A stretch of 64,000 nucleotides of DNA from Sycon ciliatum (taxonomy: Eukaryota > Porifera > Calcarea > Leucosolenida > Sycettidae): assembly GCF_964019385.1 (NCBI RefSeq), contig NC_088643.1:76899747-76963746 (forward strand). Direction: 5' to 3'. Below the pieces are notes generated by a model. It had not been told where the DNA came from, did not search any database, and saw nothing but the letters and a program-made list of their open reading frames with translations. How positions within the stretch are numbered: the first letter of the stretch is position 1; the number at the start of each line of letters is the position of its first letter. This document shows positions 1 through 64,000 of the stretch, in pieces. A program made the translations under genes and the position numbers.

Positions 1-42
1 CAGTGTGTTCCATTACGATGCATCAAATCATTCGTTGCGCTA

Positions 43-170
43 TGTGTGATCTATGGGATGTGTGGGGTGCTTGTAATCATGGCTAACTGTGATCTATGGG
101 ATGTGTGGGGTGCTTGTAATCCTGGCTAACTGTGATCTATGGGATGTGTGGGGTGCTTCTTATTTTGCAG
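43..170. repeat. 43-bp tandem repeat, three copies, abutting a splice acceptor
   Basis: Three near-identical copies of a unit starting TGTGATCTATGGGATGTGTG follow one another. The third copy runs directly into the polypyrimidine/AG of the iRhom exon at 171. It is intronic. Confidence 0.85.
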
Positions 171-338
171 ACAAACCTCATTCACTTGGGTGCCAAGTAC
201 GGTCCGTGTATGCGGCAAGACAAGCGCATATTTGACGAGATTGTTCGAGAGCGTGGTGTGGAGCGCGACTTGACCGCATGCTGTGTGCGTACCGACTCGC
301 AGATCTGCTTCCAGAGTACGCAGGCCCAATGCACGGAG
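171..338 (+). CDS. RHBDF: iRhom exon: start of lumenal domain
   Basis: 56 codons in phase 0 after TATTTTGCAG. It encodes [17 protein letters not shown] and [13 protein letters not shown], the start of the iRhom homology domain after the first transmembrane helix, with paired Cys residues. The donor GAG/GTTGGT is weak but keeps phase 0 into the next exon. Confidence 0.88.
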
Positions 339-2913
339 GTTGGTCATATTGTCTGGTCTGTTTTCTTTAGGCATGTGGCCTGTGGGATGTCCCACTTGCA
401 TCCAGAATACATAGTGAACTTAAGGGTATGCAACTATACTCTATGGAGTCCACGACGGTAGCAGTAAAGTTACATGTTCTTCACATGACATGAAATCCAT
501 GCAGACTGCCTGCACTCTGCATTTTGTATGATACGTTGCTACCTACAGGCTTGTAAGCGACCCCCGCTTTGAGTGCAAGTCTCCGATGGCCACTTACTAG
601 CGGCACTGTTTTGTTTGCGCACCATTTTGAACGTGTTCACGATTGTGTCACACTCTGCCGTTGCAGCAGCACTGGGCAGAGAATGTGTAGGCAATGTGTA
701 GGCAGTTGTACATTCTTTGCAGGTTTTGTTCTCTTGACGAAAAATATCCGAGTCTTCATCAGATGTGGCCAAGCGGCATGATGACTGTGTGCATGCCTCA
801 GTGATTCTTGTATTTGGAAATGCACACATGCATATACACACATACAGTATAACCTAGTTTAGACGACCACCTCACGGTGCAAGGAAAAGCGGTCGTTAAA
901 CGGCCAGGTGGTCTTTAGAACCAGGTCCCACAGTGTCGGTGTAGAACTGTCCGTGCATGGAAAAATGGTGGTTAAGAGCAGGTGGTTGCTAAAACGAGAG
1001 GTGGCTTACACCAACTTTTACTGTACATGTATGTTGAGTCTAATCATAGCACTATCATGTGATCATGCTATCATGTGATCATACTATCATGTGATCATAG
1101 CACTATCATGTGATCATAGCACTATCATGTGATCATGCTATCATGTGATCATGCTATCATGTGGATGACCAAAGATAGAAAAAAAACTGTGAAATACATG
1201 GCACCCCGTTGAAATTCATTGTACCTAGGCCGGCGTGTGTTTTAAAATTCTTGTGCGAACTTCTTGTACGCCGGTGCTGCAGAACTTCTTTCGTTGGCTG
1301 AAGTGGACTGGCAATGCTACAGTGCAGTTCACGAACAACATACCCGTGGCTGTGCCCACGTACTCGACGCCCAGCCTAGTGAGCCAGGCCAATCCAGCAA
1401 CGTGCTTCACCGCTAACAACGTTACACGCTGCTACCGCACGTCGGGCTCTGTGTGCGGCCAGGATCCCATGTAAGCACGCCATGCATGATACCGTGTCTA
1501 TGGGCAAGAATCTACAGATTGTTGCGCAGTGCTACAATTAGTCCATCAGTCCCTTTATTGTCAAGACCCGGATTGGAGACTTGCCGTGTCTGCTCGGCAA
1601 GATACGTGCCTGTTGTTGGGTTGTGAGCTGGCAAGGAATGCTCACGTTCATTCTCTTCCAGTGCAATCGTATGTATCACTGTGGCCTACAGGATAGCCCT
1701 GTAGATGCCTCTAGAGTATTATTTGGCCTGCTGACAGTTGCTACTGTTGCTGTAGCTCCCCCTTACCGCGGCTCATGCTCTTGAGGTTGTGTATGGATAT
1801 GTTCCTATGCATGGATATGTTTCTATGCATGGATATGTTCCTATGCATGGATATGTTCCTATGCATGGCTATGTTCCTATGATATGTTCCTATGCATGGA
1901 TATGTTTCCATGCATGGATATGTTCCCATGCATGGATATGTTTCCATGCATGGATATGTTCCCATGCATGGATATGTTCCTATGCATGGATATGTTCCTA
2001 TGCATGGATATGTTCCTATGCATGGATATGTTCCTATGCATGGATATGTTCCTATGCATGGATATGTTCCTATGCATGGATATGTTCCTATGCATGGATA
2101 TGTTCCTATGCATGGATATGTTCCTATGCATGGATATGTTCCTATGCATGGATATGTTCCTATGCATGGATATGTTCCTATGCATGGATATGTTCCTATG
2201 CATGGATATGTTCCTATGCATGGATATGTTCCTATGAATGGATATGTTTCCATGCATGGATATGTTTCCATGCATGGATATGTTTCCATGCATGGATATG
2301 TTTCCATGCATGGATATGATATGTTTCCATGTATGGATATGATATGTTTCCATGTATGGATATGATATGTTTCCATGTATGGATATGATATGTTTCCATG
2401 TTTATAAAATTATGTTGTCATGTATGGTTATGTGTTGTTCAGGTCATGCATCAGGCCAGCATCAACAGCTCCGTTTGAATGGGTGGACGACATCTCGCGA
2501 TGGCCTGTAAGTACAGCTTTTGAAACCTCTGAGGCCGACATCCATCAGGGGCGTAGGCAGGGGGGGGGGGGGGGTGCTTTGGGTGCCAAAGCACCCCCTC
2601 AAAAATTTCGACCATGGGTCAGGCTTTTTTTTTTCTTTTTTTTTTTTCAACCGGGACAGTGCATGCTACGTAGATCTGCGAGTACTGCATGCATTGTACT
2701 ACACGTGCTTGCACTTTTCCGTTCCAGTCAGTGTGCAGTCAGTGTGCAAGTATTACTCCATGCAGCCGCGTGGCGCGTGATCCGGCCTGTAGCGTTGGTC
2801 ACGCTACAGGCTCAGCATTTGCGTATACGCTCAGCGTACTGTTCAATACGACGTTCGCTACAAGCTCAGCATTTGCGTATACGCTCAGCGTACTGTTCAG
2901 TTCTAGAGAGAGA

Positions 2914-2949
<36 letters not shown>

Positions 2950-4096
2950 TGAACGCTTAGTCATATTTTGATCGACGACGATGTCCTTGCTCGAGTATTT
3001 CAGCAAAGCGAAGCGGAAAAAGGTAGACGTGGTAGAGAGTTCTGACTCTGAAACTGTTGAACCTGGAGACTCCGAGTCCGAGTCGAGTGCCCGAATTCCT
3101 TCTCCCAGTATTCCGAGTCAAGTGTCTGCAGCTGCTCCCGTTGCTTCTTTGATCTCCAGCATGCCGTGCCGTCTCCAGCTGCACCTGTTGCTTCTTCTAC
3201 CAGATTCAGCTTAAACTGTGGGTCCTGACTTGATTTCCAGTCACCAGTCACCTGCATACTATTTATTTTTGCTTGCTCTAAATACATCATTAGTATCGGA
3301 TATCTACTCCCAAACTATCACTTTAAGAATAGCATAGTATACAGTACACTAGCTGTCACACAGAAGAGGCCCAAATTTTTATTGAATGTTTTCGCTCTAT
3401 TCACATCATGACGATACATAGAGAACAGTCGACAATGCAATGCAAATGTGTAATTATATAGATTGTTGGAATGGGAAGCTGGAGACATTCATAATACATA
3501 AATTCAAGGTGTACACCGCACTAGCATGCATATACAAGATTCCTCAAAAGAACTATGGAAGAAATTATGGGCACCCCCCTAAACCATGATCCTGGCTACG
3601 CCCCTGTCCATCCAGTCAAAATCTCAAATGTAGTTGGCGCCGGAGCTCAAACTTCCTGCCTACTGCCTGACCCTTGGCAGGAAGCACGGGCTCCAATGTT
3701 AGGAGTAGTCGCATTCATCTACAATTACCGCCAAAGTCACAACATCTCAGCTTACCCTGTTGATCATATCCCCAGCTCGTGTCTGCCAAAGCGAGCATTA
3801 AGCGCGAACAAAAATGAGTTGAGCTCAACCAAAAAGGGGTTAGTCTCAACCAAAACAAGGATTTGAACTCAGAGTCACTGAATTCCATCATGGCGGCTAT
3901 TGAAGAAACAAGTGAAGGAAGTCCACCAATTCCGTATCTGTACATAGTTGTCAGTTAAAGCGACCATATCTTCAATGCTGGGAAGTTGTACTGCTGGCTT
4001 AGGAAGAGCTGTACTGGTGTATGCCAATGCTACAACTGGCCTGCATGGTGCTCGGTTGACAAGCAAGTTAGCAGCTCTGTCATGATGTGTATGTAA

Positions 4097-4165
<69 letters not shown>

Positions 4166-7100
4166 TCTATAGGTGTGCGCTGAGGATGATTCGGTAGTGA
4201 ACGTGCCCAGTACAAGCTGTGAGGTCACCGGCCGGCCCTGCTGTGTTGGCAAGCAGGGTGTGTGCACCATTGCTACAGAGGAGCACTGCAACTATGTGAA
4301 CGGATTCTACCATGGTGACAAGCGCCTTTGCTCTGAGGTATGCTAGTGTTTGCACTAATAGTCTTTTGATAAGCTTCAGGGCATTCACCCACTTCCGCCA
4401 ACGGATGGACACCTGGGAAGCTGGGCCTGACGTATCAAAACTCTGAAGACGCTTGTCGTCTTCCATCTTCGTCGCCAATGTTACATTCCCACTCACAAGA
4501 ACACACAGTTGTGGAATGTATTAGGATTATTCTCTTTGTAAATAATCCTAATACATTCCACAACTGTGTGTTCTTGTGAGTGGGAATGTAACAGCATACA
4601 CATAGGGTAAGGTTCATCTGCCTTTGGCCAGTGCTCTTTCAGTACATGCACTCAAACTTGAAAGTATACAGCAATCCTAATTGGATCTTTGCCTCAATAC
4701 CTGTATGTAGATACTTGCAAGTACATGTGTCGAACTTGAATGGAAATAGCTCAGTGTTTGGTGGCTTGCCAGCATTCTTTACGAAACATCTATAGTGGCG
4801 GGCCAGGGCTTGAAGCTTTGCGGTGGCTAAAGTTGCAAAGCCACAATGCCTTCCTATCTGCTGTGGATGCTCTGTTTTGTTAGGTGAACTGTCTGGAAGA
4901 CATCTGTGGTCTAACATCGTTCTTGAACCAGGACCATCCAGATCAGTTCTACCGACTGTGGACATCTCTCTGCCTTCATGTTGGGTAAGTAACTTGACTG
5001 AGGGCTCTCAGCTTTCTCAGCGGGGTCAAACTCTGTACTACTACGTAGAAGGGCTGTCAGTGGCCAAAGTCTTGGTACAAGCTTCAAGGGCTCTGGTCAA
5101 ACTCTGTACCAAGTGAGATACTCGCAGGTGGCTTAGACAGAAGCTTCAGGTGGCTCTCAGATCTTTGTGTACCAGTTGAGCCACAATGCGTGCAGAAGCC
5201 CATTTCTTATGATGCTTTGCTATAAACATTTATTCCGTGCAATCTGTGCACTTCTCCTGTTGTAAGTACGTGTCCTTGCTTCGACAGCATCACAGTCTGC
5301 GTCTGCTTGTTCTGATTTTAATCCTGGCTTCAACAGCATTTTGCATCTCTGTGTTCTTCTGTCTTTGTTTCAACAGCATGTTGCATCTCTGTGTTTTTCT
5401 GTCTTTGTTTCAACAGCATTTTGCATCTAGTTCTGACTCTCATAATGCACATGACTATTGGGCGTCACATTGAGAAGTTGATTGGATGGTTTCGTGTGGG
5501 AATGATCTATGTACTAAGCGGCATAGGCGGAAATTTAGTCAGCGCCGTCTTTGTACCGTATCAAGCTGAGGTGAGTCGCCGCTGACTTCTTACATTATAG
5601 TGTGCGTATGGTGGTGGAGGGGGTGGGGGGGGGGGGAGGGGGAGGAGTGGGTTGGAGGCTAGGTTTGGGGGAGGGGATGGGGGGGGGGGGGTGATGTGGA
5701 GGCTAGGCGGTGCTGGTGAGGGGGGGGGGGGCATGATAACTGTGGATAAGTGTGTGCGTATGTATGTATAGTGTGTTGGATATGTGTGTATAGTGTGTTG
5801 GATATGTGTGTATAGTTCAACACTGTTTACCCTACTAATCTACTTGAAGTAGTGACCAGGTGTATTGCTAACGGTTGAACTGTCTGAGAGATTGCATACT
5901 TGGTCCGCGTCAGCAATATTGTCGCTTATCTTTCGACAATTTGAACTTAGGCTTTGGACATGAACGCGTGCACTTGAAGTGATAAAACTTGGTACGATGG
6001 ACGGTAAGGTATAGAATGACAACTAGCTGCGAGGAATTTATTGTCCAAGGAAGGGTTCATACTTTTTTCGGTCCTCCTCGTCGCTGCTCTCGGCGCTGGC
6101 GACAAATATTTTTGCTCGGGATCGACTCTCTTGCTTTTGCAAGCTCATCTCTCTTCTTCTCCGCTGCCTGGCTATTTTCTAAAGAGAAGTCGATCGTGAC
6201 GGTCGCCTTCTCTATAGGACTTCGCGCGGGCAGCACGACAGCCTGTGTGGTTCAAATCAGACGCCGTTCTTTGCAAGATTTTATTTTGAACGACGACGAT
6301 GCGTACAGTACTTGCAAATCTCCACGACGCGCTGGATACTTCGAGCGTTGAGGTGGAGGTAAGGGAGCTGCGATCTCAGCTTGATGAGCGATCCCTGGGG
6401 TGAGCGATCTCAGCCGTTCAGCAAAATGGAGCAGATTCCGAGTAGCCGATTACTTTCTTGTGGCTTGCGCTGCTGTTGCCTGCACAGCGTAAAAAGATAA
6501 TCTATTTTGATGCGGCGCTGTATCAATCAGAATCACCCACCTGTCGCTCTCGAAATCCACTCGAACTCTAGCTAGACCTTTCAGGTACTAGCAAACTAAC
6601 TTGCTAACAAAAATTGGGATGAAATGGGCTGCCAAGTAAGCATTGGCGACATATAAACAAAGCTGAAAGATAAGCGACAATATAGCTGACGCGGACCAAG
6701 TATTTTTTTATCTTCCAATGCCGTATATGACACCTCCTGGTGTTTGTCTCTAATAGCATAATTGATACATGCACTGCCTAGTGAAAAAGGTAATAGTATT
6801 CCATAGAGCAATTGCATGTGACCATGGCTTTGCATGATGGTGGCTATTTATCGGTTTGCTATAATTCCATAAAGATATGCTTTGTTTGAGGCCTATTTTC
6901 TCTGGTGCACATGGATTTGATGATGCATTATCCTTGTATGCTGTACTATACATAGATGAGAATGACCATACTACCTTGTTGAGCTGTATTTCGTGCCAGG
7001 TTACCATTCATGTACATGTACAGTGCATTTCAAAACTATAGACGCGTAGGGTTTTTGAAATATTTCAAATTTGGCTGGAACTTTTTGAGAATAGTTTTCG

Positions 7101-9733
7101 GAATATTGCTCAGGATCGCTCCACAATTACTCTCACATAGTTTCTAAAGGATTGGATAACAGACGCCCAATTTGGAAAAATTTATGCACAAAGTGATCAC
7201 AGATTTTATGTGGTATAGATGCTGGCATAACGGTTTTTGCCTAGGTACGCGTCTATAGTTTTGAAATGGACTGTAGTTCTTAGTCTAGTTCTCTGTGCCA
7301 TTTCACTTCACCATGCCGTTAAAATGATATGACTTTTAAATACTTCAGTATGTCCGTTGCCATGTTACTATGATTATGACGTGTACGTCAGTACCCGGTC
7401 TTGCTATCTCGATGACATGGGCCTACTTTGAATGCCAACACTCGACTGAAGAGCATGATACTGTCTTCTCTTGCTTGGCTAACTGTTGAGTAACGACACG
7501 CATCATCGGTTTGTTGCCCGCAAGGATCTCTCTGCATCCATGTTGGTCTCCGTGTATGTGACTGGTCTGCACAATGGTATGGGTAAGTGCTTGACATTCT
7601 TGCATTGAGTGATTCATAAGTCAGGTCGTAACCCAGTACTGACTCATGATGGCAACTTCACATCCTTATGCACTTTGTGAAATGGCCATATACTGGTGAC
7701 CAGTGAGCGCTAAAGCCTAAATGCAGTAAAGGCACAGTTGAGTGTCCGATTCCTGCATGACCATTCGGCATGTTCTCAGGATCCTGTTGTAACCTCTTCA
7801 AATCTGTGCATGTGTTAATCAGAGTGCATATGCCTGTATCACTGACTGTATCACTGAAACCTATCCGGCATGTACAGGTAAATGCAATTTTCATGCACTT
7901 TCTATGACTGATGTCTAACACTATGATTGGTAGAACCTCTGTATGGCTAGGGCTAGCGTAGCATTGCAGACTATGCTAGTTGTCACTGAAGTAGGCATGT
8001 ACTTGTTTTGTAAATGGAATGTTTTACAATCCCGTCAAGTTCTCATGACCTAAACCTATTAACCATAGTGAGCAACCCCTAGCTAATAACGATAGTGCAT
8101 GAAACCAAGAGTGTGCCGCTTCAGTGGGTTGCTGTCAAATCAAAATTCCTTGACTACATCATTAAATGATGTTGTGACGTAGTACATACAGGCAGGATTC
8201 AAGCAGGTCTCCCGCTGCACAACTGCAGCTCAGTCGTACGCACTATGCCACTTACCACCGCTTATCTGCATCAACGATGATGTAATCAAATGATGATGTG
8301 ATCAAACGATGATGTAATCTAGGAATTCTCTGTGATAGACACCCATGCAGAAAGAGGCACGAGCGTTTCTAACTCCTGCCTCTGCACATCTTGTACAGCC
8401 TTGCTAATATGTAATAACCACGCTCAATAGTATTGTGACATGTACATTGATACTAGCCATGGTAACCAAATGGCAATTACATGTACTCATGCTTAGCAAG
8501 TACAGTCATGTACATTGCTATGAATCCCATGTGTAAATGCCGTAGCGTATCTTGCCTAGAGATGCCACAATGTCTACCTTTACCTCTTTGATGTGCATGA
8601 AGATATTTTGTTATCCATGCTAAAGATGTCTACATATGAACTATGCATGAGTGGATGTAGTTAGTCTCTCGACCAGTGTACTCGATTGAACAGAGATTGA
8701 ACGGTGGAAATTTTAGCGCTGTTGTACATACCGGTGCAAATCTTTACATAGAAATGCTTTATCGGATTCTTTATTAGTACGGTAGGTACAGGTGCTCCAT
8801 CATGTGATCTTCAGCTATAGATGTCTGATTGTGGTGTGTGCACATGTGTGCCTACCTACCTGATTATGGCGTGTGTGTGTGTGTGTGTGCGTGCGTGCGT
8901 GCATGCCTGCCTGCCTGTGTAGGTTGGTCCCGGTCCAGCTTTGTTTGGACTGATGGCGTGCCTGGTTGTGGATGCTGTCAAGGAGCGCCACCTGCTGGAG
9001 AGACCGTGGAGAGAGGTCACCAAGATCTTGGCCATTGTCACCTTGGCAATCTTCATGGGCTTTCTGCCATTCATTGACAACTATGCTCACGTCGGTGGCT
9101 TCGTCATGGGATTGTTTACATCGGTGCTTTTCGTCCCTTACATTGGGCAGTCTCTTGCTGGCGTCAATGACGAAGGCCATGCGTTTAGCCGCGTGGAGAA
9201 ACGCTGGTTCCGCCTGTACCACATTGGTTCTCTGGTTGTTGCTTTCCTTGCCATTGTAGCGTTCTTCTTGCTATTCTTCCTGCTGTTCTATGACGTCCAG
9301 CCGGCTTGCAAGAACTGCAGCTACTTCAACTGTATCCCGCTGACGAAAACGCTTTGTGATGATCTGGCGGTGGACCTTTCGACCAGATCCTGCCATGTGT
9401 GTCAGAACTAACCATGGCCAACATGTACTTGAACTTTCTTGGGTTTGTGTGGGTACTCTGGTGATGGCTATGGTATCACTGCAAGTGTTACTGCATGGTC
9501 GACGGTGAGATCGGCGGTATGTCAAGTTCTCTCAGCCTAGCTGTGCGTTCCACGTCTCTGTCTCTGAAAGCTGACGCATTTGCCTATGGTGCCATACTGT
9601 GTGATGGTGTGCGCGTGCGCGCATGTGTGTGTGTGTGTGTGTATGTGTGTGTGCGTGTGCGTGTGTGTGTGTGTGCGTGTGTGTGTGTGTGTGTGTGCGT
9701 GTGTGTGCGTGTGTGTGTGTGTGTGCGTGCGCG

Positions 9734-9778
<45 letters not shown>

Positions 9779-12700
9779 ACGTGCGTGGTTTTGAGGTTGA
9801 TGGTTTGTCACAGTCCGTATATCTCAACTCAGCTGTGCACACACGGTGTGGAAGTGCAGCTTTGATGTAGAGTCGTGTTCGGGTCAGAGTGGACTCTGCA
9901 TTGCACAACCCGGCAAATGCCTACCACCCGGTCGGAATATCTTTCTACTGCCTGCCATTTAGTCAGTCTATGTACCAGCTGCTCTACCGACACCAGCAGT
10001 TTACATAGTAATATCTGCCCAAAGATCAACGCCACCGAACAATGGTGGTGCCGTGCTGGACGATCCCAGTATACAATGCTGTAGTTACAAGGAATCAAAG
10101 CCTGGGTTTTTATTTTTAGAAATCACTACAAGTACTTGTGGAAGTAATCTTCTGAGTTGAAATTTATCAATCCTTAGAGTTTCGGATTGGGACTTGTTGC
10201 CAGAGTTCTCCTGCACATACCTTTTCTATACGTGTACTTGTATCAAGTTCCTAGCTTCTGCCATCAATTCCAATTTTCGTTTCTTAGGATGACACCACAT
10301 CAAGGGAGAGATCAATCCACCATAGGTACGGCTGAGAGCCAAATGAAAGTGAGCACTACGTACAGGTCATGATCTCAGTGTAGCTCCCGCACGTAGTGCA
10401 ACGGTACTAGGAGTGTACTGTGTAATGGGACATTGGAAGCTGGTGAAGCATGAACTCTTCTTGAGCCACCGCCCCTTGCCAGAGAACAGTGCATGGGCGA
10501 GTGAGTTGCGCAGAAATGTGACCGCAAAACGAGTGGGACCAAGCCAACCACTCGTACATTGCTTCAGGTCACTCCACAGGTCTCTCGCTTTTTCTCAGGA
10601 ACCACATTTGCGATGAACGAATCACGGTTCTCACCATGTTTTGTGGAACATTCTGATGTGTGTGAAGGCACGTACTGGAGGTGCAAGAGTAGTGCTCTAT
10701 TCTGGGACGCCTGCAAGTCCTTGTTACCGGTTGTTTTGTGTGTAGTCTGTGAACTTCAATAAGAAATATATATTTCTTATTGAAGTTCACATTTGTTGAG
10801 TATTGTGTGTGTGAAGTTTTACCAAGGTCTTCGAATTTTGGGAATATCCTGATGGGGTCAAGTTTCTCTGCGCCTCACAGTTCTGCTCATCTCTCATTCT
10901 ACAGGGGCGTAGCAACTGGCTCGGCCGGTCCGGCCAAAGCCGGACCACTTTTTTTTATAACAAAATGCCGAAAGTGCCCAGAATGCAGGATTTTGCACCC
11001 TATTTCAATTTTTCCCGGAGGAGCCCCCCCCCCCCCCCGCACCCCCCTTCGGCCGGCTCCAACAGCGGTGCTATGCGCCTGTATTGATTATCTGATTCAC
11101 TAGAAACAAACTCAGAGGATGCTGTTCGTTCTCTGTGGTGGTGAACTAATAACCATGCCGGTCAGTGGGAAGTGAGGATACCGGTACCTGTATTGTGTAA
11201 AGCATGTCATTACCATGCTTGACTGTAAAGCCATTATCCGTCCGCACAGTCAAAAATTGACGACTATCCGTCGAAGACTTTAGCAAGCGGTAACTCTCTA
11301 ATTTCTTATCCGATTTGCACCATTTTGATCTCAAAAGAAGCAGGAAAGACCCATCTTTCCTTTGCAAAACCCGGAGTAGGCCTTGGCGGATAATGCCGGC
11401 AGAAAAATTGGCAGAATTCGGTATTTTTTCTGGTAGGTTTCATGCATGTTTGGTATGTGGATAAAGAAATGGAGCCGAATTCGAGGAATTGCCCACCATA
11501 AGGTTTGTATGGTTCTGCCGATTTCACTGCTTTTCGAGCAGAATCTGCCACCTTTTCGAGCATTATCCGCCAAGGGCTAACCCGGAGCACCGCATCGGGC
11601 TCCAAAGAAAAGTTACACGCCTCCAAAGTTGGGAAATTTTCACACCATGTATGAAAAAAGGTTCCGCATCATGAAACCGTTTAAAATGATAATGGTGCCA
11701 TCCAAAAACTATGCCGGGAGGCTTCACTGATAGTAGATTCAAAATTTGATAGCATAAAAGTACAAGTTTGAGACCACAAACAGTCCACATATTGATAAGC
11801 CGGACTTCTCTTCAAAAATTGGGGCTGGGGAAGGATTTCTGTTCCTCTTACGAATAAATGCTAAGAAAGGTCGCTAGAGAACTCCTCATGCCCGGTCAAG
11901 CTTTCCAAAAAGCCCAAGAGTACCAATTTCCCCCAAGGGAAACCGAAGTTATCATAAAAATGGTACGCGGTGTGTCACCGGAACTAAGAATTTTTCCCCT
12001 TGGTTCCCCTTGGTCGGACGGATAGTCTTAAAAAGAGTCAAAATGAACATGTGAAATGTGTTATGCATGATGCTATGTGGGAATTCTTTCAAATTTTGCT
12101 AAATCCAAGTTTGAGTGTACTCTAGAAGTCCGTGCCATACACCCGTGGGTGTTTTTCATTGCACTATCAGGTTTCCACGGTCGTAGTCTATGTATGGCCT
12201 GCAGAAGTAAGCATGACGGGGGGGGGGGGGGGGGTGTCATCTCGTTGCCTCTGCTTCTTATTCATTTTTAATTAGTCACTCGTGATACTGGCACTGATGC
12301 ATGACCCAAGTGCTGTGTATGCATGGGTAGGCGGGTTGACCCTTTGCTGGGTGGAACTACCTACAAGCACTTGTTTTCGCCGGTGTTCTCATACAATTTG
12401 TGTTACAGGTTGGACCAGGTGGAGCTCTCTTTGGTTTGCTGGCCACTCTGTACATCGAGATCATACAGCAGTGGAGTACGCTGGAGACGCCAGGAGAGGA
12501 GCTCTTCAAAGTGTCTGCTGTCGTGCTTTTCCTATTCGTGGTCGGCCTACTGCCCTACGTGGACAACTTTGCCAACATCAGCGGCTTCATATTTGGCTTG
12601 CTGCTGGCCGCCATCTTTGTTCCGTTCCTGCAAGTCAACCGCAATCCACATGCGGCTCTCTCCGGCGAGGCCCACGTCGAGCCGGACTTGCGCAAGAGGA

Positions 12701-12906
12701 AGATCATCATGATTGCCGTGGCAACGCCGATTGTCATTGTCCTGTTCGTCCTGCTCTGCGTCTTCTTCTGGGTGGTGCAGGACTGGAACTGCAAGTGGTG
12801 CCGCTACCTGAACTGTGTGCCGCTAACGGAAACTCTGTGCCAGGATCTCAGCCAGGACATACGGCAGCCACGCTTTGTGTACAACCTGGCACCATCCCTC
12901 GGCTAG
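171..12906 (+). CDS. RHBDF: iRhom (inactive rhomboid) gene, 3' half, with two alternative terminal exons
   Basis: iRhoms are catalytically dead rhomboid-family membrane proteins of the ER/Golgi that guide clients such as ADAM17 and EGF-family ligands. Exons at 171-338, 1283-1470, 2443-2506, 4173-4337, 4884-4984 and 5417-5570 join in phase and match the order of the human iRhom C-terminal half as remembered: [11 protein letters not shown], a Cys-rich lumenal region, [41 protein letters not shown], the transmembrane helices and FVPYQAE. Either 8923-9411 or 12409-12906 then supplies the last helices, giving about 442 or 445 residues in this window. The residues following the FVPYQAE/V junction are GPGP or GPGG instead of the rhomboid GxSG, so the catalytic Ser is absent, as in all iRhoms. 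The N-terminal cytosolic part lies before the window. The family call is firm; the alternative use of the two last exons is inferred. Confidence 0.92.
844..1024. mobile_element. Short TIR element (MITE) in iRhom intron
   Basis: About 180 bp bounded by TACAGTATAACC and a right end TTTTACTGTA. The interior carries repeated GACCACCT / GGTGGT motifs. The ends resemble the CAGTGAAACC-type elements at 29139 and 61094. It is non-coding. Confidence 0.5.
1060..1170. repeat. ATCATGTGATCATGCT-type minisatellite
   Basis: About seven imperfect copies of a roughly 14-18 bp unit built on the palindrome ATCATGTGATCAT. It is intronic. Confidence 0.85.
1283..1470 (+). CDS. RHBDF: iRhom exon: Cys-rich lumenal segment
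   Basis: 188 nt after CTGCAG, starting [13 protein letters not shown] and ending [10 protein letters not shown] with donor GTAAGC. It enters at phase 0 and leaves two bases that join the next exon. It matches the iRhom segment with a conserved TSG-VC-QDP. Confidence 0.9.
1793..2400. repeat. 18-bp minisatellite, about 33 copies
   Basis: The unit GGATATGTTCCTATGCAT repeats almost perfectly. The 3' third changes to a GGATATGTTTCCATGCAT variant and then to a 23-bp form with an added GATAT. It ends about 40 bp before the acceptor of the exon at 2443. Because 18 is divisible by 3, every frame stays open and gives false repetitive proteins on both strands. Confidence 0.97.
2443..2506 (+). CDS. RHBDF: iRhom exon: short WVDDISRWP segment
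   Basis: 64 nt between GTTGTTCAG and donor GTAAGT. The first base completes the codon from the previous exon. It encodes SCIRPAS, then [11 protein letters not shown], matching the human segment with PDDITKWP. It leaves phase 0. Confidence 0.88.
2546..3606. mobile_element. hAT-like DNA transposon remnant with CAGGGGCGTAG ends
   Basis: The left end CAGGGGCGTAGGCAGG and right end CCTGGCTACGCCCCTG are inverted repeats of a type widespread on animal DNA transposons. A short direct repeat, TCCATC, lies at both edges. Poly-G, poly-T and (GA)n tracts are inside, with a short reading frame at 2981. The whole copy lies in an iRhom intron. Confidence 0.6.
2981..3214 (+). pseudogene. N-terminal remnant resembling hAT/TTF-type transposase proteins
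   Basis: Starts [14 protein letters not shown] and continues with a Ser/Glu/Asp-rich stretch. This resembles the short Lys-rich start and acidic linker of hAT or zinc-finger MYM-type transposase proteins. It ends after 77 codons with no zinc finger or catalytic core. It lies inside the element at 2546-3606, which supports a transposon origin. The call rests on a short motif. Confidence 0.35.
4094..4164. repeat. (GT)n microsatellite abutting the iRhom acceptor
   Basis: A near-pure GT run with one AT interruption ends eight bases before the AG of the exon at 4173. Confidence 0.95.
4173..4337 (+). CDS. RHBDF: iRhom exon: GRPCC lumenal segment
   Basis: 55 codons, phase 0 at both ends, acceptor CTTCTATAG, donor GTATGC. 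It contains [16 protein letters not shown] and [17 protein letters not shown], which follow the Cys spacing of the iRhom homology domain. Confidence 0.93.
4479..4593. repeat. Perfect hairpin: 53-bp arms, 9-nt loop
   Basis: The left arm (4479-4531) and right arm (4541-4593) are exact reverse complements around the loop CTCTTTGTA. It lies in an iRhom intron. Such perfect arms suggest a recent foldback event or a minimal foldback element. Confidence 0.93.
4884..4984 (+). CDS. RHBDF: iRhom exon: [10 protein letters not shown] segment
   Basis: 101 nt after TTTTGTTAG. It encodes [10 protein letters not shown] and [18 protein letters not shown], the conserved lead-in to the second transmembrane helix. 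It leaves two bases before donor GTAAGT. Confidence 0.94.
5330..5424. repeat. 40-bp tandem triplication covering the 3' splice site
   Basis: CAACAGCATNTTGCATCT recurs at 5331, 5371 and 5411, exactly 40 bp apart. Only the third gives the iRhom reading frame. Use of the second adds 40 nt and soon reaches a stop. Confidence 0.9.
5417..5570 (+). CDS. RHBDF: iRhom exon: core transmembrane helices
   Basis: 154 nt; the first base completes a Gly codon. It encodes [34 protein letters not shown] and [15 protein letters not shown], which are the rhomboid core helices before the (dead) active-site loop. It ends at phase 0 with donor GTGAGT, the branch point for the two alternative last exons. Confidence 0.95.
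5605..5732. repeat. G-rich low-complexity tract
   Basis: Several runs of 9-12 G separated by short GGTGGAGG-like spacers lie directly after the iRhom exon. G-quadruplex formation is possible on the transcribed RNA. Confidence 0.8.
5898..6700. mobile_element. Inverted-repeat element in iRhom intron
   Basis: ACTTGGTCCGCGTCAG with the following 20 bases at 5898 returns inverted at 6664-6700 with few mismatches. About 730 bp of non-repetitive, apparently non-coding DNA lies between. No clear target duplication was seen. Confidence 0.55.
7019..7275. mobile_element. MITE, about 257 bp, TA-flanked
   Basis: The ends TACAGTGCATTTCAAAAC and GTTTTGAAATGGACTGTA are inverted repeats that extend inward through ATAGACGCGTA. 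The TA edges fit a Tc1/mariner-type target. It lies in an iRhom intron. Confidence 0.75.
7276..8820. other. iRhom intron without recognisable gene
   Basis: No coding exon was recognised. On the minus strand around 8190-8265 a tRNA-like stretch carries TGGCATAGTGCG (A-box-like) and GCTTGAATCC (B-box-like), which could be the head of a tRNA-derived SINE. Short ATGATGT repeats lie at 8270-8320. Confidence 0.4.
8923..9411 (+). CDS. RHBDF: iRhom terminal exon, version 1
   Basis: 162 codons plus stop, phase 0, after the acceptor CTGTGTAG at the end of a GT/GC repeat. It encodes VGPGPALFG, then helices [32 protein letters not shown] and a long final hydrophobic segment, then a Cys cluster ([17 protein letters not shown]). 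The rhomboid Ser position is lost, but the helix-6 His is kept in NYAHVGGF. About 60% of positions look shared with version 2 by eye. It ends [10 protein letters not shown]. Confidence 0.93.
   Translation, partial: VGPGPALFGLMACLVVDAVKERHLLERPWREVTKILAIVTLAIFMGFLPFIDNYAHVGGFVMGLFTSVLFVPYIGQSLAGVNDEGHAFSRVEKRWFRLYHIGSLVVAFLAIVAFFLLFFLLFYDVQPACKNCSYFNCIPLTKTLCDDLAVDLSTRSCHVCQN
9604..9790. repeat. (GT)n/(GC) microsatellite
   Basis: About 180 bp of GT repeats with scattered GC, downstream of terminal exon 1. It produces false open frames of Val/Cys or His/Thr repeats. Confidence 0.95.
10748..10791. repeat. 44-bp perfect palindrome
   Basis: TGTGAACTTCAATAAGAAAT and its exact reverse complement meet at an ATAT centre with no loop. 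It lies between the two iRhom terminal exons. Confidence 0.93.
10901..11083. mobile_element. MITE with CAGGGGCGTAGC-type ends
   Basis: Left ACAGGGGCGTAGCAACTGG and right CGGTGCTATGCGCCTGTA are imperfect inverted repeats. Subterminal CGGCCGG motifs mirror each other, and a poly-C run of 15 lies near the right end. Related ends occur at 2546. Confidence 0.6.
11377..11579. mobile_element. hAT-type MITE, 203 bp, with 8-bp target duplication
   Basis: The termini TAGGCCTTGGCGGATAATG and CATTATCCGCCAAGGGCTA are inverted repeats with one mismatch. The 8-bp direct repeat ACCCGGAG flanks it at 11369-11376 and 11580-11587. The termini resemble those of the larger hAT-like element at 34126. Confidence 0.85.
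12409..12906 (+). CDS. RHBDF: iRhom terminal exon, version 2
   Basis: 165 codons plus stop, phase 0, acceptor TTTGTGTTACAG. It encodes [14 protein letters not shown], then [33 protein letters not shown], a Lys/Arg-rich loop, a last helix with [16 protein letters not shown], and [15 protein letters not shown]. The GPGG motif is closer to the GPAG of known iRhoms than version 1. The usual helix-6 His is replaced by Asn (NFANISGF). It sits about 3 kb after version 1 and takes the same splice phase, so either can follow the exon ending at 5570. Confidence 0.93.
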   Translation, partial: VGPGGALFGLLATLYIEIIQQWSTLETPGEELFKVSAVVLFLFVVGLLPYVDNFANISGFIFGLLLAAIFVPFLQVNRNPHAALSGEAHVEPDLRKRKIIMIAVATPIVIVLFVLLCVFFWVVQDWNCKWCRYLNCVPLTETLCQDLSQDIRQPRFVYNLAPSLG

Positions 12907-13076
12907 ATCCTCTTGGCCCTCTTGATAGCCTATGAGTTTATAGACCTCATTGACACTGTTTTAGTCCTGACATTAGCTCAAGAATTATGATTTTGTCCGA
13001 CTTAGGTGGATTCACATACTGAACGAATTTAATTTAAGTGCATGTATGCATCCTGTTGCAGCTTGTCAGTGTGTTA

Positions 13077-13696
13077 GGCCACGGTCACACCTAACAAGCC
13101 GTTTCCCGCTTGCGCTGAAAGTGGCTTGTGATGAATGGGGTGGTTGGTCACACCACTTCGCGAAATCGGCTGGACTTTTTTGTGTGCTAGAGTTTTTTTC
13201 TTCCCGCTCATTTTTGAATATGATTTTCTCTTGTTTTCCCGTCCGCCTTCTCCAGCACACTTCTTCAGTTCGTCCAAGATCCACGCTCTCTTTCTGGTAT
13301 TTTTTTTCATAGTGGTCTCATACTTGGTTTTTGTTTCAAACCAAAGCTCCAGTAGTCGCCGCTCCAGTGCTACTGTCCAGGATTCCATGATGACCGACAA
13401 AAAGGCAAGGAGAGAAGCTTCACCAACAACGAAAGCCGGAAGGTGGCAGAACACGATGCAAGCTGCAAGATCATGCCAAGATGCGCTTTGAACGAGTTTA
13501 TTTTTCCCGCCACTGTACTGCGCCAGAATGGCTGAAAGTGGCTGAATCCATTCAGCGCTCCCATTCAGCGCTTTGAAAACGGCTGACTGCTGAAAAAGGC
13601 TGAAGCCGAAAATTCAGCCGTTTCCGTAGCGACGATGACGTCAAAAAGCGCTTTTTTCTGCTGAATGGCTGAATTGCGCTTGGTGTGACCGCGGCC
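13077..13696. mobile_element. Harbinger-type MITE, TTA target duplication
   Basis: GGCCACGGTCACACC and GGTGTGACCGCGGCC are 15-bp inverted ends with one mismatch, bordered by TTA on both sides. The right third is packed with GGCTGAA/TTCAGCC motifs in both orientations, a subterminal pattern typical of transposase or hairpin sites. Two TTTCCCGC motifs are inside (13102 and 13503). No transposase is encoded. Confidence 0.8.
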
Positions 13697-13699
13697 TTA

Positions 13700-15300
13700 G
13701 GCCAGAACCCGCCCAGCCACCACCTCCAGCTGCTGCTCATTTATGGTGTGCTGTATCTGGAACCGATTTTGATTGCTGCATTTTAGCCAACACACGTGCA
13801 TTGTGTTGCTGTGCCGATCTGCAGAATGCTCCCTGGTGCACTAACAGAGGTATTTGACATGACAACGAGTATGTCTAGCCCTACGCTAAGCAGCTGTTTT
13901 TTGCCTCCCGCTGTGACTGAAAAGCCTCTGCTGATAACTACACAGTAGACGGCGTTGCATCCTTCTGCCGGATTCTCTGATTTCAAGTACCGGCATGTAA
14001 CGCCATGACGTCATTATCAATTTTGATGCTGCATCATCAGCTAGGTGGTTTTGGAACTTTTCAAGGAAGGTCCGGGCGCTGCACTGGCTGTAAATGATCT
14101 TTGTGGCAACAAAACATGATTGAACCGTAGATTTGTGGAATGTACTGGGAAATGTGTCACGGTTGGATTGGTAGTTTTAAGGGGCGAGCCTATTCCGAAA
14201 CATGGTCAATATGCTTCTATCGCCATTGGACCCACACAGCAACCGTAAATGCCAAGTCGCAATCGCCAAACCAAAATCTTGAATAATTTAGTGTTGACAC
14301 AAATTAGGCTTGTACAGACGCTGATAGATGGCTTTCAAAACGTTTAACTGTAGTCCATAACCATGCCGACCATGGCACAATACAGTGAAAGAAGAGTCGG
14401 AAGACGAATTGCAACAATCAGGACTACCTAGCAGACGATTGTACCCTGAAGACTTGCTACCACTAAACCTACGCACAACACTAACATTCTCACCGGCACT
14501 CTCACGATCACTCCCATCATCGCTCTTTGAAAGTACATTTTCCGGCGAGGAAGATGCGTTACACGTGACGGCCAAATCTATGGAAGAAGTTGATATGCGT
14601 ACACCGTCTCGGTAAAATGAATGGAAGTATCAAGATGAATAATTTTAGTTGTCATCTTGGCAGGAATGACTGTCAACATCAAGCGAAGTAACATAATGAT
14701 ACTAGGAAGTGGGGTAGAGCATATCTGTTCAATCCTTCTGCAACTATCAAACGTGGTTTCATCATACAATGTAACTATGGTCAACTCTTTACATATCGAC
14801 ATGCCCTCGAGTCATCAGGTTTGAAACAGTGACAGGAAAAGAGCAGGTTCGCTCCATGCCACTTCCGGGGTATTATGAGGCTGCAGGAACTTCGCGGCCT
14901 TGCCGCTCATACTAAAAATACTAATAATATACATCCGCTCATATCTTACATAGCAACTGAACAACTGTTTACATGTACCGGTACTTTTTAACTTAAATAA
15001 GAGTTTTCAGTGTGACGTGCCAGCGCGTCCATCATCAACACTACTATTCAGAATATAGAAGTAGAAGGATAAGAGAATGTTAACAGTAACAATTCGTTAT
15101 GAGTAATGGTCCACCAATTCAAGCAGAAAATAGACAAACAGATTGCACAGCAATTGGTGTTGTCACTAAACTGATTGCATGGACTGTTACATAATTATGC
15201 AGTCACATGACACGTAAACTCCAACCCCGGATTGCTCCTTTCTATAATGACTGTTGGGCTCATCCCGTGAGTTCAATTCAAGATCGTGCTATGATCATGA
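13700..15300. other. Intergenic stretch between iRhom and the two-pass membrane gene
   Basis: No gene recognised. A Ser-rich frame on the minus strand (14288-14575) and a neighbour at 14578-14802 are open, but match nothing I know and lack convincing splice or start context. They could be unrecognised exons. Confidence 0.4.
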
Positions 15301-15316
15301 ACAATTCACGTGGGGG

Positions 15317-16600
15317 CTAAGCCTGTGCCAAGAGCAATGTTGACTCGGTATGGTTTGTGGCGTTGATTTGCGTTGCCGGCGGTGTTGGCGTTTCCTGGTC
15401 TTCCCCATCAGCGGCATTGTCAGACCGCTGCCGCAGTGTGCGGAAGATCTTCCAGCGATGCCGCTGCCGGTAGCTGTAGATAGCCACAAGCAGCAAGATG
15501 ACGAACACGTTGGAGCCACCGAAGACGGCAACATAGAGGCCAGCGCGGGCTGTGCATGTGCATTTGATGGTGGCCAGGATGCCACCTGCAGGCTGACTCT
15601 GGGCCCGTGCTATCACGACCAGCTGCGACTTGTCACGGTAGTGCAGCGGCACACTGCACGGCGTGTCCAGTGTTGCGCACACTACGTCGTACTCGGTACT
15701 GTTGTGTACGGTCTGGGACACCACGGTACCGGAGAGAGACAAGTACACGTCCGCGCTGACACTTTCCACGTTGAGTGCCACGACCAGGCTACCCCCACTG
15801 GCAATCTCTACTCCCCAGTCAGTATCGCCTTCGCACTCCAGGTTATGACGGTCGAGCCAGCGACTTTTTCCGGTGGCTTTCCAGTCCTGCAGGTCAGCCT
15901 GACTACTGAATAAGAATACAGTGACAACTGCGCAGCCACCAGTCATGTATGCACTCAATGCTACATCAGACGAGTCACTCACTGGCAAGATGAGCTCATG
16001 CAGGCCGCCTCGCTGCAACTCAACAGCAGGCCACGTCACCTCGCGCTGATGCGGCCTCAGCACATCATCGGCGTTGGCAACCCGCACCACCGCCGTGCTG
16101 TTGTCGCCGTCCGTTGCCGTGGTAGTGTCATGGCAACTCAGCGTGCTGCACCACGTGTTTGAGCAGACCGTGCTCTCTGCATCGCCGCTGTACACGGCCA
16201 GCTGGATAGGGCCGTACACAGTGAACACCATGTAGAACGGGAAGGTCGTGATGAACGCCGTCGCCGTCAGTGCCAACAGGAACATGCACAGACCGCCACG
16301 TGATATTCTTCCAATGTAGGAATCATTTCCATGGCTACCACTGCCCGACCCAGCAGCACCTACACTGCCATTGCTACTGCGTGCACTTGACGACACCGAC
16401 TCTGGCAGAGTACGGAAATTGCGTATGCCTTTCACCGATACCGACCTTGTTCCGGGCTGACTGGAGCGACGGCCAGACACCGTCGTTCTGGACCTATCCG
16501 ATGACGCAGATTTGTACGTACCAGCGCGACCCCCGCCATCTCCACTTTCGCTCCGTCGCGGTGGAGATTTACTCAGCTTTATGGACTCGTGCCGTCCCAT
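15317..16600 (-). CDS. Two-pass membrane protein of unknown family
   Basis: A single 427-residue frame without introns. Residues 1-100 are Ser/Arg/Gly-rich, basic and probably cytosolic. Residues about 104-127 form a first hydrophobic helix (LCMFLLALTATAFITTF). About 225 residues of ectodomain follow, with several Cys and N-glycosylation sequons such as DNST and HNST. A second helix lies at about 352-375 (VFVILLLVAIYSY), then a 52-residue cytosolic tail with Arg-rich start and acidic/Pro/Thr-rich end. Helix, ectodomain, helix, tail resembles the layout of plant APD-type membrane proteins, but no RING finger is present and I do not claim homology. Length and composition argue for a real gene. 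Function unknown. Confidence 0.7.
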   Translation of the reverse strand: MGRHESIKLSKSPPRRSESGDGGGRAGTYKSASSDRSRTTVSGRRSSQPGTRSVSVKGIRNFRTLPESVSSSARSSNGSVGAAGSGSGSHGNDSYIGRISRGGLCMFLLALTATAFITTFPFYMVFTVYGPIQLAVYSGDAESTVCSNTWCSTLSCHDTTTATDGDNSTAVVRVANADDVLRPHQREVTWPAVELQRGGLHELILPVSDSSDVALSAYMTGGCAVVTVFLFSSQADLQDWKATGKSRWLDRHNLECEGDTDWGVEIASGGSLVVALNVESVSADVYLSLSGTVVSQTVHNSTEYDVVCATLDTPCSVPLHYRDKSQLVVIARAQSQPAGGILATIKCTCTARAGLYVAVFGGSNVFVILLLVAIYSYRQRHRWKIFRTLRQRSDNAADGEDQETPTPPATQINATNHTESTLLLAQA

Positions 16601-17013
16601 GAGAGCTGGTGAGTGGCCTGTCGATTCAAGTTTCTTGCACGTAACTAGAAATTAATCCAGACTAGGTGAACCATAGGCCATGTACCAATATTCATTCCAC
16701 GACCTAGCTGTCACAAATCTCACTAAAATTATTTGAAGAAACCCTGTGCACAGCTGTCCATTCACGACTATCGCGTTGCTCGTCGCTAGCAAAGCTCAGC
16801 TGCGTCTAGACCCTCACGAAGTACGCAATCATGCCATGGTGTTGCTTAGCGCTCGCAAACACCGGAGTTATGGAGAATACAACTGCCGGCTAGTTGGGAG
16901 TCGACATTCATTTTTTGGGAAACGTCAAAACGGCACAAAGATTGAAAGAAGCCAATACTAGCACTTGCACTGCTACGATACTTAGCCGTGTACTGACTGA
17001 CCTAGTACAGTGT

Positions 17014-17118
17014 ACAGTGCTGGCAACTGAAATCCGACCCCCTGAGCGATGCGCTCACATCGCAAAGAATGAACCCGGCCCACCGCTCAGGGGGTCGGGT
17101 TTCATTTGCCAGCACTGT
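17014..17118. mobile_element. Foldback MITE, 35-bp arms
   Basis: ACAGTGCTGGCAACTGAAAT at the left and ATTTGCCAGCACTGT at the right are reverse complements, with CCGACCCCCTGAGCG continuing the arm inward. A short unique centre separates the arms. TA-like edges suggest a mariner-type mover. Confidence 0.8.
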
Positions 17119-17222
17119 AGTCACTGTAGTCAGTGTAGATCTATGATTGTACATGTACATGACTTTGTAGTGACTGTAGCCATGGTAGCTGTGTAGAAAG
17201 AAGACTGAGTCACCAAAAACGA

Positions 17223-18070
17223 CTACGAGTAGACCCAGGTGCTCGAAGTCCGTACATGGTATCCTAAGTTCGTACGCCCATAATTTCATGTTCTGTTATT
17301 GTATTCGACTCAAATATTTTATGGAGGGGACAGTGTGGTATGTTCTCCTCGCGTACCAATTTTCAGGGATCTACGATCAGCAGAAGTCCCATACCACGGG
17401 AGTGGGTTTTCGAGTGTCCATACGAAATACAAATTGGGTTTACATTTCATGCAAAAATCAACTTTGCCAAGACCGATTTCGAACGGACACAGCTAGCGTC
17501 AAACAGACCTTCACTCAATCATCAAGAGCCAGCTTAGAGCTGACAATGGCCAGAGGAGAAGAATTTACAGAGAACCACCAATCCTTGCAGAAAGGTTGAC
17601 ACTCCTGGCATCTCCACCACTGTTTTCCCGCGGTTTTCACAGCGCAGCTGCTTCTTCTCTGAGCCGACTAAAAACAGCTTGCATTTCGGCAACAAACTAC
17701 GCTTTTGCAAGAAATACCGGTGGAGGCACATGCCAAACATATCCCTTCGGTGCTTTCGTCGTAACCGAGGGATTGCAAGTTAGCAATTAGCAGAAATATG
17801 TGTGTATTTCGAGTCACCTCTGATCAGTACGGACTTAGAGTACCCTCTGCGACACCAAATTTTGATATGAAAAATGAGCGAACTCCAGAGAAACAGATCG
17901 GATCGAAAGATGGCCTGGTTCAATCGAGCCTGGCCTCAAAACAAACTTGGACAAGATACCTTCCATCCACGAGCAGGATTCTGGCAAGTGATCATTGCTA
18001 GTGTGAGTTTCAGCTCGGCAAACACACACTGTAAACGTGTACGGACTTCGAGCACCTGGGTCTACGAGTA
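17223..18070. mobile_element. Element with 34-bp inverted ends
   Basis: ACTACGAGTAGACCCAGGTG at 17222 continues through CTCGAAGTCCGTAC and returns inverted at 18037-18070. About 800 bp without a recognisable protein lies between. Both ends are followed outward by a TACATGTACATG-type repeat. Confidence 0.6.
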
Positions 18071-18548
18071 GATCTAGTACTGGACACTCGCACTTCCAGG
18101 TGATCTTCTGTTCTGTAAAATGATTGTACATGTACATGACATACTGTATGGTTTTCCTTGTACATGCAATCTCTGAAGTAAAAAAATGCGAGAACTATCC
18201 GAAACCCTCGAGCCTCCATCCAGACAGCCTGCAGACTACACTTTGCAGTGCCAGTAGGTGGTTGTTTCGGGGACTTCACGACATGAGGTCACATTTTTTT
18301 AAACCTGGACCATCAACCAACTAGAAATAATAATAATTATTAGAATGGACCTGCAGGGTATTGTGTAGCAACGGCAGGACCCGAAGATCAAGATCAGAGA
18401 TCGTTGTTATCGTTCCGTAGCCGACGTCGGACGACGAAAAAGCTGAGAAGGCCAGAATAATATTATTATCAATCAACCAGTCCGAAATTGAATTGAAATT
18501 GAATTGTTTTTGTGACCATTGTCACCAACCGCGGATTGCCGGTGCGTA

Positions 18549-18980
18549 ATGGAGTCGACTCTTCGCTCCACGGCCTACTTCTTGCTGTTGTTGGTTGTCG
18601 TTGCATTCTTCACGAGTTTGGGCGAGACATTGCCCTCGCCCTTGGCTAGCGAACAGCAACGGAATGAAGCATCATTGTCTTCGTCGCCAGATTCGGTGTC
18701 GGGCCCTAACGGATTGGTATGTGCGTTCTGTGAGATGATTATAAAAGAGGTCCTGGCTTACACCGAGTTGGACAGCACCGAGGCGAAGATCATGGCTCAC
18801 CTGAAAGGTGTGTGCGGCAAACTTTTCAACGGCACGCTGCTGAGCGAATGCGACCAGTTCTTCGTCGAGTATGGTCCGACAGCGCTCAAGCTGGTGTTAC
18901 AGGAAGTGGATCCTGCTAAAGGGTGCGACGCGTTGATAGGAAAGAACGTGACCTGCGTGGACGGCCCAGGTGTACTGTGA
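18549..18980 (+). CDS. Secreted saposin-B domain protein
   Basis: 143 residues from the ATG at 18549. Residues 1-26 form a signal peptide (TAYFLLLLVVVAFF then a small-residue cleavage region). A short Ser-rich propeptide-like stretch follows. Six Cys at 58, 61, 89, 101, 126 and 136 give the CxxC...C...C...C...C pattern of a single saposin-B fold, which binds or perturbs lipids and is held by three disulfides. Sequons lie at NGT (94) and NVT (133). It is the length of one saposin unit, not a multi-domain prosaposin. The last codons overlap a GTGAGT donor-like motif (18975), so the protein could instead continue through an intron. Role could be lysosomal lipid binding or an antimicrobial/pore-forming peptide; the sequence does not decide. 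Confidence 0.78.
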   Translation: MESTLRSTAYFLLLLVVVAFFTSLGETLPSPLASEQQRNEASLSSSPDSVSGPNGLVCAFCEMIIKEVLAYTELDSTEAKIMAHLKGVCGKLFNGTLLSECDQFFVEYGPTALKLVLQEVDPAKGCDALIGKNVTCVDGPGVL

Positions 18981-19984
18981 GTGTAACCGTGGAAAAGATT
19001 GTGCCTGCTCTGCCCATGCAGGATCATGATGATCATGAACCGTCAGAACGTGATGATGACGATTTCCTATTATTTTACGCACACTTGAAATGATATCTTC
19101 CAGTGCAAAAGTTGAGATGATTTTTTATTAAATTATCCCCAGTTATTCCTCCCCCGGCTCCTTCCCCTCATATCACTCCCTCCCTGGTTCCTAGATCTTC
19201 AAACAGCTAACTTTCCGCACGTAAAACTGAGCTGGTCTACTACTACAAGTAGCTACACCAGCATTACAACAATAGCGTATGTTTTACCTGACGACTCCCT
19301 CTGTAAGGAAATACACAGTGTAGTCGTATTTGCTTGGATGCACTGTTTACTACAATCAGGGAAACGTGAAATGTACCGGTATTTTACGACTCCCTGATTA
19401 CAGTAATTCCTATGCCACACAAGATCAGTAAAAGTTTTCTTTATTGAAAAACTTACCACAGTGAAAGAATTGAAAAGCCGAAATCGCTCAGGAATTCTTT
19501 AAAGTGTAAAATATGCTGATCAATGCCTGACAATGATGGGAGTGCATGGAGTGTGTGTGTGTGTGTGGGTGTGGGTGGGTGGGTGGGGGTAAACTGTGCA
19601 TTCTAGAAATCCAGAAGAGGAGTGTGATGTGCATAATATTATTGGTTTGAAGTAGAACATTCTTCCAATAAAAACGTCAATTGAGAAAATGAGGCACGAC
19701 TAGTCAAAGTACACTCACTGTACACCACCAATTTTCAAAGGAACTAAACTGAGGTGAGACCAAATCCAGAACTAGTGTATGAAGCGGAGATGGCAATAAA
19801 TAAAAACTGGCGAACGAAAGGAGTGGGGTTAGTTGGTCTAGTGGCGGGCAGTCTTTTCCAATCCGATGCGAAATCACATGCAGCAGCATGCTAATTTGGT
19901 ACGCTGGCGGACTTGTCGACTAAAAATAGTGTGCAAGTGTACGTCTGTGCGGGAAAGAGGAGACAAATGTCACGGTGTGTATGC

Positions 19985-20022
<38 letters not shown>

Positions 20023-20645
20023 ACGAGTGTCGTGTCGAGTGCAGAGTGTGTGGTATATTGGAACTTAAAAATAGACCCGAGCCTAGCAGATAGCAGATAT
20101 GTTGATAAAAATACATCTAAGCATAATCTGAGCCATGAATCTTCAAACTGAAGGATACAGTGGTTACCTTGATTGATACGAAAGAAGAAGACAAAACGAC
20201 AGGAAAGTGGGCAGAATATTGCTAGCACGGGCTATTCAGTACCAGCACCGTGATTGTAAATCGGGTCGGGAACACTGCTGCCAGAAACACAATCATCTAT
20301 GTATTTTGCGTTCGGCTTCTCAGGTCGATGGCTTGAATACAGGTCAATATGGTGTGGCATGGTGAGCCGTGGGGGTAAGTAGAATAATACTTTTAAAATG
20401 GAAATGAAACAGACGACAACGTACACATGCAGTGAAAAGAGCAAAGAGGAGGCAAGAAGAAAGTGCTATTGGCTTAGTACTGGGGCCGGCACTACAACGA
20501 ACGCAGGGGAGTATGATTAGGACGGGAAGGCGTCGCCACGGCAGCATGCTACGGAGTTTATTCAGAATGGCTTGCTGATCATCACTGCAGGGACTGAGTA
20601 TGTCCAACCTGTGATGCTTCTTGCCAAGACACACGGCAACTCGAT

Positions 20646-20649
<4 letters not shown>

Positions 20650-20705
<56 letters not shown>
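20650..20705. repeat. (GA)n microsatellite
   Basis: Uninterrupted GA dinucleotides over about 55 bp. Confidence 0.97.
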
Positions 20706-20706
<1 letters not shown>

Positions 20707-20934
20707 AATTCTTGTTATAACACTCCACGGAATGTCAGGAAAGGGGAAAGTTGAACGCTGACGACTAAAACAATGGCAGGGACGGGATAACTGCGATTGG
20801 GTTGTGATGAAATGTGTGCCGCCCGCGGTTACAGAACATTTGGACAATTACGGATCTACACTGTACATTGTGAGAAAGTGGTTGGGGCTGCTCACTCGCG
20901 GGTAGTGCTCCAGTGCCGATATTGGCACAGGAAC

Positions 20935-20960
20935 ACGCACACACACGCACACACACACAC

Positions 20961-21030
<70 letters not shown>
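20935..21030. repeat. (CA)n microsatellite with CG interruptions
   Basis: CA repeats with occasional CG over about 95 bp. Confidence 0.97.
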
Positions 21031-21033
<3 letters not shown>

Positions 21034-22179
21034 TATGTATATAGCACCTGTTGCTTCTCACATCCGCTGGCTTGGATGAATCAGTCTTGCGGTGCAATGG
21101 GAGAGGCACGAGTTACGCTGCATTCCACGGAAACCTATTTGTGCTGAGAAACCCAGGCTGATGTACACTGGTGACTTCTGGGTGGCTACTCGACAGCCCA
21201 TGGATCCACGGGTTGGACAGACAACTCTTCACCAGGTTGGAAGTCTAGGATTTAGTTAACAAACTGGCCCGAGCATTGGCCGTCAGTACAGAAGACATCA
21301 CTATACCTGGCTGAATGTGCACAAAGACCATCGCAATGACTGGTGCCGGCCGACATAGCACTACACTCACTGCGCCACTCTTTCAGCCAGTCCAGATCTC
21401 CGTCGCCAGGAAGCCTGAACAGTGCATACAGAACGAAGGCGGACGGAATAGTGCAGTTAGCTTAACTTAATTGCACTCGATTTCCACTATGGGTGGCATT
21501 AGCAGTTGCAAAAAATCAGATATGAGTAGGACCGTTTATACAGCCGATCCTTGGGACCTCATTGGAACTTTCTTGTGCAAGCGCTAGGAGACTCAAATGA
21601 TGACTTTGCGTCACATGTTTGCCGTGTTGCCAACTATAATTTGTCACTCTCAACATCCCAGGTATAGTGTCTAAGCACATCTTCAGCATAGGCAAGATGA
21701 GTACTCCTACAAACGCCGCTATTGACAACTGAAAGAGCCGATCACTTGTGAGCTTTGATCGTTACGCAGATAATCCTATCGCTATGGCTACGGTGTCAGC
21801 CAAGCCACTGAGAAAAACGTACTGTTGTTTTAGCACTATTGCAAAAGGTTCAGCGATCCTGAAAAGTATATGGAGTTCACAGTGTGCTTTGCCACATACA
21901 CATGGTCAGGGCGTGACACCAAAGTCATTTCACTGGACGTAGACCACGGTAGACCTACCACAGCCGCTGAGTACAGGGTACACTGACTGTGCAGACTTGT
22001 AAACACTGACAGTGTATACTGAGATTCCAGTTTCATTCTGAAGGTTCACAGCACAGCACAGCACAGGCTGCTCAACAGTTCATGTCTGTTTGTTTCAGTT
22101 TTTGCTTTGTTCCTGGGCGAGAATTTCTGCCCGAAGGCTCAAAGTTTTTCCTCAGGCATCCGGCCTTGAACTTATTCAC

Positions 22180-22390
22180 AGTTCCTGATCCAGAGTTCAC
22201 AGACCCTGGTCCTGGCAGAATGCCGAGTTCATACTTCATAGGCCCGCACCCTAGTCCAGAGTTCACAGACCCAGGCCCTAATCCAGGATGAACAGACTGG
22301 GACCCTCAGTGGTCCAGAGCCTTTCACAGACCCGCACCCTGGTCCAGAGTTCACATACCCAGGCCCTGGTCCAGAGTTCACAGGCCAGAT
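22180..22390. repeat. Degenerate minisatellite CCAGAGTTCACAGACCC
   Basis: The phrase CCAGAGTTCACAGACCC followed by a GGTCCTGG/GGCCCT block recurs four to five times with drift. Confidence 0.7.
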
Positions 22391-22419
22391 AACACTGAAT
22401 AATATAAGTCAGGAGCTGC

Positions 22420-22563
22420 TTACTGGTCAACTTGAATGGCCGAGTCGCTCGAGGCCGGGCTGGGGATTCTTCTACCAGTGCTGCCAGTGGATTCACAGCC
22501 GGTGCTTGTGGCGCTGGTCAGTGCGATCAAATCAACCCTGTCTCCCCACGTGCAGTCTAACTC
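22420..22563 (-). CDS. E2F: E2F minus-strand gene: proposed last exon
   Basis: After an acceptor CATCTTGCAG, 47 codons in phase 0 run to [20 protein letters not shown], then a Ser/Thr-rich end. An overlapping GTAAGC before the stop means a further intron is possible. A competing 54-nt exon at about 22710-22763 (reading SDNGLSDLI) would break frame with both neighbours. Confidence 0.5.
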   Translation of the reverse strand, partial: ELDCTWGDRVDLIALTSATSTGCESTGSTGRRIPSPASSDSAIQVDQ

Positions 22564-23349
22564 CTGCAAGATGGAAGGTGAAAGAACATGTCATTAACAA
22601 CGACTACAATGGCACTTATAGTACACTGCATACGTACCGCCTTTTTTCTCGTTAAGCATACACAAACTCCAGTGCCGCTACTAAACATGAAAAAAGAAAA
22701 CCTACCTCGAATCTCACAGTTTTGGGAGGCCTTGCAGATCAGATCAGACAGTCCGTTGTCTGATGGTGATGAAAAAAGACGACGGGGGGGGGGGGGGGGG
22801 GGTCGAGGCATGCTTTGCTCAATTAGCAACATCTACACCGGGTATAATCATACTATTACTTATAATCATACTATTACTTATAATCATACTATTACTTATA
22901 ATCATACTATTACTCACTGAAAAGGTGGTTGGAATAACATCATCCAGCGCTTGGGTGTATTGTTGATCCTGGCCACCTCCTGCGGGGGCTTCCCTGTCAC
23001 AGGTATCCTCAGCAGGAATGTCTGAGGTTGGATCAAAGAACTGCTGTGGTTGTTGCTGTTGTTGTTGTTGCTGCTGTTGTTGTTGTGAGTCCTCTGCTGG
23101 AATCCACCCTCCGTCTATGACGGTTTCCGAAAAACATAGTTCCTCACTACTCTCTTCACTCACAAGCCAACTGGTTGCCATGATAGGTAACGAACCAGTT
23201 GCCATGGTAGGCAATGAACTGGTTGCTATGGTAGGTAATGGCTCTTTCTCAGTATCCAGTTCATTAAGATGCCTCTGTGACAGTGAAAGTCAAAATCAAA
23301 ACACAGAGATGCAAGCGCACACACAGGCACACAGGCGTGCGCTCGCATA

Positions 23350-23396
<47 letters not shown>

Positions 23397-26300
23397 ATGC
23401 GTATACCGTGCGAAACAGGCTGCTATGAACAACAGGGAATATCCAGAGGTCGCATACAGGCCAGTGGATACGGGAACGAGGCTCACGCATCTTTCAAAAA
23501 TCCACACAAGTAAAGAGTTTGGTAATAGAAAGAAATCATAGTAACTGGTTGTTTACAAACAAACAAAAAACCTAGCCTGTACTATTTAGAGCTGCTTCAG
23601 TTGTGCTCCCAGGGTTTATTACTATGATGTCATGCTGTGAATCATGCATAGACTTACAAACAGATCAGTGTCAAGTGTGACCAGCTGAACATCCTAATCA
23701 GACATAGAATCAGAAACAGTATCCATGAGCGATGGGGGGGGGGGGGCTCACAAACAAGCGTGTGTGTGTTTGTTTGCGCACGCACGTGAGTGTGTGCGTG
23801 TATGTGTGTGTGTGTGTTTGTGTGTGAGAGAGAGAGAGAGAGAGAGTTTGTGAGCATGCACGAGAAACTGACCAGAACACACATCTTCAAGTTCCTACAG
23901 TGTGACTACCTGTAAAAACCTTCAAACTAGATGTTAAATAACTTTCTTGGAGACAGCAAGCTTATCACGGAAAGAAAACCTACAAAACTCAAGCTATTCT
24001 TCACCATCATCAGCAATAAGGACTCCGAAATTCATGAACCAGTTTTCGATTCCTCGCTAAATTTATCACCTAGCTGTAACGCTTACCACCCTTGTGATGC
24101 TACTTATCCCTATGGCTCGGCATTGGTTCTGGTTGCTTGTATTTCATTTGAAAAGAATGTCCGAAAATTGGTTCATGAATTTCGGTGTCCTTTTTGATGA
24201 TGATGGTGAAGATTAGCTTGAGATTTGTAGTTTATTTTTCCCTGATAAACTAGATGTCCTTTTTCTTTTAATGGCCCACTTACTGTAAAAGAATGGACTC
24301 AGATGGAGAGCCAAGGTTTAATTTATACAAAAGAGAAAGACCAAGGAACTGCAAGTTACGCTATACTGTCCACTAACACCACCAGTTACTAAACAATCAG
24401 CTCATGTTATGTTATTTCTATAACTTAGAACCTCCCAAGTTGGAAGGCTGTTGGAGTGCGCATCCAAGATGTGCTAGAGCTGTTAGCCAGTTAGTTGTAG
24501 AACATCAGTACCGTCGGTCAGTGTCGTGCAATGTTATCGCATGAGCTGATTGTTTAGTAACTGGTGTTAGTGGACAGTATAGCGTAACTTGCAGTTACTG
24601 TAAAAGCCTATTGTTAGAACGAAGTGCTAATTCTAACGAATTAACGAGGAGAAATCTGTCGTTAAAATAGAAATCGTTACTGTAAATATACAAAATTTCG
24701 GCGCTGCAAAACTTCGGCACTTCACGATTTTTGACATTTCGGCGGCGATTTATTTTCGGCGTGGGGTAGAGGGCATGGTATAGTGCGACAGATGCTGTGA
24801 AAAATTTCATCGGCGTTTTAATTTAGGCGTTTTGGGTCGGTGCCGAATATAGCCGAAATTAAATAGCTGCCGAAAATTTGTATATTTACAGTATGCAGAA
24901 ATCGATACATACCGGTATACTGTTGCTATTGAGCGTTGAGAATGAGTGAGAATCGTTACCTTTGGTACACGTAAACCAGTCAATTTTAGGAAATCGTTAT
25001 AATTATATACGCCTCGTTAGAATAATGGCTTTTACAGTATTCATCTCTTTTGTGTTGTTGATACCGGTATGACGACTCAGGTGCACTTCAGATTCATTTC
25101 ACGTACAATGTATACTTCAGGATGATTGAAAGCCATGGCTATGTGTTCTCAGGTGAGCCGGATTGAGGTCAGGTTCACAAAGAGTTCAGACGAATAGAAA
25201 TTCATAAAACGCCCGAACCGGCATCGATATAGCCTACGCACAGTATTTTTCCAGGTTTCTTCTGCACATGAAAGTTAAAAGTTGGGTCTCAGGCAAAGTG
25301 ACTGCAGGCTTACTCTATCTCATCTCATCTCTACTCTGACTCTGCGTAGAGACGAACTGATTTTCTTCCACTCCGGTTCGACTTACTGAAGTACAGCTAT
25401 AATGCAGTGTTAGGTTTAAGCTTAAAATGCTGATGCTGAACTTACTGGCGGGGTCAATGGTGCGAACACCAATGAACTGGCGTACGTTTCAGTGGCAAAC
25501 GAATCAAACCTTGAAAACTCGCCCTTGCCTTCAGCATCTGGAGAGAGGAGACACTCCTTGAGTTTCGGGCACACGTCACCCGCCACACCTGAGACAGCAC
25601 CTTCGTCGAGTAGTGAAGCTGGTGACAGCATCTGGTAGGTAGACGGCCCCAGCTCATGGATGACACCCGCCATGCCGTGCTTTCCAATTGGTGCTGGCGA
25701 ACTACATAGAGGAGAGCTGGTGCTGAGGAGCGATGGCAGTATCTCACCGCATGACATGCTAGTCACTGGTGCTGCGCCACTGCCGGATGATCTGCCAGCC
25801 AAACACGTGGCACCGGCTTTCGAACGATAAGGGCCACGACGTATGCTGGACGGCTCGTCCCTAGAGTCGTCCGATGAGTGGGCAAGTCTCAGGCGGTCGT
25901 CCCGCGTCAGCCAGATTTTGGCCAGGTGTTGGTGATGACGGAAAAGCTCCAGATGACGCTGATATTCAAAGTATGCACACAACAGGAACAGAACATTCCA
26001 CCAAATACAATCTAAAACTTTTCATTGCCGGATTATGACCATGCACATCGTAACAGTGACCTTAAAACTAAGAGCAAGCCTAAGAAGAGAGAGGAACATC
26101 TGCTTTGGAATGGGGGGGGGGGGGGGGGGGGAGGGAGGGATGCAACGTCACCATGATTGCATGAAACACTTTGTAGTCCACGGAAATGTTTCTATTGCTA
26201 ATGCTTACTTGTGATGTGGATGGCGTGGACACAGGTGGCTGAATGAAAGATAAATGCTCTCGGCTCGTCGCTAAGCCAGATGCAATGACCACGTGCTCCT

Positions 26301-28348
26301 GGAAGTCCACAACACCAGAGGTCACAAGATCCTTTACTGGCAAAGAGATATCCTGTTCCAAGCGCCGCGACTCCTGAAGAGTTAACCTTGCATCGGCTAG
26401 TGTCCTGTCAAGCGCCCGTTCTTCATCCAGAAGATTGTCAAGCTCCTGCCTCAGACGAATAAACTCGCAGCTAAAACTGCACTTGTGTTGCTCGCTGCAG
26501 AAAATTGTGAATAGAATAGGCAAGGTCGCAATGCATGCTAGGCAAGAAATGCTTTCGGAAAAGCACTTGTATAGTTATCCTGTTGTCTAAAGTACAAATG
26601 CATAGTACGGGACATCGCATGTGACTTACTCCATTGCGTGACCATGATCACCAATGTGACTTACTCCATTGCGTGACCATGATCATCAATGTGACTTACT
26701 CCATTGCGTGACCGGCATGATCACCACTCCATTGCGTGACCATGATCACCAATGTGACTTACTCCATTGCGTGACCATGATCACCAATGTGACTTACTCC
26801 ATTGCGTGACCATGATCACCAATGTGACTTACTTCATTGCGTGACCATGATCGCCAATGTGACTTACTCCATTGCGTGACCATGATCGCCAATGTGACTT
26901 ACTCCATTGCGTGACCATGATCACCAATGTGACTTACTCCATTGCGTGACCATGATCACCAATATGACTTACTCCATTGCGTGACCATGATCACCAATGT
27001 GTTAATCTAAGGAGTACAGACTAATCGTGCTGGGAAGAATGCAACTGACTTGGCCTAAAGCCATGGCTGAAAAAAAAGACGGAACCCACCGTCTCGTCAA
27101 ACCCGTCAATTTCATGCTAATAGGTCTCAGTTGGCGGTGGGGTCACTCCACAGCTGCATACAATTCGTTTCACCTTGGAGCTGACGCATTTCTGGAATCT
27201 CTCGCTTCTTAATCGCGGTCTTAGACCAATCCACTCTAACTCTGGCTTCGTGCAGCATAGTAACAAACCTAATAGTTTTAAAAAATCCCACGTTTTTAGA
27301 TTTAGAGCCTGATAACAGAGAAAGACATGCCTAAACACAGCTGAAACAGGGATATATTAACCTTAATGATGTGCCTAGCGATCTCGAGAAGAGTTTGTAG
27401 GTGCTATATACAATGCTGAGTGAATGATTATGTGAGAGAAGAGGATAAGAAGGAGAGAAATGAATTTTCTTGTTAGGAATGTTATCAATTTATCTCTTTT
27501 GCAGCTGTACTTATGTACGTATTTCACTCTTATCTCTTTGCCTATACACTCCTCTGATGAGATATTTCCGGAAACGTCTTTTACGGATTAGGTTGTTACA
27601 GCTAAACAATGGTCCGTGTTCCTGGTGCGCATGTCACTTTATTTATTTATAGCCATAATTTGTTTCTTGTCTCCACATTAGCTACGTGTCTATATTTGGA
27701 CTCACAAGACTCTCATAGTCAGAGTTCAAACGCGTGCAGTTGCATTATACTTAGCATTAGATCCCTGAGACCGCCTGCCATGGCAACTAGTGTTTGTGTG
27801 CATGTCTCTCTCTCACATCACACGCACAGAGTTGCAGAGCCTCTTTCGTACTGCTTTCATGATGTAGTCGATCATCGCTCTGTCCCCCCCCCCCTCCTCT
27901 CTCACCAATTCCCCAATATCAATGTCATCCCATACCTATCCCATGTTTGCTGTGAGTGCTGCAAATGAGTACTTACGTTAGCTCAACATTCATCAGAACA
28001 TGGAATGAGGGTTAATAGCTCTACCAAAGAACACCAAATGCATTGCGAGAAGGGGGTTTCCCCAGTTTGCGTGCTATCAACTCACCACCACTGGACATTG
28101 TTCTTGGCTGTCTTCTCGATGAGGTTCACCCCCTCGAGCACATTGACGATGTCGTACACGCGCCGTTTCTGAACGCATAGACTGGCCGTGACCGTGTTCA
28201 GGTCCAGCTGCCCGGGGCCGGCAACAAGCAACAGGTCCAAGAACTTGCGCGTCAGGCCCACCAGTGAAGTGCACGGTGCTGCCACTGGTACTGGTGGCAA
28301 TGGCGGTGGTGGTGCACCCCGGTTGGCTTCATGCGCTACAGGGGGCAT
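22420..28348 (-). CDS. E2F: E2F-family transcription factor (possible E2F4/5 type)
   Basis: E2Fs pair with DP proteins and bind TTTSSCGC sites to control cell-cycle genes; pocket proteins repress them through a C-terminal motif. Five exons are proposed: 28348-28086, 26494-26209, 25958-25446, 23274-22918 and 22563-22420. All junctions keep frame, giving about 520 residues. The first holds the winged-helix DNA-binding domain ([39 protein letters not shown]). The second holds the Leu-rich dimerisation coil ([19 protein letters not shown]) and a divergent marked box. The third ends [10 protein letters not shown], recalling the SEVFAPL motif of E2F4/5. The fourth is Gln-rich. The last ends [10 protein letters not shown] and a Ser-rich tail; VDLIA only weakly resembles the pocket-binding DLFD. 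The start at 28348 precedes a Pro-rich N-terminus; an upstream exon cannot be excluded. Confidence 0.85.
22783..22803. repeat. Poly-G run
   Basis: About 19 consecutive G in an E2F intron, next to four copies of a TATAATCATACTATTACT repeat at 22840-22915. Confidence 0.95.
22918..23274 (-). CDS. E2F: E2F minus-strand gene: Gln-rich exon
   Basis: 119 codons, phase 0 at both ends, acceptor CTGTCACAG and donor GTGAGT. Three imperfect LPTIATSS-like repeats lead to an acidic patch ([10 protein letters not shown]) and 12 consecutive Gln, then QQFFDPTSD. Consistent with an activation region; human E2F4 also carries a homopolymer here (Ser). Confidence 0.7.
23350..23392. repeat. (CA)n microsatellite
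   Basis: CA repeats about 80 bp upstream (in gene sense) of the E2F Gln-rich exon acceptor. Confidence 0.95.
23760..23848. repeat. (GT)n and (GA)n microsatellites
   Basis: An impure GT run passes into twelve GA units, preceded by a 12-base G run at 23733. Confidence 0.9.
24290..24595. mobile_element. Foldback element, family A, copy 1
   Basis: ACTGCAAGTTACGCTATACT...CAGCTCATG on the left mirrors CATGAGCTGATTGTTTAGTA...AACTTGCAGT on the right. A spacer with TGTAGAACATCAGTACCGTC is shared with copies at 41806 and 52798, so this is a dispersed family. Confidence 0.75.
24596..25039. mobile_element. MITE with TACTGTAAAAGCC ends, interrupted by another MITE
   Basis: The ends TACTGTAAAAGCC and GGCTTTTACAGTA are exact inverted repeats. 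GTTAGAA motifs lie just inside both ends. Its left part is split by the element at 24678. Confidence 0.8.
24678..24893. mobile_element. Inner MITE nested in the element above
   Basis: TACTGTAAATATACAAATTT-like left end and its inverse AAATTTGTATATTTACAGTA at the right; TA duplicated at the edges. The interior has TTCGGCG/CGCCGAA motifs. It inserted into the outer element, so it is younger. Confidence 0.8.
25446..25958 (-). CDS. E2F: E2F minus-strand gene: central linker exon
   Basis: 171 codons, phase 0 at both ends, acceptor AATATCAG, donor GTAAGT. Starts [16 protein letters not shown] and is then Ser/Pro-rich, ending [13 protein letters not shown]. Confidence 0.8.
26111..26140. repeat. Poly-G run
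   Basis: About 20 G with short GAGGGAGG tail, in an E2F intron. Confidence 0.95.
26209..26494 (-). CDS. E2F: E2F minus-strand gene: dimerisation and marked-box exon
   Basis: 286 nt after TTTTCTGCAG. The first base completes the codon left by the DNA-binding exon. The coil [19 protein letters not shown] has the heptad Leu pattern of the E2F/DP dimerisation zipper. The following [19 protein letters not shown] aligns with the YVTYQDIR...VIVVKAP marked box but has diverged. Confidence 0.85.
26621..27002. repeat. 35-bp satellite, about 11 copies
   Basis: The unit GTGACTTACTCCATTGCGTG followed by ACCATGATCACCAAT repeats head to tail with few substitutions and one shortened copy. It lies in the E2F intron between the DNA-binding and dimerisation exons. 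Confidence 0.95.
27003..28085. other. E2F intron, rest
   Basis: No coding exon recognised. Contains a short poly-C run at 27885 and AT-rich single-copy sequence. Confidence 0.5.
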
Positions 28349-28356
28349 ACGGTACA
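28086..28356 (-). CDS. E2F: E2F minus-strand gene: DNA-binding exon
   Basis: Acceptor ATTCATGTCAG, donor [25 protein letters not shown] is the E2F recognition helix and its follow-on. Two bases after NNVQW spill into the next exon, exactly as in the second E2F gene at 58981. Confidence 0.93.
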
Positions 28357-29138
28357 CTGACATGAATACCGGCACACATACAACATAAAAGCAGCGGTGA
28401 AGAAAACACAAATATCATTGAAGCGTCAACGCTGGGCAGATGACGACATGCACTGCAGACCCGAACAGGGCGGCACCCAATTATAATGCTGTGCTCTCGC
28501 CCAGCAGCACACAAAGGCCATGCCCCATTCCAAACAACCAACACGCCAGAATGCACGCAGGATCTCACCTCATGCCACCACTACACCAACACATGCACAC
28601 CGCAAACACTGTGACTACGGAAATGGGAATCTGATGATGCTCCCACGATGAACTCCGCAGCACCTACTCTGCACTCATCACATACCACGTACCTCTTACA
28701 CCACCCAATGCGTGCACCCGCTCGCACCGCGGCAGATTGGTATTCATCACCATTGCTTGTGGTTTTGGTGCTCATGAAAGAACCTGCATCACGAGCTAGT
28801 CTGCATAGTTAGAGTTAGCCTGATTGATGGTTAGACTATATACAGCGTAGTTAGACTGCTTTGTGATTGGAAGAAAGGCAATGCACAAGCACCTGCGGAG
28901 CAGAACAGTGCCAGCAGTGTACATTCTACTTCATCTCCTGCTCCGCTCTCAGGATCACTGTGCAAGCTTAGATCGCAGTGTGCATTCTCTAACCTTGCAC
29001 ACTGCGATCATTAATGCTTAGAGGAGACTGGAAGAACCGTCTGACTGGAGTTCGCAGAGGTTCCTCCAATCTGTGTGGCCGGTGAGTCCAGAACGGACGA
29101 AAGAGCATGCTGTCCGCCGCAGATACCGTGCACATAGA

Positions 29139-29889
29139 GTGAAACCTGTCCAAGGCGACCCCTCAAGGGACGAGAAAAAGTGGTCTTCTTATCCAGGTAC
29201 AGTGGGTCACGTGACCATATCCACGTCATAATACGTGTGATAATATCTTTTGATCAGTGTATAACACTGCATACACTTATGCTACTCTACAGTTAGCACG
29301 ACTCATGTGCCTGGGGGTTCCTCAGACCTCTCAAGTGTTGTCGTGCATGCACTTCATCAGGTGCATCTACACTTCCTGCGCTGATGTGTAGATCTACCAT
29401 GCATGGTGCACCATGCAATGCGTACATAATCATTATCACTTTTTTTTATTCAAAACCTCCCTTTTATGGAATTGTCTCCCACCCACATTGACTTCGGAAT
29501 CTTCTGTCCATGTATTCAAGAAAGAGCTGCGCAAACATTCTTGTCAGTATTCATGTCTACTCGCTGGCATGCCGTTACCCTGTTCATCGTAGTCCTCCCC
29601 CCCCCCCCCCTTCCCAATCTGCACTCTCTTGTACCATCATCCTTCAATGCGACGGACCCCACGATAGGCGGTCAGCCTTTGGGTCATCCTAATAAAGTTA
29701 TTATTATTATTTACATGTACTAGCAGGGTGCAACGCGGTCGCGGGTGAGTGCATGGTCGGCGGTCGCGTTGAGCGAGTGGTCGCCTTATCCGAGCTGTTT
29801 TGAATTTGAATGCGTCCTTGACATGGAAAAGTGGTCGCCATGGTCGAGTGGTCGCCATGGTCGAGTGGTCGCCATTACAGGTTTCACTG
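29139..29889. mobile_element. CAGTGAAACC-type MITE split by a LINE tail
   Basis: AGTGAAACCTGTCCAAGGCG at the left and CGCCATTACAGGTTTCACT at the right are inverted ends. TGGTCGCCATGG repeats lie near the right end. The copy at 61094-61580, in opposite orientation, lacks the LINE insert found here at about 29430-29710. Confidence 0.75.
29430..29712 (+). mobile_element. 5'-truncated LINE 3' end
   Basis: LWNCLPPTLTSESSVHVFKK is the typical C-terminal tail of a CR1/L2/Jockey-type ORF2. It is followed by GCCTTTGGGTCATCCTAATA and an (ATT)n tail. A poly-C run of 12 lies in the middle. It inserted into the MITE at 29139-29889. Confidence 0.75.
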
Positions 29890-30128
29890 TAACAGTTGCA
29901 GTGTATGTAGCCAATATGCATTCTGATGATAATGGTGATTGGAGCGGACTGCATGAGTACCAGGGAGCAGGGATATCCCCCTCCCCAACCCCCCCCCCCC
30001 CCCCAACTTGGTATTGATTTATTTATTTGAATTCGGTATCTCAACAGTACAATGATTATTAGTGTTGAATTCTGACAGTAGGTTCAGGATTCTGGGACTC
30101 TTCCCCTGTTCTTTTCGAAAGCCTTCCA

Positions 30129-31180
30129 ATGGCTTCGGAGCAAGTAGATTTGAGCTCTCTTACGAATGAGGACCTAAAGGAGCTGGCCCGGCGAAACGAT
30201 CTGCAGTGGGTCGGGCAGAGTAAACCCGAAATTGTGCGAGAATTAAATTGTCGATTATCAGCCACGAGTTGGGACTGGGACCGCATCTGGCGACCCGCAC
30301 GAGCCTGTCAGTACTCTTTCGCTTTTAACCATTCTTGTGGACACGGTGAAGGTACTGACAAACCAGGTAGAAGAGTTGAAAGTAGCGGTGGTTAGTCAGA
30401 CGACGGCAAAGAATTCCGCCATTGAAGCCCTGGAGAAGAAGGTCCTTGCCTTGGAGGACAAACTTGCCCGAGGATCACGTACGACGTACACCACCGTACC
30501 AGCCAATCCCGCTTATCCCCAACAGCAATCTGCGTACTCACAGGCGGGAAGCCATGTACCAGTACCAGTCGCTCATCCCCAACAGCAATCTGCATTGTAC
30601 TCAAAGGCGGGAAACCACGTACCAGGTGCGTCATCGTCATCCCCATCCTCTGGATCCCCAGCTCCTCGTGGTGTCACTGCCAGTGTGCCCCAGCCCGCTG
30701 CCGACATCGTCCACTCTGTAGATCTAGAGTCTGTACGTGACCAGGTCACGTGGGAGCAGCCTGGCAGACGACACCGCTTCCGCCCCCGGCAGTCATGGTC
30801 CGGCTGTACAGGGTCAAGTTGCAAGCGACCCCCTGGCCCGTGCCACCACCTCGGAGTACCGGAAGCCAGTATGTACCGGTAAGACTGCAGATCTGAAGGG
30901 TGCTGAGAGGGTTAAGCGTAAGGTGTTCTATTTAGGCCAAGTTGACCCACAATGTACTGCAGCAGGCATAGTCAAGTGGTGTTCAGAGAGAGGGGTTGAG
31001 GTACTGTCTTGCAACATCTCGGAGTCTCGCTATTTCGCGACAGCATACGCACACTTGGTATTACTCCAGGACCAATCATCCCGTGTATTGGCCACAGATT
31101 TCTGGCCCAACAAAATTACAATTCGTGAATGGCGTTTTGCGTCAGATGGAGCCTTTCCTGCCACCGAGAATTCTAACTGA
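30129..31180 (+). pseudogene. LINE ORF1, frameshifted
   Basis: Three overlapping frames make one broken ORF1. The first (30129-30395) is SAP-like: DLSSLTNEDLKELARRNDL. The second (30337-30882) begins with a coiled coil (VEELKVAVVSQ, EALEKKVLALEDKL) and a Pro/Gln/Ser-rich linker. The third (30737-31180) holds an RRM-like end (RKVFYLGQVDPQCTAAGIV). ORF1 proteins bind the LINE RNA. Its stop TGA shares its last A with the ORF2 ATG. Confidence 0.75.
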
Positions 31181-32199
31181 TGGCGTGCAAAGCGCTAAAT
31201 CCATCAGCGTTCCCTTTTTTCCCTAAATCCCTGCGTGATTTAACCCTAGTATCTCTGAATTGTCGCTCTGTTGTCAACAAGTTGTCTGAGCTCTGCGTTA
31301 TTGCAGAATGTGCTAAGCCTGACATAATCTGCCTAACAGAGACGTGGCTCTGTCCCTCGAACCCGCTCTCACTGTCAGGCTATATCTGCATCCGCAGAGA
31401 TCGACCTCCGGAAGACAATCGGTCTGCACATTGTAGCCGTGGGTATGGGGGTGTTGCCGTACTTGTCCGTTCGGATTCCTTTCCATACGTCTCCCCTCGT
31501 GCCGACCTTCAACGCGCCTGGCTGCGAGTCTGTGTGGCTTGAACTTGGCTCCCCCTCTACTCAATCTCAGAATCCCATCTTACTACTTCAGTATGCTGCA
31601 TGTATCGACCACCCTCACAGAGCACAATGCAATTGTCGTACTTTTGTGACATGTTTGTTGAGGCATTACAGTCAGTCTGTTTGGATTCTTATGATCTGTT
31701 AGTGACTGGCGATTTCAACACCCACAACTCAAGCTGGTGTCCCACCGATTCTACCTCGAAGGCTGGTGATCTCCTTAGCACAGTACTTGCTGCTCTTGGG
31801 CTCCACCAGATGGTTGACTTCCCCACTCATTCCTCACCTAATGGCTCTGTTTCATGTCTGGACTTGGTGATCACCAACCGACCACGCCTCGTGCGCTCAA
31901 TTGATCAAGCACCTCCCTTGGGTATGTCTGACCATATACAGATTGTTTGCACTTTATGTTACGCCCCTATTTCGAACTACTTCCCCAACTCTTCCACTGG
32001 TCCTCCCTCTTCACTGTATCGCTTCAAACAAGTACCTTCGCACCTTTGGCAATTAATCAACGCTGATTTAGCTGGCTACAACTGGTCCTCTCTGAACTCG
32101 TACACTGATGTTTTAATGACGCACTTCATCACTTTGATAGTGAGCTCCAGTTCGCCTTCCGTCGTCACCTCACCTCATTCGGAGCCACCCACACTGTGA
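31180..32199 (+). pseudogene. LINE ORF2: endonuclease domain
   Basis: Begins MACKALNPSAF. Endonuclease motifs in order are LTLVSLNCRSV, IICLTETWL, LLVTGDFNTHNSSW and MSDHIQIVCTL, the AP-endonuclease catalytic set (Asn, Glu, Asp-Asn, Asp-His). Two frameshifts lie around 31500-31600 and the frame ends at 32199, before the reverse transcriptase. It nicks target DNA in the live family. Confidence 0.85.
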
Positions 32200-33480
32200 C
32201 ATCTTCACGACCCCGCATGCAGTCTCCACCATGGGTTACTGCTGAGCTCAGGTCTGCTGTAAAACGCAAGCGTGATCTATATAGTGTGTACAAAAAATAT
32301 CCGACAGCAGTAAATCATGCAGCTTATAACTGACAAAGGAATGCTGTAAAGCACCTGTCTCGGCAAGCACATCGTCAATATATACGCTCCATCCAAGCAT
32401 CACTAACGTCACCGAATCGACCTACGCTCTTTCAGTTTGTGCGAGCACAGCGGCACACTTCCGGCCGTGTCATGCCCCAAACGATGATAGCATCCGACGG
32501 TACGGTCGCCACATCCCCCAAGAGCATAGCTGATGTTCTGAACACGCAGTTCATCTCATTTGGGCTACCTGATGATCCTTCGTGGCGCATTCCCCCTTTG
32601 TCCCAGTTGCCTTTCATATCTGTTCCGTTCCGTACAATCACTGTCACTACGTTTCAAGTTCGGAAATATCTGAAGCGCCTGAAATGTGGAAAGTCTCCCG
32701 GCTCAGATGGGATCCCGAATGAAGTGCTGCAGTCTCTTGCACCATCAATAGCCTATCCTCTCGCCATTCTTTTTAATATGTCATTTCGAACTGGTACATT
32801 CCCACAGGATTGGAAATCCGCCATTGTGACACCGCTTTACAAGAATAAAGGCTCCCGTGCTTGCCCGGCAAACTACCGCCCCATCTCTCTGCTGCGCACA
32901 GTTTCCAAACTTTGTGAGCGTATTTTATTCGATTCCCTCTACCTGCACATCGCTCCGGCTCTCTCACCAGCTCAGTCGGGATTCTGCCGTGGTGACTCAA
33001 CTCAATACCAGGTGACTCGACTTGTCCAAGACATAGCGACAAAGAGGAACTGTGGGGAGCACGTGGGAATGGTGTTTTTCGACTTGGCTAAGGCATTCGA
33101 CACCGTATGGCATCGTGGCTTACTTGCCAAGTTGGAGGTCACCTTCCGGGTGGAGGATGCTGCCTTGCGTTGGATATCATCGTATCTGTCTGCTCGTTCT
33201 CAGGCTGTTCGCTTGTCCCATTTCTTGTCTGATCCCCTCCCTGTAGCGTCTGGAGTGCCCCAAGGTTCCATTCTGGGTCCTTTGTTATTCTTGCTTTACG
33301 TTAATGACCTACCTTCAGTTGTCCCCGATGTTAGTTTGTATGCGGATGACACTGGCCTTATCTGTTCTGATTCCTCCCCTGCACATTTCTCCTTGCCATG
33401 CAGCATCTCATCAACAGCACTGTCATGTGGATGCAAACGTGGAAACTCCAGCCCAATTTAGACAAGACAGAAGCCATGTA
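32200..33480 (+). pseudogene. LINE ORF2: reverse transcriptase domain
   Basis: Open from 32439, with a linker in the same frame from about 32140 broken by a TGA near 32332. Motifs: KCGKSPGSDGIPNEVL, ANYRPISLL, QSGFCRGDST, VFFDLAKAFDTVWH (motif A Asp), SGVPQGSILGPLLFLLYVND (motif B), SLYADDTGL (motif C, YADD). A frameshift follows at about 33400. Confidence 0.92.
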
Positions 33481-34108
33481 TATTTCTTCATCCCCTCCTG
33501 GTGAACCATTATACTTCCCTGACTCGACTATGCCTATCCGTGTTGTTACTCAGCACAAACATCTCAGTGTGATGTTTGACTGCAAACTCTCTTGCGCTGC
33601 ACATGTCAACTGTGTATGCAAGCGAACCAGTTCAGCATTAGGGGTACTACAACCACATTGCACTCATTTGCCCATCCAGTGTAAACTATTATTTTATCAG
33701 TGCTATATTCTCCCTATATTCGACTATTGCGATACCGCTTGGTGTGGCCTTTCTGACGCAACTCTGAACCAATTAGAAGTCCACCATAGATTTATACTTA
33801 AAATTCTTTACAACAAGGATCGATGTTTTCCATCGGATGCCCTTTATCGACTTGCACACACTTCTCTTCTCTCCGTTCGTCATAAGCACCATCTCTGTAC
33901 ACTGGTTCATAAAATATTTCTTCATAAAACCCCTTCACACATGATGAAGTACAATTGGTTTTCGACAAGCTCAACCCGTAACGCGCTCATCCTGCCTCTT
34001 GTTAAGTCAGCCCAGTATCTAAAGTCCCGGGCCCTTGTTTTCCGGTTACTCTCATTGGTTATCATTACCATACGGTCTGAAAACTTGTTCTTCTATTGGT
34101 CAGTTTAA
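33398..34108 (+). pseudogene. LINE ORF2: thumb and C-terminal region
   Basis: Continues in a new frame: MWMQTWKLQPNLDKTEAMYI, then GVMF-like FDCKLSCAAHV, and LPIFDYCDTAWCGLSDATL. This is the usual region after motif C of CR1/Jockey-type ORF2. It is cut by the MITE at 34126. Confidence 0.85.
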
Positions 34109-34117
34109 AGATCTACT

Positions 34118-34125
34118 ATCGCAAC
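34118..34125. repeat. 8-bp target-site duplication, left
   Basis: ATCGCAAC here and again at 35088-35095 bracket the hAT-like element. Confidence 0.9.
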
Positions 34126-35087
34126 TAGGCCTCGGCAGGTAATGCTAGTTATTTCAGCTCAAAATGCTTTTAGCATTGCTAGTTATTCGGTCATATAATG
34201 CTCGTTAGAATGCTAATTTGGACTTGTAATGCTAGTTGAAAAGGCAATGTGAACCACTCATATGGCATTGTGTCATAATGTAAGTCACACTGCATGGAAT
34301 ACTGCTATTGGAAGTACCTAGTACTTTGAAAGTAGATTATAATTATGGTGATGCTATTTCAAAATGATGTGGAACTGAAGTTGCTATCATGAACTAGCAG
34401 TGAATAACAGTAAATCAGAACCCTACGTCGACAGTCTTCAAAGTACTTTGAGGGTGCATACGGAATGCTATTTTGGAAATTTAGTATATTGTGTGGTATG
34501 AAAAAGTACAATATAAGTGATCTAACCCTCGATATGCTTGCTCCTTTGGCTTTGGGCAGTCGTGCGCATGCCTCACCGGGCTCATCCTCCACCTCTGCCT
34601 CGTTCTCGTCTTCCTTATTATCCTCCTCCGTCTCGTACTCATCTTCCTCACTCTCTTCCTCCGAAGAATCAGAGACTTCCAACACATTTCCATTTGATGT
34701 ACTCATGGTGCAAGCAAGCCAGCACTGCATGACTCTGTGAATAGGAAAGACAAGGTTTCTTTCCGTTTTCCATGATGGCATCAACGTGGTACGTCTATAC
34801 CTAGCAGCTGCCACTAAGATTCGGAACAATAGACGCATGTTGCGAAGTCGCAGGCTAACGTTTAAGCAAAACTGCCAAAAGCCGCTGGTACAAAGTACAG
34901 TGTGTACGTTACACTGTAGAGCTCCTGTTTTATTCAGTAATGCACACTCATGAAGTGAGAAAATGACACTTTTGGGCGCTAATGCTTGTTTTGGCTCCAA
35001 ATCCGGGTACAATGCTGGAGCATTGCTAGTTCTCAAAACGATGCTCGTAATGCCAGTTACAATGCTAGCATTACCCGCCGAGGCCTA
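34126..35087. mobile_element. hAT-type non-autonomous element inserted in the LINE
   Basis: Ends TAGGCCTCGGCAGGTAATG and CATTACCCGCCGAGGCCTA are inverted with one mismatch. The 8-bp duplication is exact, as for hAT transposition. AATGCTAG motifs are dense near both ends. The interior has an acidic minus-strand frame (34359-35036, with EEESEEDEYETEEDN) that is probably low-complexity rather than a gene. Termini match the smaller element at 11377 in about 15 of 19 positions. Confidence 0.9.
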
Positions 35088-35414
35088 ATCGCAACTGAAC
35101 TAGACGCAATAATTATTATCGAAGAACATTCTCGAATACCTGGGTGATGCACGAATTTTGATTGTGCTCACTTCCGTTAATCGTTTTTCTTTGTAATTTT
35201 CCATTCATTTTTTTTGCTTTAATTAATATTTGCTTTGTTTTCCTAGCTTACTATTGCCGTGGCTGGCTCAACGCCCTTGTCTCAGGGGATTCTGTCCCTG
35301 CATTAGCTATGCTTGTCACATGCTATGAGATTGTGTCTAATAATAATTAATAATAATGTACAACTTGGGAAGATCCGAATGACATATAAACATAAAAGTG
35401 GAGTAGGTTTGCAA

Positions 35415-35670
35415 TGATGTACAGTGGAACCTTGATGTCCGACCACCTCACTGATGCGACCATGCACTTTCGCTTGGTCCAGAATTTCCTCCATATAAGC
35501 AACCAATCAGGATGGGAATTTTCTCAACTTGAAACAGACCATCCCACTTAACTGTCGAAAATCTGAACACTTTGCTAAACATGCTTCTCTTTACCAAATA
35601 GTTAGGCCTGGTCCACCATCAGGCGACAAGCCTCTGGGTCATCCTAATAAAGATATTATTATCATCATCA
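35415..35670 (+). mobile_element. LINE/SINE 3' tail next to a MITE end
   Basis: TACAGTGGAACCTTGATGTC resembles the CAGTGAAACC MITE end. Downstream, GACAAGCCTCTGGGTCATCC then TAATAAAG and an (ATT/ATC)n tail match the LINE tails at 29677 and, inverted, 56762. Confidence 0.6.
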
Positions 35671-38600
35671 TCAGCAGCAGCAGGGCGGACACTAAAACCA
35701 TGACTTCCTTTCCTTACAGATTCATTGCAGTCACGCATTAGGAAAGGACAGGAAAGCACCTAAAACAATTCCCTGTCATATAAAGCCACGCTCATAGCCA
35801 GTGGCTTTATATGGCATCGCGCCGCTACATACGGCAGAGAGCGTGCTCCATCCGATATCAGGTCAAGCCAGGGAGTAGACTCTACTACTACTTCACTGCT
35901 CTCCGGTTGGATTCAGAATAGCTTAGTACTTTTGCTGGTTCAAAGCAAAATAGAATGCCACCTGCTTACCAACTCTCACAACATTGCGACTTGTGCTAGT
36001 TGGAGGACATCTTCGCGGTCGTTTTGGTGGTAGTGGCTGTGGCTGGTTGTAGGTTGATGCATTGGAGGCCTTCGAATGGCTACGGCGCTTGGCCTGCAGT
36101 GTAGAAAATGGGCAAGCGACAAACCTTATCCCAACTGGACAAACACAGAGAGCTTAGATCTACTCCGAAATGCGCGTGGCTCACCGAGCTTGCCATATCC
36201 ATCGGCTGAAAGGTGTCTTTTGGTCCAAAGCCTTGCGCAACTGCCATTGTGTTCTTCTCCCTACTACTCCTCCTCTGAACTGCGCCTCAGCCCACTGGAC
36301 AGCTCACAGCGAACTGTTCTCGCTCACCCAACCTCAAGTAGCTGCCTTGGTGCAGCTTTGCAGCTTGACGATAGCACCAGGGAGCCTTGAAAATTGTTCA
36401 AGGCTCCTGCATGTTTGCACCTCTCGCTTCGCTTCCGTCACAAGCCCCGTTTCGTGTTGTTTTGCTTTCCCTAGGCTGTACTATGTAGAGTATACCGCTG
36501 CACTCTTCGTACTACCAAGAGTACACGTCGTGGGGTTGATTAGCCAAATCGGCGGCGGGTCCGCTCCCTGTCAGGGCCCCGATAATATGCCAGAGTTCCG
36601 AGGAGGTCCGGATCGCGGAGGTCGAGGAGATCACGAGCGGACGGTTCGGGTGCCACTGTACTTCTGTACTCTGTAGTACCAAAACTACTACAAAGCGATG
36701 AAAGTACAGTAGCAACCAAATGTGCCTTCGGAACTTTTGTTTCTTCGGTAGATCTACAACGGTAGTTCATGGGTCCTTCGGTGAGAGTCAATGTCATGCA
36801 CTTGGTGATACGATAATACTGAGGATCATGAAATTACTTCTACACTTTTTACTGCTGTCCAGGCATGCCGCGACGCAGCCCCCTTCTCTCATGCATTTGG
36901 TGTTCTTTGGTAAAGTTATTTTAAAAACTCTCGTTCCATGTTCTGATCAGATGAATGTTGAGCTAACGTAGGCAGCGACGCAGTCACACAACTCCACAAG
37001 GCATCCAAGAAGGACGTGTTGATACCCTGACTGAATTAATTATTTACCACCTTGAAGAGACTGCAACTAGAGTGTAGTTCTTGAATAACGAACCTATCTA
37101 ATCCCAATCTAGGGACTTTAAGGACGAGTCTTGGTTTGAAACTTTGGCAACGTCTGGGAGTGAGTGGTCCCCGGGCCCCGACATCGGCGATCACCCCGAC
37201 GCGATGTGTACATATGGTGTACGTGTACGCGCGTAGATCAACACTTCTTTTGTGTCTTTGTGGTCCACTTCACAACAATAACACACACAGAAGTCTCTGC
37301 TGTGAGCACGGTGGCTCGGCAATGGCTTTATTATTGATATTATTATATCTCCTTCCTGATATATTTTTCTTTTCTTTTTTCTTTTTTGAATAATTGTACG
37401 CATAGGGCCTATCATAAGAAAAAATAGCACAAGACACTGCTGCTACTATAGTCGCACAGCAAAACACACAGAAAACGACAAAATGTTACAATGAATGTAA
37501 CAACACCCGTCCAAGCTAAAGGACCGACATCCCTGCCCCAGGACGGCATCTCGAAACCCCCACACACTCACCACACGGTCATCATCCAGCTTCAGTTCAA
37601 TCACTGTATTCTTCCCCTGCAGACTCAACCCCCCTGTCACTAGCCATACAATCTGAAGCTGTATGTAACCATACAATGGCCCACGACGCACACACCGCCC
37701 CTACGTTTTTTAACTAAAAAAGAAAAGCAGTCGTAACTGCAACAGCCACATGGCCAATAAGAAAAACCAATACGATAATATATCGATAAACACACACCCA
37801 GAAGTCAGGGGTGGGAGGGTGGGATACAAACTGCACCAACGAAAAGCCACTGCGAAGTGACAGGAATGCGGTCCAGCACAACATTTTTGCGGACGCAAAA
37901 AGTTGTGGGGAAATCCCAAAATCGGTGCGATTTTGCATGAGCCCAAATGTTCAGGTTACCCACAAAGACACAAGCTTTCCAACTCTCTTTGGCCGTTGGA
38001 AAGCGTACCAGACTGTGTACGGGATCGGCGCTGGGGGCAGGCCGCAAAGGTTAGTGCCCAACTTACTTTCCAACACCGCCGGTGGTTGTTGTTGTATAAA
38101 CAAGCATAAAGCCTAAGAACAATGGACCCACTAGTGATTCACATTATGATTAATGTTGATACGCCCTGCACTGGTTCACATAGTAGTAGTAGTATTTATT
38201 TTATTTACCATCGGACATAAACGCAACTCGCCGGAAGAGGTTGCAAGAGGCACTCATTGCACTCAACAATTAACCCAACCCCTAATATGTACTTTTGATA
38301 CTGCCATTTTTTACCACGCTTTGCGGCAACGAAGCAGATGTGGCCAAGGACACTGCATTCATCGTCCATAATCAACTACGAGTTCGTAGAAAAAGTTGGA
38401 TTGGCTCCATGTACAGCATCCAATTTTGTTCCCTCGATTTGCATGCACATGTACAGTGCAATCATGTAAGTCATGCACAACCACACTGGAACTCAGTTTC
38501 GGCATTGGTCCGCATCGCTGCTTCACGAAGTAACTTCACCAAGTCACCCTGGACTGGTTAGGGTATTTTGCAGGGAGACGATAGCCTAGGAGAAATATGG

Positions 38601-41040
38601 ATAATGAAGTACACTGTACTACAAAGTATACAAAATACAAGCCTAGCTTTCCTAATGATAGTTCACCAGGTACTAGGTAATGAGGTATGATGATGGCAGC
38701 TACATCACAAGGCAGAGGATCTAGAACGCACTGTATGGGGAATAGTGCTCTTGTAATTGTATGAAACCGAAGTGTTCCCGACTGCAGCAAACAGACCCGG
38801 TGGGTAGGGTCCCGGTTGTGTGATCAAATCCCGGAGGGTCGTGTTACTCGTGGCCCCATTTAGACCCTCTGTATTCGCATACGCTCCACAGGCTGTCAAG
38901 GAAGGCACCGCCTACATGTACATGATTGTACAAGTCGCTCCATAGTCGAGTTCGGCACTCAACCACCGATACCGGTATCTCTGAACTCTGAACCCTGAAC
39001 TAACTACTTGTTGAAGACCCTCTCTCACGTACCTATTCACAATAGATGACTTGCACAAAGATCCGAGCCGCGAGTGAGACGGGGCAAGTGCACCCTGTGC
39101 ACCCAGGCTATACTGCGGGCACCCTACACCGTCTGTAGACTAGTGCAGTGTACTTTTTTTGTCAGCATGAATGAACGGTCCACGGCATGTACATGTACAT
39201 GATCAGTACCGTCACTGTCTTCAGCAGCTCATGAGTCATGCATGTGCACTTGTAGGGTTAGTGGAAGCAGGTACATGTATTGTACTACTCCCTGAGTGGA
39301 AGTACAGTACATGACTGTATCATTATGTGAAGAGAAGCCAGGCGTCCAAACCAACCCAAAATACTCTTGCCTTATTCTTCGGTGAAATAGTTATAAAAAA
39401 TTGTCTTACTAAACAACAGTGAGCATAGAAGCAACCTCGATGCACCCAATAATATGGCATCCGGGAACAGCAAGTGTTGCACGAGGATCCCAAGAACACG
39501 TCAAGTTCCATGCTACCCGCCGCCATCAAAAGAACGAAGGATAACTGTGCTAGCCTAGTTCATATTCAATGTAACGCCAACGGTACGGGATATAGGAGCC
39601 TGTTGGGAAGGCGTGGGTGAGCTGTAAAATCTTGTACGGTTCGCACAGCACAACATACATGCAGCAGTTATTAATAATAATCTTTATTTCAGGATTACCC
39701 AAAGGCTAACGCCTATCTGGAGGATCTCCTATTATTTTGATTGCGACGGTTAACGTCGACGGACGAGAGTCATAAAGCACAGTCCATGGGGGTTGACGTT
39801 TCTGGGCTTCCTTTCCGAAAGGAAAGTTTTATTTCTTCTCAAAAAAAGCAGAATCATGCTGATTATACCAGTCTGTTATGAAGACAAGGAAGCAGCCATG
39901 GACATTGTGCCATACTAAGGCCGAGTAAAAAAAATTACTAGATGATCGTCCTTTTTTTTGGAAAAATCGGGGAGGGCGGGAGGATTTTATTTTTATTTTT
40001 TTACTTTTTACCCTCTCATGCACACAGTGTACACAACAACATCAAGGTTTTTTTTCTCTTTTTTTCTTTTTTTTTCTTTTTCTTTCTTCAGCAGATCGAT
40101 ACTGACGTTGTGATATACTAGTAGTATGTGGTCCATATAGTAAAACTCACGATTTAAAAAATAAAATATTTCTTGGGGCGCTGACAAAAACTGGGGCGGA
40201 CGGGGACGATCATCTAGCTTTTTTTTTTACTTGGCCTAAAGGAACGACAGGTAAAAGATAAAGCACTTCATCTGAAAACTCAAGGACTATCCATAAAGAC
40301 AGCAAATGATAATCCTAGCCTGGTAATGTCCAACTCCGTCATGTGAGCCATTCGGTGAGTTATCATGGGAAGCATAATGTTCGAAATGCTGAAATTTGAA
40401 CAGTTGCAGTTGTGTTCGTCGCCACACAATGCCATCGCCAGTTCACATTTGAAATGTAGCCATTTTTACGCTTGTGTCCCTGTACACGGCATGGAAGGCT
40501 GAGCAGTTTCAACTCTTCCATCTTCCTGATCTGTACAGTAGTGCGGTTGCGTTCCCGTTCCTGACACATCGGTCTCCGCTAACCAGCATCATGAGCACTC
40601 CAATGGTTCCCGCCGCTCCTTCCGTATCGTCCCAGCGCGCCCCGTCAAAATGTGAATTACTGTAGGCAACGGAGCCAGTGTATGATGAAGGCGAATGCAC
40701 TGTTTGATGATGCTCCAACAAATCCTTTCTAAGACTGAGACCCAGCCGGAGCCGCATCGTCGTCATTACCAGCTAATCATGGGGAGGTATAATGTGACTT
40801 TCCACCACTCCCTGATTCAATCATAGTTTGCGAGCCTGCGCCAAACTGCTTTCTCACTAGAGCCAGGCATTGGATACATAATGGCTTCAGTAAGGTTTAC
40901 AATGCTATGTCTCTGGCCTAAGTCCAAGTCTAGATACAGCTGCTCAGAGTCAGGGCTGATGAAGTGTTCATATCGGAAGTGAGACTTCAACAGTAGCTAG
41001 TACACATCAGGACTGAGGACTTCGCAGCGTTTCTCCAGCA
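35671..41040. other. Repeat-scarred stretch without a recognised gene
   Basis: No gene recognised. Short hairpin ATAAAGCCAC...GTGGCTTTAT at 35779-35816. LINE tails on the minus strand at about 38190-38215 (TAG repeats) and 39671-39730 (CTTTATTTCAGGATTACCCA). Open frames at 36076-36676 match nothing known. Confidence 0.45.
39671..39740 (-). mobile_element. LINE/SINE 3' end, minus strand
   Basis: Read inverted: GCCTTTGGGTAATCCTGAAA then TAAAG and an (ATT)n tail, the same 3' signature as at 29677 and 57030. Confidence 0.6.
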
Positions 41041-41060
41041 CACTTGTTCTCTCCTTCAAC

Positions 41061-41486
41061 TCAGATCACAGTACTACTTGAAGTACTACTAAAGGCCATC
41101 TGGCTCACACACTCAGTCCTTCCACCCCTCATTTTCGTGGTTTGGGCTTCCACTCTTGACTCGACAGGTTCCTGGCCTCTCCGCAGTCTGTCCTCAGGAG
41201 ACTGGGGTCGCTCTGGAGCTAGTGCAGCCGAATCGAAGGGAATCGAGTTCTTTCTCAGACGTCCACAAACTTTCGTTGTGCTTGACTTCGCTTCCACTGC
41301 GGGAAAGTAGTCACACTTCAGGACCACGACGTGCTTGTTGCAGCCTACACCAATGATACTAAAATAATATTCCCTCATTTTTTCTGCCTCCCGGCCGGCC
41401 GGCTCGAAAAGGAACGTATGGAATGGGAGCCTCAGTTCCATCTCTCGTCTGCTAGTGCATTCAGGAGCGTAGCAGCGCTTCGGCAT
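41061..41486 (-). pseudogene. Possible THAP-like zinc-finger fragment
   Basis: Starts MPKRCYAPECTSRREMELRL PFHTF, which resembles the CxxxxC start and SFHxFP of THAP DNA-binding domains found in P-element-type transposases and their host descendants. A later VVLKCDYF stands where CxxHF is expected, but the His is missing. Rest is low in known features. It could be a decayed transposon gene or chance. 141 codons. Confidence 0.3.
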
Positions 41487-41799
41487 GACGATACAAGCTG
41501 AATCAAAACAACTCTACTCTCTAGCCAAAAATACTAGCTCAGTGTTCGTCAGGCAAAAAGCGAAACTTCGAAAGTCACGAACTCAAAAGGTGGGGAAGTC
41601 AGAGTCAGAAGGTCCACTTGCCCCGTCTCGAACCCAGACAATCTTTGTGCAAGTCATCTATTCAATGTGTCATGTCCTGGAGTCCTGGACCCTCGAGCAG
41701 TCGAGGCCTCGGCTTCCGCCTTGTGAGATGCTGTCATCATTATGGCAATTTTCATAATGTGCTCGAACGGAGAGCGCGAGCCAAGGATGGAGAGCTGTC

Positions 41800-41960
41800 A
41801 GCCAGTTAGTTGTAGAACGTCAGTACCGTCGGTCAGTGTCGTGCAATGTTATCGCATGAGCTGATTCAGTGATTGTTTAGTAACTGGTGGTGTTAGTGGA
41901 CATTATAGCATAACTTGTAGTTAGTTCCTTGGTCCTTTTTCTTTTCTATAAATTCATAAT
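41800..41960. mobile_element. Foldback element, family A, copy 2 (partial)
   Basis: TAGTTGTAGAACGTCAGTAC...CATGAGCTGATT...GTTTAGTAACTGGTGGTG matches the right half of the element at 24290, ending TTCCTTGGTCCTTTTTC and TTTTCTATAAAT. Confidence 0.7.
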
Positions 41961-42437
41961 GTACACAGACGCAGAAAAGGTGTTTAGATCTACCCTCCGT
42001 CGCAGCAGCGCTGAAGCGATTGTCGTCCGTTTTTACAATACTCAATAGCGAATATGTTTATGTACTGCAGTCGTACCAGTGTGTACTTTTGGTTTGCAAT
42101 TTGTACATATCGGGGGGGGGGGGGCTCGAGCGAGAGAGGGGCTTCATTTGGTTGGTTGGTTGCAACTAACTTGGTATATCTTACTTCCGAAGTACTTCGA
42201 AGTATTATACTTCGCCAGGATGGACAGGCATTGCTGCCTTCTTGCCTGGACAAGTGGATTGTCCAAGCTCTCACAAAATGACGAAGAAAGGAAAGAAATA
42301 TTACATGAGAGTGTGATGCTGCATTGCATGCAACCTTTTATAAGAGAAATACTACATGAGAGCATTTCCCGATCGCGAATAGTCCGTAAAAACAACCTGG
42401 TAGACCCACAAGACCGCGCAAGAAGAACTGTCCGTTC

Positions 42438-43163
42438 ATGACCCCAGAGCTCTTGGCACTCATCCGCCAGAGGAAATCAGCTTTTCGTCGAGATCGCGCC
42501 AGTGGCTGCATTGACACTACATTACAGCGATATTTTACCTCTCTGAGAACTGGGTACAACAATCTCTACCCTCGACTTAGAAATTCTCATTTCCAGAATG
42601 TGTGCCTAAAATATAAACAGAGCCCAAAGCTGTTGTGGTCCACTATAAACCACATAACTAATCGATGTCGTTCCCACATCCCTCCTGCGGTTGCAGCTGA
42701 CGAGTTGAACACCTTCTTCCATAAGATAGTGACTGATCCAAACCCCAGGTACGACATCCCAGATGGACCCCCGCCTCAATCTGCATTTGGTATGTTTAAG
42801 CAAGTCACTGTAACAGACGTCAGGGCAAGACTTGCCTCCCTCGACAGCAGCAAAGCACCAGGACCCGATTGTCTTCTTCCCAGTATCCTGAAGACCACAT
42901 CCAATGTTATTGCACCTTCTATATCAGTCATTTTCAATACTCCTCTTCAATCTTCGACTTTCCCTCATCTTTTTAAAATCGCTAATATCACCCCCATTTT
43001 TAAATCCCGGCAGGGTGATCACACCTCTCCGTCGAACTATCGCCCAGTGTCGCTTACGAGCATTCTCAGCAAAATGCTCGAACGTCTTGCCCTTGATCAA
43101 CTGCTGCGGGACTTCGACCAAGTACCTGTATACTTGTCTACAAGTACACGATCATCAATTTAG
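42438..43163 (+). pseudogene. LINE reverse-transcriptase fragment, second family
   Basis: 241 codons. Linker helices (LWSTINHITNR) lead to LDSSKAPGPDCLLPSIL, FKIANITPIFKS and SNYRPVSLTSILSKMLERL, the finger motifs of a CR1/Jockey-type reverse transcriptase. It differs from the LINE at 30062. A frameshift near 43130 leads to DHQFSFR (normally HQFGFR), and then the MITE at 43172 cuts it. Confidence 0.85.
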
Positions 43164-43171
43164 CTTCCGGC

Positions 43172-43671
43172 TAGCCCTTTCCCAAAGGTGCTCTTTTAAT
43201 TCGCACTTAGTGCTTTTCGCGTCCCTCAAAATATGCTGAAAAAGTGCTCTTTTTTCAGTGAAAACAGGCAAAAAGTGCTCTTTTTTCAGTGAAGCATAGC
43301 CATGATACATGTTCAGATATGAACCGAAGTTGAGAAATGAATACGCACTCTTCCATTTATGGGTCCACGAAAGGCAAAACAGGAAGTAAAGTTCAAAAAA
43401 CCCACTTTTTACAGCATTGTGTACACCGGGTACAAGCTTCACCAACTTATTGCCCCCCAAAAAAGCGGCGTGCCAACTTCCAAGGCCCATCGATATCGAG
43501 CACTTGGAAACTGTGATCGCATGCATGATATGAGCAAACAGATTTTAGCACTTTCTCAGCTTAAAAAAGCTCAAAAAGGGCAATATTCCCCAAAAAACGC
43601 AATAAAGGGCGAAAGAAACGGGCTTTTCCAAAAAGGGCGAAAAAAGGGCGAGCACCTTTGGGAAAGGGCTA
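43172..43671. mobile_element. MITE inserted in the reverse-transcriptase fragment
   Basis: TAGCCCTTTCCCAAAGGTGC and GCACCTTTGGGAAAGGGCTA are exact inverted ends with TA edges. The interior has two copies of AAAAGTGCTCTTTTTTCAGT and an AAAAAGGGCGAAA series. Confidence 0.85.
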
Positions 43672-43739
43672 CTTTCGGCCCCAGCAATCAACAGTGCAGG
43701 TCATGACCTTGGCTGTAAATGACTGGACGTTGGCTAGAG

Positions 43740-43898
43740 ATTATTATTATTATTATTATTATCAAATTTTTGATAGGGCAATCCCCACATGCACAGGCCT
43801 AAGGCCTTCTTACAGGGTACCCTAGAAATGAAAGATGTGGGTTATACAACCGTTGTAGCATTGACCTTTGATCGAGTTGTGCACCAGGAACTAATAAA

Positions 43899-43933
<35 letters not shown>
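43740..43933. mobile_element. LINE/SINE tails with (ATT)n
   Basis: (TTA)n at 43741-43762 followed by GGGCAATCCCCACATG on one side, and CAGGAACTAATAAAG followed by (TTA)n at 43897-43933 on the other. Probably two short retroelement 3' ends, or one element with tail duplication. Confidence 0.5.
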
Positions 43934-43934
<1 letters not shown>

Positions 43935-44604
43935 ATATAGCTATGAATAGGATGAAGGCCGCAGACATCACGCAACTACGTTACTTGTTTGACATGTATT
44001 ACTGTGTATTTTATAACAAAAATATTATTGAAAACCCAGAATCGATTTTCTCGTTCCTATCATCAGTGGGAAAAAACGGAACTAAGGATACAACCAAAGA
44101 AACTGAAGTTAAGTACTGTAAATAGAAAGGTGTTAGAAATAACATCAAGATACAAGTGCAATAAAACCACTAGAGGAAACGCAAAAAAGGTAACAAGATT
44201 ACATAACCAAAGGCGAGAAGGCACTGAACGAAGTGTCAACCTACGAATACAACTTCAGTGCAACAATGTGCTCTTTCTGCTTACACAAAACAGGCTTATG
44301 AATACGTATACAAACTGCCTCTAGGACTTTCAACTGTTTCAACTGTTGTTACCTTTTTTGCGTTTCCTCTAGTGGTTTTATTGCACTTGTATCTTGATGT
44401 TATTTCTAACACCTTTCTATTTACAGTACTTAACTTCAGTTTCTTTGGTTGTATGTAGTTCCGTTTTTTCCCACTGATGATAGGAACGAGAAAATCGATT
44501 CTGGGTTTTCAATAATATTTTTGTTATAAAATACACAGTAATATGTCAAACAAGTAACGTAGTTGCGTGATGTCTGCGGCCTTCATCCTATTCATAGCTA
44601 TATT
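43934..44604. mobile_element. Large foldback element, about 260-bp arms
   Basis: The left arm (43934-44194) and right arm (44348-44604) are reverse complements with only a few small differences; a 153-nt unique loop separates them. It begins right after an (ATT)n tail. No protein is evident. Arms this alike point to recent formation or gene conversion. Confidence 0.92.
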
Positions 44605-44639
44605 AAAATTATTATCTCCACGTAGGTTATTTATTATTA

Positions 44640-46101
44640 TTAACTTATCTTTACTTTGCACAACTTAAGCATTCATAGTTCTGCCCTGAAATGGTTCGCT
44701 TCCTACCTGAATGGCCGGTATCGTAAATTCCCCTTTCTTTTCCTCCTAATCCACGTGGCTCCAACTGCCTCCCAGTGTTAGACAAGCTCCAGATATGCCC
44801 AAATTCCGTACCCTCGTCAGACAGCACTTCACTGTCTTCAGTATCTCCCAGTAAAAAAAATCACAGTCACCACTTCCGCTGCATAGCTCGCTGGGCATCC
44901 CATTGCTTTGTAAGTTGCTAATCCCTTCCCACTTTGTGTACGTGCTCTTCATTTTCTTTTTTCTCTTCTTCCGTGGTTGGTCTCACCCTTTCCTCAATTC
45001 AATTGGCTGTCTTGACATGCCACGAGGTGCAGAAATAAATAAATAAATCAGCGTGTATGTATAGCCTCTGGAACATCATCTCTTCTCCCTGTAACCCGAA
45101 GGGTTCCGCAGGGAACAATCTTGGGTCCTAAAAGTTATCTTATAAAGGCTATATGTGCGACTCTTACCTGACCTGGCTGCAGGGAGCGGTGCAAAGCTGC
45201 TCATGTTTGCCGATGACAAGACTTTGTACGCTTCCTCACGAGATCCAATAGTATGCGCCGATGTCGTGTCCTCGGCTCTCGCTAAGCTACACAGTGAACT
45301 AAGATCACTGGGCATGAGCGTTAACTGACAAAACCGTGGTCATGAGGATCTTGCCAGAATGCTCCTGTCGTACAAAGACCCGTTCTTGTTGAGCTGGGTG
45401 GCACTACCAATTAGGGGAAGTGAGTGTAATTCGCTGCCTTGGTATCCTTATCGATAACAAGCTCTCATTTGTTCCACACGTAGATCACCTCACCAGCAAG
45501 GTGTCACGCAAGATAGGCGTGTTGGGACGCACCTTCCGCCAAATGGCAGCATTTGCCCGTCGCCAGTACCTGCTTAGTACAGTGTGATTCAGCCCGACTT
45601 TGAGTATTGTTTCCCTGTTTACGCATCTCACCTATCACTATCAGCTCAGTCCAGGGAGAGATTGTTTACCTTGTTCCGTAGAGCTGTACGAGTTACCTGC
45701 GGTGCTTCATACCATGCTGCTGTACCACCCCTTCTTACTTCTCTTCAAATAAAACACCTTGAATATTGATACATTAATTTTATCAATTTCTTACGTTTAC
45801 GTTTATTTGTCATATTGTTCAGCCTGCATCATGCTTACGCAGTCTTTTCCCTTTGCCCACCTCTAAGCGGTCAACTCGTGGAACTACAACAAACAATTTG
45901 TCAATTTGCTTGTATAAATCCATGGTAGGGTACAATTCCTTTTCCTCCAGAGCATCCCTTATGTGGAATGCCCTCTCTGCTCACTTGAAAGGAAGTGAGG
46001 ACATTAGATCATTTTCTACAGAACTTTTGCACGCTCTAAATGACGACAAATTGACTATATCCCTATATCCCCTCCTTTTTGAAAATGTATTTCACGAATA
46101 A
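44640..46101 (+). mobile_element. LINE fragments, nested
   Basis: ALKWFASYLNGRYR (44680-44730) and VTRRVPQGTILGP with LLMFADDKTLYAS (45090-45235) are reverse-transcriptase motifs B and C of one copy. Between them sits another LINE 3' end (LPPSVRQAPDMPKFRTLVRQH, about 44755-44850) ending in (AAAT)n at 45034-45047. The C-terminal region follows at 45584-46101 (IQPDFEYCFPVYAS; ASLMWNALSAHLKG). Confidence 0.75.
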
Positions 46102-46619
46102 AATAAGGCTTGAGATTTTTAAACATGAATATCGACGGACTTGCCCCTTCTGTTCATGCATTGCCCTGCTCTAGTAATGGTTCATGAATCCGCCCAGTCC
46201 ACATTCCTTCTCCGTTTCTCTCCGTTTTTTCTTTCCTCTCAGTTGCATCTTCCTCTCTGCCCTGTTTTATTTTCTCTTTTCGTTCGTCCCTCTTGATATT
46301 TGTACTTTGTACTGTTGAGGCAACGAGCTGAAATTTTTTATTATATATATTTGAGGATTTCCCAAAGACGTAGTCTAAATTGAAGGGAGTTCCATTATAA
46401 TGGGAGGCTGTAGGGTTGGGATAGCAGACAGTGGAGGGCTAATGATTGGTAATGAAAAGCCTAGCTAGAGAAATACAATTATGCTGAATGTTCCAGAATG
46501 GTCCTTTGCTCAATAATACCTATAGCCTCGGGGTATGCCTTGAAATGCGAATTATACCGAAACAGAAACACAAAAATTAATAAGAATAAGCGCAACGTTC
46601 AAAGAAGGAGGACAGAGGC

Positions 46620-46965
46620 ATGTCAGTGAGGAGTGGCATTGTGTTTGGTGTCAGAGAAGTGCGTGCAAATGTGACTGTGAAACAGGGACTGCGAGGCTGT
46701 GGCTCTCAGGTCTGCGGGCAAGGCATTCCAGACAGTAGCGGTGCGGAAGAGAAATGACCTCCCGGCGTGTTTCCCAACCCGTGGCAGAGTGAATGCGAGT
46801 TGGCGGCGGCGACTACGCGTGAGGGAGTATCCCGCTGCTTCAAAAAGTTCTGGTTGGGTGGTGAGCAGATGGAAGAATTCCATAAGGCAGGCGATCTTCC
46901 TGCGCCAGGATAGACTTGGCCACCCAAATAATAAAAACCAAACCAAACCAACCAAACCAGCAAGG
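46620..46965 (-). mobile_element. LINE ORF2 C-terminal fragment
   Basis: Minus-strand YSLTRSRRRQLAFTLPR, RSFLFRTATVWNALPADLRA and SLFHSHICTHF form the typical LINE C-terminal tail, truncated at both ends. Confidence 0.75.
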
Positions 46966-47199
46966 TAAAGATAGACAAAGCTTTAACTGTAAGGAGAATG
47001 GATCAGACACAGGGAGTCGTCGTACCTCGTGGGTATGACTCCTTGACCAGAAAGGATATCATTTTCCATGCCTGGATGAGTCCCGCTCAATTTGCCTTCC
47101 ATATTGTAGAATCGAGCTGTACGTCGGATCATTTCCAAGCTCGAGAAATTCGTTCTTTCTATGGGGCTTCCCTATAATTTTTGAATATACGGATAACCC

Positions 47200-47595
47200 A
47201 TGATGATGAAAGTAGTAGTAGTAGTAGTAGTATTTATTATTGTTAAAAGTAAAGTAAGCGCCCTCATACCACGAGAACAATGGAATTATGATTTTAACAT
47301 GGAAATTGTGGGCACAAGTCATGCCCACAATATCCACGTTACAATTTTTTCCTTGGCTCACCATCTGACTTCTTAATGTTATGATTTGAACGTCGTTTTC
47401 AGCACACGAAGCACAGAAGCCATAATAATTTCGACTAGGCCTTTCGTACAATTACTCTTCAAGTCGAATACAATCTTTCCTTTGTTATCCAACTCTCAGT
47501 GTGATGACGATTTCTGATGATTATCACATGAAAACGACGTTCAAATCATGAAAATAATTGTTCCATTGTTCTCGCACTTTACTTTCATCGATATT
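47200..47595. mobile_element. Retroelement tail plus partial foldback
   Basis: (GTA)n at 47211-47231 marks an inverted retroelement tail. TAAAGTAAGCGCCCTCATAC-side sequence at 47248 and GAACGTCGTTTTC at 47389 return inverted at 47528-47590 (GAAAACGACGTTCAAATCAT; CCATTGTTCTCGCACTTTA). Confidence 0.5.
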
Positions 47596-47694
47596 ATTAG
47601 GTTTCTTGTCTCCACGCCGACTTTTTAACCCATGTCATGATGAGATGATCTTTTTTGTGTTTTCGTACTTTGATGAGGGAGTTTACCTTTTCTT

Positions 47695-47900
47695 GCAGGC
47701 AGGCATTGTGGGATGGTCTAAGACCAAGATTGAGAAACGGAGGGTACCAGATTCAAGTCCAAGCTGCTTGGAAGAGGAAGGATTTTTCCAGATGTGCTGC
47801 GACCTCCAGCTACACGTGTACAATGTAATTGCATGGGAACTCGTGGCCTGGCAGGAGGGAAAAATGGATGCAGCGAATGGGCTTTTCGGTCCTTGACCAC
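47695..47900 (+). mobile_element. SINE-like tRNA-derived sequence
   Basis: GGGATGGTCTAAGACC (A-box-like) and CAGATTCAAGTCC (B-box-like) are spaced as in a tRNA-Leu-like head. The following block GGAACTCGTGGCCTGGCAGG and ATGGATGCAGCGAATGGG recurs, inverted, at about 60940-61010, showing a dispersed family. Confidence 0.55.
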
Positions 47901-48321
47901 TTTGGTGGTAGGTCTGATCTACTCATCTCCCACCTCTTGAGGAGCTAGAGCTAGGATATAGCCCTTTAAATACGGCCTTTAATTAATAATAGTGGATAAT
48001 TCTGACAGGAAAACCGGCAGAATTTGGTACCTGGTATGCATCATGAGTGCTTGGCATGTACATGTAGATTGAAGTGTACACAAATCCGTTGACTCCGGGC
48101 CGGGCTGCAGAGAGTGCTCAATATCATCAAGTGTACATACTTCGGGGTTACGCAAGAGATACACAAAGTTTCATGGTTTTTGATCAGACTGTTGTCTGAT
48201 GATTGGTTTTTGCCATGAAACTCTGAGTAACATTGAAACAGCCCTATTTTACTTCCTTTTGTGTACCTCTTGCGTACTACGCTCTGCCCATTCCGGGCAT
48301 TTGAGCACTATTGCAGGTTAA

Positions 48322-49182
48322 AGGGGAAGTTAAGGCAAAAATTAAAATTTCACCAGTTGCAGTCTTCGGGGTGCTGAGTCGAATGGTCTTGGTCCGAGGA
48401 AGCTGAGACGCTCCCTTCCTACTTGAATCCCAATCGAACTCGCGCACTTCCACCGAAACTGGGTGACTGCGCCCTACTAGATGGGGATTTGTATGCAAAA
48501 TGTCACTAAAAGCGCCATTTCGTTCTTATAAAAGCACGGATGACCGCGATTGGCCCATATGTTGTAGTCTTTTGGACGCTGAGTCGACTGGTTTTGGTCC
48601 GAAAAGGCTGCGATGCAGCGTTCCTCCTTTATTCCCAATCGAACATGGTTGAAGAAGCGGTCACGTGCTCCTGGGTGCCCAAATCACCTGGTCACCACGC
48701 CAGCAGGTGACAACTTTCACACCAAGGTTCAACTCGAGTTCAACTCGAGTGACAGGACTGCACCCAAAAAAGGTCAAACAGGCTAGTAAGTTGTACCCTG
48801 CAGGCACGGTGACCAGGTGACTGGTGTACGCAGGAGCACGTGACCGCTTCTTCAACCATGTTCGATTGGGAATAAAGGAGGAACGCCGCATCGCAGCCTT
48901 TTCGGACCAAAACCAGTCGACTCAGCGTCCAAAAGACTACAACATATGGGCCAATCGCGGTCATCCGTGCTTTTATAAGAACGAAATGGCGCTTTTAGTG
49001 ACATTTTGCATACAAATCCCCATCTAGTAGGGCGCAGTCACCTAGTTTCGGTGGAAGTGCGCGAGTTCGATTGGGATTCAAGTAGGAAGGGAGCGTCTCA
49101 GCTTCCTCGGACCACGACCATTCGACTCAGCACCCCGAAGACTACAACTGGTGAAATTTTAATTTTTGCCTTAACTTCCCCT
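48322..49182. mobile_element. TTAA-flanked foldback element, copy 1
   Basis: Ends AGGGGAAGTTAAGGC and GCCTTAACTTCCCCT lie between TTAA tetranucleotides (48318-48321 and 49183-49186), the target of piggyBac-type movers. Nearly the whole 861 bp folds back: each arm is about 390 bp around a short centre. Mirror-image open frames on both strands are by-products. Confidence 0.9.
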
Positions 49183-49442
49183 TTAAGGCACACTGCCTCT
49201 GTGTACCCCCGGGGGTTATACTCTTGATACAGTGTATCGGGGGTTATGTGCTCTTGATATCATAGACAGAGCTCAGAACATACTTACAAGTAGAAGACTC
49301 AGCGGAGGACATTCAGGTTTATTCTAACTCTGAGTTGCAAGCCGCTACTCGGCGCTAGGCATCAGCCAGACAACATGATGCCCCGCGGCATGAAACTCAG
49401 AGTTACAACCAACCTGAACCTCCCTCCTCCGCTGAGTCTGCT

Positions 49443-49530
49443 ATGGTAGATTTATTTTTATTTTTATTTATGTATTTAAGGATTCCCCAAAGGCTGTTCG
49501 CCTGTCGAGGGGTTTCCTGTTTTCGCTTGA
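49443..49530 (-). mobile_element. LINE/SINE 3' end, minus strand
   Basis: TTTATTTATGTATTTAAGGA followed by TTCCCCAAAGGCTGTTCGCC is an inverted copy of the common retroelement 3' signature. Confidence 0.55.
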
Positions 49531-50281
49531 TTGATGACATACGTGGGATAGGAAAACTGGTAAGAGAGGGCGGAAGAAAAAAAGAAGAGTAAAAGAAAGG
49601 AAAAAGAAGAAAGAAATTCAAAACTAGATTGAAGTGTATGTACGACAGGAAGTGCAACGACTTACGAGTTGGGGATCTACAAGGAAAGCCAGACTGCAGA
49701 AAGTTGTGAATAATGACTAGGATTGTGAGGTGCTGAAGATAGAAAGGATAGCGGTTTTCATAGGTTGAAGTTAGATGTACTACATGCACATGTATATTGA
49801 ATACACTGACATCTGTACAGTCATGTACATCATCATACGGTACATGCGAAGGTGGCGCAGCACTCTTCACTTGTTGGGTGACTATGCCTGTGCTTGTGTG
49901 TCTACATGCACAAAGAAAGGTTTGCCGCAAATTGACCGATATTATACATGTACATGGCAAAGGAGTAAGTGTTGGCAAAGTGCCCGATGCACAGAGTGAA
50001 GAGCGTTTCAAACGAGAAGGAGAAATAATAATTGGGCCAGTTTGGATTTGTCGTAACTCGAAGTGTCATGCTACTGCCGCAATCATCAGACGACATGTAC
50101 ATGTACATGTACATGGTGTATTACAGATCCATGTACAGTTTTGGAGTACTAAATCTCCGTACAGAACTGTTTCCTCCTTTGTGGACTCATCAGTTGTGGA
50201 GTGTACATGTATATACACGTGTTATAATTATAATTATAGAAAAATGTTCGATAGCTCAAGAAAAGAGTAGGGCGTGCACGC

Positions 50282-50716
50282 GTGTGTGACCCTCGCCGTA
50301 CCCCGACTGTCTTTGTTTTGCGGCACGCTAAGTTATACTCCCTCGAATCTCGTCTCAACTTGAGGCTTTTTATTTTTGTTTTCCGCTGTATTCATCAGCT
50401 TACAAGTCCTCTTCTTTCCTCAATGTTCACCCTCCAGTCGGCTGCTACTTGCACCGAGAGGCGCACTAGAGGGCAATCATTCTCTTCACTTTCTTTGCCC
50501 GCTGCTACCACTAGATATGGCATGTTCTCCATTTCTTTCCTTGGCGCTGATAGGTGGAATTCTCTGCCTGTCTCGTGTCGTCAGGTTGAGCATCTATCCG
50601 TTTTTGTTTCGCTCTGTAAAGAGCACTTAGGGTTCCCTGTAACAAGACGGCAACGTCTGTAGGGCCTTCCCTATCAAAATAATAAATTCTACTACTACTA
50701 CTACTACTACTACTAC
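50282..50716 (+). mobile_element. LINE ORF2 C-terminal fragment with (TAC)n tail
   Basis: LRHAKLYSLESRLNLRLFIF, SFSSLSLPAATTRYGMFSIS and GADRWNSLPVSCRQVEHLSV form the end of ORF2, stopping at 50662. AATAAATTC and a run of CTA/TAC triplets follow. 5'-truncated. Confidence 0.75.
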
Positions 50717-51359
50717 ACTTCCTAACGTATGGCTGGAACAGCGCAAATCAATAGTAAGTTATTGTGTGGTAAAGAAGGTACACTGTACTAGTAAGGAAAA
50801 TAGAGAAGGGTGACAGCTATGCGGAGGAATAGAGCACATTAGACAAGCAAAACAATAATGATTGTGTGAGAGAGGACCCTGCATGACTGTGTATGTGCGT
50901 ACATGTACATGTACATGCATCATGTGCCTCCGAGGGTGCAGAACTACAGAAGGCTCTCTGGCCAGTCTGCCTTGGCTGTGGGTGATACCTCTGCTGCGCT
51001 GGCAGTGGTAGAGGCTCAGGTACCGGCTTAGCGTGCACGAGCGGTAACAGTGACTGGAATATTGACTTGAAGTTGAACTTGCTGCTGTTTACCTACATGT
51101 ACTTCGGAAGTAAGTAGGTATATACATTATTATGCTGTTTTGTTTTTTGCGTGTTTTTTCTTTCTTTTTTTCCTTTCTAGAACTTTGAGTTGAAGTTTTT
51201 GGAACACTTGGGAAAAAATATTCATTGTGTTTATTTTGCCCGTAAAAGAGGCTGACTACATGTACATGTACATGCATGACTGGTATGTCAAGTATGCTGT
51301 GCATGCTTTGCGTGGAACCAACCCTCCCCCTCCTCCACCACCCTACACAGTGGGTCCAT

Positions 51360-51430
51360 TGTTATTAGGCGTCTGCCTGTTTTGGTTTCTCCACTATAAA
51401 TAAAAGAATACTACTACTACTACTATACTA
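51360..51430 (+). mobile_element. LINE/SINE 3' tail with (TAC)n
   Basis: GTCTGCCTGTTTTGGTTTCT then AAATAAAAGAATACTACTAC resembles the tail at 50670-50716. Confidence 0.5.
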
Positions 51431-51609
51431 ACCAAGAGTCCATAAGTTAAGGCATAACCCCCTCTTGGTGGAACATGATGATTGTACAATGCAAAGCTCA
51501 CAATGATATGCGAAGCTCGTGCATGTTAGCCTCAAGTGGTACTAGTACTACTGCAGGTGCAGACCTAGCGTCTGATTATGAAGATGCGGTTCAAGCACTT
51601 TAAAATAAT

Positions 51610-51775
51610 AATTATGTACATGTAGTTGGTGTTACAAAGTGTTGTGAAGAGGCGCACGGGAAAAGGAAGAGGAGCAGAGTTCGAGGTTCGCCATTAGTTT
51701 GTATGGCTCTGCCAGTTTCAATGCTTTTCGAGCAGAATCTGCCAATTTTTAGAACATTATCCGCCACGTACATGT
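51610..51775. mobile_element. Decayed relative of the 11377 hAT MITE
   Basis: GTTTGTATGGCTCTGCCAG, TTTTCGAGCAGAATCTGCCA and ACATTATCCGCCA match the inside and right end of the element at 11377 with substitutions. The left end is not clear. Confidence 0.5.
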
Positions 51776-52797
51776 ACATGACTGTATTCTGCGTCAAGAT
51801 CAAAGCCTGTACAATAGTACTGATTCTAGTAGTAGGACAGAGAAGTAATCTCTTGAAGTTTTGAGGGTTGCCAAGGACAAACAACTGCTGCGTCTGGGCT
51901 GACTATCAACTAGCACAGCTCAGCTCTAGGTGGGGCGTTGTGAACTTTCTTTAATACTTTTAAAACCATTAGATGCTGCACAGCGGGGGTGGGGTGTGGC
52001 ATATTGGATGGGGGCGGGGCAGAAGTAACTCCTACGACCAAGGGTCTCGGATTCATCGTTACTCATGTGCGCCAGTAGGAAGGAGAAAGGAACGTGTGCA
52101 TCCCATGCTGACCAGAGCCTAGCGCCTGGGGTTTCGGTGTCCTTGCATACCACGCCCCTCCTCCCCCGGACCCCCGGTAAAATGATCAGGTCATGATTCG
52201 TGAGCAGATATAATATTATTACATGGACAAGTATGTCTACTTGTGGTAGGAAAGGAGTGGGAAAGAGTGAGGTGCAGTGCCTCGACTAAGTGACCTATGC
52301 TAGTCTGTGATGCAGTGAATTGAACATACAGTGAGATACATGGTACATTGTACACTCGACACAAAGTAAGTTTCTATAATACTTCGAAGTACAATCAGCA
52401 GAATGTGAGAACAATGGACAAATACCTCGAAGCCTTCAAATGCAATAACTGAATGAGGACTGTCTTGTTATGCACTGTACAGTGCCTACCCTACTACAAT
52501 GTAGTCTGTGATGTATTGTACACTTCCACGGACCACGGCAGTTGCTGCAGACCAGGGAGTAGTATTCATGGTATTTGAGCAGCATTGCCAGCAGGGATGA
52601 AATCGGAAATGATCCCCCGGCAATCAAGTACTTGAAGTACGAGGCCTCGAAGTACGCACTAAAAGAAGTGAACATGTACCGTACCGGTAAATTGCGGCGG
52701 TAATCGCCGGGATTCTGCCCCCGGATCGAGGACACAGCCATATCCGCTCAACGCATATTCAATTAGTCATCGCAAACCCCGCTATACACATCATAAG

Positions 52798-53155
52798 AAT
52801 GGACTCGGATGGAGAGCCAAGGATAAATTTATAGAAAAGAAAAAGGACCAAGGAACTACATGATTGCACAACAAAACATGACTATACATGTACAAGTTAC
52901 GCTATAATAATTATCCAGTTACCATGGTTACAATGTATTACCATGGTTACAATGTATTATCCAGTTACAATGTACATGTACATGTACATGTACATGTACA
53001 TGTACATGTACATGTAGGTGTAGAACGTCAGTACCGTTGGTCATGCAGTGTCGTGCAATGTTATCGCATGAGCTGATTGTTTAGTAACTGGTGGTGTTAG
53101 TGGACATTATACTAGCGAAACGTGTAGTTCCTTGGTCCTTTTTTTCTTTTCTATA
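52798..53155. mobile_element. Foldback element, family A, copy 3
   Basis: GGAGAGCCAAGGATAAATTT...GACCAAGGAACTACA on the left and TAGTTCCTTGGTCC...TTTCTATAAAT on the right are inverted. The centre carries (GTACAT)n at 52971-53014 and the shared block GTCAGTACCGTTGGTCA. Confidence 0.7.
52971..53016. repeat. (TGTACA)n microsatellite
   Basis: About seven uninterrupted GTACAT units; the hexamer is its own reverse complement. Confidence 0.95.
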
Positions 53156-53289
53156 AATATACCGGTACATGTACATTATATCTGTACTATTATGTATGTA
53201 GATCCGATTGCAATTTTTCTAGAATCTCCCCGGTGTATGCTGGTGGTAGGGTCAATGTTTGTTAGAGAGCAGGTAGATTAGCCACAACA

Positions 53290-53780
53290 AAGTACATTGT
53301 ATTGTATATTGTATTGTATTGTATTGTATTTATTTAAAAGGATTCTCCAAAAGCAAATGGATGCTTATCACGGAAGTCTCCCACATAAATATCGCAAGAA
53401 AAATGGGGAAATGGGGAGAGGAGAGTGGAAGATGAAGCATGGGAAGAAGGGAAACAAGTACCTAAATATCGAGGTATAAAAGCAGGAAAGAAATCGACGA
53501 GGGAAGAAATCACCTCTGCAGATAATAGCGGGACATTTAGATGAAAAAACCCAGCAAGGATTAATTTCAAGGAAAAAAAATTCTCAAACGGAAAAGTTCG
53601 GAATTCCAGTCAGAGAATATCTATGCTGAGAGTAATGAGCCTTTAGAGCAATGCGAAAATTGACAGAGGACTGAACGCAGCGGATGTGTTCTGGAAGTTT
53701 GTTCCATTCCACAGATAAACTGAAGAGAGGGGATTTAAGGAAATGGGCGCCAGTTGTAAGTATTTTCACAACCCACACTG
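53290..53780 (-). mobile_element. LINE ORF2 C-terminal fragment with tail
   Basis: Minus strand: LKSPLFSLSVEWNKLPEHIR and SSVNFRIALKAHYSQHRYSL, then after about 250 bp a 3' end GCTTTTGGAGAATCC with an AAATACAATAC repeat tail. 5'-truncated. Confidence 0.7.
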
Positions 53781-55085
53781 ACCGCAGGCATCTCTATTCC
53801 TGGTGGTCCTGTTATGCAACTGAGTCCATTGCCTCCTTTCACTGTTGTGTCGTGTGTTGACACGGCCCGGTGTACAAATCCAATGCCTATGTTACATGTA
53901 TAATGCAGTATGTAGGGCACTAGGCATCACGAACACACCTCTCTAGCTGCATCATGTGCATGATCAAATGCCAAGCTTCATACACATAATGGTACACTAT
54001 GATGATTGTAATGTAGTGCAACAAAACTAAAAATAATAGACCGAATTCAGTAAACTTGATCTGTTCCGGAATTCCTGCATCCTAAAGAAGCGATCGGATA
54101 GCTCAGTTGGACCGTCGATGCGTCCTCATGGCTGTCGCAAAACATCAAGGGTAAGAAAAAAGGTCTAAGAACGTGCAGCCTGCAGGATAGGCGCGTGTAG
54201 GCGGGCGACATTGGGGAATGTGCATCACGCTTCTCTCCAGCTGAGAGCTGCTGGAAGACCACCCGACTGGTGCATGTGGACGGCCTCAGACTCGTGGTTA
54301 CACAATGCACCGGCATCAGCATTGGCTTATCACCAGTGCCACTGCCAGTGGGCCAACGACGTGAAGCATCAGCCGCCCTCGGCATGCGTTGGGAGGTGAA
54401 GCGAAGCTGATCAGGGTCAAGCCTGCCCTCTTGGAGTCTTGGTAATAGCAATGTTGACAGTTTGCCAGGGTGTCAATGACGTAGCGCACTGCTGTCAGCA
54501 CTGCGGCTGTGTAGACAATCACGAGATCCGCAATAGTCATTCTTGACAGCTGCTGCCAAACCAACACGACTGCCAGCACTAGCAGAAACCTGTGAGGTTT
54601 GCGACAGCACCCCGTTGACAGGACTGGGACTGAAGGAATTCTCAGCACCAGGACTGTCTGTAGATATCTACTATGAGCTGCGGCTTGAAAGTCGCAAACT
54701 GGCATCCAGCAGACTTGCAAGAACAGAACAAGATAGTTATGCTGCCATCTGCTAGCCACATACTGTTTATTTCCGTGTTCTGCCGGTTCACAATGCTCAA
54801 TGGTCAAAGCACCTTCTACATGTACCGGGCACTTGATCACCCCTTCGATCTCCGATCTCCATCCCAGACTGACTGGATGCCACGAGTCGATGGTATAGTC
54901 AGTCTACCAAGTATGCCTACCATTGAGTACGATTATGCCGGTCTACAGCAAATGAAGCATACTTGCAATGCAGGGGCAGGGAGTCGTATCACCTACATGT
55001 ACATGTAGATCTACGACTTGTGACCTCTTCTATTTTTTTCGAGAGAGACGACCCGGGCTGCCGATTCCATCCGCGTTCGGAGTCA
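53781..55085. other. Stretch without recognised gene
   Basis: No gene recognised. Overlapping open frames on both strands at 54047-54840 match no family known to me. A TACATGTACATGTAG repeat lies at 54993. Confidence 0.4.
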
Positions 55086-55089
55086 GCAG

Positions 55090-55165
55090 ATCAATAATAA
55101 TAATAATCTTTATCACTCCCTTAGTATTGACTCACATAGATTTTTGCAATAATAATAATAATAAA
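55090..55165. repeat. (AAT)n tail of minus-oriented ribozyme element
   Basis: Two (AAT)n blocks at 55094-55107 and 55149-55163. Read on the minus strand these are (ATT)n directly after the element end at 55166. Confidence 0.8.
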
Positions 55166-55304
55166 GGTTTGCTCCCCACACCGGAGCTCGCGCTATTCCG
55201 CCGACTTTACTTGACACTTGACTGACTCACGACTGCCATCCAGAGCACACGAGAAGTCCATCGAACCTTCGACTCGGCAAACCTGCAAGAAAGCACCACT
55301 CCCT

Positions 55305-55350
55305 GCTCAATACACAGTGTTTCGGGGAATTCACCCCTCATCAGTTGAGC
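55305..55350 (-). ncRNA. Type I hammerhead ribozyme, copy 1
   Basis: Read on the minus strand: stem I GCTCAA, core CTGATGA, stem II GGGG-TGAATT-CCCC, core GAA, stem III ACA-CTG-TGT, cleavage-site A, stem I' TTGAGC. Every invariant core position is present. All three stems are perfectly paired; stem III is only 3 bp, as is usual for retroelement hammerheads. Confidence 0.92.
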
Positions 55351-55781
55351 TTGAGTAGGCTGAGGAAGATTGTGCCTGAAGAGCACCACTTATATAGTGC
55401 TCTCCAGGCACAAACATCACCAGGGATACAAACTTACAGAGACGCTCCGCTTCCAGCGCGATAAACACCTCGTGAACACCAGATAGCAGCGTGAGTCAGT
55501 GTCGCTCCTGGACGGTGAGACAGACGTCGAGGACCCTCGGTCATTCGCAACGCTGTCACCTCCAAACCAACTAGTCGCAAGCCCGCGCTGGGCACAACAG
55601 TACGAAGTAGTGGTTGCGACTTCGGCGATGATTTGTAAGAAAGGTTTGCTCCCCACACCGGAGCTCGCGCTATTCCGCCGACTTTACTTGACACTTGACT
55701 GACTCACGACTGCCATCCAGAGCACACGAGAAGTCCATCGAACCTTCGACTCGGCAAACCTGCAAGAAAGCACCACTCCCT

Positions 55782-55827
55782 GCTCAATACACAGTGTTTC
55801 GGGGAATTCACCCCTCATCAGTTGAGC
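55782..55827 (-). ncRNA. Type I hammerhead ribozyme, copy 2
   Basis: Identical to copy 1, exactly 477 bp away. The transcript between the two cleavage sites would be a 477-nt RNA with the ends left by hammerhead cutting. Confidence 0.92.
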
Positions 55828-56175
55828 ATCAGTTGAGTCGAAGGTTCGATGGACTTCTCGTGTGCTCTGGATGGCAGTCGTGAGTCAGTCAAGTGTCAAG
55901 TAAAGTCGGCGGAATAGCGCGAGCTCCGGTGTGGGGAGCAAACCTTTCTTACAAATCATCGCCGAAGTCGCAACCACTACTTCGTACTGTTGTGCCGAGC
56001 GCGGGCTTGCGACTAGTTGGTTTGGAGGTGACAGCGTTGCGAATGACCGAGGGTCCTCGACGTCTGTCTCACCGTCCAGGAGCGACACTGACTCACGCTG
56101 CTATCTGGTGTTCACGAGGTGTTTATCGCGCTGGAAGCGGAGCGTCTCTGTAAGTTTGTATCCCTGGTGATGTTT

Positions 56176-56215
56176 GTGCCTGGAGAGCACTATATAAGTG
56201 GTGCTCTTCAGGCAC
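56176..56215 (+). promoter_or_regulatory. TATATAAG in the loop of a 15-bp stem
   Basis: GTGCCTGGAGAGCAC and GTGCTCTTCAGGCAC pair with one mismatch and expose TATATAAG between them, about 20-60 bp upstream of the hammerhead. It could be a TATA box of the element or an RNA hairpin. The same block lies inverted at 55372-55411. Confidence 0.45.
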
Positions 56216-56236
56216 AATCTTCCTCAGCCTACTCAA

Positions 56237-56282
56237 GCTCAACTGATGAGGGGTGAATTCCCCGAAACACTGTGTATTGAGC
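56237..56282 (+). ncRNA. Type I hammerhead ribozyme, copy 3
   Basis: Stem I 56237-56242, CTGATGA 56243-56249, stem II 56250-56263, GAA from 56264, 3-bp stem III to 56275, predicted cleavage after A56276, stem I' 56277-56282. ACTC (56231) and GAGT (56286) can extend stem I beyond an internal loop, giving the loop-loop contact seen in fast natural hammerheads. Confidence 0.93.
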
Positions 56283-56463
56283 AGGGAGTGGTGCTTTCTT
56301 GCAGGTTTGCCGAGTCGAAGGTTCGATGGACTTCTCGTGTGCTCTGGATGGCAGTCGTGAGTCAGTCAAGTGTCAAGTAAAGTCGGCGGAATAGCGCGAG
56401 CTCCGGTGTGGGGAGCAAACCTTTCTTACAAATCATCGCCGAAGTCGCAACCACTACTTCGTA

Positions 56464-56490
56464 ATAATAATAATAATAATAATAATACCA
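56464..56490 (+). repeat. (TAA)n tail
   Basis: Eight to nine TAA units end the plus-oriented ribozyme element. Confidence 0.9.
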
Positions 56491-56699
56491 CAGCACGCGT
56501 ACAAAGGCCAAAGAACAATGCATGAGAATACACTGAAATTAAGCCAAGTCCGCTTCTGTCTCCAGTCAACAAAAAACTCATCCATAAACAATGTCTGATC
56601 TCCATTTCGACTTGTCTGCAGCAAATGCTCGTGCTCCTTCTAGGTCGCTGGCATTCTTCAAAGGAATGTCGTGCCCTGCCAGGTCCTTCATGATGGTGG

Positions 56700-56810
56700 T
56701 AGGGAGAGTAGCCGCGGGACGGGGGGGGGGGGGGGGGGGTAGATTTTTGCCATACCTAATAATAATATCTTTATTAGGATGACCCAGAGGCTTGTCGCCT
56801 ATCAAGGTAA
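56700..56810 (-). mobile_element. LINE/SINE 3' tail, minus strand, beside poly-G
   Basis: Inverted: GACAAGCCTCTGGGTCATCC then TAATAAAGATATTATTATT. A 19-base G run at 56719 lies next to it. Confidence 0.6.
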
Positions 56811-57019
56811 GCAGTCAAATATTCCTGCATATTTGACTCCTTAGGGCTATATTGACCGCTTATATTTGACTCCTTTTTAGCGATTGAACACATGCTTTGG
56901 TTAGTCGTGATAAATCTAATATTGACTTCGTACTTGGTCAGTATAGGAAATAAAAGACCTCGTAAAAAACCTCGGCTTCGCCTCGGTCTTTTACTCGGCC
57001 TTTATTTCCTATATTGACC

Positions 57020-57100
57020 TCGTTCTCAGTCAATATTAGATACTTATTTCAGGATTACCCAAAGCCAAAGGCTTACGGCTAAGGCCGCAATCGCGATTAC
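57020..57100 (-). mobile_element. LINE/SINE 3' end, minus strand
   Basis: ACTTATTTCAGGATTACCCA followed by AAGCCAAAGGC is the same inverted 3' signature as at 39690. Confidence 0.5.
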
Positions 57101-57851
57101 AAATACATGTACATGTACTTGAAATAGACCATGGACTGGCAGAGCACCTAAAATCAAGTCGAACTAACTAACCAAATCCGGGTTCAAACCGCACATCATT
57201 TTGGGGATACAGTCAGTAGATCTAAATAAGGCATGACTGTAAGAGTTGGTGGACAAGCCACTGGCTAGCCGCTCTCATTGTAGATTCTACTAGTCCGAGT
57301 AGTCGTGTTGTCCCCCAACATTGGCAACAAGTGCCAAGAATTTGAAGAAATAGGTAGCAAGACCACAACTCGCAACAAAGATTAGAGTGCTGGCTACCAG
57401 TGGCTGGGGCAAGTAGTGCCAAGTACTAGTAACTACATGACATACTTACTATAAGTTTTAGTTGAGGGTCTCACAACAACGAATACTACAAAATTATTAT
57501 TATTATTGTTGTTGTTGTCGAACTGCGAGTCGAGTGCAGCAGCTAGCTTAGCTGGCGATCGTGTGACATGGTGACTGTGACTCTGTGAGTGTGACACGTA
57601 ACTCGTTCAGCACACCTACAACATGATTGTATACAGGCTACACAGGCATACAGTGCAGTCTACACTACACCGTCACTGAGTCCATGCATGCATGGAGTCA
57701 GATGAGTCGATCGAGTCTGTGAAGACGGGTTTTCCGGGTTTGTTCCAGTCTGGCCTGGTGTGTTCTAAATAAAGTCGCTCGTGTTTGCTGGGATAATTTT
57801 CCTGATTTGAGGGAGTGCGTGGTAAACCCTGCAGTACTGGAATTGGCGAAG

Positions 57852-57861
57852 TGGCGGGAAA
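57852..57861 (+). promoter_or_regulatory. Consensus E2F binding site upstream of the E2F gene
   Basis: TGGCGGGAAA is the reverse complement of TTTCCCGCCA, a textbook E2F site. It lies about 450 bp before the proposed ATG at 58304, in a CpG-richer stretch (57840-58320) that looks like a promoter. It suggests self- or cross-regulation by E2F, as known for mammalian E2F1. Confidence 0.6.
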
Positions 57862-58303
57862 TATGAACTTTGCAGGATTTCGTCCGGGGCGACGCTGTAG
57901 CTGCGCGATCTGAGCTTCGCGATCGATCAGTGATAATATTTTCGCTGCTCGTGCGACGAACTTCACTCAGCTGAAGTTCAGGTTGCAGCTGTATTTCCTG
58001 CGTTGAGGTCGTGGAGCGGAGAGATCCATGTGGTTCATGTGTGTCTTGTTCCTCGGGTGGCAGTAATTACGAGGGATTTCAGGCTCTTACCTAAGGTTCC
58101 ACTTATAGAGCACCAGTAACCTTGTCCGTTTAGGGAAACAGTTGCTTCCAACTTACTATTTGTGTTGCCTAAATCTGACGATATTGGCTCACTCCGTCAC
58201 CACGCGGTGCTCGACATCTATGCATGCTTTCGGGTCCGATGCTGGTTTATCGCTGTTGAGCCTGCTCTACTACGTGTAGAGCGGGTGGCTGTGGCCTCCG
58301 GTC

Positions 58304-58390
58304 ATGAACATGGCGGAGGATTCAACTAGCCATCCATTTGCCTTTTCAACGCCCACTCCCAACAACGATCTTCATAGTCGGAAACCCACG
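58304..58390 (+). CDS. E2F: E2F plus-strand gene: exon 1
   Basis: 29 codons ([20 protein letters not shown]...) ending CCCACG before donor GTATGG, phase 0. Confidence 0.7.
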
Positions 58391-58981
58391 GTATGGTGAA
58401 CGACGTACATTTGTTCAATCTTCAAATCTGGAAAATTTATCGGACATTCTTTTGATTTGCATTTCTGTAGTCAAAGCGGAGGCTGCAGCTCTCTGGCGAG
58501 AGGAGTTCTCCCTATCCCAATTCTTCACAAAGAAGTAGGAAATTCTCGTCCGGCAGTAGTCCAGATTTCTTGGATTTCGACTCTTCTTGTAAGTTTACAC
58601 AGGTGTTGGACATTGTCGTACCACTACTAACTCTGTCTTACTGAATGCACTAGTATCACGGTGTGTTTTGAGGTCAGGGTATGAACCTTGTGCAGCGTGC
58701 TGTAGATCTACCGATGATATTATTGTTGTGCATTTGCTGTCTGCATTGTTTCCTTGGCTGGCAGTATGCGATACCGGAGAAAGTAAGCGATCGGATACAT
58801 CGTTGGGTCTTCTCACGCAACGTTTCGTTGGACTCCTACGAGGGGCAGAGGATGGAGTTGTAGACCTGAATCGGGCCGCGTTGTCGCTGAACGTACAGAA
58901 ACGAAGAATATACGACATAACCAATGTGTTAGAAGGAATCAACCTCATCGAAAAGAAATCTAAGAACAACGTTCAGTGGAG
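58304..58981 (+). CDS. E2F: E2F1/2/3-like transcription factor, first three exons
   Basis: Exons 58304-58390, 58471-58588 and 58765-58981 join in frame (phases 0, 1 and 2) into 140 codons. Start choice: ATG at 58304 or, two codons on, 58310 in ATGGCGGAGG context. Residues 1-29 are Ser/Pro/Thr-rich. Exon 2 begins SKRRLQL, matching the cyclin A docking motif KRRLDL that marks E2F1-3. Exon 3 has the winged-helix domain: [56 protein letters not shown]. The dimerisation, marked-box and pocket-binding regions were not found before 64000, so the gene runs on past repeats or out of the window. Exon 3 ends two bases after QW, as in the other E2F gene. Confidence 0.9.
58471..58588 (+). CDS. E2F: E2F plus-strand gene: exon 2 with cyclin-docking motif
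   Basis: Acceptor ATTTCTGTAG, donor GTAAGT. Encodes [16 protein letters not shown] and a Ser-rich end; one base carries over. Confidence 0.82.
58765..58981 (+). CDS. E2F: E2F plus-strand gene: DNA-binding exon
   Basis: Acceptor GGCTGGCAG, donor [20 protein letters not shown] is the invariant E2F recognition helix. Confidence 0.95.
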
Positions 58982-59406
58982 GTAAGCAACGCACTCACTC
59001 CCGGCCAGGCATGGGTACTTGTCTTTCCGTGAATCGCATCGGCTTGTCAGGCTTGTTATGTGCAGCACGTGGGAGCACATGCATGGTATGAATGGTGTCT
59101 CAAACTGCAATCTGCATGATTGAATCCTGCTGAGGAGGCCTGGGGCCAAGGACAAGCCAGGCTGGTCGGAAGTACACGTAGCTAGTGATGGAGACTTGTT
59201 TTGTTCTCAAACACCGTGCACAAGGGGGAGAGAAGTCATGCTGTTCAGTGTAGATTGCATTATTATGTGACTATGTGTACAGCTTTGTCAAAGGGACGTG
59301 TTGCTATTTTTCAAGTCGATCCCCTGGTGCACTAGGCAAAACCTGTGTCTGTGTGGCAGTAGGAGCTTTCTGGGGATTGTGGTCCTTCTATTTTTAGGAT
59401 CGGATG

Positions 59407-59500
<94 letters not shown>

Positions 59501-60000
59501 AAGTCACTTCAATCAGCTGTGTGGTGGATACCAGGCTAAAAATAGTGGCGGTCAATTCATCAGCCTTGCAAGCTGTTGAATGGTGTAATCCCAGCACAAG
59601 TTGCTATGTCTAACATAGCTGTTCACTATCATCGCTTCCACGATGGGCAGGTCTGAGGTCTGAGGTGTGTGTGTGTGTGTGTGTGTGCTGTGGGGGGGGG
59701 GGGGGGGGGGCAGCCTGAGTTCCAATCAAAGCCAATTTTTGAGCACATCTTCCTCAGTGGCAACCCATAACAAACCCTAAACAAGCAATAATGTCATTCT
59801 TACTCTGGAGATATACCGAGACTCAAGCATAAACGACCTAAAAAAAAAAGGATGTGCAACTACGACCTTTCCTTTAAGGGCATGCGTTCGGGAAGAAAGG
59901 ATTACATACACCGATTGCTTTATCTCGGAGTATGCTGTACTTATTAAAAAAAAGTAAATTATCGTGTCCGTTCCCGAAGGGAACTCACGACGGCCGCTTA
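58982..60000. other. E2F intron with microsatellites
   Basis: No exon recognised. (GT)n at 59407-59498, a shorter (GT)n at 59666-59688 followed by a G run of about 22 at 59692-59710. Confidence 0.6.
59407..59498. repeat. Pure (GT)n microsatellite
   Basis: About 45 uninterrupted GT units. Confidence 0.98.
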
Positions 60001-60001
60001 A

Positions 60002-60857
60002 AGGGGAAGTTAAGGCAAAAATTAAAATTTCACCAGTTGTAGTCTTCGGGGTGCTGAGTCGAATGGTCTTGGTCCGAGGAAGCTGAGACGCTCCCTTCCT
60101 ACTTGAATCCCAATCGAACTTGCGCACTTCCACCGAAACTGGGTGACTGCGCCCTACTAGATGGGGATTTGTATGCAAAATGTCACTAAAAGCGCCATTT
60201 CGTTCTTATAAAAGCACGGATGACCGCGATTGGCCCATATGTTGTAGTCTTTTGGACGCTGAGTCGACTGGTTTTGGTCCGAAAAGGCTGCGATGCAGCG
60301 TTCCTCCTTTATTCCCAATCGAACATGGTTGAAGAAGCGGTCACGTGCTCCTGGGTGCCACAAATCACCTGGTCACCACGCCAGCAGGCGACAACTTTCA
60401 CACCAAGGTTCAACTCGAGTTCAACTCTTGTGACAGGACTGCACCCAAAAAAGGTCAAACAGGCTAGTAAGTTGTACCCTGCAGGCACGGTGACCAGGTG
60501 ACTGGTGTACGCAGGAGCACGTGACCACTTGTTCGACCATGTTCGATTGGGAATAAAGGAGGAACGCTGCATCGCAGCCTTTTCGGACCAAAACCAGTCG
60601 ACTCAGCGTCCAAAAGACTACAACATATGGGCCAATTGCGGTCATCCGTGCTTTTATAAGAACGAAATGGCGCTTTTAGTGACATTTTGCATACAAATCC
60701 CCATCTAGTAGGGCGCAGTCACCCAGTTTCGGTGGAAGTGCGCGAGTTCGATTGGGATTCAAGTAGGAAGGGAGCGTCTCAGCTTCCTCGGACCAAGACC
60801 ATTCGACTCAGCACCCCGAAGACTGGTGAAATTTTAATTTTTGCCTTAACTTCCCCT
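60002..60857. mobile_element. TTAA-flanked foldback element, copy 2
   Basis: Same ends and TTAA borders (59998-60001 and 60858-60861) as the copy at 48322, and almost the same sequence throughout. High likeness between copies about 11 kb apart suggests recent movement. It lies in or after the plus-strand E2F gene. Confidence 0.9.
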
Positions 60858-60899
60858 TTAACACTCGGTAAACCCTAGCGGCAGATGCAACGCCTTACG

Positions 60900-61020
60900 G
60901 TGGGGGTGAGTGGATAAGTCTCACAACCACTGGCACAAGTGCCGAGAAACCCCATTAGCCGCATCCATGAACCCCTTGTGCCTGGCCACAAGTTCCCAGT
61001 TGACTGTGGGTAGCAGCACG
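60900..61020 (-). mobile_element. SINE-like fragment, minus strand
   Basis: Read inverted: GGAACTTGTGGCCAGGCACA, then TTCATGGATGCGGCTAATGG. It matches the block at 47828-47880. Confidence 0.5.
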
Positions 61021-61093
61021 GCTGGAAAACCTCTCCCAGGCAACCGCTCCCAGGCAACCGCTCCCAGGCAGGACTTAGCAGTACTTGAGTACA

Positions 61094-61580
61094 TACAGTA
61101 AAACCTGTAATGGCCACCACTCGGATATGGCCACCACTCGGATATGGCCACCACTCGGATATGGCGACCACTCGACCATGGCGACCACTTTTCCTTGTCA
61201 CGGACGCATTCACATTCAAAACACCTCGGATAAGGCGACCACTCGCTCAACGCGACCACCCACCCGCGACCACGTTGCACAGTGCTAGCCATGTAACTGT
61301 ATGCATTGCATGGTGCACCAGGCCTGGTAGATCTACACATCAGTGCTGGAAGTGTAGATGTACATGGTGCATGCACGCCATTTGACAGGTCTGAGGACCC
61401 CAGGCACATGAGTCGTGCTAGAGTAGCATCGGGGTGTGCACTGTGCAGCACTGATCAAAATGATGTATCACATGTGGATATGGTCACGTGACCCACTGAA
61501 CCTGGATAAGAAGACCACCTGGCCACGGCGACCACTTTTTCTCGTCCCTTGAGGGGTCGCCTTAGACAGGTTTCACTGTA
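61094..61580. mobile_element. CAGTGAAACC-type MITE, uninterrupted copy
   Basis: TACAGTAAAACCTGTAATGG and AGACAGGTTTCACTGTA are inverted ends. Three to four copies of a 15-bp unit CACTCGGATATGGCC follow the left end. In reverse it matches 29139-29889 without the LINE insert. Confidence 0.8.
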
Positions 61581-61709
61581 GTAGCTAAGTCGCACTGTCT
61601 GCATAGTCAACCCCAGCACAATTGGGACTGAGCAAGTCATTGAAGGTGACAAAATGCACACCTTTTCCTGTCACCTTTGCTCTTAATTGGATCCTTGTAC
61701 CACCCAGCA

Positions 61710-61737
61710 CAGGCGCGTACGCAGGGGGTTTCCCCGG

Positions 61738-61769
<32 letters not shown>

Positions 61770-61772
61770 ACT
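61710..61772. repeat. Poly-C run beside a GCGTACGCAGGGGG motif
   Basis: About 29 consecutive C after CAGGCGCGTACGCAGGGGGT, which resembles a CAGGGGCGTAG-type transposon end. Confidence 0.85.
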
Positions 61773-62859
61773 GTTCCGAACGTACGTTTTGGGCATTTTT
61801 TGGTAGGGCGTGCGATCGATCTGACAAGAATGCAAAACTTTAACAGATCGTAACTCAGTCAAATCTCGATCAAATCCAAAGATCCAAAATATCAAAGTTG
61901 AAGGGAAAACTCTCAGCTGTCGGTAGAATCAATTCGCGAAGCGCTGCGAGCAATGGTTCTTGAGTGACATCGGCAATTTCAAAAGCGCGCCGTGCGACTG
62001 AGTATTGAGAATTGCGACTTTTCGTCACGCTGATTTGCAAAAATTTGCATGAGTTTCACTTGTGATATTCCCAAGAGTACACAGTGAAAAATCGAAACTC
62101 TGCGATCGAGAAACAATGAAATAGAGAGGTGACCCTGCTGCGGCAAACAAATTGACTGTGCAGGGGTTGGTTGTTGCTGGGGAGTCGATCCAGGCGCCTG
62201 TTTGTAGGACAAGGAACGCTTTTACAGGCTTCACAAGCGCAGCGCAGTGCTTCGATTTCGAAATGGTGCATCCACGTGTGCTCGTATGCGTCGTTGCGTG
62301 TTCTTGCTTTCACTGTGGTTGTAGGCACTTCAGCGGGTTTTTTTCAGAATGTGAAAACCAGCTATTTCACTTGGGGATCCGACAAAGCCGTTCGTTTTGA
62401 CCATGCACAAAATATTTCAGTAGGAAATTCCCCTCCATACCGAAGATATAAACGTTCAAAGACAGACAGTTTCATGAGGTGAATTTAGTACAATTCGTGG
62501 TATTTTGGGTACCTCTGAAGTATTTCAGTGGCCATAGTTACAAAAATTAAAGTGCAAGATATACTTGTAAACAGCACTCTAAAGCAGAGCGAATGTCTCA
62601 GTTACACATCATACCAACGGAAAATGGAAATGAACAATGTTTTGGCGACCCCGATCACGGTTGCCATGGACACCGCATAGCAACCGCATTGCAACAGCTT
62701 CAAAGCATTGTAGAAGTGCTGTGTATGGCTTTCAGACGAACATTAGACGTTATAAAACACGTCTGGGTGGAATTTGCATTCAACATGCAGGCAAACAAGT
62801 GTAATTGCAGCAACAGACTACGAAGTAACGTCAGTTCCAAGAAAATGGATGTACTGAAA
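61773..62859. other. Stretch without recognised gene
   Basis: No gene recognised. A plus-strand frame at 62593-62904 (103 codons) has no known motif and overlaps the end of the minus-strand gene at 62860. Confidence 0.4.
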
Positions 62860-63600
62860 TCACGAGAACAAGGTTACCAGGTTGTCCAGCATCTCATCAA
62901 TTGACAACTGCTTTCCGCCTGTGGAGAGTGAGTATATAGACGTTGAGGCGTTCTGGAGCAACATGTACTTGCGAAAGTACAGCTGCGAACGTAGGGCCTG
63001 GCGCTTGTCCGTAAGTCGAGACACTTTCGACAGTTCTTCCGTCGCCATTTCCTTAGATGTCCACATCCCTCCAAGAGCAGTGATTTCGGTTGTCAGCGTT
63101 TCTTTTCGTTTTCTCTCTTGTTCTCTCTTCTTGTTGATGTCTGCCTCCTTCTCTTTCAAGCGCTGAAGCCGAACTTTCTGGATTTCCTTCTGGCGTATCT
63201 TGAACTGCTGCCGAAACTCTGGTGCTGCACGACGGGCCGTCTCCACCATTGCATCTCTTTCCTGTGCTGATTTCTGCTGAAGCCAGGCTGCTGTCTTGTT
63301 GTTGCTGAACATGAGCAAGCCTTCCAGAGCAACAGTGTCGATGTTCGGCTTCTCACGCAGATACCGGTCCAGTTTGCCGAAATCGCTCTCCGAAATTGCA
63401 TTCGTCTTACGAACTGAAGCGGTTTCCGTGAGTAAAGCTGCTGTGGGTTGGTAAAGTTGCCGCCAGGCAGGTGCTCAGCGAGTAGACGGGTTGAGTAAAT
63501 GTGAAATCCTGCAAAGAGCATCTGCAATATTTCGCGGGTCACGCCATCTGTGTCCACGGGCTCCAGCAGCTTACTCAGCACTGGGTCTGTAGTGTCTCAG
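62860..63600 (-). pseudogene. C-terminal part of an uncharacterised repeat-associated coiled-coil protein
   Basis: Two frames joined by a shift near 63430: an upstream part (LSKLLEPVDTDGVTREILQM, RLLAEHLPGGNF) and a downstream part (SESDFGKLDRYLREKP, LMFSNNKTAAWLQQKSAQER, a Lys/Glu-rich coiled coil, then LGGMWTSKEMATEEL and SIDEMLDNLVTLF at the end). The LADHLPGG, SERDF-LDRFLREKP and FSNNKT motifs recur, from memory, in multi-copy invertebrate proteins of unknown function that travel with transposons. One shift between the parts, and a TGA or a splice acceptor just upstream at 63596, leave open whether this copy is broken or is the last exons of a gene extending past the window. Confidence 0.5.
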
Positions 63601-64000
63601 ATAGAGACGGGGTTCGGTTTATTCTATGATCGATTACATGGAGACTAGAAGAAGACCAACTACAATTGCAAGTAAATTATGTCAACGGAACAAGCACAAG
63701 GAGACATGTGTGTCAATACAAAAGGCAGACATACTAAAATGATCTGCGCATGGTGTGACGTCAATACGATAATGATGACGTAAGAAATGTCCCTGAGTGT
63801 ATCATCAGCACATACACTACATTTCCTCCCCTACATGTATAGTAGGGTTGCAAACGCGTATATACATTTAATACACAAGAGAAAGTCAATGGATAAGCCG
63901 AGAGCACAGTAATTCAGTAACCACGCGAGCAACAGATTATCAGAGCATTCAGGAGAATGTTTTACTCTCTCAGGCGAGCTGGCAGAACTCGAGTTCTTGC
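63601..64000. other. End of window, nothing recognised
   Basis: AT-rich single-copy sequence; upstream region of the minus-strand protein. No exon identified. Confidence 0.4.

Follow-up and report, generated by a model that had tools for sequence, protein, structure and literature searches.

The Sycon ciliatum DNA analysed here, a stretch of 64,000 nt (the window), contains an insert of ~1.3 kb in which a non-coding 477-nt unit with a minimal type I hammerhead motif is present as two head-to-head arms, each longer than one unit, inside an (AAT)n microsatellite. We consider it probable that this is a young, ORF-less, pLTR-only element that was moved in trans by a Penelope-like element (PLE), via double-primed reverse transcription of a circular or multimeric RNA. 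The ingredients are known, and their new combination bears on which enzyme moves animal retrozymes.

Insert anatomy and hammerhead motifs

The locus had been described as a head-to-tail array. The insert instead consists of two head-to-head arms (minus strand, 665 nt; plus strand, 629 nt) derived from one 477-nt unit, and forms a near-perfect inverted repeat with 594-nt arms (Table 1). Because it is an inverted dimer, its third hammerhead has the opposite orientation. The reported spacing of 477 bp holds for both minus-strand hammerheads, and only on this strand do two hammerheads flank a full unit. The right end had been placed at 56490, just beyond the microsatellite (56462 to 56488). From cleavage site to cleavage site the unit has 53.7% GC, in surroundings of ~46%.

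The left arm shows no mismatch to the unit, but the unit was derived from this arm, so only 188 nt constitute an independent comparison. The right arm differs from the unit at one position in 629 nt (55997). Such similarity between the arms points to one event or one near-identical template, and the low divergence suggests a very young insertion. In both arms the 477-nt unit closes on itself seamlessly. At the inner junction, ATCAGTTGAG is a second copy of the 10 nt that end one base before it, and its last three bases, GAG, are also part of the right arm. The outer limits are blurred by bases common to the target: the first 3 nt of the left arm (55163-55165, AAA), so that the arm may begin at 55166, and the last 2 nt of the right arm (TA), which puts its end at 56461 or 56463.

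Table 1. Features of the insert and its flanks (positions in the window)
Feature	Position	Strand	Basis
Left flank, (AAT)n target microsatellite, 17 nt	55148..55164	.	sequence
Left arm, inverted: unit positions 438-477, 1-477, 1-148; 665 nt, 1.39 units	55163..55827	-	
Type I hammerhead, minimal form	55305-55350	-	motif search
Sole complete unit bounded by two cleavage sites, 477 nt	55311..55787	-	
20-bp hairpin with TATATAA motif, left-arm mirror copy	55370..55413	-	location; fold from plus-strand copy
Minimal type I hammerhead; its first base coincides with the inner end of the left arm	55782-55827	-	
Inner junction ATCAGTTGAG	55828..55837	+	sequence; overlaps direct repeat D2 from 55835
Right arm, direct: unit positions 36-477, 1-187; 629 nt, 1.32 units	55835..56463	+	
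20-bp hairpin, 4-nt loop, TATATAA at 56191-56197, 40 nt upstream of hammerhead	56174..56217	+	fold, location
Type I hammerhead, minimal form; cleavage expected after A56276	56237-56282	+	
37-nt extension at right outer end, absent from left outer end; similar to the PLE 'tail' of PMC11167929 and PMC3846280	56425..56461	+	sequence, fold, PMC11167929, PMC3846280
Right flank, (TAA)n/(AAT)n microsatellite, in phase with left flank when joined	56462..56488	.	

All three perfect hammerheads of the original prediction were recovered in place and on the expected strands, with standard pairing throughout. Each comprises a 6-bp stem I, CTGATGA, GGGG-TGAATT-CCCC, GAA, ACA-CTG-TGT, the cleavage-site A and the 3' strand of stem I, giving in every case a stem II of 4 bp and a stem III of 3 bp with a 3-nt loop. 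The type I hallmarks are present: a core of CUGANGA...GAA...H, three helices and an opening at stem I. Stem I consists of six continuous core-proximal pairs and lacks a loop 1 within the motif found. Being copies of a single sequence, all three together provide one independent motif. With stems of at least 6/4/3 bp, the motif did not occur in 100 order-1 Markov simulations of 64 kb, in which looser 4/3/3 stems gave two matches, nor in 1,600 simulated sequences of 64 kb (102.4 Mb).

Rfam 15 returned no family at the gathering threshold across the whole window and no hammerhead at E≤10 in region 55000-56600; at E≤1, the whole window gave 36 matches, none of which corresponds to these three hammerheads. 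When 56225-56295 was scanned alone, RF00163 (Hammerhead_1) aligned to 56237-56282 over model positions 1-45 with 20.5 bits, against a gathering score of 34 (E 0.0036 for the 71 nt scanned). The original prediction had named the lack of a covariance-model match above threshold as grounds for its refutation, and formally that is the outcome (20.5 versus 34 bits). We do not take the low score as a refutation: no part of the core, the stems or the cleavage site is missing, and the alignment spans the model from its first position to its last.

Neither the 46 nt alone nor the circle has the hammerhead as its computed minimum-energy fold, which counts against our reading; within the circular fold of the unit, forming the hammerhead costs only 2 kcal/mol. 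Stem III is near self-complementary, and an 8-bp pairing of two copies with a single U-U mismatch is possible (-9.5 kcal/mol, 14-nt duplex). PLE hammerheads are reported to cleave as dimers, and the modelled pairing through stem III would be consistent with such cleavage.

A fourth hammerhead-like motif lies at 50159-50199 (-), where RF00163 scores 25.4 bits against the gathering score of 34 (E 0.0002 on 161 nt and 0.079 on the window). It has a G-G at the base of stem II and a poorly pairing proximal stem I, its sequence is unrelated to the 477-nt unit, and it is possibly a decayed element or a chance occurrence.

Within the window, the best candidate for a diverged copy of the unit was a 17-nt match (E 0.62). 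Exact-pattern scans found 0, 2 and 0 loci in viral contigs, both of them judged unrelated, and 0 and 0 loci in GTDB genome contigs. The two IMG/VR loci (L001, 13472-13498 (-), and L002, 899-925 (+)) share CTGATGAGGGG-N6-CCCCGAAACA. In both, stem I is closed by a hairpin before the core, which is a different hammerhead topology, and neither reaches the Rfam threshold; we take them to be phage hammerheads unrelated to the element.

Outer ends, transcription and coding content

The insert abuts AATAATAATAATAATAA on the left and TAATAATAA... on the right, in the same direction, and the joined flanks make one in-phase (AAT)n run. Runs of the AAT type of at least 12 nt form nine pieces in the window, both flanks included, and amount to 163 nt (0.25%). 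The repeat had been interpreted as an unusual (TAA)n tail of the element. An RNA-encoded tail should end both arms in (TAA)n, which fails for the left arm: in the RNA sense its terminus reads ...CCTTTATTATTATT, the end being CCTTTATTATT and not (TAA)n. The shared direction of the repeat on both sides and this left-arm end together indicate that on the left, at least, (AAT)n belongs to the target; on the right, priming could have added part of the repeat. The bases shared at the borders (AAA on the left, TA on the right) would allow priming by short homology. Given insertion inside a microsatellite, a target-site duplication is unrecognisable.

The outer ends fall at unit positions ~148 and ~187, an offset of 37-39 nt. 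The extension present only on the right contains a GAAGT/ACTTC inverted repeat around an AC-rich loop, forming a weak hairpin (-5.5 kcal/mol). The comparison of this offset with the PLE tail was made post hoc and on one copy, and an offset of 30-40 nt can arise by chance.

Elsewhere in the window, (TTA)n and (CTA)n runs directly follow AATAAA-like motifs (43900-43933, 50689-50716 and 51400-51420, all +). Trinucleotide runs in this position would be expected of the 3' tails of other retroelements, and such tails may supply (AAT)n targets.

Each arm carries the sequence TATATAA within a 20-bp hairpin; by this motif, at 56191-56197 in the plus-strand copy, the hairpin is a possible promoter. With start sites placed by TATATAA, each outward transcript would contain one hammerhead, and only a minus-strand RNA spanning both hammerheads of the left arm could release a full 477-nt unit. 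The circular fold of the unit has -200.6 kcal/mol (z -5.1 against 60 shuffles), with 72% of positions paired and without the hammerhead.

The longest stop-free frames in the doubled unit are 89 aa forward and 80 aa reverse. Judged by these frame lengths, and by Pfam for a 44-aa frame, the unit holds no RT or GIY-YIG ORF; lacking both, the element is at most a non-autonomous PLE derivative. The 44-aa frame (56246-56377, +) is opened by an ATG inside the hammerhead core, is of a length not unusual by chance and has no Pfam match at E≤1. The ORF of the anole PLE begins at the ATG position in the hammerhead core (PMC11167929). No PLE protein was found among the 13 of the window's 33 stop-to-stop frames of at least 150 aa that were scanned with Pfam.

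The window also contains a LINE-type retroelement (31543-34108, +) with an endonuclease (PF14529) and a reverse transcriptase (PF00078); it is apparently broken, as the two domains lie in separate frames. Two rhomboid-domain exons (8923-9411 and 12276-12935, +) are separated by ~3.4 kb, which suggests tandem duplication of a rhomboid gene.

Origin of the insert

Several properties described for PLEs bear on how such a structure could form. The purified anole PLE cuts and extends both strands, most often at 5'-ATT-3', and starts reverse transcription inside the RNA, within an AC-rich stem-loop; the optional genomic 'tail' of 30-40 bp is the stretch between two reverse-transcription start sites (PMC11167929). 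As reported in PMC3846280, an adjacent inverted pLTR is typical of Penelope insertions in Adineta vaga; in Pen2a_Av one inverted pLTR has a 31-bp tail, and the inverted pLTR is 37 bp shorter than the direct ones. The same source describes foreign sequence framed by pLTRs that was integrated in trans.

On the reading we prefer, movement in trans by a PLE, unit RNA with its minimal type I hammerhead would be present as a circle or as an uncut multimer. Multimeric transcripts would be cleaved by the hammerhead into units of 477 nt, most efficiently with two copies paired via their near-palindromic stem III. Both strands of the (AAT)n repeat would be cut by a trans-acting PLE reverse transcriptase/GIY-YIG endonuclease. 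Each cut end would then prime inside the unit RNA, on opposite sides of the short AC-rich stem-loop; the end points at ~148 and ~187 are read from the insert, and we infer that they served as priming sites. Both cDNAs would run more than once round the unit and be joined at GAG with re-copying of 10 nt, seen in the insert as a duplicated stretch, and the head-to-head structure would result.

A single linear template for both arms would, by arithmetic, have to contain at least three unit junctions with uncut hammerheads, about 1,181 nt. As both arms exceed one unit and a 477-nt circle needs no uncut junctions, a circle is favoured; a circular RNA template is also the retrozyme model (PMC7229834 Discussion; PMC7761336). 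An uncut multimer could still have served, since hammerhead mutants of the anole PLE inserted in vitro and, in the account given in PMC11167929, no RNA-seq ends were seen at the cleavage site. The two observations also mean that hammerhead processing or circles may not be needed.

The insert might instead be a canonical animal (non-LTR) retrozyme moved by a LINE, with a circular RNA copied by the LINE reverse transcriptase, ordinary twin priming, an accidental offset and a (TAA)n that is partly a LINE-type tail. The window does contain a LINE with endonuclease and reverse transcriptase domains (31.5-34.1 kb), and at 43.9 kb a (TTA)11 follows AATAAAG, a placement that is a habit of LINE-type tails. 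Both LINEs and PLEs are named as possible helpers in PMC7229834, and the non-coding hammerhead unit, copies over unit length and a highly paired circular fold are as described there. Against this, the unit is longer (477 nt versus about 170-400) and richer in GC (54% versus under 50%) than the retrozymes of PMC7229834, stem I has no loop, and (AAT)n keeps one direction across the insert; we regard LINE-driven movement as unlikely. A distinctly unlikely origin, in our judgement, is deletion or recombination of an ORF-bearing PLE, the unit being a pLTR of a local autonomous element and this copy a by-product. In PMC3846280, pLTRs do stand direct and inverted round PLE ORFs, and captured sequences occur between solo pLTRs. 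No ORF remnant is seen here, however (longest frames of 89 and 80 aa; the 44-aa frame without a Pfam match), and seamless closure at 477 nt in both arms is what an ORF-less RNA template would give.

The head-to-head structure could also be ascribed to snap-back, in which one cDNA primed itself and only one target end was used. This has been proposed for A. vaga Penelope, with palindromes at inverted junctions (PMC3846280), and a small inverted repeat, TCGAA-GG-TTCGA, starts right at the junction here. Yet a simple snap-back should continue from its turning point, whereas unit position 36 opens the right arm and 438 the left. In addition, the left outer end passes straight into (AAT)n, the 37-nt extension being absent there, which suggests a priming event of its own; we consider snap-back very improbable. 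Two independent insertions in opposite orientation are ruled out, as no (AAT)n lies between the arms at the inner junction and the arms are identical at all but one of 629 nt. A near-perfect inverted repeat such as this one, with its 594-nt arms, is a common form of artefact. We nonetheless reject a fold-back artefact of sequencing or assembly and give it hardly any credence: neither flank is an inverted copy of the other, the end points differ both outside and inside, and one mismatch separates the arms.

Relation to retrozymes and Penelope-like elements

What moves animal retrozymes is stated as open in the Discussion of PMC7229834, where autonomous PLEs are a strong candidate on grounds of shared hammerheads, tandem copies and co-occurrence. 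The present locus adds evidence of a different kind, a PLE-like end anatomy on an ORF-less hammerhead unit. We found no description of a PLE tail on an ORF-less hammerhead unit in the open-access literature searched, which is weak evidence of absence. Should the end pattern hold across copies, counting genomic end points would settle the question, and the PLE tail would become a marker for trans-mobilised RNAs.

A more far-reaching idea, which we put forward tentatively and hold to be possible rather than probable, is that retrozymes and PLEs are one system. A Penelope pLTR would have been set free, and its hammerhead-processed 477-nt circle would be copied by the PLE enzyme from two fixed starts beside the AC-rich stem-loop; the two ends left by cutting an (ATT)n site would serve as primers, and copying would roll round the circle from each side. 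If true, ends 37-39 nt apart, arms of more than one unit and an ATT target would together be a genome-readable fingerprint of PLE-driven circle retrotransposition.

So, is this a retrozyme? The original assignment to the retrozyme or Penelope type stands as far as anatomy goes, that is, for a non-coding 477-nt hammerhead unit, a retroelement-type insertion, the kinship and the lack of an enzyme of its own; length and GC fall outside the described retrozymes. Those of coral, mussel and axolotl (animal non-LTR retrozymes) have units of ~170-400 nt with GC under 50%, and earlier surveys cited in the same paper give 150-450 bp (PMC7229834). As in these retrozymes, the unit is non-coding, carries a type I hammerhead, occurs as more than one unit in tandem (1.39 and 1.32 per arm), is highly self-paired as RNA and depends on foreign enzymes. 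Unlike them, it measures 477 nt (versus about 170-400) with a GC of 54% (versus under 50%), shows no stem I loop in the motif found in place of the canonical hammerhead with loop 1-loop 2 contacts, and is inserted as an inverted dimer and not as a head-to-tail array. The Schistosoma SM-alpha/W-elements similarly have minimal hammerheads with an extremely short stem III in repeats; in PMC8490949 they differ from our element in being satellite- or SINE-like, arrayed on one chromosome or dispersed.

Set beside PLEs, the copy differs in lacking an RT/GIY-YIG ORF, in a unit that closes directly on itself, and in a target that is a pure (AAT)n microsatellite with an unreadable duplication. The parallels with the pLTRs of the Penelope/Poseidon clade, as described for PAc of Anolis and Pen2a_Av, begin with the head-to-head inverted arrangement. 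They extend, on the one copy available, to the offset of 37-39 nt, comparable to the optional 30-40-bp tail on one inverted end, and to the ATT/AT-rich target, here (AAT)n in either flank. A minimal type I hammerhead in a terminal repeat, with a 3-bp stem III and without a stem I loop, is likewise shared, and this minimal kind is the one reported for PLEs (PMC7229834, PMC7761336, PMC6155905). The pLTRs of A. vaga also have a TATA motif readable both ways and a palindrome (PMC3846280), which TATATAA in a 20-bp hairpin matches here. On present sequence evidence we file the insert as an ORF-less, PLE-type hammerhead element that displays the testable end-anatomy features of PLE pLTRs and probably works like a retrozyme.
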